From Lachnospiraceae bacterium (GTDB lineage Bacteria > Bacillota > Clostridia > Lachnospirales > Lachnospiraceae): DNA of 64,000 nt. The stretch's first letter is position 1, and every line of letters starts with the position of its first letter. The stretch lies in NCBI GenBank assembly GCA_016283755.1, contig JAEENO010000041.1, positions 1 through 64,000 on the forward strand, given 5' to 3'. The translations under genes were made by a program, and so were the position numbers. Of this stretch, positions 1 through 64,000 are shown one piece after another. The notes beneath the pieces are model-generated. The model saw only the letters and a program-made list of their open reading frames with translations. It was not told the DNA's origin and did no database searches.

Positions 1-3
1 AGC

Positions 4-92
4 GGAGAAGGAGGGATTTGAACCCTCGCGCCGCTATTAACGACCTGCACCCTTTCCAGGGGTGTCCCTTCGGCCAGCTTGGGTACTTCTCC
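4..92 (-). tRNA. tRNA-Ser (anticodon GGA)
   Basis: Reverse complement GGAGAAGTACCCAAGCTGGCCGAAGGG...CTGGAAAGGG...GGTTCAAATCCCTCCTTCTCCG; class II tRNA with long variable arm, acceptor stem GGAGAAG/CTTCTCC. Confidence 0.93.
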
Positions 93-219
93 ATATATAA
101 GTAGTTCGCGCTTACGCGAGCTGCTTATCAAGTATTCGCCTCTATCGAGCGAAGCTCGATTTAATTGGCGAATCTTCAATTACCTTGCCCTACATAAAAA
201 GCATATTAAATTGAAAAGC

Positions 220-304
220 GGAGAGGGCGGGATTCGAACCCGCGGTCCCTTGCGGGATCACTGGTTTTCAAGACCAGCTCCTTAAACCACTCGGACACCT
301 CTCC
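220..304 (-). tRNA. tRNA-Ser (anticodon TGA)
   Basis: Reverse complement GGAGAGGTGTCCGAGTGGTTTAAGGAGCTGGTCTTGAAAACCAG...GGTTCGAATCCCGCCCTCTCCGC; long variable arm. Confidence 0.93.
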
Positions 305-588
305 GTATGCGTTGACACTCAACGCAACATTTATTCTATCATCTGCGCGTTACCATGTCAACTATAAAATCTTTCTAATTGTATGTTTTTTTAATACAAT
401 TCTATATATATCTTATTTCATTTTAGTTTCTAAGCTTAATCCTAAAAATTCACCTTACTAATACTCCCTTTTGCTTTTTTTACTTTTTTATGCTACATTA
501 TGCACACATAATTAATATCCTACATAAGTATTTCTACAGAAACTTCTTTAGGTTCTACTTCAAGAACAAGTATTTCCAACAGATGTAC

Positions 589-617
589 TTGACAGTTCAA
601 TATTTTATAGTTATAAT
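589..617 (+). promoter_or_regulatory. sigma-70-type promoter for putative type III antitoxin RNA/toxin
   Basis: TTGACA (589-594), 17 nt spacer, TATAAT (612-617): perfect consensus at ideal spacing. Confidence 0.85.
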
Positions 618-623
618 GCACAG

Positions 624-725
624 TATTCGGAGCGTCCTGCCGTTAAGTGGACTTCGAAACAGCGTATTGAAATCAATGGGTGGATATACGACCATAGGAC
701 TGTGCTAAAGCACAGTCCTTTTTTT
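624..725 (+). ncRNA. putative RNA antitoxin of a type III toxin-antitoxin system (ToxI/CptI-like), ending in an intrinsic terminator
   Basis: Short non-coding interval between a consensus promoter and a strong terminator, immediately upstream of a ToxN/AbiQ-like toxin; two weakly similar units (GTATTCGG...AAGTGGACTTCGAAACAG and GTATTGAA...GGGTGGATATACGACCATAG) can be drawn but repeats are poor. Confidence 0.6.
696..725 (+). terminator. intrinsic terminator between antitoxin RNA and toxin gene
   Basis: AGGACTGTGC-TAAA-GCACAGTCCT followed by TTTTTT; 10-bp perfect stem. Confidence 0.9.
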
Positions 726-741
726 GTACGGAGGTAAAAGA

Positions 742-1314
742 TTGAAAAATGAAAAAGAATTAAAGCTATATCGCGTTATTCCACGATATATCGATGCATT
801 ACAAGATATCGAAAACGGCGGTGATTCTCGTGTCTACAATGTAAGAGACGGAAAAGAACATAGGCCTTTTGTTGGAATAATAACCACATGCAATAATAAA
901 ATCTATTGTATTCCTTTATCCGGATATAAAACCAAATACAAAGTTTTACCCGATAATGATACATTTATGAAAATAATAATCGATGAAAAAATCGTTGGCG
1001 CATTGCAGTTTTCCAGAATGATACCTGTTGAAGAGAGGCTACTAAAAGAACTTGATCTTCAAATTCATAAACATGACACTAAAAAGCAACAAGTGGCCAA
1101 AGAATTAAGACGTAAAGAAACCGAATGGTGCAACGAGCACAAACAAGAAATAATCGATAAATGCAGAGCTCTCTATAATACATACATAACCGGAAATCCT
1201 TTCAAGGGGCGAAAGCACTGTCTTGATTTCATCAAAATGGAAATCTTATACGAGGATTATATAAAAAAGCACCCTAAATCAGAACAAATTTGCACTGCTC
1301 TCAAACCATTCTGA
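742..1314 (+). CDS. type III toxin-antitoxin system ToxN/AbiQ/CptN-family endoribonuclease toxin (TTG start at 742; ORF track start is 724)
   Basis: GGAGG RBS at 730-734 seven nt upstream of in-frame TTG; protein KLYRVIPRYIDALQDIENG..VYN..KEHRPFVGIITTCNNKIYCIPLSGYK..IVGALQFSRMIPV..CRALYNTY..CLDFIKMEILYEDY resembles the ToxN/AbiQ fold family; preceded by promoter-RNA-terminator arrangement typical of type III TA. Confidence 0.75.
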   Translation: MKNEKELKLYRVIPRYIDALQDIENGGDSRVYNVRDGKEHRPFVGIITTCNNKIYCIPLSGYKTKYKVLPDNDTFMKIIIDEKIVGALQFSRMIPVEERLLKELDLQIHKHDTKKQQVAKELRRKETEWCNEHKQEIIDKCRALYNTYITGNPFKGRKHCLDFIKMEILYEDYIKKHPKSEQICTALKPF

Positions 1315-1372
1315 TGAAACATTACACAACAGCATGGTTTAAGTCCCCTGTGAATTTGCACTGCTCTCAAAC
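1271..1372 (-). CRISPR. minimal type II-A CRISPR array: one complete 36-bp repeat (1337-1372), one 30-bp spacer (1307-1336), one terminal degenerate repeat (1271-1306)
   Basis: crRNA-sense repeat GTTTGAGAGCAGTGCAAATTCACAGGGGACTTAAAC; terminal repeat keeps the first 20 bp (GTTTGAGAGCAGTGCAAATT) and is diverged in its 3' 16 bp, as expected at the trailer end; spacer CATGCTGTTGTGTAATGTTTCATCAGAATG; repeat complementary to tracrRNA at 7497-7612. Confidence 0.9.
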
Positions 1373-1509
1373 CTCAAATTATGATATAAGCCTACACTTA
1401 TAAACAACCTGCAATTGCTATAACTTAAGGTTTTTCACAGCGGACTATCGCAACTTCATTATATAATAAGAATTAAACTCCTGTAAACATTTCCTTTTTT
1501 TAAGTTAGA
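1373..1509 (-). promoter_or_regulatory. CRISPR leader with ATTTGAG leader-anchoring motif adjoining the first repeat and a promoter (TTTACA-N18-TATAAT, 1487-1458)
   Basis: Reverse complement ...CATAATTTGAG directly abuts repeat; ATTTGAG is the described type II-A leader-anchoring sequence; -10 at 1463-1458 and -35 at 1487-1482. Confidence 0.8.
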
Positions 1510-2178
1510 TTAAGATATTTCACATAGATCGTCATCTACAATATAACGCTCTTCCATTTCCGACAACTCGTATTCTCTACCATCAATTAATAGAACATTG
1601 TAACCGTGCTTAACTATTTCCTTTAAAAACTGTGTAATCTCAATACAATCTATATAAGAATGAATATTTACAAGCACGAATAACTTATCAGTTTCATATC
1701 TTCTAACCAGTTCAAAATAATCAAGCAATTTCTCTGATAATAACTCATAATAATCTGCAAACTTTACACCTGAAGCTTTCAATAATGCATCCATTCCAAT
1801 TGGACCAATCTCAATATTTCCGGACATTTCAAAAGCAAGCCCATTACAATATCGTTCAATTTCACTTAATAATTCCGTGCTTCTTACATAATTAAAGTCA
1901 TTTACCGCAATCTTTGACATTTCAGCAATTGTTTTATTAATTAGTGTCTTTTTATTAATATCAAATGGAATAAATTGTGTTATTAGTTCTATCGATTTTG
2001 CTGTATCAAGCACCTTATCATCTTTCGACACTATGCAAGTTCCCTGATTTCCTTCTAGTTGCCATTCAATATCAGTAATAATTTTATAGAATAATTTGGG
2101 ATTCTCAATTACCAGAGATTTAACTTTATCCTCACAACATTCAAAGCATCTATTTATCCCTTCAAAAACTATTCTCAT
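1510..2178 (-). CDS. csn2: type II-A CRISPR-associated protein Csn2
   Basis: 222 aa, downstream of cas9-cas1-cas2 with 4-bp overlap to cas2; sequence pattern consistent with Csn2. Confidence 0.9.
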   Translation of the reverse strand: MRIVFEGINRCFECCEDKVKSLVIENPKLFYKIITDIEWQLEGNQGTCIVSKDDKVLDTAKSIELITQFIPFDINKKTLINKTIAEMSKIAVNDFNYVRSTELLSEIERYCNGLAFEMSGNIEIGPIGMDALLKASGVKFADYYELLSEKLLDYFELVRRYETDKLFVLVNIHSYIDCIEITQFLKEIVKHGYNVLLIDGREYELSEMEERYIVDDDLCEIS

Positions 2179-2498
2179 AAAACAATAAGCCTTTCTTCCG
2201 AATCAATAACATCACTTATGCTTTTTCCAACAACATAATCCATCTTTACAAACTGCTTTTCAGTCACGGACAGAATTTGTACAAGCCCTTCAGGTGGCTT
2301 ATTATCATATATTACCTTTCTTGCCGATGCTTCCATTGAAGGGCTTGTCATCATCTTGCAATATACCGATTCTTGTAACATAATGAATCCGTTCTTTATT
2401 AAAGCCTTACGGAATACTCTATAATTCTTTAATCCCTCAGCTGTTGTAACAGGTAGATCAAAAAATACCATCAATCTCATAAATCTGAAACCCGCCAT
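2175..2498 (-). CDS. cas2: CRISPR-associated endonuclease Cas2
   Basis: 107 aa, FMRLMVFFDLPVTTAEGLKNYRVFRKALIKNGFIMLQESVYCKM; in operon with cas1. Confidence 0.96.
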   Translation of the reverse strand: MAGFRFMRLMVFFDLPVTTAEGLKNYRVFRKALIKNGFIMLQESVYCKMMTSPSMEASARKVIYDNKPPEGLVQILSVTEKQFVKMDYVVGKSISDVIDSEERLIVL

Positions 2499-2499
2499 T

Positions 2500-3378
2500 T
2501 CATCCCTCTAAAGCATAGAACTTTATTTTTGAAGAATCATTGTCATTTATCGCATCCAAAACGCTTTTAGTATAAATGCGCATTGCGTTTGGCAAAGCTT
2601 GACTCTGCCCATCTATTATTACTCGCTTATCAAGTATCTTCCAAACATAATGCTTCTCATCCTTCTCAAATCTTATAGGCTGCATTTCATATACGAATCT
2701 ATCAACCAATACTCTAAACGGTTCCATAAAATCACATGCAAGGTTAAAATGATTAAACATATTATCATGAAAAATACCTAATTGCGTAAGATAACCATTT
2801 GCGGATATCTCACGATTGAAAGATGAAAGAATCAAACTATACCCATAATTTAAAGCTGCATTAATTGGTATTTCCGCACTTCGAGTAAAATCCAATCCGA
2901 AAAGTGCATTAAAATAAACTTTTGCCGCATGTCCTTCGCGGTTTGTCAAGTCCCCATAATCAACTTGATTAAGATATCCAAAGAGCATATCTGCTTGCTC
3001 ATTTTTACCTAATTCCGATAGAAAATCAGCCTGTTTTCTTATCTTTTCGCTTACTATATCACGCCAGATAGCTGCTTTTACTGTTGAATTCCATGCAAAT
3101 TGGGTTCGTATTTTAGACGAACTATCATGACTTCCATGATGAGGTATTAACTCCGATATCGGATTTCTCTTTGAATCACAGAAAATCACTTTAATTTTCT
3201 TTTCTGATGCAGCCTCAATCAAGAATCCGGTTAATGAAACTGCCGGATTCTCAATTAAAATAACTGCTATCTCATCCATCAAAACTCTCTTTGTTTCATT
3301 ATCATTTCTTACCACAAGATATCCCATCTTATAATCAAGTTTTGATTGAGTGCTTATAATTACTGTTCTCCAACTCAT
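2500..3378 (-). CDS. cas1: type II CRISPR-associated endonuclease Cas1
   Basis: 292 aa; NREGHAAKVYFNALFG, GIFHDNMFNHFNLACDFMEPFR motifs with catalytic Glu/His present. Confidence 0.96.
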   Translation of the reverse strand: MSWRTVIISTQSKLDYKMGYLVVRNDNETKRVLMDEIAVILIENPAVSLTGFLIEAASEKKIKVIFCDSKRNPISELIPHHGSHDSSSKIRTQFAWNSTVKAAIWRDIVSEKIRKQADFLSELGKNEQADMLFGYLNQVDYGDLTNREGHAAKVYFNALFGLDFTRSAEIPINAALNYGYSLILSSFNREISANGYLTQLGIFHDNMFNHFNLACDFMEPFRVLVDRFVYEMQPIRFEKDEKHYVWKILDKRVIIDGQSQALPNAMRIYTKSVLDAINDNDSSKIKFYALEG

Positions 3379-6300
3379 AATAATTCAAACAAATTAATGG
3401 ACTGCTTTTCCCATAATCCTGATGGCGATTGGTCAATAATCCTTACATCCGTATAATACTTTTTCCAATTTGATATAGCCGTGCTAATAGTCATAGCAGC
3501 AGCATTCTTATTACCTCCAATTAAACTAAGGTCACTTCCTCCTGATACTCTTCCTAGTATTTGAATAATTGTTAATAATACATTTGCCTGTTCAACTTCA
3601 GTAAGTTTCATAAACATTTCACGGCCACTCGTCATAACTTCATATGGAGAGTTCGGTCTCTTAGAATAAACGCCTTCTTGAAACTTCTTTTCAAGAATAT
3701 CATATAACTTTACGTTATCTGTTGCTATCACCTTATCGTACTCTGAGTCGAAAACGTAATTTTTATTATTCTGCACTTTTGTAACAAGATTATCCATGCG
3801 TTTAATATAACACTTCCAATAATCATCAAGTGATAATTGAACAATTCCTTGCAACAATAGTTTCATTCCTTTATTAGCAACTCCTGTTATAACAGCTCTA
3901 TACCCATCAAATGATATAACAGTATTTACTTTTAAGGCCCGCATTCCCATTGGAAATACTACTTCATCTACTGTTTTTCCAAGAATGTATTGCAAACGCT
4001 TAATCGCGTACTCTTTTGCGTAGACACTATCAGATAAAAACCTATCTTTATTCATTAGTTCAACTGAAAGTATTATTATTTCTTCCTTTTTACCAACTCT
4101 GTATTTTGTCGGTATATAAAATGCTACCGCAGGCTTATTATATCCACCATATCTTTCAGTATCAGACAGCAATGTAACACCTGCTTTTCTTGGCACTAAA
4201 TCTGTACTTTTTTTCACGAGCATTTGTTTAAAAAATTCTCCTGTCTTCATGGCTGAAAACATGGTAAAATGTGCATTATTTTTCTTTGCAATGGCTATTG
4301 CCTTATCTCGCATTTTTTCGCCATCCCAAATTACTCTATCCCCAACCTTAACCGGATACTTAAATATATTCTCAGTTTTCATACTATATTGCATATCAAC
4401 ATTGAAATACTTTTTAGAAAACTTCATGTTGTAGACATTTCCAGTCACAATATTTAAATATGCATCTACCGCATGATGAAGATCATTAAAGCTTCTCGAT
4501 TTATAAATATCATATACCTGTCTAAATGAACTAACCAATCCGGCTTTTGAATATACTATTTCTGCTTTAGGGTATTTTTCGCCAAGAAGTATACCCAATG
4601 CTTTTGTAGACTGAGATGTTTCTACTAATTGTCTGTTAATAAACCCATACTTTTCTTCATCACTAAATGGTGTCGAACGCGTTAATCTTTTGTATTTTTC
4701 CTCGGTAATAGTTCCGGACTTATACCACCAAGCCCAAATATCCTTCATTTTATTTCTAATTTCAGCACTGATTGGATATACGTCCTGTTTTTTACCGTTC
4801 AACTCTGACAAACATAAAACCTTGTTATTATGAATGCTGTCATCTTTTACATATGACTGCGGATAAATATGATCAATGTCATATCTTTTTGAACCTTGCA
4901 TTAATTCTTCCAACTGAATTGGCTCGTTTGAATATGCGCATCTACCAAACTGCATAAAATATAGGAACAATCTATCCCCTTGTAATCTATTTGTTGCATA
5001 TTCTCCCAATGATTCTAATTGCTTTTTTAACTCACGAACTTCTTCGTTTTTACACGATGAATAAAGCTCTTGTATCTGCTCGAGCCTTGAATTAGTTTTT
5101 TTACCTTTTTTACTTGCATCCTCACCTCTAGTCATCTCGATAAAAATCTTCTCGGGTGTTCCAAAAGCCTTGCAAATATCATTAACAATATCCATTGTCC
5201 TGTATATCGGGCGTCTGACGGCAGTAGAAACATACATATCATCAAGTCTGCTCTCCAAACTCGACTTATGTTCTGTATAATACTCCTTTTGATACTCTTC
5301 AATAATCTCTTTAAATCTATATCTATCAGTTGCAATAATTTCCATCAGATTATCATTCGTGTTCCACAAAGCAGACAAAATAGTTGTTATTTCACCCGTA
5401 TTATACGCGCCTTCAAGTTCCGACAAGAACTTTCGGGAAAGTCTACCGAAATCTTTAAATCTCAAACTACATAAATACTTTCTATCCTCAACAGATATAT
5501 TGGGAAACTCTTTTTCAATCCATTTGGATAATCTGCTCTTGTTTTCCGCATAAGCAGAACGCTCAATTATTCTTTCTGCATCATCTTCAGAAAGCTTCCC
5601 ACTACTTAACATTTTATCTAAGGCTCTTCTTGAACTCAGCGAAGACTTAATTGATACATCAATACCGGTAACAGCTTCATCATTACCTTTATCAAGATAG
5701 CCATTACTAATCAAATAATCTATTATTGCATGCTTTGTCACTCTGTTCTTCTTTTCAAAAAGATCTGTATATAAGCCCTGTTTAACCTCAACCGGAATCT
5801 TTTCGCCATTTATCTTGATATTATTGATTTCATTTAAAACCATAAATTTTTGATAGCATAAAGAGTCCTTCGGTAATACATCTTCACCTGGAAGGTATGT
5901 ACATTTATTAGTCATTCTTCGTATGAAGTTTTCCTCGCTTTTATCAAGGTCAACCATTTTTTCAAAATTCCATGGCATAATCTTTCCCGTCTTTCTCACT
6001 AGCCAAGCCTTATCCGACCTATCATTTAACGGGCCAACAAAATACGGTATTTTGAACTTAAATATACTTACAATTTTTTCTGCGTTAGTTATTCCGTCCA
6101 TATCACTTTCACCTAAAAAAGCAAGATAATTCTCTGCATTTTCAAGAATTCTCTTTAACTCAAATAAGTATACCTGATGAGGTATAACTCTATTATCAGT
6201 ATTCTTTTGCTTTGGTAAAAATGTATTAAGAGCTAATCGCTCCATCATATCATCAAATTCTTTCTTATCCTTCTCTTTTACTTCAACTTGCTTCAAAATA

Positions 6301-7460
6301 CTAATAAGCGCCTTTGAAAAACTTTCTGCACTCGCTCTATTTTTAAGTTCTGCAGCTTTTCCCTTTTCAACATGATAAGTATAAGCAGGATAATTAAATA
6401 AATCCTTCTTTGCATATCTGAATATTTCCGCATATTTACCCGGAATATAATCTCTTACTATTCTCTTTAACAATTCCAAATCTGCTTTATGTTGCTCATA
6501 AATATGGACTTTTGCTCCAGAAATTGTCACTGCGCCATTCAAAATATTATTAAGAATTGCCCAATCATATAAAGAGCGCAAATGTGCTATAAGCTCATAA
6601 TCATCACCAATATTCGATGCTAGTTCAAGATGCTTTTCTTCATCCATTCCCAATGAAACAGAATCAAATTCCTCATATTCTTCTTTTCCAAATAGCTCCT
6701 TTACTTTACAAGTTCCACCTGCAAGCAATCTTATTATGCATACTAAACTAAAAGGAAATTCTTCTGTTATATCTTTTTTAGGCTTTTTACCTCCAAACAT
6801 AGTTTCAATCAATTGTTGTTCCTTGACCTTAACATATGTCTTATCTTTCAACACATTCCCTAATCTAGATAAATCAGGTGCCTCCCACGGAACAGCACAT
6901 CCATTATTACTAAAATACATTATTAAAGCATTATATGACTCTGTTATATCTGAAATTTTCGATATATTATTTTCATCCAAATTATCAAGAAAATGTCCTC
7001 TATGTGCAACTAACCATGCGCATGCCAAATAAACCAATCTAGCATCATGTGGAGCTGGATTATTCATTAACTCAACTATAAGATGATGTATTGTCGGATA
7101 CTCTTTATGATACTGTTTATCAGTATAATTCTTATCATTAAACAGAGTATACTCGTCTTCAGCATCTTCTCTATATTTATAACTTTCGGCCAATCTAACG
7201 AAAAATCGCTCATCCACCTTTGCAATTTCCTTTGCAAAGATTTCCTGAAGTAAACCAACTCGTTGCTTTCTTCGCTCTAATCTTCTCCTTGCAGTTCTAA
7301 AGCTACGCCTTTCTGCATTCGTTTTTCCCGCATCAAATATATGCGCCCCCCATGCAGGCTCTCCATGAAATTTCAACAGATTGTATTGCTCATCAGTAAC
7401 GGCATATCCAACCGAATCTGTACCAACATCCAATCCGAGATAATATTTTACCTTTTTCAT
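3375..7460 (-). CDS. cas9: type II-A CRISPR RNA-guided endonuclease Cas9
   Basis: 1361 aa; RuvC-I YLGLDVGTDSVGYAV, Arg-rich bridge helix RTARRRLERRKQR, RuvC-II EKIFIEMTRGED, HNH YDIDHIYPQSYVKDDSIHNNKVL, RuvC-III HHAVDAYLNIVTG; all catalytic motifs intact. Confidence 0.98.
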   Translation of the reverse strand: MKKVKYYLGLDVGTDSVGYAVTDEQYNLLKFHGEPAWGAHIFDAGKTNAERRSFRTARRRLERRKQRVGLLQEIFAKEIAKVDERFFVRLAESYKYREDAEDEYTLFNDKNYTDKQYHKEYPTIHHLIVELMNNPAPHDARLVYLACAWLVAHRGHFLDNLDENNISKISDITESYNALIMYFSNNGCAVPWEAPDLSRLGNVLKDKTYVKVKEQQLIETMFGGKKPKKDITEEFPFSLVCIIRLLAGGTCKVKELFGKEEYEEFDSVSLGMDEEKHLELASNIGDDYELIAHLRSLYDWAILNNILNGAVTISGAKVHIYEQHKADLELLKRIVRDYIPGKYAEIFRYAKKDLFNYPAYTYHVEKGKAAELKNRASAESFSKALISILKQVEVKEKDKKEFDDMMERLALNTFLPKQKNTDNRVIPHQVYLFELKRILENAENYLAFLGESDMDGITNAEKIVSIFKFKIPYFVGPLNDRSDKAWLVRKTGKIMPWNFEKMVDLDKSEENFIRRMTNKCTYLPGEDVLPKDSLCYQKFMVLNEINNIKINGEKIPVEVKQGLYTDLFEKKNRVTKHAIIDYLISNGYLDKGNDEAVTGIDVSIKSSLSSRRALDKMLSSGKLSEDDAERIIERSAYAENKSRLSKWIEKEFPNISVEDRKYLCSLRFKDFGRLSRKFLSELEGAYNTGEITTILSALWNTNDNLMEIIATDRYRFKEIIEEYQKEYYTEHKSSLESRLDDMYVSTAVRRPIYRTMDIVNDICKAFGTPEKIFIEMTRGEDASKKGKKTNSRLEQIQELYSSCKNEEVRELKKQLESLGEYATNRLQGDRLFLYFMQFGRCAYSNEPIQLEELMQGSKRYDIDHIYPQSYVKDDSIHNNKVLCLSELNGKKQDVYPISAEIRNKMKDIWAWWYKSGTITEEKYKRLTRSTPFSDEEKYGFINRQLVETSQSTKALGILLGEKYPKAEIVYSKAGLVSSFRQVYDIYKSRSFNDLHHAVDAYLNIVTGNVYNMKFSKKYFNVDMQYSMKTENIFKYPVKVGDRVIWDGEKMRDKAIAIAKKNNAHFTMFSAMKTGEFFKQMLVKKSTDLVPRKAGVTLLSDTERYGGYNKPAVAFYIPTKYRVGKKEEIIILSVELMNKDRFLSDSVYAKEYAIKRLQYILGKTVDEVVFPMGMRALKVNTVISFDGYRAVITGVANKGMKLLLQGIVQLSLDDYWKCYIKRMDNLVTKVQNNKNYVFDSEYDKVIATDNVKLYDILEKKFQEGVYSKRPNSPYEVMTSGREMFMKLTEVEQANVLLTIIQILGRVSGGSDLSLIGGNKNAAAMTISTAISNWKKYYTDVRIIDQSPSGLWEKQSINLFELL

Positions 7461-7461
7461 A

Positions 7462-7490
7462 TTGACACCCTCACTTTGTTATATTATTAT
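7462..7490 (+). promoter_or_regulatory. putative tracrRNA promoter
   Basis: TTGACA (7462-7467)-N17-TATTAT (7485-7490), starting 2 nt upstream of the cas9 start codon on the opposite strand. Confidence 0.75.
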
Positions 7491-7496
7491 ATTAGT

Positions 7497-7612
7497 AAGT
7501 TCACAGTCCCCTGTGAATTTGTACTGCGAGTTCAAATAAAAGTAAACTCAATCCGCCGACTTGTTCGGCTGCACAGTGTGTGCTTTAAGACTTCTTTAGA
7601 AGTCTTTTTTTT
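7497..7612 (+). ncRNA. tracrRNA
   Basis: Anti-repeat AGTCCCCTGTGAATTTGTACTGC-GAGT-TCAAA complementary to the CRISPR repeat with the usual crRNA GA / tracr 4-nt bulge; followed by hairpins CCGActtgtTCGG, GCACAgtgTGTGC and a terminator. Confidence 0.92.
7587..7612 (+). terminator. tracrRNA intrinsic terminator
   Basis: AAGACTTCtttaGAAGTCTT followed by T-run. Confidence 0.9.
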
Positions 7613-7772
7613 GTCCAAAAACTATATCATATATATAGTCCATTAGATAGGACAACCAAAATGATAAAATAAAATTTTATGCGCCATTCTTATAATCAAT
7701 ATTATCAGATACAGCAAAATCTTCAATACATAATGGTTGATTTCAGAAAATTTGAAAACGATAAAATCTTCT

Positions 7773-7797
7773 TTGAAGTCGCAATTTGCGACTTCAA
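7773..7797. repeat. perfect 12-bp-arm palindrome (TTGAAGTCGCAA T TTGCGACTTCAA)
   Basis: Inverted repeat in intergenic DNA between tracrRNA and the core genome; no T-run next to it. Confidence 0.8.
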
Positions 7798-7833
7798 ACC
7801 AATATGCATAAATGTCTATATATAAATAAAAAA

Positions 7834-7855
7834 GTCGGCTGAATATCAGCCGACT
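7834..7855 (-). terminator. intrinsic terminator downstream of the 7875-8378 gene
   Basis: AGTCGGCTGATATTCAGCCGACTTTTTT on minus strand. Confidence 0.85.
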
Positions 7856-7874
7856 CACACTATAGTCTTATTCT

Positions 7875-8378
7875 CTATGCCCACGGATCTTGTGATGCAG
7901 GCACTCTTATATCGCTTAAGCACTGGATGTCATTGATAAACCACCGGCCTGTTGAAGGCTTCTTACGAAGCTTTACAGGGCGCGGTGAATCTGCTCCACC
8001 CGATGTAAGATAAAGTGTTGCCCAGTTCTCTTCAGGATATGAATAAGGATTATCACTTACTTCAAGCACATACGGCTTATTCGGTGTATATCCGTTTTCA
8101 GGTGTTGCGCCCTTAAAGAACGAAAGCACCTTATATTCCTTATCCTTCAAGCGATCCTTCATAAACTGCTTAAGAAACTCGTTAACATTTTCAGGTCCGT
8201 TAAGGAATTCAAGCATCTCCCACATAGCGGCTTCATTATCCTTATAATTGGTTAATGCCGCAATGCAAAGTGCTACCGTCTTAAACGGTGTATCAAGACT
8301 TGCCTCAGGGCGAGCTGTAAGCTCTGCCAAAGTCTTAGGAAACTCATTAAAAGTAAATGTCTCTACATTATTAGCCAT
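7875..8378 (-). CDS. hypothetical protein, conserved-looking DUF (possibly DUF6935-like)
   Basis: 167 aa complete ORF with downstream terminator; family recalled, not searched. Confidence 0.7.
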   Translation of the reverse strand: MANNVETFTFNEFPKTLAELTARPEASLDTPFKTVALCIAALTNYKDNEAAMWEMLEFLNGPENVNEFLKQFMKDRLKDKEYKVLSFFKGATPENGYTPNKPYVLEVSDNPYSYPEENWATLYLTSGGADSPRPVKLRKKPSTGRWFINDIQCLSDIRVPASQDPWA

Positions 8379-8400
8379 GTCATAAACCTCCGATTAATAA

Positions 8401-9090
8401 CTAATTCATAAGAAGTGCCTTGGCAACTTCTATATCCTCAGGTGTTGTAACCTTGATATTCTTATAATCACCTTCAATTACCTTAGCTTTTACGCCAAGA
8501 TAATTATATACGAATGTCACATCATCCGTTGCAGGTCCTTTTGTCGCGCTTTTCTCAGCAAGATTATATGCTTCCTTAATAAGCACGGTGTCAAATGCCT
8601 GCGGTGTCTGTGCAATATACAATCTGTCGCGTCTAAGTGATGCACTTACCATTCCGTCTTCCGTTGAATAGATGGTCTCCTTTGCAGGAACCGCAACAAG
8701 AATTGCACGCTCGGTTTTTACAGCATCAATAACCCTGTTGATAAGCGTATCAGTTATAAGCGGTCTTGCGCCGTCATGAATAAGAACATGTCCCGCATCA
8801 AGCGCAAGTAAAAGTCCGTGCTCAACAGACTTCGTTCTTGTAATTCCTCCGGGAGTAACCGCCTTAACCTTGTTAAAGCCGTACTTAACAACTATCTCAC
8901 TTTTAACATAATCAATATCTTCTTCCGGTACAACAAGCACTATATCATCAACTTCGCTTTCTTCAAAAGCTCTGACCGAATAGTACAGAAGCGGCTTATC
9001 GTTAATCTCCATAAACTGCTTCTTCGTATCGGAATTCATTCTCTTGCCCGACCCTGCTGCCACAATTATCGCTGTAACTTTACATGCCAT
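8401..9090 (-). CDS. ispD: 2-C-methyl-D-erythritol 4-phosphate cytidylyltransferase
   Basis: AIIVAAGSGKRMNSDTKKQFMEINDKPLLYYSVRAFE; VLIHDGARPLI. Confidence 0.95.
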   Translation of the reverse strand: MACKVTAIIVAAGSGKRMNSDTKKQFMEINDKPLLYYSVRAFEESEVDDIVLVVPEEDIDYVKSEIVVKYGFNKVKAVTPGGITRTKSVEHGLLLALDAGHVLIHDGARPLITDTLINRVIDAVKTERAILVAVPAKETIYSTEDGMVSASLRRDRLYIAQTPQAFDTVLIKEAYNLAEKSATKGPATDDVTFVYNYLGVKAKVIEGDYKNIKVTTPEDIEVAKALLMN

Positions 9091-9098
9091 ACAATCAC

Positions 9099-10121
9099 CT
9101 ATCTCTCACCAAGTTTAAGATTCGGAACCGCATTTAAAGACCAGTCCGCGAAATTACCTGCCTTATATTCATAATAAGCTGCAGCACCTATCATTGCTGC
9201 ATTATCCGTACACAGAATCGGCGACGGATGATAGAAAGTAAATCTGTTCTCCTCGCAAGCCCTACGGAAAGCTTCACGCAAGGTTCCGTTACTTGCAACA
9301 CCACCTGCGATCGCAAACTTTTTCACGTGCTCTGTCTTTGCAGCTCTCATTCCGTGCTCAACAAGTACGTCGGATACTGCCTGCTGGAAAGATGCCGCAA
9401 TATCAGCTTCACTATATTCTTCATCCTTCATCTTGCAGCCGTTGATATAATTAAGTACAGCAGACTTAAGTCCGCTGAACGAGAAATCATAAGGTCCGTC
9501 GGCAACAACCGCACGTGGGAATTTAATCGCTGTAGGATCTCCCTCATGGGCTTTTTTCTCAATCTTCGGGCCACCCGGGTATCCTAAGCCAATCGCACGG
9601 GCAACCTTATCAAAAGCTTCTCCCGCCGCATCATCTCTTGTCTTACCTAATATCTCATACTTGCCGTAATCCGCAACATTTACAAGATGTGTATGTCCGC
9701 CCGATATTACAAGACACATGAAAGGCGGTTCTAATTCCTTATTCTCTATGTAATTGGCGCTTATATGCCCTTCAATATGATGTACAGCAATTAACGGCTT
9801 CTTAGCGGCATATGCAATCGCCTTGGCTGCGGATACGCCTACAAGAAGCGCACCTACAAGTCCCGGGCCATAAGTTACGGCAATAGCATCCATATCGGAA
9901 AGCGCCATTCCCGCCTTATCAAGTGCTTCATCGATTACCTGATTAATGCGCTCTATATGCTTTCTTGATGCAATCTCCGGAACAACTCCGCCGTATAATG
10001 TATGCAAATCTATCTGCGATGAAATGACATTGCTTAATACCTCGCGACCGTTCTTTACGACTGCCGCGGCAGTCTCGTCGCACGAGGATTCTATCGCAAG
10101 AATAACTACATCTTTATCCAT
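9099..10121 (-). CDS. tsaD: tRNA N6-adenosine threonylcarbamoyltransferase TsaD
   Basis: [46 protein letters not shown] motifs. Confidence 0.97.
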
Positions 10122-10123
10122 TA

Positions 10124-10711
10124 CTAATCTTCCTTCTTATTCTCGGTTACATAGAATACCAAAATCTTCCAGTTATCGCTCTCATCTTTGCGAAGAACAT
10201 ACTGCTGCATCGTAGGTGTCGCGCCATTCTTATCGCGAAGAAGATAGGAGCATGTTACAAAAGCGCAATATCCCTTGTCATCGACATCCTTATATGTAAC
10301 CTCATCACTGCTGCAAAGCGCCGCGGATACAAGCACGCGCTCTGCATTTCTATAATTTCTAACATCAGCTCTTACGCTCTCATAGTACTGCATGGAAGGA
10401 TTATTATCCTGCAATTCCTTATCGAGAAGCTTAAACTGCTGATCCGCAAGTCTCTTAATCTGGTCATCCGACGGATCCTCATTATAAAGGCATGTAAGAA
10501 TCTCATTAAAGTACTTAACAACCTCGCGCGGAGTCTTCGGATAATCATAATCAAGGTCGCGGTCAAGGCACTTTTCTATGGCGGTTCTCTTATCATCCTG
10601 ATTCTGCGCGCCGTTGCCGCCTCTATGTGTAAGATAATAGTAATATCCAAGGATAAGTCCCGCACAAATAATCGTAACTATTGCAATCTTAACTATTTTC
10701 TTAACGTTCAT
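10124..10711 (-). CDS. hypothetical membrane-anchored protein
   Basis: N-terminal TM segment ([22 protein letters not shown]); ORF track start 10735, internal MNVKK start preferred. Confidence 0.7.
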
Positions 10712-10721
10712 AATGCTCCTC

Positions 10722-11633
10722 CTACTCCTCTTCAAAGTTAATCGTCACGCTCTCGCCGTCACGCGATAATACTGTATTTTCAAATATCTTTCGAACCTTA
10801 GGCATATAATCCTCAGCACGTACAAGAGAAGGACTGTAATGTGTAAGCCACAGTTCCTTAACATGAGCATCCGCGGCAATCTTCGCTGCTTCGTAGAATG
10901 TCATATGCTTATAGCTTTCCGCCTTGGCCTGCATCTCAGGGTCGCAGTACATACCTTCAAGTATCGCAAGATCGGAGCCTTCCGTCATCTTGGTTATAAG
11001 TTTCGTGGGTCTTGAATCGGTACAGTATGTAACCTTAATTCCCTTTCTCGCATTACCGAGAACCATATCAGGTGTAAAAGTTTTGCCTTCTACTGTAACG
11101 CTTTCACCCTTCTGCAATACCTTCCAGCATTGAAGCGGTATATTAAGTTCACGCGCTTTTTCGGGATTAAACTTACCCGCCCTGTCGATTTGAATCGAAT
11201 AACCGTAGCAATCGGTTCTGTGCACACACTTAAATGCGTTAATCCTTAATCCGCAAAGTTCAAGCTCTTCCGTATCGCATACAAGCTCGATATATTTAAT
11301 CTCAAACGGTAATTCCGGAGCGATAATCCTTAACGATTCAACCACTTCGCGTAAGCGTTTCGGTCCCACCATCGTAAGCTCTTCCGTTCTTCCGGCATTA
11401 CCCATGGTAAGTAATAGTCCCGGCAACCCGCTTATATGGTCCGCATGGAAATGCGTAAATAAGATAACGTCAATAGGCTTCGGCGATATGCTCTGCTTTT
11501 TTAAAGCCACCTGGGTGCCTTCTCCGCAATCAATAAGAATCTGACTTCCGTTATATCTTAAAATACACGAAGTAAGTTTTCTGTTCGGAAGCGGCATCAT
11601 TCCCGCAGTTCCAAGTAAACAAACATCTAACAT
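10722..11633 (-). CDS. rnz: ribonuclease Z
   Basis: FTHFHADHISGLPGLLLTMG metallo-beta-lactamase motif; HRTDCYGY; LTHYSPSL. Confidence 0.95.
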   Translation of the reverse strand: MLDVCLLGTAGMMPLPNRKLTSCILRYNGSQILIDCGEGTQVALKKQSISPKPIDVILFTHFHADHISGLPGLLLTMGNAGRTEELTMVGPKRLREVVESLRIIAPELPFEIKYIELVCDTEELELCGLRINAFKCVHRTDCYGYSIQIDRAGKFNPEKARELNIPLQCWKVLQKGESVTVEGKTFTPDMVLGNARKGIKVTYCTDSRPTKLITKMTEGSDLAILEGMYCDPEMQAKAESYKHMTFYEAAKIAADAHVKELWLTHYSPSLVRAEDYMPKVRKIFENTVLSRDGESVTINFEEE

Positions 11634-11643
11634 TTATATCCTC

Positions 11644-12078
11644 TCAATTTAAATATCTTTCCATTATAATCGCGCTTTCACGAGGTTTCTCATAAAAATC
11701 GCGCCTAAGTCCCAGTTTTTTAAACCCGAGCTCTTCGTAAAGATGAATCGCGGGATCATTTGATTCTCTAACCTCAAGCAGTATTCTGTTAATCCCATTC
11801 TTAGCAGCTTTGGATAAAAGCGCATTAACCATATCGCGTCCTATGCCGCGATTTCTCATGTCGGGGTCTACAGCTACATTCGTAATCTCCGCTTCATCCA
11901 ATACTCCGTAATATCCGCAGTAACCGTATATTTCATCATTCTTCTCATAAACTATGAATTTATTACCGGGCATCTCAAGAGCTGCCTTAAATCCCTCTTT
12001 ACTCCAAGGCATTGAAAAACACGCATCTTCAATTACACTGACCCTGTCAAGGTCTTCTATACTCATATCACGAATCAT
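11644..12078 (-). CDS. rimI: ribosomal protein S18-alanine N-acetyltransferase
   Basis: GNAT: FSMPWSKEGFKAAL..NVAVDPDMRNRGIGRDMVNALL..LEVRESNDPAIHLYEELGF; between tsaB and rnz. Confidence 0.93.
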   Translation of the reverse strand: MIRDMSIEDLDRVSVIEDACFSMPWSKEGFKAALEMPGNKFIVYEKNDEIYGYCGYYGVLDEAEITNVAVDPDMRNRGIGRDMVNALLSKAAKNGINRILLEVRESNDPAIHLYEELGFKKLGLRRDFYEKPRESAIIMERYLN

Positions 12079-12092
12079 CTTAATTCCGTCCG

Positions 12093-12800
12093 TTATAAGT
12101 TCTTTTCTTTCTCCATTCGCTCGCGTTCTGCCTGTGAAAGTCTTAAATATTCAGGTCTCATCATATCGGCACCAACTACCTTACCTTCTTTAACCATCTT
12201 AGCTGCAAGGACACATACGGATGCAGCGCTCTGATATGCAAGATTTGCGGGTGCATAGTGGCAGGGAACTTTTATACTATCATTAATGATATCCTTATAT
12301 ACAGGCACACCGTCACCGAGGAAAGTCACTTCCTTACCGAAGCCGTTTATCTTATCAATAATCTCGGTAATTGCAACCGCATCCGTATTGAATAAAGTCT
12401 TTAACTCTCCGTCTTCATATTCGAAGATTCCGGTATATACCTGGTCACGCTTTGCATCCATAATAGGGCAGATTACACCGCATGTGTTATATAGATTATA
12501 TGCAAGCGCTTCTACCGTCGGAACGGATACAAGCTCTTTACCCGTTGCAAGGCCTAAACCTTTAGCTGTTGCCGCACCTATTCTTAAGCCCGTAAAAGAA
12601 CCCGGACCTTCGGATACGGCTATATAATCCATTTCATTTACATCAATGTTAACTCGCTCCAAAACTTCTGCTATCATCGGAAGAAGTGTCTCAGAATGAG
12701 TCTTCTTAAAATTCGTTGTATACTCGGCGATTATCATATCATCCTGCCATACAGCAATCGATGCTGTAAGTCCCGAGCTTTCTATTCCAAGTATCTTCAA
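12093..12800 (-). CDS. tsaB: tRNA threonylcarbamoyladenosine biosynthesis protein TsaB
   Basis: MKILGIESSGLTASIAVW; EGPGSFTGLRIGAATAKGL. Confidence 0.95.
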   Translation of the reverse strand: MKILGIESSGLTASIAVWQDDMIIAEYTTNFKKTHSETLLPMIAEVLERVNIDVNEMDYIAVSEGPGSFTGLRIGAATAKGLGLATGKELVSVPTVEALAYNLYNTCGVICPIMDAKRDQVYTGIFEYEDGELKTLFNTDAVAITEIIDKINGFGKEVTFLGDGVPVYKDIINDSIKVPCHYAPANLAYQSAASVCVLAAKMVKEGKVVGADMMRPEYLRLSQAERERMEKEKNL

Positions 12801-13253
12801 TTATTTAACCTCCGTAACGGTAATCTTACGATAATCAAAGCCCTTATTTAAGTCCTTTTCGATAAGAATTTCCGTGTGAGCTTTTGGAATAATATCCTCT
12901 ATAAGATTCGCCCATTCTATAAGCGATACACCGTCACCGTATACATATTCGTCAAAACCGATCTCATCCATCTCTTCGACATCGCCAATTCTGTAGACAT
13001 CGAAGTGATATAGCGGCAATCTTCCCTCGTCATACACCTGAATTATGGTAAATGTAGGAGAGTTAATCGGTTCTTCGATCTTAAGTCCCGCACCGAAACC
13101 CTTGGTAAATACGGTTTTGCCGACACCTAAATCTCCTATAAGAGTATAAACTTCGCCGGGTTCGGCTTTACTCCCGATATCTTTACCGATATTAAATGTT
13201 TCTTCCTCAGAATATGTCTCAAAAACCATATTTCTTAGGTCCCTTCTCATCAA
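12801..13253 (-). CDS. tsaE: tRNA threonylcarbamoyladenosine biosynthesis ATPase TsaE
   Basis: LIGDLGVGKTVFTKGFGAGL; SPTFTIIQVYDEGRLPLYHFDVYRI. Confidence 0.95.
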   Translation of the reverse strand: MMRRDLRNMVFETYSEEETFNIGKDIGSKAEPGEVYTLIGDLGVGKTVFTKGFGAGLKIEEPINSPTFTIIQVYDEGRLPLYHFDVYRIGDVEEMDEIGFDEYVYGDGVSLIEWANLIEDIIPKAHTEILIEKDLNKGFDYRKITVTEVK

Positions 13254-13743
13254 AATAACTCTTTAAGGCTGCTGCCCTCTCACCAAGCTGGTCCTTAGGA
13301 AAAATAGTTGCGGCTCTCGGTGTTGTATACATATAAAATGCAGACTTTGTCTCTTTTACTTTAAGTATCTCGGCAAAATTAAGATGTGTCGCGGTATTGC
13401 CCACTTCCTCGTCGCCCTCTAAGTGCTCCTTAAAGTCAACATCTATTCCGTCCTCATTTACCTTATAGCTCATTGTACGGGCAAGTGGCATATGCGGCTT
13501 AGTCTGCATCTTCGATACAAGGTAGAGATTAACAGGTGTATAAAAGATAAGAAGAATTGCCGCAGTTATATAGAGTAACGTCGTCGGCACTTCCGTTGTC
13601 CTCGCACCGTATATCGCGAGTCCAAATACTATGATTCCGAGAAGTGTAAATACATAAGTCTGGAATCTATGGTAATTATGATAGAGGTTGAATCTGTACA
13701 AATCTTTTCTTGTAAGTGTTATATCAAATGAAAGTTCGCTCAT
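13219..13743 (-). CDS. hypothetical membrane protein (YcxB-like C-terminal domain)
   Basis: 174 aa, two TM segments; FYMYTTPRAATIFPKDQL pattern. Confidence 0.7.
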   Translation of the reverse strand: MSELSFDITLTRKDLYRFNLYHNYHRFQTYVFTLLGIIVFGLAIYGARTTEVPTTLLYITAAILLIFYTPVNLYLVSKMQTKPHMPLARTMSYKVNEDGIDVDFKEHLEGDEEVGNTATHLNFAEILKVKETKSAFYMYTTPRAATIFPKDQLGERAAALKSYFDEKGPKKYGF

Positions 13744-13744
13744 C

Positions 13745-15889
13745 TTATATTCCTTTCATCGTAAGCTGGATTCTCTTCTTCTTAACATCGACGCTTAATA
13801 CCTTAACGTCGACTACATCGCCTACAGATACCGCATCAAGCGGATGCTTAATATAGCGCTCCGACATCTCGGATACATGTACAAGTCCGTCCTGGTGCAC
13901 TCCTATGTCGACAAAAGCGCCGAAATCTATAACATTTCTGACCGTTCCCTTAAGTACCATTCCCGGGGTAAGATCTGTTAATTCCATTACATCTGTTCTA
14001 AGAATCGGCTTCGGCATATCAAGTCTTGGGTCTCGCGCAGGCTTATCAAGTTCTTTTACAATATCGCGAAGTGAATACTCGCCGATATTAAGTTCTTCAG
14101 ATAATGCCTTATAATCCTTAATCTTGCTTGTTGCTTCATGCGCCTTAGCACTTCCAAGTTCATTTAATCCGACTCCGAGCTTTTCAAGCAGTGCTTTTGC
14201 GATGTCGTAAGACTCAGGATGAACAGAAGTTGCGTCCAAAGGATTGGCTCCTCCCATAATTCTCATAAATCCCGCACTTTGCTCAAAAGCCTTCGGTCCC
14301 AACTTCGGAACCTTTTTTAGATCGCTTCTCTTGGTAAACTTACCGTTCTCTTCTCTATAGGTTACAATATTCTTGGCGATAGGCTTTGAGATACCGGATA
14401 TATACGAAAGAAGTGAAGCTGATGCGGTATTAAGATCTACTCCGACCTTATTTACGCAATCTTCTACAACGCCTGACAAGGCTTCGGTTAATTTCTTCTG
14501 ATCCATGTCATGCTGATACTGACCGACTCCTATTGCCTTTGGCTCAATTTTTACAAGTTCTGCCAGAGGATCCTGCAATCTTCTTGCAATAGATGCGGCA
14601 CTTCTCTGTCCCACATCGAAGTTCGGGAACTCTTCCGTTGCAAGCTTACTTGCGGAATATACGGAAGCTCCCGCTTCATTAACGATTACGTATGATACAG
14701 GTTCCGAAATCTCATGTAAAAGCTCTGCAATTACCTTCTCCGATTCACGGGACGCAGTTCCGTTACCAACGGATATAAGGGTAATGCCGTACTTCTTGAT
14801 TAGCGCTTTTAATACCTTCTTGGATTCTTCGATTTTCTTCTGAGGTTCTGTCGGGAAGATAACGGTAGTATCAAGTACTTTACCGGTCTCATCAACTACC
14901 GCAAGCTTGCAGCCCGTTCTGAATGCCGGGTCCCAACCAAGTGTTACTTTACCCTGAATAGGCGGCTGCATAAGAAGCTGGGCTAAGTTCTTACCAAACA
15001 CCTTAATTGCCCCGTCTTCCGCATTCTCGGTAAGCATATTTCTTACTTCGCGCTCGATTGACGGCGCTATTAATCTATCATAACTGTCTTCTATGGCTTC
15101 TGCCAGTACTGCTGCCGTCTCGGCTTTCTCGTTAACTATAATCTGCTTCTTAAGGTAATCCGTAAGTCTCTCTTCCTCTACAAGTATTGATACCTTAAGT
15201 ATTTTCTCCGATTCACCGCGGTTTAAAGCCAAGACTCTGTGTCCTGCAATCTTCTTAACCGCTTCGGAGAAATCATAATACATGTCATATACGGTTGATT
15301 CCGCATCATCCTTAGCCTTAGACGTAATCATTCCATGCTCTACGGTATATTCTCTTATATATTTTCTGTAATCGGCATTTTCCGAAATTGACTCAGCGAT
15401 TATATCCTTGGCTCCGCTAATTGCATCTTCTGCAGACATAACTTCCTTGGATTCGTCTATGTACTTTGCAGCTTCAGTATCAAGCGGTGTGTTAAGACGC
15501 TGCAAAAGTATAATATTGGCAAGAGGCTCCAATCCCTTCTCTTTCGCGATTGTAGCTCTTGTTCTTCTCTTCGGTCTATAAGGAAGATAGAGGTCATCGA
15601 CTGCAACCATCGTTGTTGCGGCGACAATGGCCGCGCGTAACTCATCCGTTAACTTTCCCTGCTCTTCGATACTATTAAGTACCTGCTCCTTCTTTTCTTC
15701 AAGATTTCTAAGATACAATAATCTCTCATGAAGATTACGAAGTACTTCATCGTTAAGAGCTCCCGTAACTTCTTTTCTGTATCTTGCAATAAAAGGAATG
15801 GTATTTCCTTCGTCTATAAGCTTAACCGTTGCTTCAACCTGTGCCGGACGAATCTTCAATTCCTCTGCAATCGCTTTAATAATGTCCAT
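13745..15889 (-). CDS. tex: Tex family RNA-binding transcriptional accessory protein
   Basis: NTIPFIARYRKEVTGAL; LGWDPAFRTGCKLAVVDETGK; C-terminal S1 domain. Confidence 0.97.
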   Translation of the reverse strand: MDIIKAIAEELKIRPAQVEATVKLIDEGNTIPFIARYRKEVTGALNDEVLRNLHERLLYLRNLEEKKEQVLNSIEEQGKLTDELRAAIVAATTMVAVDDLYLPYRPKRRTRATIAKEKGLEPLANIILLQRLNTPLDTEAAKYIDESKEVMSAEDAISGAKDIIAESISENADYRKYIREYTVEHGMITSKAKDDAESTVYDMYYDFSEAVKKIAGHRVLALNRGESEKILKVSILVEEERLTDYLKKQIIVNEKAETAAVLAEAIEDSYDRLIAPSIEREVRNMLTENAEDGAIKVFGKNLAQLLMQPPIQGKVTLGWDPAFRTGCKLAVVDETGKVLDTTVIFPTEPQKKIEESKKVLKALIKKYGITLISVGNGTASRESEKVIAELLHEISEPVSYVIVNEAGASVYSASKLATEEFPNFDVGQRSAASIARRLQDPLAELVKIEPKAIGVGQYQHDMDQKKLTEALSGVVEDCVNKVGVDLNTASASLLSYISGISKPIAKNIVTYREENGKFTKRSDLKKVPKLGPKAFEQSAGFMRIMGGANPLDATSVHPESYDIAKALLEKLGVGLNELGSAKAHEATSKIKDYKALSEELNIGEYSLRDIVKELDKPARDPRLDMPKPILRTDVMELTDLTPGMVLKGTVRNVIDFGAFVDIGVHQDGLVHVSEMSERYIKHPLDAVSVGDVVDVKVLSVDVKKKRIQLTMKGI

Positions 15890-16074
15890 TCTATAATCCT
15901 TTTCTTTTTAAGTATCTTATATTAAGATTCATATTTATTCTATTTTATTATATGATATTACGCGCTTTTTCACAAGGAAAGAGTTACAGTGAATGTAAAT
16001 TGTAATTTTGGTTTAAGTCTGATACAATATCCTTTAGTGAGTTCACTTTAAAATTCTATCTTCGGAGGTAGTAT

Positions 16075-16440
16075 ATGGACTATCAAAATATCCCGATAAA
16101 AAGGCAGCCGATTGAGCCAAGTAAAAGTCCTCTTTCGGATATAGCTTTTGTAATCGCAATCATCGGTCTTTTCTGTTCGCCGGTTCCGTTCTTCGGACTT
16201 TTCGGTCCGGCACTTGCTATAATTCTTGCCAATATAGGCAGAGGATACAAGAATGAATTTACCGGCAAAGGAAAAACCGCATTTATAATTGGTATAATCG
16301 GACTTGTAATTTCAATCGCACTGTTAGTCGGAGAGATTTATCTCTACTTCTCAACGGTTCTTCCAACAGTCAATAACGATATTGAGGCACTTATTCAGCA
16401 GTACCTTAATCAGATTATTGATGAATCGATGATATATTAG
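16075..16440 (+). CDS. small membrane protein (DUF4190-like)
   Basis: 121 aa with two TM segments, GGAGG RBS upstream. Confidence 0.65.
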   Translation: MDYQNIPIKRQPIEPSKSPLSDIAFVIAIIGLFCSPVPFFGLFGPALAIILANIGRGYKNEFTGKGKTAFIIGIIGLVISIALLVGEIYLYFSTVLPTVNNDIEALIQQYLNQIIDESMIY

Positions 16441-16451
16441 GAGGTGCCGTC

Positions 16452-17294
16452 ATGAAGAGAAAATGCTCAGAATTAAAGCGCTTAAGCCGCGCATCAATCC
16501 TCGGACAACTTCCGCTTATTATCTGCTCATACGTAATAGTAAGTGCGATTATTTCGATAGCAGAGAATATATTTACGTCGCCAATCTCAAATATGTATGA
16601 AAAGGCCATCCTTGAAGGATTCCCATACTCAATGCCTAACTTTACCGATTGGCCGATCATCTGCTACGCAGGACTTGCAGCAATGTTTATCGTAATGCTT
16701 GTATCATCCATCTTTACCGCAGGAATTATAAGAATCAATCTTGATGCGGCAAGAGGCAATCAGGTTAAGATTGGAAGTGTCTTTTCACAGTTTAAGTCAA
16801 GACCGGACCGCTTCATCATACTTACATTGATTTTACTTTTATGCACATGTCTGCCGTATGCTCCTTCGATTGTGCTTTTAATAATATGCAGCCTTATGGA
16901 ATTTGAAGGTTCTACGCTTACTGTACTTACATTAACATCAATGGCATTGCTTGTAATCGGAATGATTATTTCGATATATCTTTCGATCAAGTTTAAGCTT
17001 GCAATGTATATACTCGTGGATACAACAAGCCTATCGCCTTTCCTTGCCTTAAAGGACAGCTACCGCTTTATGAGCGGCAACGTATTCAGATATATCTATA
17101 TCATATTAAGCTTCATACCGATGGCACTTCTCGTGCTCTTTACATTCGGACTCGGAAGCTTATGGGTACAGCCTTATATCGATTGCACTTTGGCTAATCT
17201 CTATCTCGACATTTCGGGAGAGCTTAACAGAAAAGAAGAAGAAGCGAAACGACTTGAAGAAGAGATGGGACCTGCATTTGATACATACGTATAA
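16452..17294 (+). CDS. DUF975-like integral membrane protein
   Basis: 280 aa multi-TM; ALKDSYRFMSGNVFRYIYIILSFIPMALLVLFTFGLGSLWVQPY. Confidence 0.75.
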   Translation: MKRKCSELKRLSRASILGQLPLIICSYVIVSAIISIAENIFTSPISNMYEKAILEGFPYSMPNFTDWPIICYAGLAAMFIVMLVSSIFTAGIIRINLDAARGNQVKIGSVFSQFKSRPDRFIILTLILLLCTCLPYAPSIVLLIICSLMEFEGSTLTVLTLTSMALLVIGMIISIYLSIKFKLAMYILVDTTSLSPFLALKDSYRFMSGNVFRYIYIILSFIPMALLVLFTFGLGSLWVQPYIDCTLANLYLDISGELNRKEEEAKRLEEEMGPAFDTYV

Positions 17295-17304
17295 TCAAAT
17301 AATT

Positions 17305-17333
17305 AAAAGCCGCTTATTATAAGCGGCTTTTTT
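17305..17333. terminator. bidirectional intrinsic terminator
   Basis: AAAAGCCGCTTATTATAAGCGGCTTTTTT between convergent genes. Confidence 0.85.
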
Positions 17334-17360
17334 ATTATCATATTATAAAAGTTCTTCGCA

Positions 17361-18560
17361 CTAGATAAGCGCTGCGTGAATTGCACGAACTGCTTTTTCC
17401 ATATCAATCTCATCAATAAGAACCGTAATTCTTATCTCGCTTGTATATGTCATCTTGATACCGATATTGGCATTGTATAATGCTTCGAACATCTTAACTG
17501 CAACACCCGGATTGCTCTGAATTCCCGCACCTACTATAGATACCTTGGCAACGTGATCATCGCAAGTAACCTCACTTGCCTTGATTCTCTCTATATTCTC
17601 ATTAAGAAGCGCCAATGCTCTCGGAGCGCAATCCTTTGATACAAGAATTGATATATCTATCTTACCGTTATCGGACATATTATGTAATATTGCATCAACG
17701 GCAATACTGTTCGATGAGAGAAGGTCGAATACTCTGTATTCGGAACCTATTACATCAGGAACGCCCTTAATAACAAGGCATACACTATTCTTATCGGCTG
17801 CTACACCGCTTGCAAGCATACTTTCCACTTTAACTACCTCCTTAACATATGTGCCTTCAGTTTCAGACTTACTGTCACGAACAACAAGCGTCACTCCGTA
17901 CTTCTTTGCAAGTTCGACCGACCTGTTATGAAGTACCTGTGCGCCTATTGAAGCAAGTTCAAGCATCTCATCATATGTTATCTCCTGTAACTTACGCGCA
18001 TCAGGAACAATTCTCGGGTCTGCGGTATATACGCCGTCTACGTCCGTATATATCTCGCAGGTATCGGCGTGCATGGCTGCTGCCACAGCTACCGCCGTTG
18101 TATCGGAACCTCCTCTGCCTATAGTCGTTACATCACCGTACTTATCAAGTCCCTGGAAACCGGTTATACATACAACGCGTCTTGCCTCAAGCTCATGCTC
18201 GATTCGCTCCGTCTCAATCTTATGCAGTCTTGCAGTTAAGTGAGATGCCGTAGATACCATCGGGACCTGAAAGGCATTTAAAGAAACCGCCGGTACATTA
18301 AGCGCATCAAGTGCCATGCACATAAGTGCAACGGAAGTCTGCTCGCCTGTCGCAAGAAGTGCGTCCATCTCACGAGGCGGCGGAGTCATATTAAGTTCGT
18401 GTGCAAGGCTTAAAAGCTCATCTGTTGTCTGATCCATAGCAGATAATACCACTATGACATCGTTACCTAGCCTATAATCCTTTTCTATTCTTTTGGCGAC
18501 ATTCTTAATCTTCTCGGGATTACCCACAGAAGTGCCACCGAATTTTTTCACTATAAGCAT
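17361..18560 (-). CDS. aspartate kinase
   Basis: VKKFGGTSVGNPEKIKNVAKRI; GRGGSDTTAVAVAAAM; C-terminal ACT domains. Confidence 0.95.
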   Translation of the reverse strand: MLIVKKFGGTSVGNPEKIKNVAKRIEKDYRLGNDVIVVLSAMDQTTDELLSLAHELNMTPPPREMDALLATGEQTSVALMCMALDALNVPAVSLNAFQVPMVSTASHLTARLHKIETERIEHELEARRVVCITGFQGLDKYGDVTTIGRGGSDTTAVAVAAAMHADTCEIYTDVDGVYTADPRIVPDARKLQEITYDEMLELASIGAQVLHNRSVELAKKYGVTLVVRDSKSETEGTYVKEVVKVESMLASGVAADKNSVCLVIKGVPDVIGSEYRVFDLLSSNSIAVDAILHNMSDNGKIDISILVSKDCAPRALALLNENIERIKASEVTCDDHVAKVSIVGAGIQSNPGVAVKMFEALYNANIGIKMTYTSEIRITVLIDEIDMEKAVRAIHAALI

Positions 18561-18565
18561 TGAAG

Positions 18566-19003
18566 TTAATTCTCCTTTGCCAGTATTTTGACGTAATGTA
18601 CGCCTTCTCGCTTACTGATATTCTCTATAATCTTCGGGAAATAATCCGCTTCTTCAGGTGCTTCAAGAACAAGCATCAGGTTTGCAAGCCCGTTAACGGA
18701 TATACCCTGATGAATATTGACTATATTAACCTTGTATTCCGCAATTGCATTTAATACACCGAGGAACACACCCGGGCCGTCATCAACCTGTAAGATTACC
18801 GTAGTAAGTTTACCCGCATCTTTTTTATGAAAGACAGAGATATCATCCTTATATTTATAGAACGAACTTCTGCTTATACCTACGGCATCTGCAGCATCCT
18901 GTATGGATTCCGCCTTACCCGATTCAAGAAGTTTCTTTGCTTCAACTACCTTAAGTAACACTTCAGGCACTGCCCGTTCTCTTAATACGTAATATTTCTC
19001 CAC
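18566..19003 (-). CDS. ACT domain-containing protein (UPF0735/PheB-like)
   Basis: YYVLRERAVPEVLLKVVEAKKLLESGKA..HTH..ILQVDDGPGVFLGVLNAIAEYKVNIVNIHQ. Confidence 0.9.
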   Translation of the reverse strand: MEKYYVLRERAVPEVLLKVVEAKKLLESGKAESIQDAADAVGISRSSFYKYKDDISVFHKKDAGKLTTVILQVDDGPGVFLGVLNAIAEYKVNIVNIHQGISVNGLANLMLVLEAPEEADYFPKIIENISKREGVHYVKILAKEN

Positions 19004-20131
19004 TATTTATCTCCCTTATTCGGTAAACCTTTGGCTATACTCTTAAGATAAGCATTAATATATAAGTCAATATTACCATCCAATACGCCGAGTGCATTAC
19101 TACTCTCCGCACCGGTTCTGTGATCTTTTACAAGTGTATAAGGTTGCAGGACATACGATCTAATCTGGCTTCCGAAACCGTTCTCTGTTACCTCTCCTCT
19201 TATATCGGAGAGATAATCCTCATTCTCCTGCTTTTTAAGAAGATAAAGCTTAGCCTTAAGCATCTGCATAGCCTTATCCTTATTCATATGCTGCGATCTC
19301 TCATTCTGACACTGAACCACGATTCCCGTCGGAAAATGCGTAATTCTTATTGCGGATGAAGTCTTATTAATATGCTGTCCACCCGCACCGCTCGAACGAT
19401 ATGTATCTACTCTTATATCTTCGTCCTTAACCTCAACGTCGAGGTTTTCTTCTATATCAGGCATTACATCACACGATACAAACGATGTCTGTCTCTTTCC
19501 TGCCGCATTAAACGGCGATATACGCACAAGTCTGTGTACGCCTCTCTCTGACTTAAGAAATCCATAAGCATTCTCTCCGTTAACCTGGAAAGTAATGGAC
19601 TTAATTCCCGCCTCGTCTCCGTCAAGATAATCAAGTACTTCTATCGAAAAGCCATGACGCTCTGCCCACCTGGTATACATTCTGTATAACATCTCGTTAA
19701 AGTCACACGATTCCGTACCACCCGCGCCGGCATTAAGCTTAACTATCGCATTATCCTTATCGAATTCTCCCGATAAAAGTGTCTTCATATAAAGCGCATT
19801 ATACTCTTCTTCGAAACTGTCCATCTCGCGCTGAATCTCGGGTATAAGGCTCTCGTCTTCATCTTCATAACCCATGTCAAGAAGTACCTTAAGATCTTCG
19901 AACGCTGTCTCTATCTTCTTATAAGCTGCTATATCATCCTTTAATCCGGATAACTCCCTGGTCATCTGCTGTGCCTTATTGGGATCGTCCCAGAATCCCG
20001 GTTCTTCCATGATTTTCTCGAGTTCTGTTACTCTTTGGCTCTTATTTTCAAGGTCAAAGTGAATCCCTCAATTCTTTCAGCGGTTTCTCATAAGGGAGTA
20101 ATCTTGTCTTAATCTGATCTAATTCTACCAC
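19003..20131 (-). CDS. prfB: peptide chain release factor 2 with programmed +1 frameshift (zero-frame GTG start 20131, shift at CTTTGAC 20059-20053)
   Basis: SNALGVLDGN, SGAGGQHINKTSSAIRITH; zero frame VVELDQIKTRLLPYEKPLKELRDSL-stop(TGA), SD-like GAGGG upstream of CTTTGAC, then main frame in +1. Confidence 0.95.
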
Positions 20132-20163
20132 CGATTCACCTACTTTCTCTCTAAGTGCTTTTA

Positions 20164-21501
20164 TTAATTATTCATCTTTGAATTAAGTACTTCAATTGCT
20201 TTATTAATCTGATTATCAAACTTATAATCGTATTTATCGTTCTCGCCGCCTAAGAACTCATACTCGAGCTCGATATCAGGTGCGATTCCGACACCATGGA
20301 TATAATTTCCATTAGGAGTATAATATCTCGATGTTGTGACCTTAATTGCTGTACCGTCCTTCATAGGCACGATAACCTGCACGATTCCCTTACCGTATGT
20401 ATTCGTTCCGATAAGTGTACCGTATTCATAATCCTTAACTGCGCCTGCAAAAATCTCGGATGCGGAAGCAGACGTTCCGTTAATAAGCACACAAAGAGGA
20501 AGCCCGAGTTCATTTGAATCAGATGTATATTCCTCACGCTTTCCATACTTATTCTCTGTATATACAAGCATTCCCTTAGGAAGAATCTCGTCAAGAATAT
20601 CTGTAACCGTAGTAAGTAAACCGCCCGGGTTGCCTCTAAGGTCAACGATAAGTGCCTTCATACCCTGCTTCTTAAGATCTTTTAACGCATCAGAAAACTG
20701 TGGACCGGTAACTTCATCAAACTGGGTAATCTGAATATATCCAATCTTATTGTCAAACATTGTATATTCAATCGTAGGAATATCAACTTTACGTCGGGTG
20801 CAGGTAAAGGTAAGCTCTTCCTCACCTCGCTTTACTACAATATCTACAGTTGTTCCTTCTTCGCCTCGGATATTATTAACGAAGTTACTTACTTCAACGC
20901 CTTCCGAAGACACGCCGTTAGCGGAAAGAATAATATCTCCTGCCATAAGACCCGCTTCTTCCGCCGGTGAATTCTTGTATACCTTATCAATCGTAATAAC
21001 GAGCGTTGTCTTATCCTGTGATAAAAGCGCTCCGATTCCGTAATATACGCCCGCGGTACTCATTATGAATTCCTGATACTCTTCTTCGGTATAGTAATTC
21101 GTGTACTTATCACCGAGAGAATCAACCATTCCCTTAAACATTCCTTCAGCAACAGTATCTGTATCGATATCATCATAATAATATGTTGAAAGAATGCTTA
21201 ATATATTGGATATCTTGTTCTCCATCTGCTCGGACAAGATTCCTGCGGTAAGTTCCTTATCAACCTTAAGCTCACTTATCGTATAACCGTACTTTCTCAA
21301 TGTTGAAAAAGCGATAAGACCTACAAGGGATACAATTAAAATGCAAAGTAACATTCCTGCAAATACACCCTTGCCAAATTCTTTGTTTCTTCGAGGCTTT
21401 TTAACCTCTTCCGCTGTCTGATTCATGCTATCTATATCGATAACCTGAAGGTTTTCTTCCGTTTCTTTTGTCTCTTCCTGCTCAAACTTTTCTTCGCTCA
21501 T
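20164..21501 (-). CDS. S41 family C-terminal processing peptidase
   Basis: PDZ domain GIGALLSQDKTTLVITIDKVYKNSPAEEAGL; LIVDLRGNPGGLL; NGTSASASEIFAGAVKDY..GKGIVQ. Confidence 0.95.
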   Translation of the reverse strand: MSEEKFEQEETKETEENLQVIDIDSMNQTAEEVKKPRRNKEFGKGVFAGMLLCILIVSLVGLIAFSTLRKYGYTISELKVDKELTAGILSEQMENKISNILSILSTYYYDDIDTDTVAEGMFKGMVDSLGDKYTNYYTEEEYQEFIMSTAGVYYGIGALLSQDKTTLVITIDKVYKNSPAEEAGLMAGDIILSANGVSSEGVEVSNFVNNIRGEEGTTVDIVVKRGEEELTFTCTRRKVDIPTIEYTMFDNKIGYIQITQFDEVTGPQFSDALKDLKKQGMKALIVDLRGNPGGLLTTVTDILDEILPKGMLVYTENKYGKREEYTSDSNELGLPLCVLINGTSASASEIFAGAVKDYEYGTLIGTNTYGKGIVQVIVPMKDGTAIKVTTSRYYTPNGNYIHGVGIAPDIELEYEFLGGENDKYDYKFDNQINKAIEVLNSKMNN

Positions 21502-21515
21502 AATAACCTCTTATC

Positions 21516-22436
21516 TTACACCTTTAAGTGCTTTCTTAATGTAATCTTACTTCCGACATAACCTATGCCGACTCCAAGAATAAGTGAAATCGGTGTAAGC
21601 ATCTTAAATATTGTATTAGCCGGAAGGAACTTCATTATGTTATTTAAGAAAATGAAATGCTCCATTATATAGGTAATAATCCTGCCATACATTAAATATA
21701 ATATTCCAAGCGGTATCGCAGAACCAACAAGGCCGATTAAAACTCCCTCGATTATAAACGGTTCTTTTACAAGGAAATCCGTCGCACCGATTAGTTTCAT
21801 TATCGCTATCTCGTCCTTTCTTACATTAATACCGACCATAATGGTATTACTTATAAGGAACACCGCAACGAGAAGAAGGATTATAATGATTGCCGCGGAT
21901 ATGTAACCCAAAAGCTTATTAAAATCCGAAAGCGTATTGGCAACAACGTCCGACTTATTAATCTGACGCACTCCGTCCTGCTGCTTAATGTACTTAACAA
22001 GTGAGGCCTGCTTGGATACATCGCTTAAATAAATCTGGTAATTGGCTGAATTAGCAAGAGGGTTATCTTCCTCAAATCCTGCAGACAATGCCTCGTTGCC
22101 CTCAAAGTACTTCTCTTTATAATCTTCCCATGCCTGCTCAGGTGAGATATATACCATCTTCTTAACTTCGGATCTCTTGGAGATTCTGTCTCCAATCTCC
22201 TTAATCTCGTCTTCAGTAAGCTCCTCATCAAAGAATACGGTGATTGCAACCTTTTCTTCGGCGTCCTTTACGATACTTTGAAAATTACTTACAATAGAAT
22301 AGAAGATTCCGAATAAGAATATGCATGCCGCCATAGTCGCAACCGACGCAAGCGAGAACATCTTATTCTTACCTATGTTAACGATACCTTGCTTTAAGGT
22401 GTATATATACGTACTTAACTTATGCATTCCACTCAC
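21516..22436 (-). CDS. ftsX: cell division protein FtsX
   Basis: Permease-like with MVGINVRKDEIAIMKLIGATDFLVKEPFIIEG; follows ftsE. Confidence 0.95.
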   Translation of the reverse strand: MSGMHKLSTYIYTLKQGIVNIGKNKMFSLASVATMAACIFLFGIFYSIVSNFQSIVKDAEEKVAITVFFDEELTEDEIKEIGDRISKRSEVKKMVYISPEQAWEDYKEKYFEGNEALSAGFEEDNPLANSANYQIYLSDVSKQASLVKYIKQQDGVRQINKSDVVANTLSDFNKLLGYISAAIIIILLLVAVFLISNTIMVGINVRKDEIAIMKLIGATDFLVKEPFIIEGVLIGLVGSAIPLGILYLMYGRIITYIMEHFIFLNNIMKFLPANTIFKMLTPISLILGVGIGYVGSKITLRKHLKV

Positions 22437-23100
22437 CCGCCTTAGTATCGTCTATTACAACACCTTTCTTCAAGGTGATGACTCTCTTTCTCATAGCTTT
22501 TACGATTTCCATGTTATGAGTAACAACAACAACCGTCGTTCCTCTTGCATTAATACTGTCAAGTAAACTCATAATATCCCAAGCGTTATCAGGGTCAAGG
22601 TTACCTGTAGGCTCATCCGCAAGAAGAATCTTCGGCTTATTGATAAGTGCACGCGCAATTGCCACACGCTGCTGCTCACCACCGGATAATTCCTTAGGCT
22701 TAGACTTATACTTCGCAGCAAGCCCTACCGTTGAAAGCATAAGCGGCACGTCCTTTTTAATCTGACGCGGCGACATCTCAATAACACGCTGTGCAAAAGC
22801 AACATTCTCATAGACATTTCTGTCCTTTAAAAGACGGAAGTCCTGATATACCATTCCTATATTTCTTCTATACATAGGAATACGTCTTCTGCGAAGCTTC
22901 TTTAAATTGATTCCGTTAACCGTGATAACTCCCTGCGAGGGTTCAAGTTCTTTGGTTAAAAGCTTTAAAAATGTAGACTTACCGGAACCGCTGTTACCTA
23001 CTATGAAGACGAATTCGCCTTCTTCTATCTCGATATTAACATCATTAAGCGCAGGTATTCCTTCCGTATAGTATTTACTTACATGTGAAAGCGTAATCAT
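22420..23100 (-). CDS. ftsE: cell division ATP-binding protein FtsE
   Basis: [14 protein letters not shown] Walker [29 protein letters not shown]. Confidence 0.97.
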
Positions 23101-23102
23101 AA

Positions 23103-24182
23103 TTAATACTCCAATGATTCCATATATTTCATATACTTAACTACCATAAGCGCAATCTTAAAAGTAATCGCATCTTCAAATACACGTAAATCAAGACCGG
23201 TAATCTTAAGTAACTTGTCTAATCTATATACAAGTGTATTTCTGTGAATATATAACTGACGCGAAGTTTCCGACACATTAAGACTGTTCTCAAAGAACTT
23301 ATTAATCGTAGTCAAGGTCTCTTCATCAAATTCATCGGCAGAAAAACCACCGAAAATCTCTCTTATGAACATCTTGCAAAGAGGAATCGGAAGCTGATAT
23401 ATAAGTCTTCCTATTCCAAGGCTCGAATAAGCAACAACCCTCTCATTCTCAAAGAATATCTTACCTACATCAAGAGTCATTCTTGCTTCCTTATATGACT
23501 TAGATACTTCCTTAAGCTCATTTACAACCGTTCCGTATGCGATACGAGCATTGTTATTGCTGCCCAATGCATCTGCCATAGATTCCGCAATCTTATTAAG
23601 GTTCTCCATCGAATCATTATTGGAAACATCCTTAACAACAATAACATTCTTCTCATCTACCGCAGTAACGAAGTCTTTGCTTCTTGCACCGAAAAGACCA
23701 CGAAGAATCTCCATCTCATTACCGTCTTTGGTCTTGGTCTCAACAAGATATACGACGCGCTTAACTTCATTATCTATATGAAGTTTCTTTGCTCTGTTAT
23801 AAATATCAACAAGCAAAAGATTATCAAGAAGAAGGTTCTTGATAAAATTATCCTTATCGAATCTTTCCTTATATGCCACCATGAGATTGGATACCTCAAA
23901 GCAAGCAATACGGCCAATCATAAAAGCGTCATCCGTCTCGCCTTTAACCGCAATAATATACTCAAGCTGGGACTCATCATATACCTTAAAGAACTGATAG
24001 CCGGTCACAATCTGGCTGTCAGACTTAGATGCCGCAAAAGCTGTTACCGCAGCAGCGCTTTCTTCGATCTCTCTAAAGGTAGTCGAAAGAACTCTTCCTT
24101 CGGTATCAAGAACAGCAAGATCCATCTTGGTAATAGATTTTAATCCTTCCATTGTATTCTGAAGTATCTGATTGGATATCAT
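23103..24182 (-). CDS. PucR/CdaR-type helix-turn-helix transcriptional regulator
   Basis: C-terminal SLNVSETSRQLYIHRNTLVYRLDKLLKITGLDLRVFEDAITFKIA. Confidence 0.88.
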   Translation of the reverse strand: MISNQILQNTMEGLKSITKMDLAVLDTEGRVLSTTFREIEESAAAVTAFAASKSDSQIVTGYQFFKVYDESQLEYIIAVKGETDDAFMIGRIACFEVSNLMVAYKERFDKDNFIKNLLLDNLLLVDIYNRAKKLHIDNEVKRVVYLVETKTKDGNEMEILRGLFGARSKDFVTAVDEKNVIVVKDVSNNDSMENLNKIAESMADALGSNNNARIAYGTVVNELKEVSKSYKEARMTLDVGKIFFENERVVAYSSLGIGRLIYQLPIPLCKMFIREIFGGFSADEFDEETLTTINKFFENSLNVSETSRQLYIHRNTLVYRLDKLLKITGLDLRVFEDAITFKIALMVVKYMKYMESLEY

Positions 24183-24724
24183 ATATTCTACCCCTTACCA
24201 TAAACTATTGGACAAGTTCTACAAATTATCTCATCCCATTACATACAAAACGACTAACTACACTTTATACTATACCCTAAATCAAGGCAAAAATAAAGTA
24301 AAACGGTAATCGCCGTTCATTTTTGTTATTTTCAGAATATTAAAAGGTAACAGATTTATTTTGTCATTCAATTGAAATGTCAATTCGAAATCTCTTTTTT
24401 CCTGCCTTTCGGTCATTTTTTATACAATCTGCACAAAACAAAAATTCGGTGACAACCTTTAAAACCCCTTATAAATGTTCCTAAATCAATCCATTTTTTC
24501 GTGGATAAAGTGGATAACTTCGTGCATAAGTATAAAATCGGCACTTTTTAGAGGGAGAATATGACGAAAATATGAAATATTTTTTTCAAGACCCAAATCC
24601 AAATATTTACATTTTCGTCATTTTGCTACTTTTGTATTCTCGGCGAAAATTTTCGAAAAAAATATTGCAATTTTCGTTTCATTTTCGCTTCTGTTTTAAT
24701 GCCTGCAACCTATTCTCACCACAA

Positions 24725-24757
24725 AAAAGAAGACCCGCAAAAGCGGATCTTCTTATT
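24725..24757 (-). terminator. intrinsic terminator of 24763-25944 gene
   Basis: AAGAAGATCCGCTTTTGCGGGTCTTCTTTTTT on minus strand. Confidence 0.85.
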
Positions 24758-24762
24758 AATTC

Positions 24763-25944
24763 TTAGAATATTCTTCTTACACAAATGATGCTTCTGTAAC
24801 TTGCACGTGATACTTTAATTCCATCACGACGGTTACTTGCATGTACTATCTGACCGTTACCGATATAGATTGCAACATGTCCGGAGTAACATACAATGTC
24901 GCCCGGCTGCATCTCACTTGCTGATACTGCATATCCAACGCTTCTTAAAGATCTTGAAGAATGCGGAAGTGAAATACCGAATGCTGCATATACACTCATT
25001 ACGAATCCCGAGCAATCGGTTCCGTTGGTAAGTGAGCTTCCGCCCCATACATAAGGATTACCGACAAACTGTAATGCAAACGTTGCAACTGCAGATCCGT
25101 CACCGCCATCAGGCACTTCGTAGCTTGAACTGCCGCCACCGGACTTCTTCTTGCTTGCAGCCTTTCTTGCTGCTTCACGAGCTTCTGCTTCTTTCTTAAG
25201 ACGAGCCTGTTCTTCAGCAATCGTCTCACCGAAAGTATATTCAGTATGAAGAGTTACATAATCCATGGATACCCATCCATCGCCCTCTTCAATTGAAACC
25301 TTAACAAATCCATCCTTCTCATCAAGAACAACTACGTCTTCGCCCTTCGGAACACGTCCGACTATCTTAGAATCAGTAGAAGGTTCTTTTCTGATACGAA
25401 GCGACTCTGCATTGATCAATGCATAAGTTACGCTTGCTGACTTCAATGCAGATTCATTACCTACGAGTAAGAACTCAGCCTTAACATATCCTTTAACATT
25501 ACCGGATTCAATCTTGTACCAACCGTCTTCCGAAGAAAGAATCGTTGCTACATTCTTATTATAGAGCTTGCCGACAATCTCCGCATCAGTAGATGCCTCT
25601 GCTCTTACATTAACTGCTGTCTGAACCGCTGCTACCGCAAGACGGCTGAAATCATTCTCGTTAACCTTACCTTCTGTTTCTGCAGCACCTGATAAAACAA
25701 GTTCATCATTTGATGCAACAACAGTTACTTTATTAATATTAGCTTCAGCCGATGTATAGAGGATCTGACCGAACGCATCGGTAACTCCTGCATATAACGA
25801 TCTTGAACTTGTAGTCTTAACATCAATCGGGATTGCACTGAATACACCTGCTGTCGTTGATGCCTTAGCCCCTACCGGGAACGCGCTTACTGCAAGCGTC
25901 GTTACAAGTCCTAAAGCTGTAAGCTTCGCAAATAACTTATTCAT
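24763..25944 (-). CDS. secreted NlpC/P60 endopeptidase with two SH3b domains
   Basis: Signal peptide; VNVRAEASTDAEIVGKLY, LRIRKEPSTDSKIVGRVP; NPYVWGGSSLTNGTDCSGFVMSVYAAFG..GDIVCYSGHVAIYIGNGQIVHAS. Confidence 0.95.
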   Translation of the reverse strand: MNKLFAKLTALGLVTTLAVSAFPVGAKASTTAGVFSAIPIDVKTTSSRSLYAGVTDAFGQILYTSAEANINKVTVVASNDELVLSGAAETEGKVNENDFSRLAVAAVQTAVNVRAEASTDAEIVGKLYNKNVATILSSEDGWYKIESGNVKGYVKAEFLLVGNESALKSASVTYALINAESLRIRKEPSTDSKIVGRVPKGEDVVVLDEKDGFVKVSIEEGDGWVSMDYVTLHTEYTFGETIAEEQARLKKEAEAREAARKAASKKKSGGGSSSYEVPDGGDGSAVATFALQFVGNPYVWGGSSLTNGTDCSGFVMSVYAAFGISLPHSSRSLRSVGYAVSASEMQPGDIVCYSGHVAIYIGNGQIVHASNRRDGIKVSRASYRSIICVRRIF

Positions 25945-26051
25945 TAAAAACTAACTCCTTAACAGATATTACAAATGTGTTACAACTGTTACGAAAGTTA
26001 TTATAACACCCTTGTATAAAAATGTCAAATTTAGTATTTAATTCGAAATAA

Positions 26052-26426
26052 TTATTTAATTGCTATTGCTTCGATTTCAAGAAGTACATCCTTAGGAAGA
26101 CGTGCAACTTCAACGCAGCTTCTTGCGGGATACTCTGAAGTAAAGAACTTTGAGTACTCCTCGTTAATCTTAGTGAAATCGTTCATATCCTTAATAAATA
26201 CTGTTGTCTTAACTACATTGTTAAGGCTTGAACCTGCTGACTCAAGAAGATTCTTAAGATTGGTAAATGCCTGTGTAGCCTGTCCTATAATATCGGAAGG
26301 AATATTGCCCGTTGCAGGATCAATGGCAATTACACCTGATGTGTAGATCATTCCGTTAACTTCAATTGCCTGTGAGTAAGGTCCGATTGCTGCCGGTGCC
26401 TTATCTGTACTGATAACTTTCTTCAT
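26052..26426 (-). CDS. ridA: RidA family reactive intermediate/imine deaminase
   Basis: STDKAPAAIGPYSQAIEVNGMIYTSGVIAIDP..ARSCVEVARLPKDVLLEIEAIA. Confidence 0.96.
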   Translation of the reverse strand: MKKVISTDKAPAAIGPYSQAIEVNGMIYTSGVIAIDPATGNIPSDIIGQATQAFTNLKNLLESAGSSLNNVVKTTVFIKDMNDFTKINEEYSKFFTSEYPARSCVEVARLPKDVLLEIEAIAIK

Positions 26427-26474
26427 AATGATAATCTCCTTAAAAATACATATTATATAGTAAAAAGGTTGTCC

Positions 26475-27317
26475 CTATTTCACTCTTCTTATAGATTTCT
26501 CGGTAATCTCGACTATTCTTTCCTTATATAAATGTCCGACCGCTCTCTTAAATGCTGCCTTGCTTAATCCGACATCTCTCATAATTACTTCAGCGGGAGC
26601 CTTGTCATTAAAAGGTAACACCCCTGCAAATTCGTCTATTACCGATAGTACTTTCTCGGCATCCTTCTCAATCTGAAGATATGCCTTTTCGCGAAGTGTA
26701 AGCGTAAGCTTACCGTCTTCCTTAACTTCCGTAACCTTGGCTCTAATAATCTCTCCTATATGTAAAGTACTGTGATCTTCATGCGAAGGTATAAGCGCAG
26801 AAAAGCAATCGTCCACTGCTACAAAAGCTCCGAAATTCTTGGAAAACTCATACACACGTCCGCTGACCTCATCCCCTATTTGATAAGGAGACTGCGTCTT
26901 AAGGTAATGATATATACCACGCATCGATGCACAAAGGCGCGAGCTTTTATCAATATATAATCTAACCAAAACCTTATCGCCCGCCTCAACCTTCATTGTC
27001 TGTTCTTTATAAGGAAGAAACAGATCTTTTGGAAGTCCCCAGTCAAGAAAAGCGCCGATCTTATTAACCGATGCAACAGTCAAAAGCTTAACTTCATTAA
27101 ATTTAAGGTTAGGCTCGCTCGTTGTAGCAATAAGTCTGTCCTCGGAATCCTTATAAAGAAATACCTTAATCTCATCGCCGACCTTGGCCTCTTCCGGCAC
27201 CTGCTTAAAAGGAAGGAGAACTCTCTCTTCATCCCTGCTGTTGCCTTCCGCAAGATAAGCTCCGAAATCAACTTTTCTAACAACTTTTAATATCTGCTCT
27301 TCACCAAGCTTAAGCAT
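26475..27317 (-). CDS. CvfB-like S1 RNA-binding protein
   Basis: Repeated S1-like domains, GAFLDWGLPKDLFLPYKEQ, C-terminal winged helix. Confidence 0.9.
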   Translation of the reverse strand: MLKLGEEQILKVVRKVDFGAYLAEGNSRDEERVLLPFKQVPEEAKVGDEIKVFLYKDSEDRLIATTSEPNLKFNEVKLLTVASVNKIGAFLDWGLPKDLFLPYKEQTMKVEAGDKVLVRLYIDKSSRLCASMRGIYHYLKTQSPYQIGDEVSGRVYEFSKNFGAFVAVDDCFSALIPSHEDHSTLHIGEIIRAKVTEVKEDGKLTLTLREKAYLQIEKDAEKVLSVIDEFAGVLPFNDKAPAEVIMRDVGLSKAAFKRAVGHLYKERIVEITEKSIRRVK

Positions 27318-27344
27318 ACATTACCTCATATCTTTCTAAAGAAA

Positions 27345-27372
27345 AAGCACCACATATAATATGCGGTGCTTT
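27345..27372 (-). terminator. hairpin downstream of tRNA-Gln
   Basis: AAGCACCgcatattatatgtgGTGCTTTTTC on minus strand. Confidence 0.65.
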
Positions 27373-27379
27373 AAATAGC

Positions 27380-27451
27380 TGGCCCACAAGGATTCGAACC
27401 TTGAAAATGACGGAGTCAGAGTCCGCTGCCTTACCGTTTGGCTATGGGCCA
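27380..27451 (-). tRNA. tRNA-Gln (anticodon CTG)
   Basis: Reverse complement TGGCCCATAGCCAAACGGTAAGGCAGCGGACTCTGACTCCGTCATTTTCAAGGTTCGAATCCTTGTGGGCCA. Confidence 0.93.
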
Positions 27452-27532
27452 ATATGTCGTCAACGAATGTTATTATACACGAACGTTAACACCAATGCAA
27501 GCACTTTTTAAAAAAACGCATATATTTTTGCA

Positions 27533-28177
27533 TTACAGAAGAATAATCTTGCCGTTATCCTCTGCATATTCAATATTTTCAACATTCTCCGGAGAAATCT
27601 TACCCTCAGACATCTCTGTAATGTCCGCAGCCACACTCTCATAGTCCTTATCTTCGCAAAGAAGCTTAAGAATAATATTCTCACCGTAGTCTCGGTTAAG
27701 GAAGTGCACCTTGCCGCCTTCCGCATATCGCTCGAATTTGCCGAGCATAGGATAAGGGCAATTTATTATAAAAGCTCTGCCCGCCATTTTCCTTGATGTC
27801 GTGGCATCCTTATATGCTTCTATTGCAGCACCCTGATAAGCTCGAAGAAGTCCGCCCGTACCAAGAAGCGTCCCTCCGAAATATCTTGTTACAACCACCA
27901 GCGCATTGGTAAGGTTATTCTTCTCCAACACTTCAAGCATGGGACGGCCGGCGGTTCCCGACGGTTCCCCGTCGTCGGAGCACTTTTTCTTCTCCATGTT
28001 ATTACCTATTATATAGGCATAACAATTATGCCTTGCGTCATAATACTTTTTTTTCACAGAAGCAATGTACGCCTCGGCCTCTTCTTCGGTTGCCACACTT
28101 ACAAGCGCAGCTATGAATCTTGACTTTTTTTCTTCGACGCATCCTTCGCCGCTCTTAAGAATAATGTTGGTTTCCAT
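27533..28177 (-). CDS. YigZ/IMPACT family protein
   Basis: EEKKSRFIAALV..DARHNCYAYIIG..SDDGEPSGTAGRPML..VVVTRYFGGTLLGTGGLLRAY. Confidence 0.95.
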   Translation of the reverse strand: METNIILKSGEGCVEEKKSRFIAALVSVATEEEAEAYIASVKKKYYDARHNCYAYIIGNNMEKKKCSDDGEPSGTAGRPMLEVLEKNNLTNALVVVTRYFGGTLLGTGGLLRAYQGAAIEAYKDATTSRKMAGRAFIINCPYPMLGKFERYAEGGKVHFLNRDYGENIILKLLCEDKDYESVAADITEMSEGKISPENVENIEYAEDNGKIILL

Positions 28178-28368
28178 TCTTCCGTCCTTAGTTCTTTCTC
28201 ACACATTAGTTATTGTACCATATATAAGCCCATATTTAAACTCTTGACTATCCATATGGTGACTTTATTATTTTGACAAAATTTGGTATAATAACTATGT
28301 ATGTGTATACATACCAAATCACTCACTCCCCGAGTGATTTCAGCTACTTATGAAAAGAGGAGTTATGC

Positions 28369-30909
28369 ATGAATTACAATAAGAAGAATGCGACGAAGAA
28401 GCGCAAGCGTGTAATGAGCAAGGGTGTCAAACTCTCTCACCGCTTCTCGCTTATTCTTGGAAGAGCGGTCCTCGTTGCCGTATTCGTCGCAGCAATAATC
28501 GGATGTTGTGTAGCCTTCGGTATATACAAAGGTATCCTGGCATCGGCCCCGGATATCAGAACACTTGATGTTTCACCTTCGGGTTATCTCTCAACAGTCT
28601 ACGACTGTAACGGTGAAGAGATAGATACACTTGTTGCCGCCGGCTCCAACAGACAGTACATAGGGATTAAAGATATTCCTAAGAGACTTCAGCTTGCCTT
28701 CGTTGCAATCGAGGATACCAGATTCTACGAGCATAAGGGCATCGACTTAAAAGGTATCGTTAGAGCGGGTGTAACTTTCATTGCATCGGGTTTTAAGTCA
28801 CAGCAGGGTGCAAGTACCATAACCCAGCAGCTTCTTAAGAACAACGTATTTACAAGCTGGACGGAAGAAAAATCAATATTGCAGAAAATTAAGCGTAAGA
28901 TTCAGGAACAGTACCTTGCGGTACAGCTCGAAAAGATTGTTGATAAGGACTGGATTTTGGAGAACTACCTTAACACCATTAACTTAGGTCAGAATACCTT
29001 GGGCGTACAGGCAGCTTCGCTTCGTTACTTTAACAAGGACGTATCCGAGCTTACACTTTCGGAATGTGCTGTAATTGCCGGAATCACTAAGAACCCTTCC
29101 GCATATAATCCGATTCGTCATCCCGAAGCCAATAAGAAGCGTATGGAAAAAGTTCTTCGCGATATGCTTTCCGCAGGCTTTATAACGGAGAAAGAGTATC
29201 AGGAAGCGCTTAAAGACGATGTATATGCAAGAATTCAGCAGATAGACGAAACAGTTACAACTTCCAATTCTTCATACTTTGTTGATGAACTTATAGAGCA
29301 GGTTATAACGGACCTTATGACCATCAAAGGATATTCTGAAGCACAAGCCTATAAGCTTGTCTACAGCGGCGGACTTAAGATATATTCCACACAGGATACC
29401 GCAATGCAGCAGATTATGGAAGCCGCATTAACCGATCCTGAGAATTATCCGGGAGAAAAGACCTATATTAACTGGCATATCCGTTATACGGACGCAGAAG
29501 GTAATGTAAAAGCTCTCTCCGAGCAGACAATTCTTGCTTATTATAAGGAAAGAAAGAGTAAGAATTATTCACTGGACTATGACGACCAGGAAGCAGCAGA
29601 CGCAGCAATTGCAGGCTTCAAGGAAGATTACATTGCTGAGTTCGGCGGAGAATTCGATGATTCAAGTGAATCCGTTCTCTACATTCCGGAGCCTCAGGCT
29701 TCAATGACAATAATCGATCATACAACCGGCGAAGTAAAAGCAATAGTCGGAGGTCGTGGCGAGAAGACAGGTCGTATGACCTTAAACAGAGCTTCCAACA
29801 CCTACCGTCAACCGGGTTCAACCTTTAAGGTTTTATCCGCTTACGCACCGGCACTTGATGCCTTAGGTAAAACCCTTGCATCGGTACAGGACGATGCTCC
29901 TTATAAAAAGACAGACGGTACAGATCTTAAGAACTACGACAAGAAGTTCAGAGGATTTACAACCTTCCGTGAAGGTATATATGATTCAATCAATATAGTT
30001 GCTGTTAAGACACTTGAAGAAGTATCCGCACAGGTAGGTTACGACTACTTACTTAACTTCGGATTCACTTCACTTTCAACGCAGGATATCGTACAGGTTC
30101 TTTGCCTCGGTGGTATCACAAAAGGCGTCTCCAACCTGGAGCTTTGTGCCGCATATGCTTCAATTGCCAACCACGGAACATATATCAAGCCTCGATTCTA
30201 CACAAGAATACTTGATAATAACGGTAATGTACTTATAGATAACTCTGCTACACAGGAACACAGAGTATTAAAAGAAACAACTGCATGGCTTCTTACCAAT
30301 GCAATGCAGGATGTTATGACAATCGGTACTTCACCTCGAGCAAGATTCGACGGAATGAGCATTGCAGGTAAATCCGGTACAACAAGTAATAACCGTGATG
30401 CGCTTTTTGCAGGATTTACTCCTTATTATACCTGCGTATCATGGGGTGGATATGATGACAACTCAGTTATGAAGTCAACGGGATATGTTAAAGATCTCTG
30501 GAGAATTGTAATGAGTCAGATTCATAAAGACTTACCTGACTTAGGATTCCCGATGCCCGAAGGCATCACCAAAGTTGCAATATGTACGAAATCGGGACTT
30601 CTTCCGATTGAAGGCGTATGTGACTGCGATCCGAGAGGCAGCTGTGTAAGAGAAGAATATTTTGAAATCGGTACGGTTCCTACAGAATACTGTAATCACC
30701 ATATCGGACTTAAGATATGTACAATGTCAGGTTGTGTTGCCTCCGCCAACTGCCCTGAATATATGTGTATTCAGAAAGTATTTATTATAGGCGGCGACCC
30801 GATGTCGGCAGACGGGCCTTACCTTGCACCGGAAGGCTTTGAAGACGAGGTTTGTCCTATCCACAGGGATGGCAATACCAATGATAACCCTGATGATCCG
30901 AACCCATAA
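28369..30909 (+). CDS. class A penicillin-binding protein (PBP1A family, transglycosylase/transpeptidase)
   Basis: EDTRFYEHKGID, QQGASTITQQLLKN, QPGSTFKVL (SxxK), KSGTTSNNRDALFAG. Confidence 0.96.
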   Translation: MNYNKKNATKKRKRVMSKGVKLSHRFSLILGRAVLVAVFVAAIIGCCVAFGIYKGILASAPDIRTLDVSPSGYLSTVYDCNGEEIDTLVAAGSNRQYIGIKDIPKRLQLAFVAIEDTRFYEHKGIDLKGIVRAGVTFIASGFKSQQGASTITQQLLKNNVFTSWTEEKSILQKIKRKIQEQYLAVQLEKIVDKDWILENYLNTINLGQNTLGVQAASLRYFNKDVSELTLSECAVIAGITKNPSAYNPIRHPEANKKRMEKVLRDMLSAGFITEKEYQEALKDDVYARIQQIDETVTTSNSSYFVDELIEQVITDLMTIKGYSEAQAYKLVYSGGLKIYSTQDTAMQQIMEAALTDPENYPGEKTYINWHIRYTDAEGNVKALSEQTILAYYKERKSKNYSLDYDDQEAADAAIAGFKEDYIAEFGGEFDDSSESVLYIPEPQASMTIIDHTTGEVKAIVGGRGEKTGRMTLNRASNTYRQPGSTFKVLSAYAPALDALGKTLASVQDDAPYKKTDGTDLKNYDKKFRGFTTFREGIYDSINIVAVKTLEEVSAQVGYDYLLNFGFTSLSTQDIVQVLCLGGITKGVSNLELCAAYASIANHGTYIKPRFYTRILDNNGNVLIDNSATQEHRVLKETTAWLLTNAMQDVMTIGTSPRARFDGMSIAGKSGTTSNNRDALFAGFTPYYTCVSWGGYDDNSVMKSTGYVKDLWRIVMSQIHKDLPDLGFPMPEGITKVAICTKSGLLPIEGVCDCDPRGSCVREEYFEIGTVPTEYCNHHIGLKICTMSGCVASANCPEYMCIQKVFIIGGDPMSADGPYLAPEGFEDEVCPIHRDGNTNDNPDDPNP

Positions 30910-30928
30910 TATAAGATAACAATAAAGA

Positions 30929-30957
30929 AAACCGGGAGAATAATCTCCCGGTTTTTT
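30929..30957. terminator. bidirectional intrinsic terminator
   Basis: AAACCGGGAGAATAATCTCCCGGTTTTTT between convergent genes. Confidence 0.88.
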
Positions 30958-32008
30958 AACCTCTGCGTTCAAATATTGCTTCTGTATTGGCATCCATCAA
31001 CATCTTATATGAGACTTCGCTCGGAAGTCCTATTACTTCAAGTTCCGAACAATTCTCTCTTACAAGACGATCGTACATAACTCTTATCGCTTCTTCATAC
31101 GGCGTAAGGTCTTTAGTCTTATAAGCTTCCTTTGCAAGCTTGAATTCGACATTTATCGTAATTCTTGTACTGGTCTCAAATTCAACCTTGATATCCATCT
31201 CATACTCTTTACAGATGAAATTAATGTAATCAATCATAAAGCAAAGGCACAGATATATCTTAAGTATAAAATCACCCGGAAGCTTTACTACGTTCGATTC
31301 AACATCCATCTTATAGCTTCGTCCCGGTGCATTCTCGAAGAATCGTCCCCTTAAGACAACTTCAAGTGACATAAGATCCGGTATGGTCTTCTCACTTTCT
31401 TTTAAAGCCGTTCCGATTATCTTATTTTCAAGGCCAAGAAGCTTAAGGCGTTCGGCTTCATCAAGCGCTGTATTAACTGCAGTTGTCGCTTCAAATATCG
31501 CCTCTGCACAGTTTCTTATCATACTCTGCGCGTCTTCCTTGTCTATGACAGTATCAACAAGCTCTTTAAGCCTTATTCGCTGTTCTTCCTCATAGTCGAC
31601 GGCTGTTTTAACGTCTCCCTCATCTGCTTCGACCACATCAAAGGTCTCAAATGCCTGCTTAATGGCATCAAGCATATCTCCGCTGTAATCTGCAGGTCGC
31701 AAGAATATCTTAAATACATGCATCTTATTGATAAGGAATGCAGCCTGGCCCGTATGAAGCTTTGTCGTATATACTATACATACCGTATTGGGCGACGTCT
31801 TATTAAGGTACTGTACAATCTTGATTCCATCGATATCGGGAAGTCTTAAATTGGTTACAACAACCTTATACGAAGCCGCAGCTATCTTACGCACGCCCTC
31901 TACTCCGGAACGTGCCACTTCAACTTGAAAATCCTCGCTTTTATACGCGTCGGTAAATTCCTCGATAACATCCTGATGACTGCTTATAAAGAGTAATCTG
32001 TCTTCCAT
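30956..32008 (-). CDS. response regulator receiver-domain protein without recognisable DNA-binding output
   Basis: N-terminal REC-like LLFISSHQDVIEEFTDAYKSEDFQVEVARSG..VVTNLRLPDIDGIKIVQYL; unassigned helical C-terminus. Confidence 0.75.
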   Translation of the reverse strand: MEDRLLFISSHQDVIEEFTDAYKSEDFQVEVARSGVEGVRKIAAASYKVVVTNLRLPDIDGIKIVQYLNKTSPNTVCIVYTTKLHTGQAAFLINKMHVFKIFLRPADYSGDMLDAIKQAFETFDVVEADEGDVKTAVDYEEEQRIRLKELVDTVIDKEDAQSMIRNCAEAIFEATTAVNTALDEAERLKLLGLENKIIGTALKESEKTIPDLMSLEVVLRGRFFENAPGRSYKMDVESNVVKLPGDFILKIYLCLCFMIDYINFICKEYEMDIKVEFETSTRITINVEFKLAKEAYKTKDLTPYEEAIRVMYDRLVRENCSELEVIGLPSEVSYKMLMDANTEAIFERRG

Positions 32009-32031
32009 ATCGTCCGCCCTTATACAAACGG

Positions 32032-32967
32032 CTATTTTCTAGCCTTAACCATAATTGCAACTTTTCTCTTAAGATTCTTAATAGTTACTTCCTTATATTC
32101 TCCGCCGTACTCACCGTCAACTGTCCACGGTGCGGTATTTTCAAATTCAAAGCTTATCTTCGACGATCTTGTTGTAATTACATTCTTGCCGTCCGCTTCG
32201 CCCAGAATAAGGCATCCCAACGTCTCGTTCCACTCAATCGGATTCTTAGGCGCTTTTACAAGGGTAAGTTCAAACAATCCGTCGTCAAGCTCGGTCTCCT
32301 TTCCGTTAAGTATCTTCATTCCGCCTACATATCTGGAATTCGATACCATTCCGTATATCCAATTGCCTTCATAGGTCGTATCATCCGCGGTAACCTTGAC
32401 ATTATAGGTCTTAACCTGATTAAGGCGCTTGGCGCCCTCTAAGATATATGCGGCATGGCCTAACATATTCTTAAGTCCCTGATCTGTTTGATAAGATACA
32501 TCGGTAAAAATTCCGAACGCCGCAACGTATACGAAAGTAGTACCGTTAAGGTCGCCTATATCGTATAGTGCCGGCTCTCCGTTAACAGCAATATCGGCAG
32601 CTTTAATCATATCCTTTGGAATTCCCAACGAATGTGCGAAATCATTGGTTGAGCCTGCCGGAATATAGCCTAGATTAGTATCTATCTTGCCCTTAAGAAT
32701 TCCGGATACGGTTTCATCAAGAGTTCCGTCACCGCCGGAGCACACAATATGATCGTAATACTTGCCGTCTGCGATAACCTTATGATATCCGTCTTCTCTT
32801 GCCTGTGTCGGATATGCGGTTACATCGTATCCTGCCTTGGTAAATATATCAATAATCTGTAATAACTTCGGCTTAATCTGCTCCTTACCCGAATGCGGAT
32901 TAAACACGAACAGACACTTCTTTCTATACAAATTAACGCTCCTATCTTCCGAGAAGAAAATCCTCAA
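32032..32967 (-). CDS. diacylglycerol/lipid kinase family protein (YegS/DgkB-like)
   Basis: FVFNPHSGKEQIKPKLLQI; VCSGGDGTLDETVSGI; IPAGSTNDFAHSLGIP. Confidence 0.95.
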   Translation of the reverse strand: MRIFFSEDRSVNLYRKKCLFVFNPHSGKEQIKPKLLQIIDIFTKAGYDVTAYPTQAREDGYHKVIADGKYYDHIVCSGGDGTLDETVSGILKGKIDTNLGYIPAGSTNDFAHSLGIPKDMIKAADIAVNGEPALYDIGDLNGTTFVYVAAFGIFTDVSYQTDQGLKNMLGHAAYILEGAKRLNQVKTYNVKVTADDTTYEGNWIYGMVSNSRYVGGMKILNGKETELDDGLFELTLVKAPKNPIEWNETLGCLILGEADGKNVITTRSSKISFEFENTAPWTVDGEYGGEYKEVTIKNLKRKVAIMVKARK

Positions 32968-33196
32968 TCGCTTTCATGGCCTCTTCCTCATCTTCACCTT
33001 CAATCGAAATACTGATCTCGTTGCCTGCGAGAAGATTAAGGGTCATCATTCCCATGATACTCTTTGCATTGATTACCTTGCTCTCAGTCTCGAAATAGAT
33101 TCTTGACTGAAAAGCGCTTGCCATTGACACAATCTCTGCCACAACTCTGTCTTCTTTTACAGCAGAAATACCTGACACTACCGACTTTTTAACCAT
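32942..33196 (-). CDS. HPr family phosphocarrier protein
   Basis: Start MVKKSVV within longer ORF; SKVINAKSIMGMMTLNLLAGNEISISIEGEDEEEAMKAIEDFL. Confidence 0.88.
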   Translation of the reverse strand: MVKKSVVSGISAVKEDRVVAEIVSMASAFQSRIYFETESKVINAKSIMGMMTLNLLAGNEISISIEGEDEEEAMKAIEDFLLGR

Positions 33197-34148
33197 TATT
33201 CCCTCCACTTGTTCCACGAAGTTCTTCCGCAATTGCGTGTAACTTCTTAAGTCTATGATTAAGACCTGATTTGCCGCAATCACCGTCAAGTAATCCCGCA
33301 AGCTCCTTTAACGGTGCTTCAGGATTCTCCAGTCTTATCCTTGCAGTCTCCTGTAAAAGAGGCGACAAATTATCAAGTCCAAGATGCTTATCTATGTATT
33401 CGATGTCCTCTATCTGCTTAACTGCGGCATTAACTGTCTTATTGATATTGGCCGTCTCACAGTTAACCCTTCTATTGACATCGTTACGTACTTCTTTAAT
33501 TATACGCACGTTCTCAAGTTCCATCAAAGCGGTATGCGCACCGATTACATTAAGCGCATCGGATATCTGCTCACCCTCTTTAATATAACATACAACGTGG
33601 CCTTTTCTAATTACCTTCTTAACTTCAATTCCGAAATATGCAAATTCCGAAATGATTCTGTCCGCCTTATCATCGTTAGGCGATACTATCTCGAGATGAT
33701 ACCCTTTTCCGGGATCCGTAACAGAACCTGCTGCGAAAAAAGCGCCTCGAAGGTAAGCTCTTTTACAGCAGCTCTTCATAAGAAGAAGCTTATTAACCGG
33801 TTCTTCTATTCTTATCTCCCCTTCGGTATTCTCAGCCTGCCATTTTAAGGCTTCGAACATCGTAGGGTTATCTATTTTCTCTATTACTTCTATCTTATAG
33901 ATTCTTCGTCCGCTGTCGCGGTTTTTCACTATTAACTCGGGTTTTGCCTTAAAAGCTTTTCTGACAAGTTCAAAATAACGCTTCGCCAAGATGACATTCT
34001 CCGTATATACGCTAAGGATGATGTCGTCTTCTTCCGTCTTAACTTTTCCCGCAAAAGATATGATTCCCGCAATCTCCGCCATCTGACAATGACGAGCTTT
34101 GGTTATCTCTCTCGACAGCTCTTCCTTAACACTCGATGAAAATGACAT
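33189..34148 (-). CDS. whiA: DNA-binding protein WhiA
   Basis: MSFSSSVKEELSREI; CCKRAYLRGAFFAAGSVTDP; NRRVNCETANINKTVNAAVKQ; DCGKSGLNHRLKKL. Confidence 0.97.
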   Translation of the reverse strand: MSFSSSVKEELSREITKARHCQMAEIAGIISFAGKVKTEEDDIILSVYTENVILAKRYFELVRKAFKAKPELIVKNRDSGRRIYKIEVIEKIDNPTMFEALKWQAENTEGEIRIEEPVNKLLLMKSCCKRAYLRGAFFAAGSVTDPGKGYHLEIVSPNDDKADRIISEFAYFGIEVKKVIRKGHVVCYIKEGEQISDALNVIGAHTALMELENVRIIKEVRNDVNRRVNCETANINKTVNAAVKQIEDIEYIDKHLGLDNLSPLLQETARIRLENPEAPLKELAGLLDGDCGKSGLNHRLKKLHAIAEELRGTSGGNNG

Positions 34149-34150
34149 TA

Positions 34151-35035
34151 TTACCTTGCTCCGTCTCTTTTAAGGTCCGGATGCTCAACTCTTACGCCGA
34201 ACTCCGACCTATTCTTCAATCTGTCATATAGGGCATTGGCAAGCGTAACGGATCTGTGCTTTCCGCCGGTACAGCCTATGCTGATTACAAGCTGTGACTT
34301 GCCTTCTTTGATATAATTCGGAATAAGGAAATCAAGCATGTCCTCAAGCTTATCAAGAAATATTCCCGCTTCCGGAGATGACATTACATAATCCTGAACT
34401 TCCTTATCGTTACCGCTTAAATGTCTTAAGCCCTCAACATAATAAGGATTCGGCAAGAATCTTACATCAAGCACTATATCCGAATCTCTCGGAATGCCGT
34501 ACTTAAATCCAAACGAAAGTATACTTACAAAGAGATTATCAAACTTTTGATTCTGCAGGAATATCTTATCCAGTTCAGCCTTCAAGTCGCGGGTAAGAAG
34601 ATGCGATGTATCGAATATATAATCCGCAGCTTCTTTAATTCGCTCTAACCTTGCTCTCTCTTCTCTTATACCGTCTTCCACGCGCTTATTAAGTGCCAGT
34701 GGATGAGAACGTCTAGTCTCCTTATACCGTCTTACAAGCGTATCCTCATCCGCGTCAAGAAAAAGCACCTTAACCGATATTCCCCTCTCGGTTAAACTCG
34801 TGATTGCGTTCAAAAGTCCGTCTATATGCGTAGAATTACGCACATCTATTCCGAATGCAACACGGTCAACCTCGGTCACATACTCTTCAGACGCATCATC
34901 AAACTTGGATATCAAAGGAATCGGGAGATTATCGATGCAATAATATCCCAGATCCTCCATCATCTTTAATGCTGTGCTTTTACCTGCGCCGGACATACCG
35001 GTCAGAATAACAACTTCCATTCTTTTCCCTCTCAT
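34151..35035 (-). CDS. rapZ: RNase adapter RapZ
   Basis: VVILTGMSGAGKSTALKMMEDLGYYCIDNLP; IGCTGGKHRSVTLA. Confidence 0.97.
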   Translation of the reverse strand: MRGKRMEVVILTGMSGAGKSTALKMMEDLGYYCIDNLPIPLISKFDDASEEYVTEVDRVAFGIDVRNSTHIDGLLNAITSLTERGISVKVLFLDADEDTLVRRYKETRRSHPLALNKRVEDGIREERARLERIKEAADYIFDTSHLLTRDLKAELDKIFLQNQKFDNLFVSILSFGFKYGIPRDSDIVLDVRFLPNPYYVEGLRHLSGNDKEVQDYVMSSPEAGIFLDKLEDMLDFLIPNYIKEGKSQLVISIGCTGGKHRSVTLANALYDRLKNRSEFGVRVEHPDLKRDGAR

Positions 35036-35045
35036 ATCTCGTAAA

Positions 35046-35957
35046 TTAAAACTTTCCGAGCATTCTTACTTCAGGTTCCAACATAATACCAAACTTGTCA
35101 TTGACCTCTTCCTGAACCTTCTTCATAAGATTAATTATATCCTCACTTGTCGCATTATCGACATTTATTACAAATCCACAATGCTTGGCGGATACTTCCG
35201 CACCGCCGACTCTTAAGCCCGCAAGACCGGCATCCTCAATAAGCTTGCCCGCATAATTACCTTCCGGTCTCTTAAAAAAGCTTCCCGCGCTGGGGTAATT
35301 AAGCGGCTGCTTATCGCGGCGCCTTCCGTTATAATCATCCATTGCGGCCTTGATTTCATCCTTATTACCGGCATTAAGCTTAAATACCATCTCTGTGATG
35401 ATAAGATTCTTCTCCATAAAAGCGCTGTGTCTGTAGCTTAAATCCATATCGTCAGGCGTAAACTCAAGCTCTTTTCCGTCAGAATCTAAAGCACGTGCCG
35501 AATAAATAACATCTTTCATCTCTCCGCCGTACGCGCCGGCATTCATATAAAGTCCGCCGCCCGCACTTCCCGGAATACCCGATGCAAATTCGAGTCCCGT
35601 AAGAGAATTCTCATATGCTGCTCTTGCAACACTTGCAAGTGACGCTCCTGCCTCTGCCGTAATCATATCGCCGTTCACGGTTATCTTGTTGAAAGCATCC
35701 CCTATCTCGATGACAAGCCCCTCAAATCCATTGTCACTGACGAGAATATTGCTTCCCCTGCCTATAACCACGTATGGAAGAGCGCTTTTCTTACAAAAAG
35801 CGATTATGCCCGGAAGATGATTCTTGTCCGGACTTATAAAGAGTGAACAAGGCCCACCAACCCTAAAGCTGGTGTGCCTGTTCATTAACTCATTCGTTAT
35901 TACTTTTGTACCTGATATCTCGCTTAAGATATCCGCTAAATCTTCGTACAAAATCAA
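35046..35957 (-). CDS. murB: UDP-N-acetylenolpyruvoylglucosamine reductase
   Basis: NTSFRVGG-like RHTSFRVGGPCSLF; GRGSNILVSDNGF; SGIPGSAGGGLYMNAGAYGGE. Confidence 0.97.
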   Translation of the reverse strand: MILYEDLADILSEISGTKVITNELMNRHTSFRVGGPCSLFISPDKNHLPGIIAFCKKSALPYVVIGRGSNILVSDNGFEGLVIEIGDAFNKITVNGDMITAEAGASLASVARAAYENSLTGLEFASGIPGSAGGGLYMNAGAYGGEMKDVIYSARALDSDGKELEFTPDDMDLSYRHSAFMEKNLIITEMVFKLNAGNKDEIKAAMDDYNGRRRDKQPLNYPSAGSFFKRPEGNYAGKLIEDAGLAGLRVGGAEVSAKHCGFVINVDNATSEDIINLMKKVQEEVNDKFGIMLEPEVRMLGKF

Positions 35958-35966
35958 TACTCCTTT

Positions 35967-37364
35967 TTATGCGTTCTTTAAGAATGCAACGTATCCAAGT
36001 AATGCTTCGTAAAGGTCTACCTTACTGATTGTCTCGCAAGGTGCATGCATTGAAAGTACTGCAACACCACTGTCGATAACATTCATATCATACTCTGCAA
36101 GGATATAAGCGATCGTTCCGCCGCCACCCTGATCAACCTTACCAAGTTCAGCTGTCTGGAAGTATACATCTGCATCATCAAAGATCTTTCTGATCTTAGC
36201 CATGTACTCAGCGTTGGCATCGTTAGAGCCACCCTTTCCTCTTGAACCTGTGTACTTATTGATGCAAAGTCCTCTTCCAAGGAATGCTGTATTCTTCTTC
36301 TCCATAACTGACGGGAAGAGAGGATCGTAACCTGCTGATACATCGGATGAAAGCATGCAGGAATTCTTTAAGCATCTTCTTAAAAGAATGTCTGAATACT
36401 TGCCCATAAGGTTCATAATTTCTGCAGTAACGTTCTCGAAGAATCTTGAATGCATACCTGTTGCACCAACGGAACCAATCTCTTCCTTATCAACGAGTAA
36501 GCAGCAAGCTGTCTTCTTCGGTGTACCGATTTCAAGCATTGCCTTGTAGGAAGGATATGCACATACTCTGTCATCATGTCCGTATCCTAAGAGCATCGAA
36601 CGATCGAATCCTAAGTCTCTTGCAGGACCTGCAGGAACAACTTCAATCTCTGCGGATAAGAAATCCTCTTCCTCAAACTTATATTCTTTCTTGATAATCT
36701 CTAAGATATTAGCCTTAACTCTGTCCTTGATGTCCTTCTTATCCTTACCCTGCTTAGGTCCCGGAATAGAACCGATAAGGACATCAAGACTCTCACCTTC
36801 TATGACCTTGGATGCTGTCTTAGTCATCTGGTCTGCGGATAAGTGAATAAGAAGGTCTGTAATTGTAAATACAGGATCACCCGGCTTCTCGCCGATAGCA
36901 ATCTTAACTACTGAACCGTCCTTCTTAGCTACTACGCCGTGAAGTGCAAGCGGGATTGTAACCCACTGATACTTCTTAACACCACCGTAATAATGTGTGT
37001 CAAGTAAAGCAAAGTCAGTATCCTCATACATAGGATTCTGCTTTAAATCAAGACGCGGAGAATCAAGGTGTGCACCAACGATGTTCATACCGTTCTCCAT
37101 AGGCTCCTTACCGATAACATAAAGTGCCAAAGTCTTACCCATATTGTTAGCGTAAACCTTATCGCCTGCTTTAAGCTTGGTTCCCTTCTTGATGACTGCA
37201 TCAAGATTCTTGAAACCGTCTGCTTCAGCCATTCTGATAATCTCGTCTACTGATTCTCTCTCTGTCTTGCAGTCAGAGATAAATTTGCGGTAACCTTCCG
37301 CAAAGTCCATGACCTTCTTGAGGCCCTTTTTATCGTACTTATCCCAAGCATTTTTGCGTTCCAT
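35967..37364 (-). CDS. M18 family aminopeptidase
   Basis: NIVGAHLDSPRLDLKQNP; LVDKEEIGSVGATGMHS; VAVLSMHAPCETISKVD. Confidence 0.95.
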   Translation of the reverse strand: MERKNAWDKYDKKGLKKVMDFAEGYRKFISDCKTERESVDEIIRMAEADGFKNLDAVIKKGTKLKAGDKVYANNMGKTLALYVIGKEPMENGMNIVGAHLDSPRLDLKQNPMYEDTDFALLDTHYYGGVKKYQWVTIPLALHGVVAKKDGSVVKIAIGEKPGDPVFTITDLLIHLSADQMTKTASKVIEGESLDVLIGSIPGPKQGKDKKDIKDRVKANILEIIKKEYKFEEEDFLSAEIEVVPAGPARDLGFDRSMLLGYGHDDRVCAYPSYKAMLEIGTPKKTACCLLVDKEEIGSVGATGMHSRFFENVTAEIMNLMGKYSDILLRRCLKNSCMLSSDVSAGYDPLFPSVMEKKNTAFLGRGLCINKYTGSRGKGGSNDANAEYMAKIRKIFDDADVYFQTAELGKVDQGGGGTIAYILAEYDMNVIDSGVAVLSMHAPCETISKVDLYEALLGYVAFLKNA

Positions 37365-37415
37365 GGTACGATCCCCCTTTGTTTTTTATATAAATAACGC
37401 CAAATTTCGCAACAT

Positions 37416-38339
37416 CTACTCTTTGTCGGTATTATCCTGTACTCTTCTGTATAATTCTTCGGCAGCGTTATAACCCATCTTCTTCTGTCTGTGATTAACC
37501 GCCGCAACCTCACATATAGCCGCTATATTACGTCCCGGACGAATCGGAAGCGACTGGCATACGACCTTATTGCCGAGAAACTCCGTATAATCGTCCTTAA
37601 GACCTATTCTATCATATTCCGTCTTGCCGTTCCACTCGGACAACTTAATCACAAGATCTATGTTCTGTGACTCAAGTACCGACTCCGCTCCGAAAAGCAT
37701 CTGAACGTCGATGATTCCTATGCCGCGCACTTCCAACAAATACTTGGTAACCGAAGGTGCACTTCCCACAAGTGTCGTATCGTTAATACGCTTAATCGTA
37801 ACAGCATCATCCGCAACAAGTCTGTGACCGCGTCGTACAAGCTCAAGTGCGGCCTCACTCTTACCGATTCCGCTCTCGCCCGTAATGAGAACTCCTTCAC
37901 CGTATATATCAACCAATACGCCATGCACGGTAATTGAAGGTGCAAAGTATTCGTTAAGATAATTGATAAGCTCTACCACAAAAGCACTTGTCGCAAGACT
38001 TGTACCAAGTATCGGCACCTTATGTTCCGCTGCGATTCTTAAAAGCTCTTCTTCCGGCTCTATATCTCTTGTGAAGATTATGCAAGGAATATTGTAAGAG
38101 AAAAGCTTCTTATAGACAGTCTTCTTTGCTTCAGCGTCGACCGTCGTAAGATATGAACTCTCGACTCGTCCGATAAGCTGAATTCTGGTCTCCTGGAAAT
38201 AATCAAAGAAGCCCGTAAGCTGTAACGCAAGACGATTGATATCTGCCTCTGTCACCAAAGTTTCTTCGGTATTAACCAATGGAGTAAAATTATGCAATTT
38301 AAAGTGCTCTGTAAGTTCGCTTATCTTCAACGGTTCCAT
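37416..38339 (-). CDS. hprK: HPr(Ser) kinase/phosphorylase
   Basis: YGEGVLITGESGIGKSEAALELVRRGHRLVADDAV; EVRGIGIIDVQMLFG. Confidence 0.97.
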   Translation of the reverse strand: MEPLKISELTEHFKLHNFTPLVNTEETLVTEADINRLALQLTGFFDYFQETRIQLIGRVESSYLTTVDAEAKKTVYKKLFSYNIPCIIFTRDIEPEEELLRIAAEHKVPILGTSLATSAFVVELINYLNEYFAPSITVHGVLVDIYGEGVLITGESGIGKSEAALELVRRGHRLVADDAVTIKRINDTTLVGSAPSVTKYLLEVRGIGIIDVQMLFGAESVLESQNIDLVIKLSEWNGKTEYDRIGLKDDYTEFLGNKVVCQSLPIRPGRNIAAICEVAAVNHRQKKMGYNAAEELYRRVQDNTDKE

Positions 38340-38387
38340 AACTTATTCCTTCTAAAAAACAGCATAAACCCATACATTAGAATTGTA

Positions 38388-40250
38388 TCACAACGTATGC
38401 ATATAATCAAATACCGATTGTGCGGACAGTTTGTTGAATCCGGGAACTTTTAGAATATCATCCACACTTGCTTTCTTAAGTTCCTCTAACGACTCGAATG
38501 CCTTCATAAGCGCGTTGCGGCGCTTCGCTCCCACATTCGGTATATCATCCAATACAGAATGTACCTGATTCTTACTTCTAAGCATCCTGTGATACTCTAT
38601 CGCAAACCTGTGTGCTTCATCCTGAATTCTTGTCAGAAGCTTAAATCCTTCGGAACCTGTATCAATCGGAAGTTCAATGCCTTTATAATATATTCCGCGC
38701 GTCCTGTGATTATCATCCTTAACCATACCGGCAATCGGAATATCAAGCTTAAGCTCCGCCATAACGCGTTCGGCTACACTTACCTGGCCCTTGCCGCCGT
38801 CCATAAATATAACATCAGGAAATCTTGTAAAACTCCCGTATTCATTGTCTTCTTCACGGCTTGCCATATCCTCCGCTTCCGCAAGGCCATGCGTAAATCT
38901 TCTGGTCAAGACTTCATACATTGATGCGTAATCATCCGGTCCCGACACGGTTTTAAGCCTGAACTTCCTGTAATCGTTCTTCTTTGGCTTACCGTCTTCA
39001 AATACAACCATCGAGCCTACGCTTAAGAATCCGCTTATATTCGATATATCAAAAGCTTCTACGCGGGATAAAGGTGGAAGCTTGAGTAACTCCGAAAGCT
39101 CTCTCATAGCACCCTTCGTTCGTGCTTCTTCACGTTTAAGCTGTTCCTTGTTCTGCTTTAAAAGCATGGTAGCATTAGTTTTTGCGAGATTTACAAGTTT
39201 TTCCTTCTTACCGATTTTCGGGACTACAATAGATAACTTCTTACCGCGGCGCTTTGATAGCCATTCTTCTATCTCCGACGCATTTTCCGGCATTATTTCA
39301 GTCATTATCTCATGCGGAAGATACGGTGTTCCGCCGTAGTACTGTGTAAGGAAGCTTTCTAAAATATCACCTTCTCCATCACCTTCCGCAATCGTCATAT
39401 AGACATGCTCTCTGCCCATCATTCGGCCGTTTCTTATGAAGAATACCTGAACAACCGCATCGTTTTCTTCCGTTGCCATCGCAACTATGTCTCTATCCTC
39501 AAAGTCAGAGTTATTAATCTTCTGCTTCTCTATTACATGCTTAACGGATTCAATCAGATCACGATATATAGCTGCATCCTCAAAGTTCATCTCTTCGGAT
39601 GCCGCATTCATCTTATCAGTAAGTCCGGTAACTACTCCTTTATAATCGCCTTCAAGGAAAGCGATTGCCTTATCTACATTCTTCCTGTACTCTTCCTTAC
39701 TGATCCCGTTATCACAAGGCTTATCACACATCTTCATCTGATAATAAAGGCACGGCTTGGTAGGCTTTGACTCATCTATTGTGCGGTTACAGTTTCTTAT
39801 GTGATAGAGCTTTTGCAAAAGATCGATTGTATCCTTAACCGCAGCCGCAGACGTAAACGGTCCGTAGTACTTGGATTTATTCTTCTTCATTTGGCGTGAA
39901 AAAAGAAGACGAGGGTAATCGTCTTCTAATGTCACGCGAATAAAAGGATAGGTCTTGCCATCCTTAAGCATCGTATTATATTTCGGAGAGTGCTCTTTGA
40001 TAAGATTATTCTCTAAGATAAGTGCTTCAAGCTCGGAATCGGTCACAATGTACTCAAATCTCGTTACATGAGGCATCATCTTCTCAATCTTGATTCTTCC
40101 GTCCTGTCCCGGACGGAAATACTGACGCACGCGGTTTCTAAGGGAGACCGCCTTACCCACATAGATAATCTCGTCTCCCTCACCGTGCATTATATATACG
40201 CCCGGCTTAGCCGGTAATTTCTTAAGTTCACTCTCAAAATCAAAACTCAT
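38388..40250 (-). CDS. uvrC: excinuclease ABC subunit UvrC
   Basis: GIY-YIG KPGVYIMHGEGDEIIYVGKAVSLRNRVRQYF; FDISNISG..VGSMVVFEDGKPKKNDYRKF; FMDGGKGQVSVA. Confidence 0.98.
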   Translation of the reverse strand: MSFDFESELKKLPAKPGVYIMHGEGDEIIYVGKAVSLRNRVRQYFRPGQDGRIKIEKMMPHVTRFEYIVTDSELEALILENNLIKEHSPKYNTMLKDGKTYPFIRVTLEDDYPRLLFSRQMKKNKSKYYGPFTSAAAVKDTIDLLQKLYHIRNCNRTIDESKPTKPCLYYQMKMCDKPCDNGISKEEYRKNVDKAIAFLEGDYKGVVTGLTDKMNAASEEMNFEDAAIYRDLIESVKHVIEKQKINNSDFEDRDIVAMATEENDAVVQVFFIRNGRMMGREHVYMTIAEGDGEGDILESFLTQYYGGTPYLPHEIMTEIMPENASEIEEWLSKRRGKKLSIVVPKIGKKEKLVNLAKTNATMLLKQNKEQLKREEARTKGAMRELSELLKLPPLSRVEAFDISNISGFLSVGSMVVFEDGKPKKNDYRKFRLKTVSGPDDYASMYEVLTRRFTHGLAEAEDMASREEDNEYGSFTRFPDVIFMDGGKGQVSVAERVMAELKLDIPIAGMVKDDNHRTRGIYYKGIELPIDTGSEGFKLLTRIQDEAHRFAIEYHRMLRSKNQVHSVLDDIPNVGAKRRNALMKAFESLEELKKASVDDILKVPGFNKLSAQSVFDYMHTL

Positions 40251-40251
40251 A

Positions 40252-42189
40252 TTATTCTTCTACGAATATATCTTCTTCAGGAGATGAAATTCCCTTAACT
40301 TCGTTAAAGATCTCCATGAATTCCTTACCTGTAATGGATTCCTTCTCAATCAAGAACTCAGCAATTTTATCAAGCACTGTGCGGTTCTCGCTTAAAAGCT
40401 CCTTAGCCTTATCGTAACTTCTCTTAAGAAGTTCCTTAACTTCCGTATCAATCTCGGATGCTGTTGCTTCACCGCAATTTAATACCGATCTGCCGTCAAG
40501 GTACTTGCTTTCAACGGATTCTAATGCCATAAGGCCGAAGCGCTCGCTCATACCGTACTGGGTTATCATCGCTCTCGCAATATTGGTTGCCTGTTCGATA
40601 TCATTGGATGCGCCGGTTGTTACGGAATTAAATACTATCTCTTCCGCAGCACGGCCCGCCATGAATGTCACAAGGCGTGCGCTTAATTCGTCCTTACTCA
40701 TAAGGTATTTCTCTTCCTCAGGTGTCTGCATAACATATCCGAGCGAACCCTTGGTGCGAGGAACGATTGTAATCTTCTGAATAGGCTCTGTATTCTTCTG
40801 CAATGCCGTTGCAAGTGCATGACCGACTTCGTGATAAGCGACAATCTTGCGCTCATCCTTGCTCATAATACGGTCTTTCTTCTCCTTACCTGCGATAACA
40901 GTCTCGACAGATTCAAGAAGATCCTTCTGTGATACAGCTTTTCTTCCGTTCTTAACCGCATTAAGAGCCGCTTCATTAATCATGTTGGCAAGATCGGAAC
41001 CTACTGCTCCGCTTGTTGCAAGACCGATCTCATCAAAATCAACCGTATCATCCATAAGAACGTCCTTACTGTGAACTTTTAATGTATCTATACGTCCCTT
41101 AAGATCAGGCTTATCTACAATTACTCTTCTGTCAAATCTACCCGGACGAAGAAGAGCCTTATCAAGTACATCAGGTCTGTTGGTTGCCGCTAGGATTAAA
41201 ATACCCTTAGACGTATCGAATCCATCCATTTCCGCCAATAACTGGTTCAATGTCTGTTCTCTCTCGTCGTTACCACCGCCGTATCTTGAATCACGGCTCT
41301 TACCGATTGCATCAATCTCATCGATGAAGATGATACACGGCGCCTGACGGGATGCTTCCTGGAAAAGGTCTCTTACTCTCTTTGCTCCGACGCCGACATA
41401 CATCTCAACGAAATCGGAACCTGCAATCGAGAAGAAAGGTACCTTAGCTTCACCGGCCACTGCCTTGGCAAGAAGTGTCTTACCTGTTCCCGGAGGGCCT
41501 ACAAGAAGCGCACCCTTTGGAAGCTTAGCGCCAATTGCTGCATACTTTTTCGGATTATGAAGGAAGTCTACAACTTCCTGTAAAGATTCCTTTGCTTCTT
41601 CCTGTCCGGCAACATCCTTAAATGTAACTCCGGTATCTTTCTCAACATAGACCTTGACATTACTCTTTAAGCCCAATCCACCGATTCCGTTACCAAGCTT
41701 CTTCATAAGCTGGCTTCCTATCCAGAACATAAGAATCAGCGGAAGGATTATCGAAAGGATATTGAATACGTAATTCGCTGTATCCTTCGGGATCTCCTTC
41801 TGATAAGTAACTCCGTGTTCATCAAGGAGCGTAAGCAAGGATTCGTCGTTAATTGCACCGGTTATGTATACAGTACTGTCGCCCGTCTCCGGTTTAAGTC
41901 TTATGTTATACTGTCTTGCCGTCATTGAGACCGTCGCAACCTTGTCTTCTTTAACAAGGCTTAAGAATTTCGTATACGAAATCTCCTGAGTTCTCGAATT
42001 GGAAATCATGGTCTGATAGAAGGTGAAGATGAATAAACCTACCAAAAGAACCATTAAAAAGCTTAAAATCGGATTGGGATTCTTCTTTTTGTCGTTATTT
42101 CCATTGTTGTTCCCGTTATTATTCCCGTTATTATTCGGGCTATTGTTCGGGTTGTTGTTGCCATTGTTCATATTCAAATTATCCGGCAT
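40252..42189 (-). CDS. ftsH: ATP-dependent zinc metalloprotease FtsH
   Basis: [44 protein letters not shown]. Confidence 0.98.
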
Positions 42190-42310
42190 TTATTAAACCT
42201 CCGTAGAGTTATTTCTCGCACAATAATTCATACCAATTTATATTATATGGTTTTGGATAAGAATAAGCAATAAACAAATAAGAAACTAAATCTAATAAAA
42301 TAATAAAACA

Positions 42311-42357
42311 CCGTCGTTACCTATGGCTTTAAGTTTCACCATAGGTCAACGACGGAG
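42311..42357 (-). terminator. large stem-loop downstream of 42384-43547 gene
   Basis: CCGTCGTTGACCTATGG ... CCATAGGTAACGACGG on minus strand followed by TGTTTTATT. Confidence 0.75.
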
Positions 42358-42383
42358 CTTTTATAAAGGTCTCTTATATTATA

Positions 42384-43547
42384 TTAAATAAACGATATTA
42401 ACTGATATATCCAGTTAGCAGCGATACCTGCACAGATTCCCCCGATTGTATGGGAAAGAATTGCCTTGCCGGTAAGCTCTCTTGCATTCATGCTGTCCAT
42501 CATTGCGATATGTGTACTTAAGTATCCCGAGAAGCACATACACATCGATGTAAATACAGCAATATCATGTGCATTGCAGGTACCTTTCATAAGCATCTGC
42601 GGCATAAGCCCGATTGCTGCTGCCGCCGCGCCGAGGCTGGTAATCGGAACCGCGATACACGATGATGTGGAAAATCCGAATAAAGGCTTAAGAATGAAGT
42701 CAATCTTATCGCCCAGCCATGGCAAAAGCGCTACACCTTCATATGCTGCACCCGTATATCCGCCCTTACTCGGACCGTTTGAGAGAATCATTATAAGTGT
42801 GCAGATTATAAGCACACCCGGAATAATCGATAATCCTAAGTCCACTCCACTCTTTCCACCGCGAAGAAGTGCATTCATCGCACGGCTTGCAACAGAACCG
42901 TCGGATATCTCTCTTTCGGTACGCTTCTCTGTTATCTTGGTTGCTTCGCTCGGCTCTGCCCATTCATCCTTACCATACATCTTCTTGGTAAAGTGAAGCA
43001 TAATTCTCGTAGATACTATACTTCCGATAATCGCGCCTATATTGCCGACAAGTGCTGCCATTCCGAACTTTTCACCGGTAGGAGACTTAAGGCCGATAAC
43101 ATAGGTCGTAATGATCATTCCCATTCCGAATGCGGTTCCAAGGTTGGTAAGTGCCGGAAGCTGATACTTCTTAAAGTACTTTCTGAATCCCCTGTCCGCC
43201 GAGAGTGTAAGAATTGCAGGGTTGTCCGAAAGGTATGTCGTAACGATACCGATCGAGCTTGCACCCGGAAGACCGTATAACCACTTCATAAGCGGTGCGA
43301 TGATCTTATCAGCCAATGCAACAAGACCGAACTCTCCGAAAAGAGCTGCGATTCCTCCTGCTATAACAGCCAACGACATTATCTTAAAACAAGTATCGAT
43401 AAGCAGGTTAAAACCTGTATTCATTATCGTATTGAATAAATTTGCCGTGCCCATAACGTGGCCTGCTGCCACAAATAACCCCATAAATACTATCGTGAAG
43501 ATAAATACTTCAGGTCCGAATATCTTCTTGTAACGTTTTTCTTGCAT
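42384..43547 (-). CDS. nucleoside recognition (Gate) domain-containing membrane protein, transporter-like
   Basis: 387 aa multi-TM; SIGIVTTYLSDNPAILTLSADRGFRKYFKKYQLPALTNLGTAFGMGMII. Confidence 0.75.
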   Translation of the reverse strand: MQEKRYKKIFGPEVFIFTIVFMGLFVAAGHVMGTANLFNTIMNTGFNLLIDTCFKIMSLAVIAGGIAALFGEFGLVALADKIIAPLMKWLYGLPGASSIGIVTTYLSDNPAILTLSADRGFRKYFKKYQLPALTNLGTAFGMGMIITTYVIGLKSPTGEKFGMAALVGNIGAIIGSIVSTRIMLHFTKKMYGKDEWAEPSEATKITEKRTEREISDGSVASRAMNALLRGGKSGVDLGLSIIPGVLIICTLIMILSNGPSKGGYTGAAYEGVALLPWLGDKIDFILKPLFGFSTSSCIAVPITSLGAAAAAIGLMPQMLMKGTCNAHDIAVFTSMCMCFSGYLSTHIAMMDSMNARELTGKAILSHTIGGICAGIAANWIYQLISFI

Positions 43548-43695
43548 TTTAATATCCTCTTATCCCATATATTGGTTTAAATAAAATAAACCCCACGGAA
43601 TAATACTATACTCGCGTGGGGCTAAAAATGCAATAGGCTATGATTTATTTTTTTAATTGATTTATAAGCATTTCCTATAAATGTTCAAAGAATGC

Positions 43696-44682
43696 TTATT
43701 TTCCGCTGTATTTCTTACTTATCTCACCTATAAATTTCTTGAATTCTTTTCTGATATTCTCCGGTCCGATGATCTCTACCTCATTACCAAGGCCGACTAC
43801 CCAGCCGAAGAACTGATTACTTATCTTGGCATCGACTCTTGCTTCGAAGCATTCATCATCTATAGGCTTAATGGTAACATCTCTTCCGAATCTGTCTATA
43901 ACAACACCGACAAGCTTATTAGGAAATTTAATATATACCTTGCTGTCATCTCCGCCGAACATTCCGAAAATAGACTTGCAAAATGCCGCAACATCGAAGT
44001 CCTTCATCTTGTCGTTACCAACTCTGTCGCTCTTCGTAACCGCTAAGTCTTTCATCTTATCGACTCTGTAATACTTTGTTGTATCCGCTGCCTCATCGTA
44101 TCCGATAAGATAATAATTCTCATCATCCCAGATCAAATGCCACGGACTTACACAATATTCTTCGCCGTTCTTTTTAGGCACAAGTTCGCGCTTAAGGTTC
44201 CACTCACAATACTTGAAATTAATCTTCTTATTCTCCGCAATCGCATTATAGATACTGTCAACATTATAAAGAACGCTCTCATTTACGGCCTTGGAGCGAT
44301 TGGCTATATAGACGTTACGCTGTAGGTTCTTGGCTTCATATATGGAAGTCTCGCTTTCGAGCTTTTTAATAAGCTCCTCAGACTTCTTCTCGGTTAAAAA
44401 GTTTGCCGCCTGGACAACATCTACAAGAATTTTAAGCTCTGCCAGTTCATAGTCGCGTGATGCGATATAATGCTTTCCCTTAGAAGGAGTGACTATATCC
44501 ATTCCCCAATCTTCAAGCGTCCTAATATCATTATATAAGCTCTTTCTCTCGGCGGATATTCCTTCTTCCTCGAGCTTTGAACATATATCCTTAATCGTAA
44601 GGGGATGCTTTTCATCGCTGTATCGTAATAATATTTTAGCTATTGCAGTAAGCTTAAGCTTCTGATTCTCAGATCTTGGCAT
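43696..44682 (-). CDS. WYL domain-containing helix-turn-helix transcriptional regulator
   Basis: KLTAIAKILLRYSDEKHPLTIKDICSKLEEEGISAERKSLYNDIRTLEDWGM; CVSPWHLIWDDENYYLIGYDE. Confidence 0.93.
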   Translation of the reverse strand: MPRSENQKLKLTAIAKILLRYSDEKHPLTIKDICSKLEEEGISAERKSLYNDIRTLEDWGMDIVTPSKGKHYIASRDYELAELKILVDVVQAANFLTEKKSEELIKKLESETSIYEAKNLQRNVYIANRSKAVNESVLYNVDSIYNAIAENKKINFKYCEWNLKRELVPKKNGEEYCVSPWHLIWDDENYYLIGYDEAADTTKYYRVDKMKDLAVTKSDRVGNDKMKDFDVAAFCKSIFGMFGGDDSKVYIKFPNKLVGVVIDRFGRDVTIKPIDDECFEARVDAKISNQFFGWVVGLGNEVEIIGPENIRKEFKKFIGEISKKYSGK

Positions 44683-44691
44683 CGTCTTCTC

Positions 44692-44922
44692 CTATTCATT
44701 AAATTCAACCGTTACATAAAATCCAGCTTCTGTTGCCTCTACCTTGGTAACCTTACCCTCCGTGCTTTTAAGGCGCTCTGTAGGCTTAATATTTGCAGAC
44801 ATGGCGTATGCTCTTCCGAGTGTGTAATATACCGATGTCGGAAGCTTACCTTCGGTTACAGGCAAGATATCTCCCTCTTTGCAAAGGCCTTCACGCTCCA
44901 TCTTAAAAATAAGTTCGCGCAT
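44692..44922 (-). CDS. small hypothetical protein
   Basis: Start MRELIFKMEREGLCKEGDILPV inside longer ORF, follows HutD-like gene directly. Confidence 0.6.
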   Translation of the reverse strand: MRELIFKMEREGLCKEGDILPVTEGKLPTSVYYTLGRAYAMSANIKPTERLKSTEGKVTKVEATEAGFYVTVEFNE

Positions 44923-44923
44923 A

Positions 44924-45484
44924 TTATTCACCCTCAATCTCAACAACAAGAACATTCTGCGTTCTTTCGCTATAGATAAGATAGTCCATATCGCTGTTTG
45001 TAATAACACAGGAATCGCCGGTCGATAATTCAACCGGATCCGCATTTGAGAATCTAACCTGAACCGCTCCTACCGCAAATATAAGAACGGTTCCTTCCTT
45101 TAATGCGGTTCTCTTCTCGCCTATAGGAAGAACATGCATCTTACCCTCCGTGCCCTTAAGCATGAGGTTAAAGTCTGTCGCCTTACCTACGCAGTGAACC
45201 TTGTCCTCACCTTCGAATTCAACGATATCAAGCGGCGATAAAATCTTCGGCTCCGCATCATTAATATGTAATTCCATATCACCGTGAATAAGAGAAATAA
45301 ACCTGTGCACGCCCGGAAGCTCGGTAAAGTCCGATTCCTTTACTTCCACAACTGCAGAACTTACTCTTGCATGGAATCTTCTCTCCGCATAGTCGCCTTC
45401 TTCCGGAAGAATAAGGATTTCCTTGGTAACTCCTCCGCTCCATTCACTAACCTTGTAGTTTTCTTTTTTAATTACGTTGATCAT
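44924..45484 (-). CDS. HutD family protein
   Basis: YKVSEWSGGVTKEILILPEEGDYAERRFHARVSSAVV..FTELPGVHRFISLIHGDMEL. Confidence 0.88.
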   Translation of the reverse strand: MINVIKKENYKVSEWSGGVTKEILILPEEGDYAERRFHARVSSAVVEVKESDFTELPGVHRFISLIHGDMELHINDAEPKILSPLDIVEFEGEDKVHCVGKATDFNLMLKGTEGKMHVLPIGEKRTALKEGTVLIFAVGAVQVRFSNADPVELSTGDSCVITNSDMDYLIYSERTQNVLVVEIEGE

Positions 45485-45487
45485 ATC

Positions 45488-46480
45488 TTACGCCTTCCTG
45501 ATTAATCTTAAACTTCCGGCACCATTCTCCGCAATCACCTCTGCAAGTGCGCCGTTTATAATTGTCATCGACGGATGAACATGTCCTATATCCGCCTCTG
45601 TAATAATTGGTATATCTTCACCCAAGGCACGCATAAACGCTTCTTCATAGCTCATATCCATCATAGTGTTCGGGAAACATACGCGTCCGTTGACTATTCC
45701 CTTAAGATACTTAAACCAGCCTGCATATTTCATCTGTAAAAGCGCATGACAGGTATCTTCCGCGCTCAATGCAAATATATCGAAATACCATATGAAGCCG
45801 TCTTCCTTATACTTTTCGAGGAATGTGCTTACCTCTCCGTATGGTGTTCCCACAAGATTTCTTAATACGTCAAGGCATCCGCCTATCAATCGTCCCGTCA
45901 TCTTAACAGACTTTCCCGAAACCGTTTTATATATGGTATCTTCGTTTAAAGTATATCCCTTCTCTGTAGTACGAAAGCCGCGTTGGTGTCTCTTGGTTGA
46001 AACTTGTGTAACATCTTCTCCACGAAGAATTGCAAGTGCAATCTCAAGTGACTCGTGTAAAGGGTTCATCGAAAACGACTTCGCATTAGGACCGTAAACT
46101 GTTGCCATGTCACAAATAACCGTCGTCGGGAACGTATAGTTCGTATTATCGGAGAAACCCATAAACCACTTGGGATGAGCTTTTATACTATTAAAATCAA
46201 GGTACGGCAGTATTTCTTCCATAAAGTCGCCACCCTTGGCAGAAAATACAGCATCTACCGAATCATCTTCGATAAGTTCCATTAATTCTCGCGCACGGGT
46301 TGCCGCATCCGCACTTACTACCCCTGTATTTCTGACACTTTTTGTCTCTTTTATCGTAAACCCATAATCGAAAAGCATCTTAAGTGCCAAGTTATACTCA
46401 TCAAGGCTTTCTCCGACGCCGCTGCTTGGCGCAGGTATTCCGATTGTGCTTTTACAGTCTATATTCTTAGGATATATCAT
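45488..46480 (-). CDS. S66 family LD-carboxypeptidase/MccF-like peptidase
   Basis: IGIPAPSSGVGESLDEYNLALKMLFDYGF; VDAVFSAKGGDFMEEILPYLDF; FMGFSDNTNYTFP. Confidence 0.9.
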   Translation of the reverse strand: MIYPKNIDCKSTIGIPAPSSGVGESLDEYNLALKMLFDYGFTIKETKSVRNTGVVSADAATRARELMELIEDDSVDAVFSAKGGDFMEEILPYLDFNSIKAHPKWFMGFSDNTNYTFPTTVICDMATVYGPNAKSFSMNPLHESLEIALAILRGEDVTQVSTKRHQRGFRTTEKGYTLNEDTIYKTVSGKSVKMTGRLIGGCLDVLRNLVGTPYGEVSTFLEKYKEDGFIWYFDIFALSAEDTCHALLQMKYAGWFKYLKGIVNGRVCFPNTMMDMSYEEAFMRALGEDIPIITEADIGHVHPSMTIINGALAEVIAENGAGSLRLIRKA

Positions 46481-46488
46481 CTTAACCT

Positions 46489-46671
46489 CTACATCTGATG
46501 CTTTACTATTGTATATTCATCACCCGGTCTGTAGTACGGGCATTTCTTATAATCCGACGTAAGAAAGTGCGCAAGTTCATCCTCATCAAGATAGACTCCG
46601 CAGCTATACTCGTCGAATTCCTCATCGTATTCAAAATTCATGCATGTATCGCATTCCGTATAATCAGGCAT
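46489..46671 (-). CDS. small Cys-containing hypothetical protein (DUF6472-like)
   Basis: MPDYTECDTCMNFEYDEEFDEYSCGVYLDEDE; four conserved-looking Cys. Confidence 0.7.
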   Translation of the reverse strand: MPDYTECDTCMNFEYDEEFDEYSCGVYLDEDELAHFLTSDYKKCPYYRPGDEYTIVKHQM

Positions 46672-46777
46672 AACTTTTACCTCTACTTTCAATATCTTAA
46701 TAATAGCAGAATGGTGCCTTAGTTTCAAATTAAAAAGAAGCACTTTCTACTCTTGTAAAAAGTGCCTCTTAATCTGC

Positions 46778-47815
46778 TTAAAAGAACTTAAGGTTCATGC
46801 CGGCGGTACATTCGCAAAGAAACTCTGCCAAAAGCTCGATACAGTCATTTACATCATCGAGTGAACCGGTCTCGTCAGGACAATGCATATAGCGAAGCGG
46901 AATCGAGATAAGCGCGAAAGGAACGCCGATTCCCGACTTATGCATAACATCTCCGTCAGTTCCCGTTCTGCCGTTAGCTGCCTCATACTGAACTTTTATC
47001 TTCATCTTATCTGCAGCTTTCTTTAATTTCTCGTTAACTATCTTATGAATCGACGGATTATTGCAGATAACAGGGCCGCAGCCCACTCTTACATCACCTG
47101 TTGATGCTGTATCTACGCCCGGATAATCGGTTGCATAAGTTACATCAACCGCGATTGCGATATTCGGCTGAACTCTTGAAGCGCTGAAATATGCGCCGTT
47201 CATGGTTGTCTCTTCGCCCGTTGTGGTTGTGGCATATGCACCAATCTTGCAGCCTTTCTTCTTGGCAAGTGCAACTGCCTCCATAACTATAAAAGCTCCA
47301 AGTCGGTCATCAAGGGCTCTTCCCGTTATGCGGTTATTAAGAAGCTCTCTGTACTCGGTATCGAATGTTGCCGTATCACCTAAGGATATGCGCTTTTCAG
47401 CATCCTTCTTATCCTTTGCTCCGATATCTATCGTAAGGTCTTTTGCCTTAATGTCGCCTCTTTTTGCAAGGTCTCTGGTATTAACAACGGCACCGTATAC
47501 AATACCTTTCTTGGTATCAATCTTAACCTTATGTCCCGGATAGCAGGTTGTGTAGATTCCACCTATATTGGTGACTTTCAGCATACCGTTATCCATAATA
47601 TTGGTAACCATAAGACCGATTTCATCGGCGTGTCCCGTAAGAAGCACCTTGAACTCAGCCTTCGGATTAACGACTGCGGTTACATTCGAAAGCTCGTCGG
47701 TTCTTACTTCATCTACCTTTTTCTTATAATGATCGTAAATCTTCTTCTCTAAAGCCTGCTCGTTGCCGGATACAGACATTGTCGATAACATCTCATACAA
47801 AAACTTCTTATCCAT
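46778..47815 (-). CDS. M42 family metallopeptidase (glutamyl aminopeptidase-like)
   Basis: LLTGHADEIGLMVTNI; GRALDDRLGAFIVMEA; YATTTTGEE; RYMHCPDETGSLDDVNDCIELL. Confidence 0.94.
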   Translation of the reverse strand: MDKKFLYEMLSTMSVSGNEQALEKKIYDHYKKKVDEVRTDELSNVTAVVNPKAEFKVLLTGHADEIGLMVTNIMDNGMLKVTNIGGIYTTCYPGHKVKIDTKKGIVYGAVVNTRDLAKRGDIKAKDLTIDIGAKDKKDAEKRISLGDTATFDTEYRELLNNRITGRALDDRLGAFIVMEAVALAKKKGCKIGAYATTTTGEETTMNGAYFSASRVQPNIAIAVDVTYATDYPGVDTASTGDVRVGCGPVICNNPSIHKIVNEKLKKAADKMKIKVQYEAANGRTGTDGDVMHKSGIGVPFALISIPLRYMHCPDETGSLDDVNDCIELLAEFLCECTAGMNLKFF

Positions 47816-48988
47816 TTAACTCTCCGTTTCTTCCTCAACGTCCTCGTCATCGTAGATATCCTTCGGTACGATTCCGAGTAACTGGCGAACTCTTAACACA
47901 AGTGACAGCGAGTTAATCGGTTTCGTAAGATAACCTTGTGCACCCGACTGAATGCACGATACTACTGTCGCTTTCTCTTTGTTACCGGTAAGCATAATTA
48001 CCGGAACGTTGTTGAATTCTTTTTTCTGACGCATATATCTTAACACGAAAAGTCCGTTTTTAACAGGCATTTCGTAGTCAAGAATTACTATATCAGGAAT
48101 CTTCGTATCGAAGTATTTAATTGCCTGATCTGCAGACGAAATCGCAACAACCTTATACTCATTCTTAAGTATGGTCTGAAGATTCTTAAGGCTCATAACA
48201 TCATCGTCAACTACGAGCACAAGCTTTCTGTCTGCAAGGCTCGGTCCTTTTTTAATTGCCTCATCAACCTTATTGCGAAGGTCTTCTCCTTTAACCGGCT
48301 TCATAATGTAGCCCGCAGGACTTTTATCCTGACACTTGTTTAAAAGCTCTGCATCCGCACAGTCTGTCAAAAATACTACAGGGACCTTGGCTCCGTTCGG
48401 AATTTTTCTTAATTTTTCGACGAGGTCAAACGGGTCCATATCATAGCAGTCAAGGTCTAAAAGAATACAATCCGCTTCTTCAGTCTTAAGATAATCGAGT
48501 ATCTCTTTCGCGCTTCTTGCTTCTATAGGATTATACTGATCTTCTAACAGACTTATCTCCATACTTCTTAAGTAATCGTCATCATCAAGAACGATTACCT
48601 GCGGAATTCTGTTAAGTTCATCCATGAGCGCAGCAACTCTGGCAACGCCTTCATCTATCTCATCAGGGTTATTCTGAACGATAAGACGCGTCGTTACGAA
48701 GTATGGCACAATCTTTTCCTGTAATTCAAGATTAACAACAAGTAAAATCGGCAGATTCGAGAACTGCGGCTTAATTAAAATATCTCCCATCTTCTCAAGC
48801 TCCGACTTTTCTGTATCGGAATATACATAAACAAGGACATCAGGACGATGCTCCATAAGTTTATCAATCAAATCATCATGACTTCCGGCCACGGTAAGCT
48901 TACATATCTTTCCGAGCTTTTCACGTACCGTATCAAGTCTCGTTCTGTCAGAATCATAAATGTATACGTTTTTTCCGCACTTAGACAT
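47816..48988 (-). CDS. multi-REC response-regulator protein without output domain (two clear REC domains, one degenerate N-terminal)
   Basis: VIVLDDDDYLRSMEISLLE..CILLDLDCYDMDP; LVLVVDDDVMSLKNLQTIL..DIVILDYEMPVKNGL..GYLTKPINS; start MSKCGKN preferred over ORF track start 49018. Confidence 0.88.
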   Translation of the reverse strand: MSKCGKNVYIYDSDRTRLDTVREKLGKICKLTVAGSHDDLIDKLMEHRPDVLVYVYSDTEKSELEKMGDILIKPQFSNLPILLVVNLELQEKIVPYFVTTRLIVQNNPDEIDEGVARVAALMDELNRIPQVIVLDDDDYLRSMEISLLEDQYNPIEARSAKEILDYLKTEEADCILLDLDCYDMDPFDLVEKLRKIPNGAKVPVVFLTDCADAELLNKCQDKSPAGYIMKPVKGEDLRNKVDEAIKKGPSLADRKLVLVVDDDVMSLKNLQTILKNEYKVVAISSADQAIKYFDTKIPDIVILDYEMPVKNGLFVLRYMRQKKEFNNVPVIMLTGNKEKATVVSCIQSGAQGYLTKPINSLSLVLRVRQLLGIVPKDIYDDEDVEEETES

Positions 48989-49029
48989 ATAAATACCCCC
49001 ATTAACGTACTGTAGCAATTACAATAACA

Positions 49030-49067
49030 AAAAAGTGTGTCGAACTTTTAAATCCGACACACCTTTT
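49030..49067 (-). terminator. intrinsic terminator of papain-like protease gene
   Basis: AAAAGGTGTGTCGGATTTAAAAGTTCGACACACTTTTTT on minus strand. Confidence 0.85.
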
Positions 49068-49091
49068 CGTTAAAAATATGTGATTCTTTAG

Positions 49092-51179
49092 TTATTTATT
49101 TGTTGTAATTGTCTTAGCTGCTGAAAGGGCACTTGTTCTATTGCCTACCTTAACAGTTAACTTATAAGTATAGGTAACACCCTTCTCATATTTACCCTGC
49201 TCTGCTTTCTTAAATGTATCAACGAAAGTAGTCTTAGTTGTGTTACCAATGTACTGATATGTCTTACCAACTAATCTGTAAACACTGTAACTCTTAGCAT
49301 CCTTTACAGCCTTGATTGATACTTTAATCTGACCCTTCTTGGTATTCTCAAGCTTTGTAAGCCAAGGAGCTGCGATTGTAGCTCTTATAGTCTTCTCAGC
49401 TGAGTTACCTTCAATGGAACCTGCGAAAGGAACTACCTTGTATATATAATCCTGACCAATTGTAAGACCTGTATCAGCATACTTTGTTGTTGCTGCATCT
49501 ACAGTTGCAAGAAGTGAGAAGTCAGCTTCAACACCCTTAACCTTACGATAGATGTTGTATCCTTCAGCGCCTTCTACAGTCTTCCATGTAACGGTAACCT
49601 TAGCTTCTTCATTGTTAAGAAGATAGAATGTAGGCTCGTCTAATGTAGGAAGTCGGTGGATAACCGGCATATCATGGCCGTTTCTTACAAACGCTTTTAT
49701 ACATACATCTCCGGTTTCACCGTCATAATCTTCATACATATCGCTGTAATCATCCCATACGCCCTTACCATATGTAACGAATGTCTCTCCTGATTTTCCC
49801 GGAGCAACAATTCCGTCTCGTTCATACGACATATCGCAACGATACCAGATAGGCTCACTAAAGTTGACAGTAATATAATACTTCTTACCCCAGTCAAGAT
49901 TTACGCCCTTATTAAACTCAATCTTCTGATACTCAGAATACTTAACATCAACAGTCTGTGTATAGATGCACTTTCCGCTTCCGATTGCCTTCTCATCAGT
50001 AACATCTGTATACACGTTAATTGTCGCTTTAACCGATTTAAATTCATAACCATATTCAGCAATAGGGCAAATCGAAATTGCTGTAAGTGTCTGATTTCCC
50101 TTTGATGTCAAAGCCATTGCAACACCGCTTATATCAGGTTCCCAATTTGCTCCCGGGCCGCCGTCATACTGATATGTACAATCAGTAGAATGTAACGGTG
50201 AAAGAGTAGCTGAAGCTATCCAATAGTCTGAGGAAAGTGCTGCATCATAATATGAAAGATAGAAATATCCGTTATCACCCCAGCTTTTACCCCAGCTGTT
50301 CTTAACAATCCATGCACCGTCTTTTTCAGGCTGTGTAGTAAAGTTTTCCTTACTGTAATTATCATCCCATCCAACGATAGTTACCGCATGATCGATATAC
50401 TGATACTTGTCTGTCCACTCAGGAAGATACGCCGCATTTGTTTTCTCGTTGTAATAATTCTTATCCCATGAGCTTGCACATACGGTAACCCAAACGGCAC
50501 CGTTTCTTGTTATTAATTCTTTTGCTCCGTTAATGTCATTGGCAGCTATAGTATATACAGCATTAAAATCAAACATGTTATATTCAGTTGCATATTCTAT
50601 ACTTAAAGGCTGCTTAATGTTCTTATAAGGACATAACTCTTCTGATACAGGTCCGTATCCTTTCATAAGAGTGGATGCAGCATCATAGTGCCAACCACCG
50701 TTGTCCTGCCATTTATTAAGCTGGGTTCCTTCACCTTCAATAGCCTCGTCCTGACCTTCTACTATATTGTAAGTAAAATAACCAAGCTGATATTCAGAAA
50801 TATCTACATTAGAATCAGCAAGACCCAACATAATGGCATTACTTTCCATTGATGCGCACATCGTAAATAACCAGCAAGTACCGTAAGGGTTCTGATTCTT
50901 AACAGAAGTTACAAGTCCGTGCTCTCTTAAATCAAAACTTGTAGGGAAATTCTGCTCTGTTGCAACATACTCTGTAACACCGGTTTTCTCATTTCCCATT
51001 GCATTTGAAATACCTTTTATTAGTCTGTCCGGCTTAGGCATTCCCATTGCTCCCAAGAAGAAACGAGTACTGTTTTCTTTAGCGTTTGCCTGTGCCGGCA
51101 TCATTAAGCCGGATACAATCATCGCCATCGCAAGAATAAGCGATAATATACGTTTTTTCATCCCATAGTCCTCCTTCAT
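49092..51179 (-). CDS. secreted C1 (papain-like) peptidase with C-terminal fibronectin III-like domains
   Basis: Signal peptide; SVKNQNPYGTCWLFTMCASMESN; DHAVTIVGWDDNYS; AWIVKNSWGKSWGDNGYFYLSYYD. Confidence 0.93.
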   Translation of the reverse strand: MKEDYGMKKRILSLILAMAMIVSGLMMPAQANAKENSTRFFLGAMGMPKPDRLIKGISNAMGNEKTGVTEYVATEQNFPTSFDLREHGLVTSVKNQNPYGTCWLFTMCASMESNAIMLGLADSNVDISEYQLGYFTYNIVEGQDEAIEGEGTQLNKWQDNGGWHYDAASTLMKGYGPVSEELCPYKNIKQPLSIEYATEYNMFDFNAVYTIAANDINGAKELITRNGAVWVTVCASSWDKNYYNEKTNAAYLPEWTDKYQYIDHAVTIVGWDDNYSKENFTTQPEKDGAWIVKNSWGKSWGDNGYFYLSYYDAALSSDYWIASATLSPLHSTDCTYQYDGGPGANWEPDISGVAMALTSKGNQTLTAISICPIAEYGYEFKSVKATINVYTDVTDEKAIGSGKCIYTQTVDVKYSEYQKIEFNKGVNLDWGKKYYITVNFSEPIWYRCDMSYERDGIVAPGKSGETFVTYGKGVWDDYSDMYEDYDGETGDVCIKAFVRNGHDMPVIHRLPTLDEPTFYLLNNEEAKVTVTWKTVEGAEGYNIYRKVKGVEADFSLLATVDAATTKYADTGLTIGQDYIYKVVPFAGSIEGNSAEKTIRATIAAPWLTKLENTKKGQIKVSIKAVKDAKSYSVYRLVGKTYQYIGNTTKTTFVDTFKKAEQGKYEKGVTYTYKLTVKVGNRTSALSAAKTITTNK

Positions 51180-51251
51180 ACGTTCGCTTCTGCGAACATG
51201 ACAATATTATACTCCCGTATCGTTAAATAATCCACAATAGTTTTCAACAAA

Positions 51252-51279
51252 AAGCGGGATTGGAAATCCAATCCCGCTT
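51252..51279 (-). terminator. intrinsic hairpin terminator
   Basis: AAGCGGGATTGGATTTCCAATCCCGCTT followed by TTTG on minus strand. Confidence 0.8.
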
Positions 51280-51299
51280 AAGATACTTATAATATCTAA

Positions 51300-53378
51300 T
51301 TACTTGCTTGTAGTAATTGTCTTAGCTGCTGAAAGGGCACTTGTTCTGTCGCCTCTCTTAACTGCTAACTTGTAAGTATAAGTAACACCCTTCTCGTAAG
51401 ATCCCTTCTTGAAGGTATCAACATATGTAGTCTTAGTTGTATTGCCAAGGTACTGATATGTCTTACCGATTAATCTGTAAGCGCTGTAGCTCTTAGCTCC
51501 GTTAACCTTCTGAATTGTAATCTTAACCTGGCCCTTCTTGGTGTTCTCAAGCTTTGTAATCCAAGGAGCTGCGATTGTAGCTCTTATAGTCTTCTCAGCT
51601 GAGTTACCTTCAATAGAACCTGCGAAAGGAACTACCTTGTAGATGTAGTCCTGACCGATTGTAAGACCTGTATCAGCATACTTTGTTGTAGCTGCATCTA
51701 CTGTTGCAAGGAGTGAGAAGTTATCTTCAACGCCCTTAACCTTACGATAGATGTTGTATCCTTCTGCATTCTCTACAGTCTTCCATGTAACTGTAACCTT
51801 AGCTTCTTCATTGTTAAGAAGATAGAATGTAGGCTCTTCTAAGGAAACTGCGTTAGGATCGCGATGGATTACAGGCATGTCATGACCGTTACGTACGAAT
51901 ACCTTCATACATACGCTGTTTGCAGGATCTTCATCTGCATCAGCATAGTTGTCATACCACTTGTTATCTCTTGCAACACGTGTAAATGTCTCGCCTTCAA
52001 GGGCGGATGCATATGCCTTTCTCTCGCCCCAGTCAACAGGTCCATCGAGATAATATCCGATTGGTGCACTGAATGTAACGATAACTGTAATCTTATCGCC
52101 TTCGCTTATGTTAACACCCTTCTTGAACTCAAGTGTCTGATAATTCTCAGTTATAACATCGTAACCTGTCTGTGTATAGATAGGAGTTGCTGTAGCAGCT
52201 GCTTCCACACTTGCAAGATTCTTATATACATTAACTGTTGCCTTAACAGGTGCAAATACGCCGTCTTCACTTGCATTGCATGGCTTAATTGCTACTGCTG
52301 TGATTGTCTGGTCTGCTCTACCTGTATAGTTAATAGCAACATCAGTTACGTCTGCAAGATAGAAAAGACCTAAGCCACCATCATACTGATATGAATAATC
52401 GTAATACTCAAGCGGAGCAACCTTGTATCCTGCTAACATATGATCTGCATCAAGAGCAGCATCATAATAAGATACATAGAGATATCCAGCATCGCCCCAC
52501 TCTTCGCCCCAGCTGTTCTTGATAATCCAAGCGCCGTCGCCTTCAGGCTGTGTAGCAAAGTTCTCTTTGCTGTAGTTATCATCCCAACCTACAACGAGGA
52601 TAGCATGATCGGTTCCTGTATAGTTCTTATCCCAAGCAGGAAGATAAGCTGCACTTGTCTTCTCGTTGAAGAACTTCTTATCTGACCAAGAAGCTGCACA
52701 GAAGGAAATGTACATAGCACCGTTCTTTGTAAGGTACTCCTTGATTGCTGCTCTATCATTAGCTGCAATAGCTTCAACAGCTGCTGTTCTAAATACGTTA
52801 TGAGCTGTAGCATCTTCTGATTCCCAGTTCTTCTTTGCAGACTTATATGGATAAAACTCTTCAGGTGCAGGACCGTAGCCCTTCATAAGGCCAGCCATCG
52901 CATAGAAGTAGTTACCACCGTTATCTAACCAATTCTTAGCTGCATCAAAGCCTTCGCCCTGGATCATTTCATCCTGAACTTCCGGAATATGAGTTGCAAA
53001 GTAACCCATCTGAATTTCGGAAAGGTCAATGTCAGAATCAGCAAGACCCAACATAATAGCATTACTCTCAATAGATCCGATAGTTGCGAATGTCCAGCAA
53101 GTTCCGTAAGGGTTCTGATTCTTAACGGAAGTTACAAGACCGTAATCTCTTAAGTCAAACTTAGAAGGTGTTGCGCAATCTGTAGCTTCATATACAGACA
53201 TGCCCATAGCTGCTGCCTTCTGTTCAAGAGACATTCCCTTAAACATTACATTCTCATCAATGTGTCCCATAGCACCGATGAAGAATCTTGATTTTGCTTC
53301 TGCCTTGCTTGCAGGCATTGCAAGCATAGACACAACGAGTGCTAATGCAAGAACACTAGCTAACAAACGTTTCTTCAT
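51300..53378 (-). CDS. secreted C1 (papain-like) peptidase, paralogue of 49092-51179
   Basis: Signal peptide; SVKNQNPYGTCWTFATIGSIESN; DHAILVVGWDDNYS; AWIIKNSWGEEWGDAGYLYVSYYD; near-identical C-terminal region. Confidence 0.93.
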   Translation of the reverse strand: MKKRLLASVLALALVVSMLAMPASKAEAKSRFFIGAMGHIDENVMFKGMSLEQKAAAMGMSVYEATDCATPSKFDLRDYGLVTSVKNQNPYGTCWTFATIGSIESNAIMLGLADSDIDLSEIQMGYFATHIPEVQDEMIQGEGFDAAKNWLDNGGNYFYAMAGLMKGYGPAPEEFYPYKSAKKNWESEDATAHNVFRTAAVEAIAANDRAAIKEYLTKNGAMYISFCAASWSDKKFFNEKTSAAYLPAWDKNYTGTDHAILVVGWDDNYSKENFATQPEGDGAWIIKNSWGEEWGDAGYLYVSYYDAALDADHMLAGYKVAPLEYYDYSYQYDGGLGLFYLADVTDVAINYTGRADQTITAVAIKPCNASEDGVFAPVKATVNVYKNLASVEAAATATPIYTQTGYDVITENYQTLEFKKGVNISEGDKITVIVTFSAPIGYYLDGPVDWGERKAYASALEGETFTRVARDNKWYDNYADADEDPANSVCMKVFVRNGHDMPVIHRDPNAVSLEEPTFYLLNNEEAKVTVTWKTVENAEGYNIYRKVKGVEDNFSLLATVDAATTKYADTGLTIGQDYIYKVVPFAGSIEGNSAEKTIRATIAAPWITKLENTKKGQVKITIQKVNGAKSYSAYRLIGKTYQYLGNTTKTTYVDTFKKGSYEKGVTYTYKLAVKRGDRTSALSAAKTITTSK

Positions 53379-53610
53379 AAATAAGTTCCTCTCTTACATT
53401 TGTTTTTGTCCTTTCGGACGGATAACTTATTATAACACCATTTATTAACAATTCCAACATTTAATTCATAATTTACTCATTGTATATTTATGTTTTATCC
53501 GATTTTCAATAACCGTTTCCTTATACTTTGACTATAAAATGTCATTGTTTATTCTATATATAATTTGTCTTGAAACCAAAAAGATTCGCGGCAACCCACG
53601 AATCTTTATC

Positions 53611-53982
53611 TTATGCATTATCAAATTTATTCTTCAATGCGCCTTCCGTCAGCGGTACTGCCAAAAGCATTGCGGAAATCTCCAAAAGCAATATCACTCC
53701 GCAGAACGGTTCGAACAGGTCACTGTTCAATCTTAAAAGGATTATTCCGAAAAGGAGAGTAATTAAGAGAAGCCGCTTACCTATCCACAGGTAGAACCGG
53801 CCACATATCTTATGGGCGTAGCGCTCTGTCGCCTCATTCCGAAGCGCCCGCTCCGTCCGATAATAACGCTCTTTCCTCGGCTTAGCCCTTAGTAACTTCA
53901 TTCCCATAATCACCATTGCAACAGGCATAAGAAGAAGTAAGGCCGTCAGGAATATCCACATATACGTACCACCACTTATCAA
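53611..53982 (-). CDS. hypothetical membrane protein
   Basis: 123 aa, two TM segments. Confidence 0.5.
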   Translation of the reverse strand: MISGGTYMWIFLTALLLLMPVAMVIMGMKLLRAKPRKERYYRTERALRNEATERYAHKICGRFYLWIGKRLLLITLLFGIILLRLNSDLFEPFCGVILLLEISAMLLAVPLTEGALKNKFDNA

Positions 53983-54124
53983 ACTTTACAGAGAATCATT
54001 TCTCTATATCTTGTATATCGGGTACTTTGTTCTACACTTTATAGCAATTTACAAATTTCTTACATTTTTTTCGATAAATTAGTCAATTTAGTTTTTTTTC
54101 CTATTTGACTGTATGTTTGAATTC

Positions 54125-54982
54125 TTATTTAAACTCCTCGGGATGAGCCCTGAAATACTCAATCATGGTTTTCGTCATACTTAGCGTCGAATCATCCCTC
54201 GGGATATCTTCTCTTTTAAACCACTCCGCAACAGACAATTCTCCATCATCAAGTGTAACCTCCGGCGAGCCGTCAAGTTCTGCAAAAAATCCAATAAGAA
54301 GCGACTGCGTAAAAGGCCACGGCTGGCTCGTAAAATATCTTACATTCTTAACTTTTAATCCGGTCTCTTCCATCACCTCACGATGAACCGTCTGTTCAAT
54401 CGTCTCACCGATCTCCGCATATCCCGCAACAAGCGCATATCTATTATAATATCCGCCCGCGTATTTGCTTAATAAAATCTTATCTCCATCCGTTATCGCA
54501 ACTATCATTGCAGGATTAATCCTCGGATACAGATGCTGATTGCACTTAGGACATATCAGTGCTCGTTCCTTCTCGCTATGTCTATATGCGCTTCCACATG
54601 CTCCGCAATACTTATTCTTTTCATAAAAGCTCGTCAGATGAAATGCTACCGATGCCGCAAATGCGATTTCATTAGGCGCTTTTCCGCGGAAGGTAAACTT
54701 ATCCTTAAGCTCGTAACCAAGAAGGGTGAGCTTTTCTACCATGTTAATCTCGTTCTTCGGGAAAAGCATATAGATTCCGCGTTCATCAAGCTTAAGTAAG
54801 AATCTGAATTCTCCCAGATCCTTGCACTCGTCATAAGAAGGCAGGATAACCCTGTCATTATCGAGTCGCATGAAAACTTTCTCGCCCTCGGAATAAATGA
54901 TTAAATCGCCTGTCTTAGGGGGTCTTAACTCCCACTCATTATGTAATACGTATGGCGCTATGTCCTGAAACATCTTTCTCAC
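54125..54982 (-). CDS. nudC: NAD(+) diphosphatase (NudC-like Nudix hydrolase)
   Basis: CGACGSAYRHSEKERALICPKCNQHLYPRINPAMIVAI; GYAEIGETIEQTVHREVMEETGL; SQPWPFTQSLLIGF. Confidence 0.96.
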   Translation of the reverse strand: MRKMFQDIAPYVLHNEWELRPPKTGDLIIYSEGEKVFMRLDNDRVILPSYDECKDLGEFRFLLKLDERGIYMLFPKNEINMVEKLTLLGYELKDKFTFRGKAPNEIAFAASVAFHLTSFYEKNKYCGACGSAYRHSEKERALICPKCNQHLYPRINPAMIVAITDGDKILLSKYAGGYYNRYALVAGYAEIGETIEQTVHREVMEETGLKVKNVRYFTSQPWPFTQSLLIGFFAELDGSPEVTLDDGELSVAEWFKREDIPRDDSTLSMTKTMIEYFRAHPEEFK

Positions 54983-55100
54983 CTCGTAACCTGCTGTTAA
55001 AAACTTTTTATTTGCACATCAAATGTGCACATTCTACTACTATAATTATTATATCTATTCGTCTTCTAATTGTAAATTAGAGCTTGTAAAGGGGGTTACT

Positions 55101-55643
55101 ATGAAATACGCAATTCTTATGGACGACGGTGTTGAAGAGATCGAAGCCTTAACCGTCGTAGATATACTTCGCCGTGCGGAAATCGAGATTGATATGATTT
55201 CTGCATCTGATGACAGGAGAGTTACAGGTGCCCACGGAATCGTTATTGAAGCAGATAACATCGGAAATGATGTCCGCTTCAGTAAATATGACGGTGTTAT
55301 TATTCCGGGCGGAATGGGCAATGTCAATCGCCTCAAGGCCAATTCGCACGTATCTTTTGTATTAAAGAGTTTTTTATCACGTAATGACTTAATTGCCGCA
55401 ATCTGTGCGGGTCCTACAGTCCTTGGTGCGCTCGATATTCTCAAAGAGAGAAAAGCCACATGTTATCCGGGATTAGAAGATCAGCTTAATTGTGCATCCA
55501 CTCCTTCGGACAACGTAGTTATAGATGATAACATCATAACATCCAAGGGTCCCGGCACTGCGATGGAATTTGCACTCGCAATCGTTGCATATCTTAAAGA
55601 TCAGGAAACTGCGGATGCTGTTCGAAAAGCGCTTTTATACTAA
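55101..55643 (+). CDS. DJ-1/PfpI family protein
   Basis: MKYAILMDDGVEEIEALTVVDILRRAEIEIDMIS; AAICAGPTVLGALDIL; ATCYPGLED; start 55101 after GGGGG RBS. Confidence 0.95.
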   Translation: MKYAILMDDGVEEIEALTVVDILRRAEIEIDMISASDDRRVTGAHGIVIEADNIGNDVRFSKYDGVIIPGGMGNVNRLKANSHVSFVLKSFLSRNDLIAAICAGPTVLGALDILKERKATCYPGLEDQLNCASTPSDNVVIDDNIITSKGPGTAMEFALAIVAYLKDQETADAVRKALLY

Positions 55644-55666
55644 GATAATTAAATATCGGATACAAG

Positions 55667-55693
55667 AAAACGGCAGGACATCCTGCCGTTTTA
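55667..55693. terminator. bidirectional intrinsic terminator
   Basis: AAAACGGCAGGACATCCTGCCGTTTT between convergent genes. Confidence 0.88.
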
Positions 55694-55699
55694 ATTATC

Positions 55700-56968
55700 T
55701 TATTTAACCATTATTTCTGCGCCGAGGCCTTTTAACTTCTCGACGAAGTTCTTATATCCACGCTCGATATGATGCATACCTTCGACTTCGGTCGTTCCGT
55801 CCGCGATTAAGCCGGCACAGATAAGTGCTGTAGCCGCTCTTATATCGGAACCTACAAGCTTACTGCCGTCGAGCTTCTTAACGCCCTTGATCTTAACGGT
55901 GTTACCGTTATGCTCAACCTTTGCACCCATCTTCGAAAGCTCATAGATATATGAGAATCTCTCAGGGAATACAAGGTCTGTTATTGATGATTCACCATCC
56001 GCCTTAACCGCGAGAACCGTAAGCAGCGGCTGAAGATCTGTCGCAACACCGGGATACGGCATTGTAGTAACCTTCAGAGGATTAATCACTCCTGTACTTA
56101 CAATGTGAATCTCATTATCATTATATTCAATGAATATACCCGCTCTGGTTAATGTCTGAATAAGCGGATTGTTATGGGTTGGAATACAATTCTTAATAAC
56201 CGCATCACCACCCGTTATCGCAACTGCCGTAAGGAATACGCCGGTCTCGATTCTGTCGGATATAACATCATGAACAACATCGGCCTTAACAGGTGCCGAG
56301 CCGTATACCGTAATCTTATCCGAACCCGCACCGGTAATCTTAACGCCCATCTTAGTAAGAAGGTTCGCCAAGTCTACTATCTCAGGCTCTTTCGCACAGT
56401 TACTTATCGTAGTCTTGCCCTTCGCACGCGAAGCTGCAAGAATTATATTACAGGTTGCGCCGACAGACGGGAAACGTAAGAACAAATCCATTCCCTTAAG
56501 TCCGTTAGGGGCTGTTGCCTCAACAACACCACCGTCGAGCTTATACTTCATACCCATCATTTCCAAGTTATCAAGATGGATATCGATAGGTCTGTCCCCT
56601 ATTCTGTCGCCACCCGGAAGTCCAAGATAAGCATGGTTAAGACCTGCCATCATAACTCCGAGAAAATATGTCGATCCGCGAATCGAACCGCAAAGTTCAC
56701 GCGGCAATTCCGCATATTTAAGTTCGCCGGATATCGTCATTGTCTCATCTTCGTAGTTAACCGTCTTGCCTAAAGCGCGTAAAAGATCTGCCATTACGCC
56801 GACATCCGATATATCAGGCACATTATTAAGCGTCACTGTCGTATCCTTATCGGCAAGTGCCGCTGCTGCCATACATACCAAAGTTGAATTCTTAGATCCT
56901 TCTATATATACCTCGCCGGACAGCCTCTTGCCGCCTCTGACGAAGATATGTCTATTATCATTCTGCAT
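55700..56968 (-). CDS. murA: UDP-N-acetylglucosamine 1-carboxyvinyltransferase
   Basis: GGKRLSGEVYIEGSKNSTLVCMAAAAL; LPGGDRIGDRPIDIHLDNLEMMG; VFPERFSYIYEL; DIRAATALICAGLIADG. Confidence 0.95.
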   Translation of the reverse strand: MQNDNRHIFVRGGKRLSGEVYIEGSKNSTLVCMAAAALADKDTTVTLNNVPDISDVGVMADLLRALGKTVNYEDETMTISGELKYAELPRELCGSIRGSTYFLGVMMAGLNHAYLGLPGGDRIGDRPIDIHLDNLEMMGMKYKLDGGVVEATAPNGLKGMDLFLRFPSVGATCNIILAASRAKGKTTISNCAKEPEIVDLANLLTKMGVKITGAGSDKITVYGSAPVKADVVHDVISDRIETGVFLTAVAITGGDAVIKNCIPTHNNPLIQTLTRAGIFIEYNDNEIHIVSTGVINPLKVTTMPYPGVATDLQPLLTVLAVKADGESSITDLVFPERFSYIYELSKMGAKVEHNGNTVKIKGVKKLDGSKLVGSDIRAATALICAGLIADGTTEVEGMHHIERGYKNFVEKLKGLGAEIMVK

Positions 56969-57071
56969 GAAAACCGGTTCCTTCCTGCATTTTAAAGAAT
57001 CCTTCTCATAACCTTACACCCACAAAACAACTACTATATCTTACCTTAGATAAGATAAAAAGTAAAGACAT

Positions 57072-57926
57072 TTATTTAACGCATCTCTTCGCGGCTTCTA
57101 CGACATGTGACACGAGAACGCTTGTCGTTACTGAGCCTACGCCGCCCGGCACCGGAGTGATCTTTTCAACAAGACCATCAGCCTCTTCGAAAAGCACATC
57201 TCCGCAGAGCTTCTGCTTATCTTCATTCCAGCCGATACCTACGTCGATAACGGTCTGCCCTTCGGATAAATATTCCTTATTAACTGATTCCATCTGGCCC
57301 GATGCAGCAATAACAATCTCAGCCTTACGGGTAATTGAAGGTACATCAACTGTTCTTGTATGACATATTGTTACCGTTGCATTCTTATGCATAAGCATCA
57401 TTGCGACCGGACGACCGATTACAAGTGAACGACCGATAACAGTTACGTTCTTACCCTTAGGGTCTATATTGTAATATTCAAGTATCTTCATAGCTGCTTC
57501 AGCAGTACACGGCGGAAATCCGATATCTGTATTGGTAAAAACTCCTGCAAGAGAGCCATCGGTACATCCGTCGACATCCTTGGCAGGGTTAAGCATCTTT
57601 CTTGCTCTCTCTCCATCGATATGCTTAGGAAGCGGGCGGAACATAAGAATTCCGTGAACCTTGTCATTATTATTAAGATCATCTAAAACCTTGAAGAATT
57701 CATTTTCCTCAACGTCCGCAGGAAGAACTACGTTAAGTACCGTAACGCCTACCTGCTCGCATCGCTTGCATGCACCGCGCTCATAACTTAGATCATCTTC
57801 TCTCTCCCCAACTCTAAGAATCGCCAAAGTCGGATTGATTCCTTTATTCTTTAATTCTGCCACAGCTGCTGCCATCTCTTCGTTAAGCTTAGCCGCAACC
57901 GGGGCACCCTTTAAAATCTCGGTCAT
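57072..57926 (-). CDS. folD: bifunctional methylenetetrahydrofolate dehydrogenase/cyclohydrolase
   Basis: ILRVGEREDDLSYERGACKRCE; DVDGCTDGSLAGVF; VIGRSLVIGRPVAMMLMHKNATVTICHTRT; PVPGGVGSVTTSVLVSHVVEAA. Confidence 0.95.
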   Translation of the reverse strand: MTEILKGAPVAAKLNEEMAAAVAELKNKGINPTLAILRVGEREDDLSYERGACKRCEQVGVTVLNVVLPADVEENEFFKVLDDLNNNDKVHGILMFRPLPKHIDGERARKMLNPAKDVDGCTDGSLAGVFTNTDIGFPPCTAEAAMKILEYYNIDPKGKNVTVIGRSLVIGRPVAMMLMHKNATVTICHTRTVDVPSITRKAEIVIAASGQMESVNKEYLSEGQTVIDVGIGWNEDKQKLCGDVLFEEADGLVEKITPVPGGVGSVTTSVLVSHVVEAAKRCVK

Positions 57927-58048
57927 GTTAACCTCTCCTAATATTCCCTATAGTCAATAAGTAATGATTTCCCATAAAACCATTATGTAAATTATATCAA
58001 ATTTGAGGGGTATTCTCAATACAAGTTAATTGGAATTCTGCAATAAAG

Positions 58049-58076
58049 AAGGGGCTTGGTTAAAACCAAACCCCTT
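58049..58076 (-). terminator. intrinsic hairpin terminator
   Basis: AAGGGGTTTGGTTTTAACCAAGCCCCTT on minus strand followed by CTTTATT. Confidence 0.75.
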
Positions 58077-58114
58077 GATTATTTAAATAATTTAATCAAC
58101 AATCGTAATCGAAA

Positions 58115-59287
58115 TTACTTAATGTTGCCCTGATCTACTACTGTAATTACTGTAGCGAAATCAGCTGCGTTCTTTGTAATATCGTTAGAAACTGTTATTG
58201 TACCTGCATGCATAGCTGCAACAAGTGCCTTGTAGTCATCAGCTGTGAATGTATCACCAAACTGTGTTGAAGGAGCGATCTGTACGAAGTTCTCTTCAGG
58301 GTTATCAGATACAAGACCTAATGTATCAATCTTACCACCTGCGAATGTACCTGCAACTACTGCTGCAAGAGTTGCCTTAACTGTTGCTGCAAGACCCTTC
58401 ATGGCTGAAGTAACTGTCATGCCAGGTGTCTCGAACATACCGTCAATGATTGCTGCCTGGTCAACGTCAACACCGATAACCTTAGCATTAACCTTCTTAG
58501 CTGCCTCACCTGCAGATGTGAAGATACCACCACCACAAGCGAATACAACTTCTGTACCTGCCTGATACCATGTATCCATGAATGCTGTGATATCAGCATC
58601 ACCATAGAACTGGTTACCATAGCAATACTTAACCTCAACGTCTGTAAGGCCAAGCTCAGCTGCTGCTGCATCAACGCCCTGTACGAAACCATAACCGTAA
58701 CGTACAACTGCAGGAACTGCCATACCACCAAGGAAGCCTAACTTCTTGTAGCCAAGCTTAACTGCTGCATAACCTGCCATGTATCCGCAAAGCTCTTCCT
58801 GGTATACTGCACAGTAAAGGTTTGAAGGAACTACATAGTCATCACCGAGGTCACCTGCACTAACGTCAAGTGCGATGAATGTAACTTCAGGGTTGTCACC
58901 TGCTGTAGCCTTGATTGCAGGACCAAATGCATAACCAGGCATAACGATTACGTTGTATCCCTCATCGATTGCCTGCTCGATAGAAGCGATTCTGTCTTCA
59001 TCAGAGTCAGAAGCCGGCTTGAAATATGTGAAGCCTAAGCCGTTCTCTGTACAGAAAGCCTGGCAAGCTTCATATGTTGTCTGGTTGAAAGACTGGTCTG
59101 TGATATCGCCGTAGTCTGTAACCATAGCAACCTTGAATTCCTTATCGGTTGTCTGCTGCTCGTTATTTGTGTTGCTGTTGCTGTTATTGTTATTGTTGTT
59201 GGAATTGTTGCTCTCTGTGTTGCCACCGCAAGCAACTAATGCCATTACCATAGCTAAACACAGGATTAATGATAATATTTTCTTCAT
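58115..59287 (-). CDS. BMP family ABC transporter substrate-binding lipoprotein
   Basis: Lipobox MALVACGG; FKVAMVTDYGDITDQSFNQTTYEACQAF; GYNVIVMPGYAF; Asn-rich linker. Confidence 0.95.
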   Translation of the reverse strand: MKKILSLILCLAMVMALVACGGNTESNNSNNNNNNSNSNTNNEQQTTDKEFKVAMVTDYGDITDQSFNQTTYEACQAFCTENGLGFTYFKPASDSDEDRIASIEQAIDEGYNVIVMPGYAFGPAIKATAGDNPEVTFIALDVSAGDLGDDYVVPSNLYCAVYQEELCGYMAGYAAVKLGYKKLGFLGGMAVPAVVRYGYGFVQGVDAAAAELGLTDVEVKYCYGNQFYGDADITAFMDTWYQAGTEVVFACGGGIFTSAGEAAKKVNAKVIGVDVDQAAIIDGMFETPGMTVTSAMKGLAATVKATLAAVVAGTFAGGKIDTLGLVSDNPEENFVQIAPSTQFGDTFTADDYKALVAAMHAGTITVSNDITKNAADFATVITVVDQGNIK

Positions 59288-59398
59288 TTTGAATAATCCA
59301 CCTTTCTTATTATGAAAATTATCATTTTTATTTAATCGCAGGTCTCCCTACGAAAAAACCAAGTTTAATCATATCAAATTAATGTGATATCTTAGTGA

Positions 59399-60340
59399 TT
59401 AACGCTGTCCCTTATCGTAAGGAATACCTTCTGCCTTAGGAGCATGTGAGTGTTTCGACGATAAAGCCAGCACGACTAATGATACTATATAAGGCATCAT
59501 GTTGTAAATACCTGCAGGAATATTTAGATTATATAAAAAGTCAAATCCTACATATACGTTGGATAAAGCTCTGAAAAATCCGAAAAGCAATGCAACGAGT
59601 GCAATTCTTCTTGGCTTCCACTGTCCGAATATCATAACCGCAAGGGATAAGAATCCGAATCCGGCAACGCCGACTTCAAATTTCCAAAGCGATACGCCTG
59701 CAAGGATATAGCAGATACCACCGAGTCCGCCGAGTGCACCCGACATAAGTACACCGAGCCATCTCATCTTGTATACGCTGATACCTACACTGTCTGCTGC
59801 CTGCGGATGTTCACCGCACGCCATAAGTCTTAAGCCGTATTTAGTCTTATATAAGAACACATGAACAAGTATAAGAGCTATAACAGCCGCAACCATGAAC
59901 CAGTTGAATTCGAATCCGCCGATATTCTTAACGAACATATTTCTCTGAGTAACATACTCAATCTCGGAAGATACATTATTAGGATCCTGCGCTGTGTTAA
60001 TAGCCTTAACAAGTACCGTAGCGCCTGCTACGCCGAGCATATTAAGCGCTGTACCGATAATTGTCTGATCCGCCTTAAAGTTAATACATGCAACACCAAG
60101 AAGGGTTGAATATAAAACCCCGCACAAAATTGCAACTATCATAACGGTAATAACCATTACAAAAGCAGGAACCGTTATAGGCATAAAACGCATTGTAAGC
60201 GCACCGCCAAGGGCACCTATAACCATAATTCCTTCGAGGCCCAAGTTAATAACTCCGGAATGCTCCGATACGCAACCGCCCAATGCTACGAGTAATAATA
60301 CGGAAGCAAATATTAATGTATATTGAATAAGTAAAGTCAT
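59399..60340 (-). CDS. ABC transporter permease (nucleoside uptake type)
   Basis: EHSGVINLGLEGIMVIGALGGALT; YGLRLMACGEHPQAADSVGISVYKMRWLGVLMSGALGGLGG. Confidence 0.95.
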   Translation of the reverse strand: MTLLIQYTLIFASVLLLVALGGCVSEHSGVINLGLEGIMVIGALGGALTMRFMPITVPAFVMVITVMIVAILCGVLYSTLLGVACINFKADQTIIGTALNMLGVAGATVLVKAINTAQDPNNVSSEIEYVTQRNMFVKNIGGFEFNWFMVAAVIALILVHVFLYKTKYGLRLMACGEHPQAADSVGISVYKMRWLGVLMSGALGGLGGICYILAGVSLWKFEVGVAGFGFLSLAVMIFGQWKPRRIALVALLFGFFRALSNVYVGFDFLYNLNIPAGIYNMMPYIVSLVVLALSSKHSHAPKAEGIPYDKGQR

Positions 60341-61458
60341 TAATTCTCGCCTCCTTCTTTATTAGCATTACTGTCTTTCTTATCGCGCTTTGCCAATACG
60401 GTATTCATCACATATTTAATGAAGAATACGAAACCGCAGAAGTAAATAATTACGCTCGATATGAAATCGGATATCTGTGAGCAATACATTGACTTATCAA
60501 CGTAAGCACCACCGTCAGCTATATGCTGAATGAAATATGATGAGAAGATTGCGCCTATCGGGCTTAATCCTCCGAGGAATGCGGTTGCGATACCGTTGAA
60601 TCCCATTCCCGGAACGGAAGCTGCCGTGCACTCCCATCTCATATAACCTGTCTGGTAAAGTAAGCTTGCACCAAGTCCTGCCAAAGCTCCCGATATAATA
60701 AGAGAAAGGATTAAATTTCTCTTCTCTGCCATACCACAGTACTTTGCAGCCTTGCTGTTAAATCCCGTAGCCTTAAGCTCATAACCAAGCTTTGTTTTAT
60801 TAAGAATTACCCAGATAGCTATTGTAACTACAAGAGCTATCGGAAGGGCAATCGTTATATACTGATTGTTGTTAAAGAATTTATCAAGTCCCGCATTCGG
60901 TAAAAGCGCCTTAGGATTGATTTCACTTAAATATCCTGTATAAGGGCTCGCAACTTCCTTAACTTTATTAAGTACAATGTTGGTAAAGTAAAGGATTATC
61001 CAGTTAAGCATAATTCCCGAGATAACCTCGTTAACATTAAATGCTGCCTTGAGGATTCCGACCAATGCTCCTGCAAAACCACCTGCGATAATTGCAAAGA
61101 GCATGCAAGGAAACCATCCCCAGTGCCACTGGAGCGCTGCGTAGAGTGATGCGCATACGCCGATGCAATACTGTCCTGCGGCACCGATGTTGAAAAGTCC
61201 TACTTTATAGGAAAAGAGGATACTTAACGAACACATAAGAAGCGGTACTGTCTTAGCTATGGTATTGCCGAATCGCTGAATCTGCTTAGCAGGATTGTTA
61301 AAGTTAAAAAAGTTCTTGATAAGGTCCATTATTGCTTCACCCGCACCTGACGGATTAATGAAAAGCAATGCAATGTAACCTACAAGCATACCTAATATAA
61401 TACACAGGATTGAGGCGATGAAAGCCTGAACACCATCATTTTTCAATATTTTTCTCAT
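60340..61458 (-). CDS. ABC transporter permease (nucleoside uptake type)
   Basis: GLFNIGAAGQYCIGVCASLYAAL; GYELKATGFNSKAAKYCGMAEKRNLILSLIISGALAGLGA. Confidence 0.95.
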   Translation of the reverse strand: MRKILKNDGVQAFIASILCIILGMLVGYIALLFINPSGAGEAIMDLIKNFFNFNNPAKQIQRFGNTIAKTVPLLMCSLSILFSYKVGLFNIGAAGQYCIGVCASLYAALQWHWGWFPCMLFAIIAGGFAGALVGILKAAFNVNEVISGIMLNWIILYFTNIVLNKVKEVASPYTGYLSEINPKALLPNAGLDKFFNNNQYITIALPIALVVTIAIWVILNKTKLGYELKATGFNSKAAKYCGMAEKRNLILSLIISGALAGLGASLLYQTGYMRWECTAASVPGMGFNGIATAFLGGLSPIGAIFSSYFIQHIADGGAYVDKSMYCSQISDFISSVIIYFCGFVFFIKYVMNTVLAKRDKKDSNANKEGGEN

Positions 61459-62993
61459 GCTTTCACCTCATCTCTTTTAGCTCCCGCCATGTAAAGACCG
61501 AGCTCTTCTTCTGTAGTATTCTTAGGATTAAGTTCACCGACTATCTCGCCTTCGTATAACACGAGAATTCTGTCGGATACATCCATAACCTCTTCAAGCT
61601 CATATGAAACCATAAGAACCGCCTTGCCAGCATCGCGCTGTGCAACAAGCTGCTTATGAATATATTCAATTGCTCCGACATCAAGTCCACGTGTCGGCTG
61701 AACTGCCACAAGAAGCTCCGGGTTCTTATCAATCTCACGACCGATGATAGCTTTCTGCTGATTACCGCCCGACATTGAACGCGCAATCGTAATCGGACCC
61801 TGTCCGCTTCTTACGTCGTACTGCTCAATTATCTTATTGGCATAATTTCTTATATTCTTTCTTCTCAAGAATCCTGCCTTATTGGTAAATTCAGGCTCAA
61901 AATATCTCTCCAGAATAAGATTGTCCTCAAGTGAATAGTCAAGAACAAGACCATGCTTATGTCTGTCCTCAGGAATATGAGACATTCCCATCTTGTTACG
62001 ATGCCTTATGGATTCTTTTGTAATATTCTTATTTAATAATGTAAGCTTACCGGACTTAAGAGGAAGAAGACCTGTTATTCCTTCAACAAGTTCTCTCTGT
62101 CCGTTGCCGTCAATACCTGCTATACATACAATCTCGCCACCGCGAACCTTGAATGATACGTTCTTAACCGCATCAAGCTTATGGCCTTCGGATGCAACGA
62201 CCATATTCTCCACATCAAGGACAACATCACCCGGTGTCTTATCTTCCTTCGCAACGTGGAAATTGACATTACGTCCAACCATCATTGCGGATAATTCTTC
62301 CATCGAAGTATCCTTGGTCTCAACCGTTCCGATATACTTACCCTTACGAAGAACCGAACAACGGTCCGCAACCTTCATAATCTCTTCAAGCTTATGGGAT
62401 ATGAACAGAATCGATTTTCCTTCCTTAACAAGGTTCTTCATAATCTGCATAAGCTCATCAATCTCCTGCGGAGTAAGTACCGCAGTCGGCTCATCGAATA
62501 TAAGAATCTCATTATCTCTGTACAACATCTTTAAAATCTCGGTACGTTGCTGCATACCAATGGTTATGTCTTCAATTATTGCATCCGGATCTATACTTAA
62601 TCCGTAACGCTCCGAAAGTGCCATAACCTTCTCACGTGCTTCCTTCTTCTGTAAGAAGCCTTTCTTAGTGTCTTCTACGCCCAAGATAATATTATCAAGC
62701 ACGCTAAAGCACTCAACCAGCTTAAAATGCTGATGCACCATACCGATTCCAAGTGCATTTGCGTCATTAGGATTCTTAATCTCTACCTCAACGCCGTCTT
62801 TCTTAATGATTCCTTCTTCAGGCTGATACAGTCCGAAAAGTACACTCATCAAGGTTGACTTTCCCGCACCGTTCTCGCCAAGAAGTGCGTGAATCTCGCC
62901 TTTTTTAAGCTGCAGCGTAATGTTGTCATTCGCTATAATGCCCGGGAAACGCTTGGTGATATTAAGCATCTCAATTGCATAAGGAGTGTCCAT
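61455..62993 (-). CDS. ABC transporter ATP-binding protein (two ABC domains, nucleoside/sugar type)
   Basis: GENGAGKSTLMSVLFGLYQPEEG; ILIFDEPTAVLTPQEIDEL; SGGNQQKAIIGREI; TRGLDVGAIEYIHKQL. Confidence 0.97.
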   Translation of the reverse strand: MDTPYAIEMLNITKRFPGIIANDNITLQLKKGEIHALLGENGAGKSTLMSVLFGLYQPEEGIIKKDGVEVEIKNPNDANALGIGMVHQHFKLVECFSVLDNIILGVEDTKKGFLQKKEAREKVMALSERYGLSIDPDAIIEDITIGMQQRTEILKMLYRDNEILIFDEPTAVLTPQEIDELMQIMKNLVKEGKSILFISHKLEEIMKVADRCSVLRKGKYIGTVETKDTSMEELSAMMVGRNVNFHVAKEDKTPGDVVLDVENMVVASEGHKLDAVKNVSFKVRGGEIVCIAGIDGNGQRELVEGITGLLPLKSGKLTLLNKNITKESIRHRNKMGMSHIPEDRHKHGLVLDYSLEDNLILERYFEPEFTNKAGFLRRKNIRNYANKIIEQYDVRSGQGPITIARSMSGGNQQKAIIGREIDKNPELLVAVQPTRGLDVGAIEYIHKQLVAQRDAGKAVLMVSYELEEVMDVSDRILVLYEGEIVGELNPKNTTEEELGLYMAGAKRDEVKA

Positions 62994-63205
62994 CCTGTCA
63001 TGCCCCTTTCCTTGTATTTACTGATATGTCAAACCACAACATAATGTGCTTTTATTATACTCCCTTTTAAGGAAATATACCATATCTAGATAATTAAAAT
63101 ATATTAATCTATTTTATTATACACCCTATCGTCAAGCTTTCTATTTAAAGTCTTAGAAAAAAGTGGTAATATATAATGAACGATTTTTGTAAGGAGACCT
63201 TTATT

Positions 63206-64000
63206 ATGCTTAAAAAAAGAAAAGAAGAAGGTTTTAAGATAATAATAGTAGGCTGTGGCAAGGTAGGTGTTACCCTTGTAGATCAGTTAAGCAAAGAGGG
63301 ACACGACATAACAGTTATTGATACAGACGCATCCATTGTAAACGATGTATCATCTGCTTATGATGTAATGGGCTATACCGGTAACGGAGCAAGTTTCACA
63401 ACTCTTGTCGAAGCAGGTGTTACCAATGCAGACCTCTTAATTGCGGTTACAGCCTCAGATGAACTCAATCTTCTGTGCTGTACCTTAGCCAAGCAGGTAG
63501 GTAACTGTGCAACCATAGCAAGAGTAAGAACTCCTGATTACAGTAAAGAAACCAACTACTTACGTGAAAAGCTCGGACTCGCAATGATTATTAATCCGGA
63601 ACTTGAAGCTGCACTTGAAACTGCAGCAATCCTCGCGCTTCCGAACGCACTCGAGGTCAATGCTTTTGCACACGGGCAGGCAACACTCGTTAAATTCCGC
63701 ATTCCGGAAGACAGCGATATCGCAGGACAGACACTTGCGCAGGTCGGTCAGTCAATTAAGTCAAATATCCTTTTCTGCGCAATAGAGCGTGATAAGGAAG
63801 TATATATACCTTCAGGTAATTTCACACTTCAGGCGGGAGATATTATTTCCTATGTATCCAATCGTCGTAACGCATCAACATTCTTGACGGAAATCGGTTA
63901 TAAGTCCAATAAAGTTAAGGATACCATGATTATCGGCGGCGGTAAGGGCGCTTATTACCTTGCAGAACAACTCATCTCAATGGGCATCAAGGTTAAGATA
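63206..64000 (+). CDS. trkA: Trk-type potassium uptake regulator TrkA (truncated by window end)
   Basis: AAGGAG RBS then MLKKRKEEGFKIIIVGCGKVGVTLVDQLSKEGHDITVIDTDASIVNDV..DVMGYTGNGASFTTLVEAGVTNADLLIAVTASDELNLLCCTLAKQ; TrkA-N and TrkA-C domains; open to window end. Confidence 0.93.
   Translation, partial: MLKKRKEEGFKIIIVGCGKVGVTLVDQLSKEGHDITVIDTDASIVNDVSSAYDVMGYTGNGASFTTLVEAGVTNADLLIAVTASDELNLLCCTLAKQVGNCATIARVRTPDYSKETNYLREKLGLAMIINPELEAALETAAILALPNALEVNAFAHGQATLVKFRIPEDSDIAGQTLAQVGQSIKSNILFCAIERDKEVYIPSGNFTLQAGDIISYVSNRRNASTFLTEIGYKSNKVKDTMIIGGGKGAYYLAEQLISMGIKVKI

Follow-up and report, generated by a model that had tools for sequence, protein, structure and literature searches.

A predicted toxin gene of a Lachnospiraceae bacterium ends inside a CRISPR array, so that the same few nucleotides serve as the end of a protein and as part of an immune memory. 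The arrangement raises the question of whether the residues supplied by the array mean anything to the toxin, or the toxin anything to the array. The gene lies near the start of the window, the stretch of 64,000 nucleotides that was analysed (contig JAEENO010000041.1), and Table 1 lists the features on which the answer depends.

Table 1. Features of the toxIN and CRISPR-Cas loci, with positions in the window.
Feature	Position	Strand	Basis
toxIN promoter, TTGACA-17-TATAAT	589-617	+	12/12 consensus match; position relative to antitoxin same in relatives
ToxI-like RNA antitoxin region, one unit CGGAGCGTCCTGCCGTTAAGTGGACTTCGAAACAGC then hairpin	618-695	+	motif common to closest relatives
Intrinsic terminator at antitoxin/toxin boundary	696-726	+	10-bp stem and T run
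toxN, ToxN/AbiQ-family toxin, 190 aa	742-1314	+	PF13958, PDB 4ato, alignment of 47 homologues
Degenerate terminal CRISPR repeat	1271-1306	-	first 20 nt intact (1287-1306); last 16 nt 2/16 identical
Sole spacer, 30 bp, CATGCTGTTGTGTAATGTTTCATCAGAATG	1307-1336	-	between full and terminal repeat
Full 36-bp repeat	1337-1372	-	identical to five repeats of sister genome G004
Leader, ends ATTTGAG at first repeat	1373-1509	-	ATTTGAG also before first repeat of Blautia array L065
Promoter-like TTTACA-18-TATAAT in leader	1487-1458	-	
csn2	1510-2178	-	TIGR01866, 7.7e-42
cas2	2175-2498	-	TIGR01573, 8.5e-17
cas1 (type II)	2500-3378	-	TIGR03639, 1e-91
cas9	3375-7460	-	TIGR01865, 1.6e-261
tracrRNA: anti-repeat ~7505-7538, terminator hairpin near 7590-7613	7504-7613	+	duplex with repeat

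A toxIN locus and a type II-A CRISPR-Cas system

The most likely start of toxN is the TTG at 742, with GGAGG at 730-734, and the stop codon ends at 1314. In a profile search the product matches PF13958 (ToxN) at E=1.4e-30, with model positions 1-159 of 159 falling on residues 7-173, and the PDB ToxN chain 4ato matches it at E=1.1e-9. By family membership, the toxin is a predicted ToxN/AbiQ-family endoribonuclease. Compared with the family alignment, it keeps the column lysines K38, K63, and K65 as well as the invariant M93 and P95. When conserved columns are defined as those holding the same residue in at least 75% of 47 ToxN relatives, the toxin deviates at 7 of 38, within a range of 0-19 across the set. 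Cys141 is a departure from a near-invariant position (Ala in 46 of the 47 relatives), and Ser91 also departs from the family, 96% of the relatives having Asn there. ToxN relatives were not found in the viral contigs and phage records searched, and plasmid ToxN matches are all distant (<60% identity).

Type III toxin-antitoxin systems are defined by an upstream RNA antitoxin and a Rho-independent terminator behind one promoter (PMC5086642), and this layout is present at toxIN. The motif GAGTCCTGCC-AAGTGGAC-(A)AAGCG also occurs upstream of the closest toxin relatives, and the antitoxin region (618-695) has no Rfam match. A single antitoxin unit is recognised in toxIN and in its closest relatives, and other relatives have two or three units in tandem, each about 34-41 nt long; the one-unit form is common to many Lachnospiraceae relatives. 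Together, the intact ToxN match, the promoter, the antitoxin-like RNA, and the terminator make toxIN a plausible working locus.

Facing toxN is what its gene content identifies as a predicted complete type II-A CRISPR-Cas system, with tracrRNA, cas9-cas1-cas2-csn2, leader, and array. The cas gene order, the tracrRNA anti-repeat, and a 36-bp repeat with a 30-bp spacer are all features of this type. The repeat unit is GTTTGAGAGCAGTGCAAATTCACAGGGGACTTAAAC on the minus strand, and its duplex with the tracrRNA (-48.2 kcal/mol) is the best within 7440-9200 when both strands are considered. A single full repeat and a single spacer stand beside intact cas genes; the array of a sister species contains five repeats or more. 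The short array is either a collapsed one or the product of recent spacer loss. An exact search of viral contigs with a 24-nt stretch of the spacer gave no match, and the 20-nt repeat core does not occur in the viral contigs searched.

The end of toxN within the array

toxN runs about 40 bases into the leader-distal end of the array, and its stop lies 8 bp into the spacer. The codons ATT TGC ACT GCT CTC AAA CCA TTC TGA at 1288-1314, in frame with toxN, read ICTALKPF and stop. An earlier note on this DNA had placed the C-terminus and stop codon of the toxin in CRISPR DNA, and this is borne out: residues 183-190 (ICTALKPF) derive from the array, six of them (183-188, ICTALK) encoded by the part of the terminal repeat that is still intact, and the codons for PF and the stop span the repeat-spacer junction and enter the spacer. 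The note had also spoken of a 20-bp repeat core. The true repeat is 36 bp long, and this core is only the 5′ half, still intact, of a terminal repeat that has otherwise degenerated; the stretch 1287-1307 recurs exactly at 1353-1373 (21 bp), and shuffled windows indicate that no such recurrence is expected by chance. A full-length repeat would place a TGA immediately 5′ of ATT TGC in the toxN frame; without the degeneracy of the terminal repeat, toxN could not read into the repeat core. Since the core itself holds no stop in that frame, the ORF continues to the first one, in the spacer.

Degeneracy of this kind is usual in type II-A arrays. The script reached a last recognisable repeat in 18 other arrays of the family; the first 20 nt of that repeat are 18-20/20 identical in all 18, and its last 16 nt are just 4-10/16 identical in 8 of them, although a few of the remaining arrays may stop at a chain break and not at a true end. 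A Blautia array (L065) and one from another Lachnospiraceae genome (L064) show the same pattern. During type II crRNA maturation, the 5′ half of the downstream repeat supplies the repeat part of the mature crRNA, which leaves this half alone able to serve the last spacer. Such maturation is the likely explanation of why terminal repeats retain it. In Streptococcus agalactiae and Enterococcus faecalis, type II-A terminal repeats likewise degenerate after about 19-22 bp (PMC4466440, PMC5491264), those of E. faecalis retaining 19 and 22 bp (PMC5491264).

The overlap with a gene is another matter. No credible gene ends within any of the 18 comparable arrays, so the overlap appears to be uncommon. 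Two candidates for a gene entering an array were set aside, one an AT-rich stretch where coding is not credible (L111) and the other an ORF composed of the repeats themselves (L132). Conversely, none of the toxin relatives in about 60 loci scanned, with stored flanks of about 1.5 kb, adjoins a CRISPR array. Periodic repeats beside four of them (L013, L022, L101, and L104) were not taken for CRISPR, since antitoxin repeats are expected at their location, just upstream of the toxin ORFs or where these begin. A search of open-licence papers yielded no description of a CRISPR array that overlaps the end of a gene.

The CRISPR-derived residues lie beyond the part of the protein that the family conserves. 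The earlier note had judged the ToxN core complete ahead of the tail, and both the Pfam match, which ends at residue 173, and the alignment of 47 ToxN homologues agree. In this alignment the last well-conserved column is E167 and the last with a common residue is Y173. Columns past residue 177 are unconserved and filled in about half or fewer of the homologues, with occupancy dropping to roughly half by residue 178 and to 19% over residues 185-187. After Y173 the relatives have between 0 and 89 further residues, unconserved, with a median of 5. The 17 residues found here, although more than most relatives have (at least 17 in 5 of 47), are therefore within the range of the family.

The content of the spacer can be considered in the same light. 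If the spacer unit were lost, the ORF would end ...ICTALKPQIMI and stop, exactly as the earlier note had calculated. Its further suggestion, that spacer content alters the protein end, is not supported in the sense of a meaningful change to the toxin. The loss would affect just the last few residues, in a segment unconserved in the 47 relatives, and it is the terminal spacer that is concerned. In type II-A systems acquisition adds spacers on the leader side of the array, which here faces away from toxN, and thus leaves the gene untouched. As a biological event the loss of the spacer unit would be small, and it is also unlikely, given acquisition at the leader, the terminal spacer being the one least often lost, and the precedent of deletion in E. 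faecalis. There, the terminal spacer was lost only after a full repeat had taken the place of the degenerate terminal one (PMC5491264), and the terminal spacer was also inactive in interference. By analogy, the terminal spacer of the present array may be inactive as well.

The insertion site in sister genomes

Two tRNA-Ser genes occupy positions 2-304 of the window, which begins at a contig end, and in six of six sister genomes tRNA-Ser lies close to ispD. In the two closest sisters (G001 and G003), homology runs to position 401 of the window and resumes at 8409. The intervening 402-8408 (~8 kb), absent from both, comprises toxIN, the type II-A CRISPR-Cas system, and a DUF6935 gene (7875-8378). 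Because all six sisters have tRNA-Ser and ispD close together, the joined locus is either an insertion between them in this species or a loss from all the others. The insertion site adjoins tRNA genes.

The two modules travel separately, since another sister, G004, carries CRISPR-Cas without ToxN. Its module is on another contig and is 80% identical over window positions 1336-7696; its array has five full repeats of the same 36-mer with different spacers, and no ToxN match was found in its genome. Among the genomes compared, only this one shows the junction of toxN and array.

What the overlap may mean

Very probably, the locus combines an ordinary toxIN with a complete type II-A CRISPR-Cas system, brought together convergently, and the tail of the toxin is a passive by-product with probably little or no effect on it. 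The overlap itself, the families of the genes, the decay of the terminal repeat, the variability of the tail, and the site of insertion are observed; the order of events and the neutrality of the tail are what we infer. Two anti-phage modules, one type III and the other type II-A, would have been joined head-on in one species, leaving the 3′ end of toxN against the leader-distal end of the array. Past the conserved domain (about residue 173), the ORF crosses the degenerate half and the intact 20-nt half of the terminal repeat, and ends at the first stop it meets, 8 bp into the terminal spacer. As the ORF runs through the terminal repeat into the spacer, its last eight residues would be a by-product of DNA kept for, or left from, CRISPR RNA function, and the toxin probably gains little or nothing from them.

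A regulatory role for the overlap has been weighed against this. The 3′ end of the toxN mRNA is perfectly complementary to the pre-crRNA and to the terminal crRNA, and array transcription might damp the toxin, for example via RNase III, with the toxin released when CRISPR activity is lost. The promoters at 589-617 (+) and 1487-1458 (-) converge, and neither strand shows a terminator-like site from 791 to 1700. A 20-nt anti-repeat is part of the toxN mRNA, every pre-crRNA includes a handle complementary to that mRNA, and the pairing is perfect across the overlap because the genes overlap convergently. However, any convergent overlap gives rise to such complementarity, the arrangement of toxN and array is not conserved (no relative was found beside an array in the ~60 loci), and the toxin comes with its own RNA antitoxin, all of which makes this reading very unlikely. 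That transcription of the array would restrain toxN by antisense pairing in cis at its 3′ end, a silenced CRISPR locus yielding more toxin, is likewise very unlikely. A toxin adjoining CRISPR-Cas also recalls CreTA loci, in which CreA pairs with a site at the toxin promoter (PMC10097628). There is next to no chance that the terminal spacer directs Cas9 to repress the toxin promoter in this manner, as its best match in 401-1270 is 17/30 with a seed of at most 7 nt, which shuffled spacers equal, and the toxin is paired with a ToxI-like RNA antitoxin.

Two further readings concern the tail itself. The CRISPR-encoded residues do belong to the ORF and could have been recruited for folding, stability, or antitoxin binding, but tails vary freely in length and sequence among relatives and Pfam ToxN stops at residue 173, so such a role is highly improbable. 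The array could also have been collapsed or made chimeric in a metagenome-type assembly, in which case the true spacer, and with it PF and the stop, would differ. One spacer makes for an unusually short array, and the G004 assembly breaks within its own array; yet less than 100 bp separate the toxN core from the spacer, and the two repeats share just 21 bp, which would rarely mislead an assembler. An artefact of this kind is very unlikely.

Read as a passive juxtaposition, the locus offers a small, clear example of tightly packed defence modules in which the last codons of a gene double as part of a CRISPR memory array. It also cautions against assigning meaning to the tail of an ORF when its sequence comes by chance from an adjacent non-coding element. 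The antisense link, if true, would tie an abortive-infection toxin to adaptive immunity.

toxIN resembles ToxN/AbiQ type III toxin-antitoxin loci in its toxin family and in the order of promoter, RNA antitoxin, terminator, and toxin, and differs from them in having one recognised antitoxin unit, a trait of its closest relatives too, and in drawing the last eight codons of toxN from CRISPR DNA. With CreTA it shares a toxin beside CRISPR-Cas, but it has no repeat-like guide against the toxin promoter (no CRISPR-type RNA partly complementary to that region above chance, comparing the spacer with 401-1270), and its toxin is a ToxN with its own RNA antitoxin. The closest counterparts of the array are the type II-A loci S. 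agalactiae CRISPR1 and E. faecalis CRISPR1 and CRISPR2, which have the same order of tracrRNA-cas9-cas1-cas2-csn2-leader-array and a terminal repeat intact over about 20 bp; minimal arrays of repeat, spacer, and terminal repeat exist in E. faecalis CRISPR2 too. In contrast to these, the terminal repeat and spacer of the present array overlap a convergent protein-coding gene.
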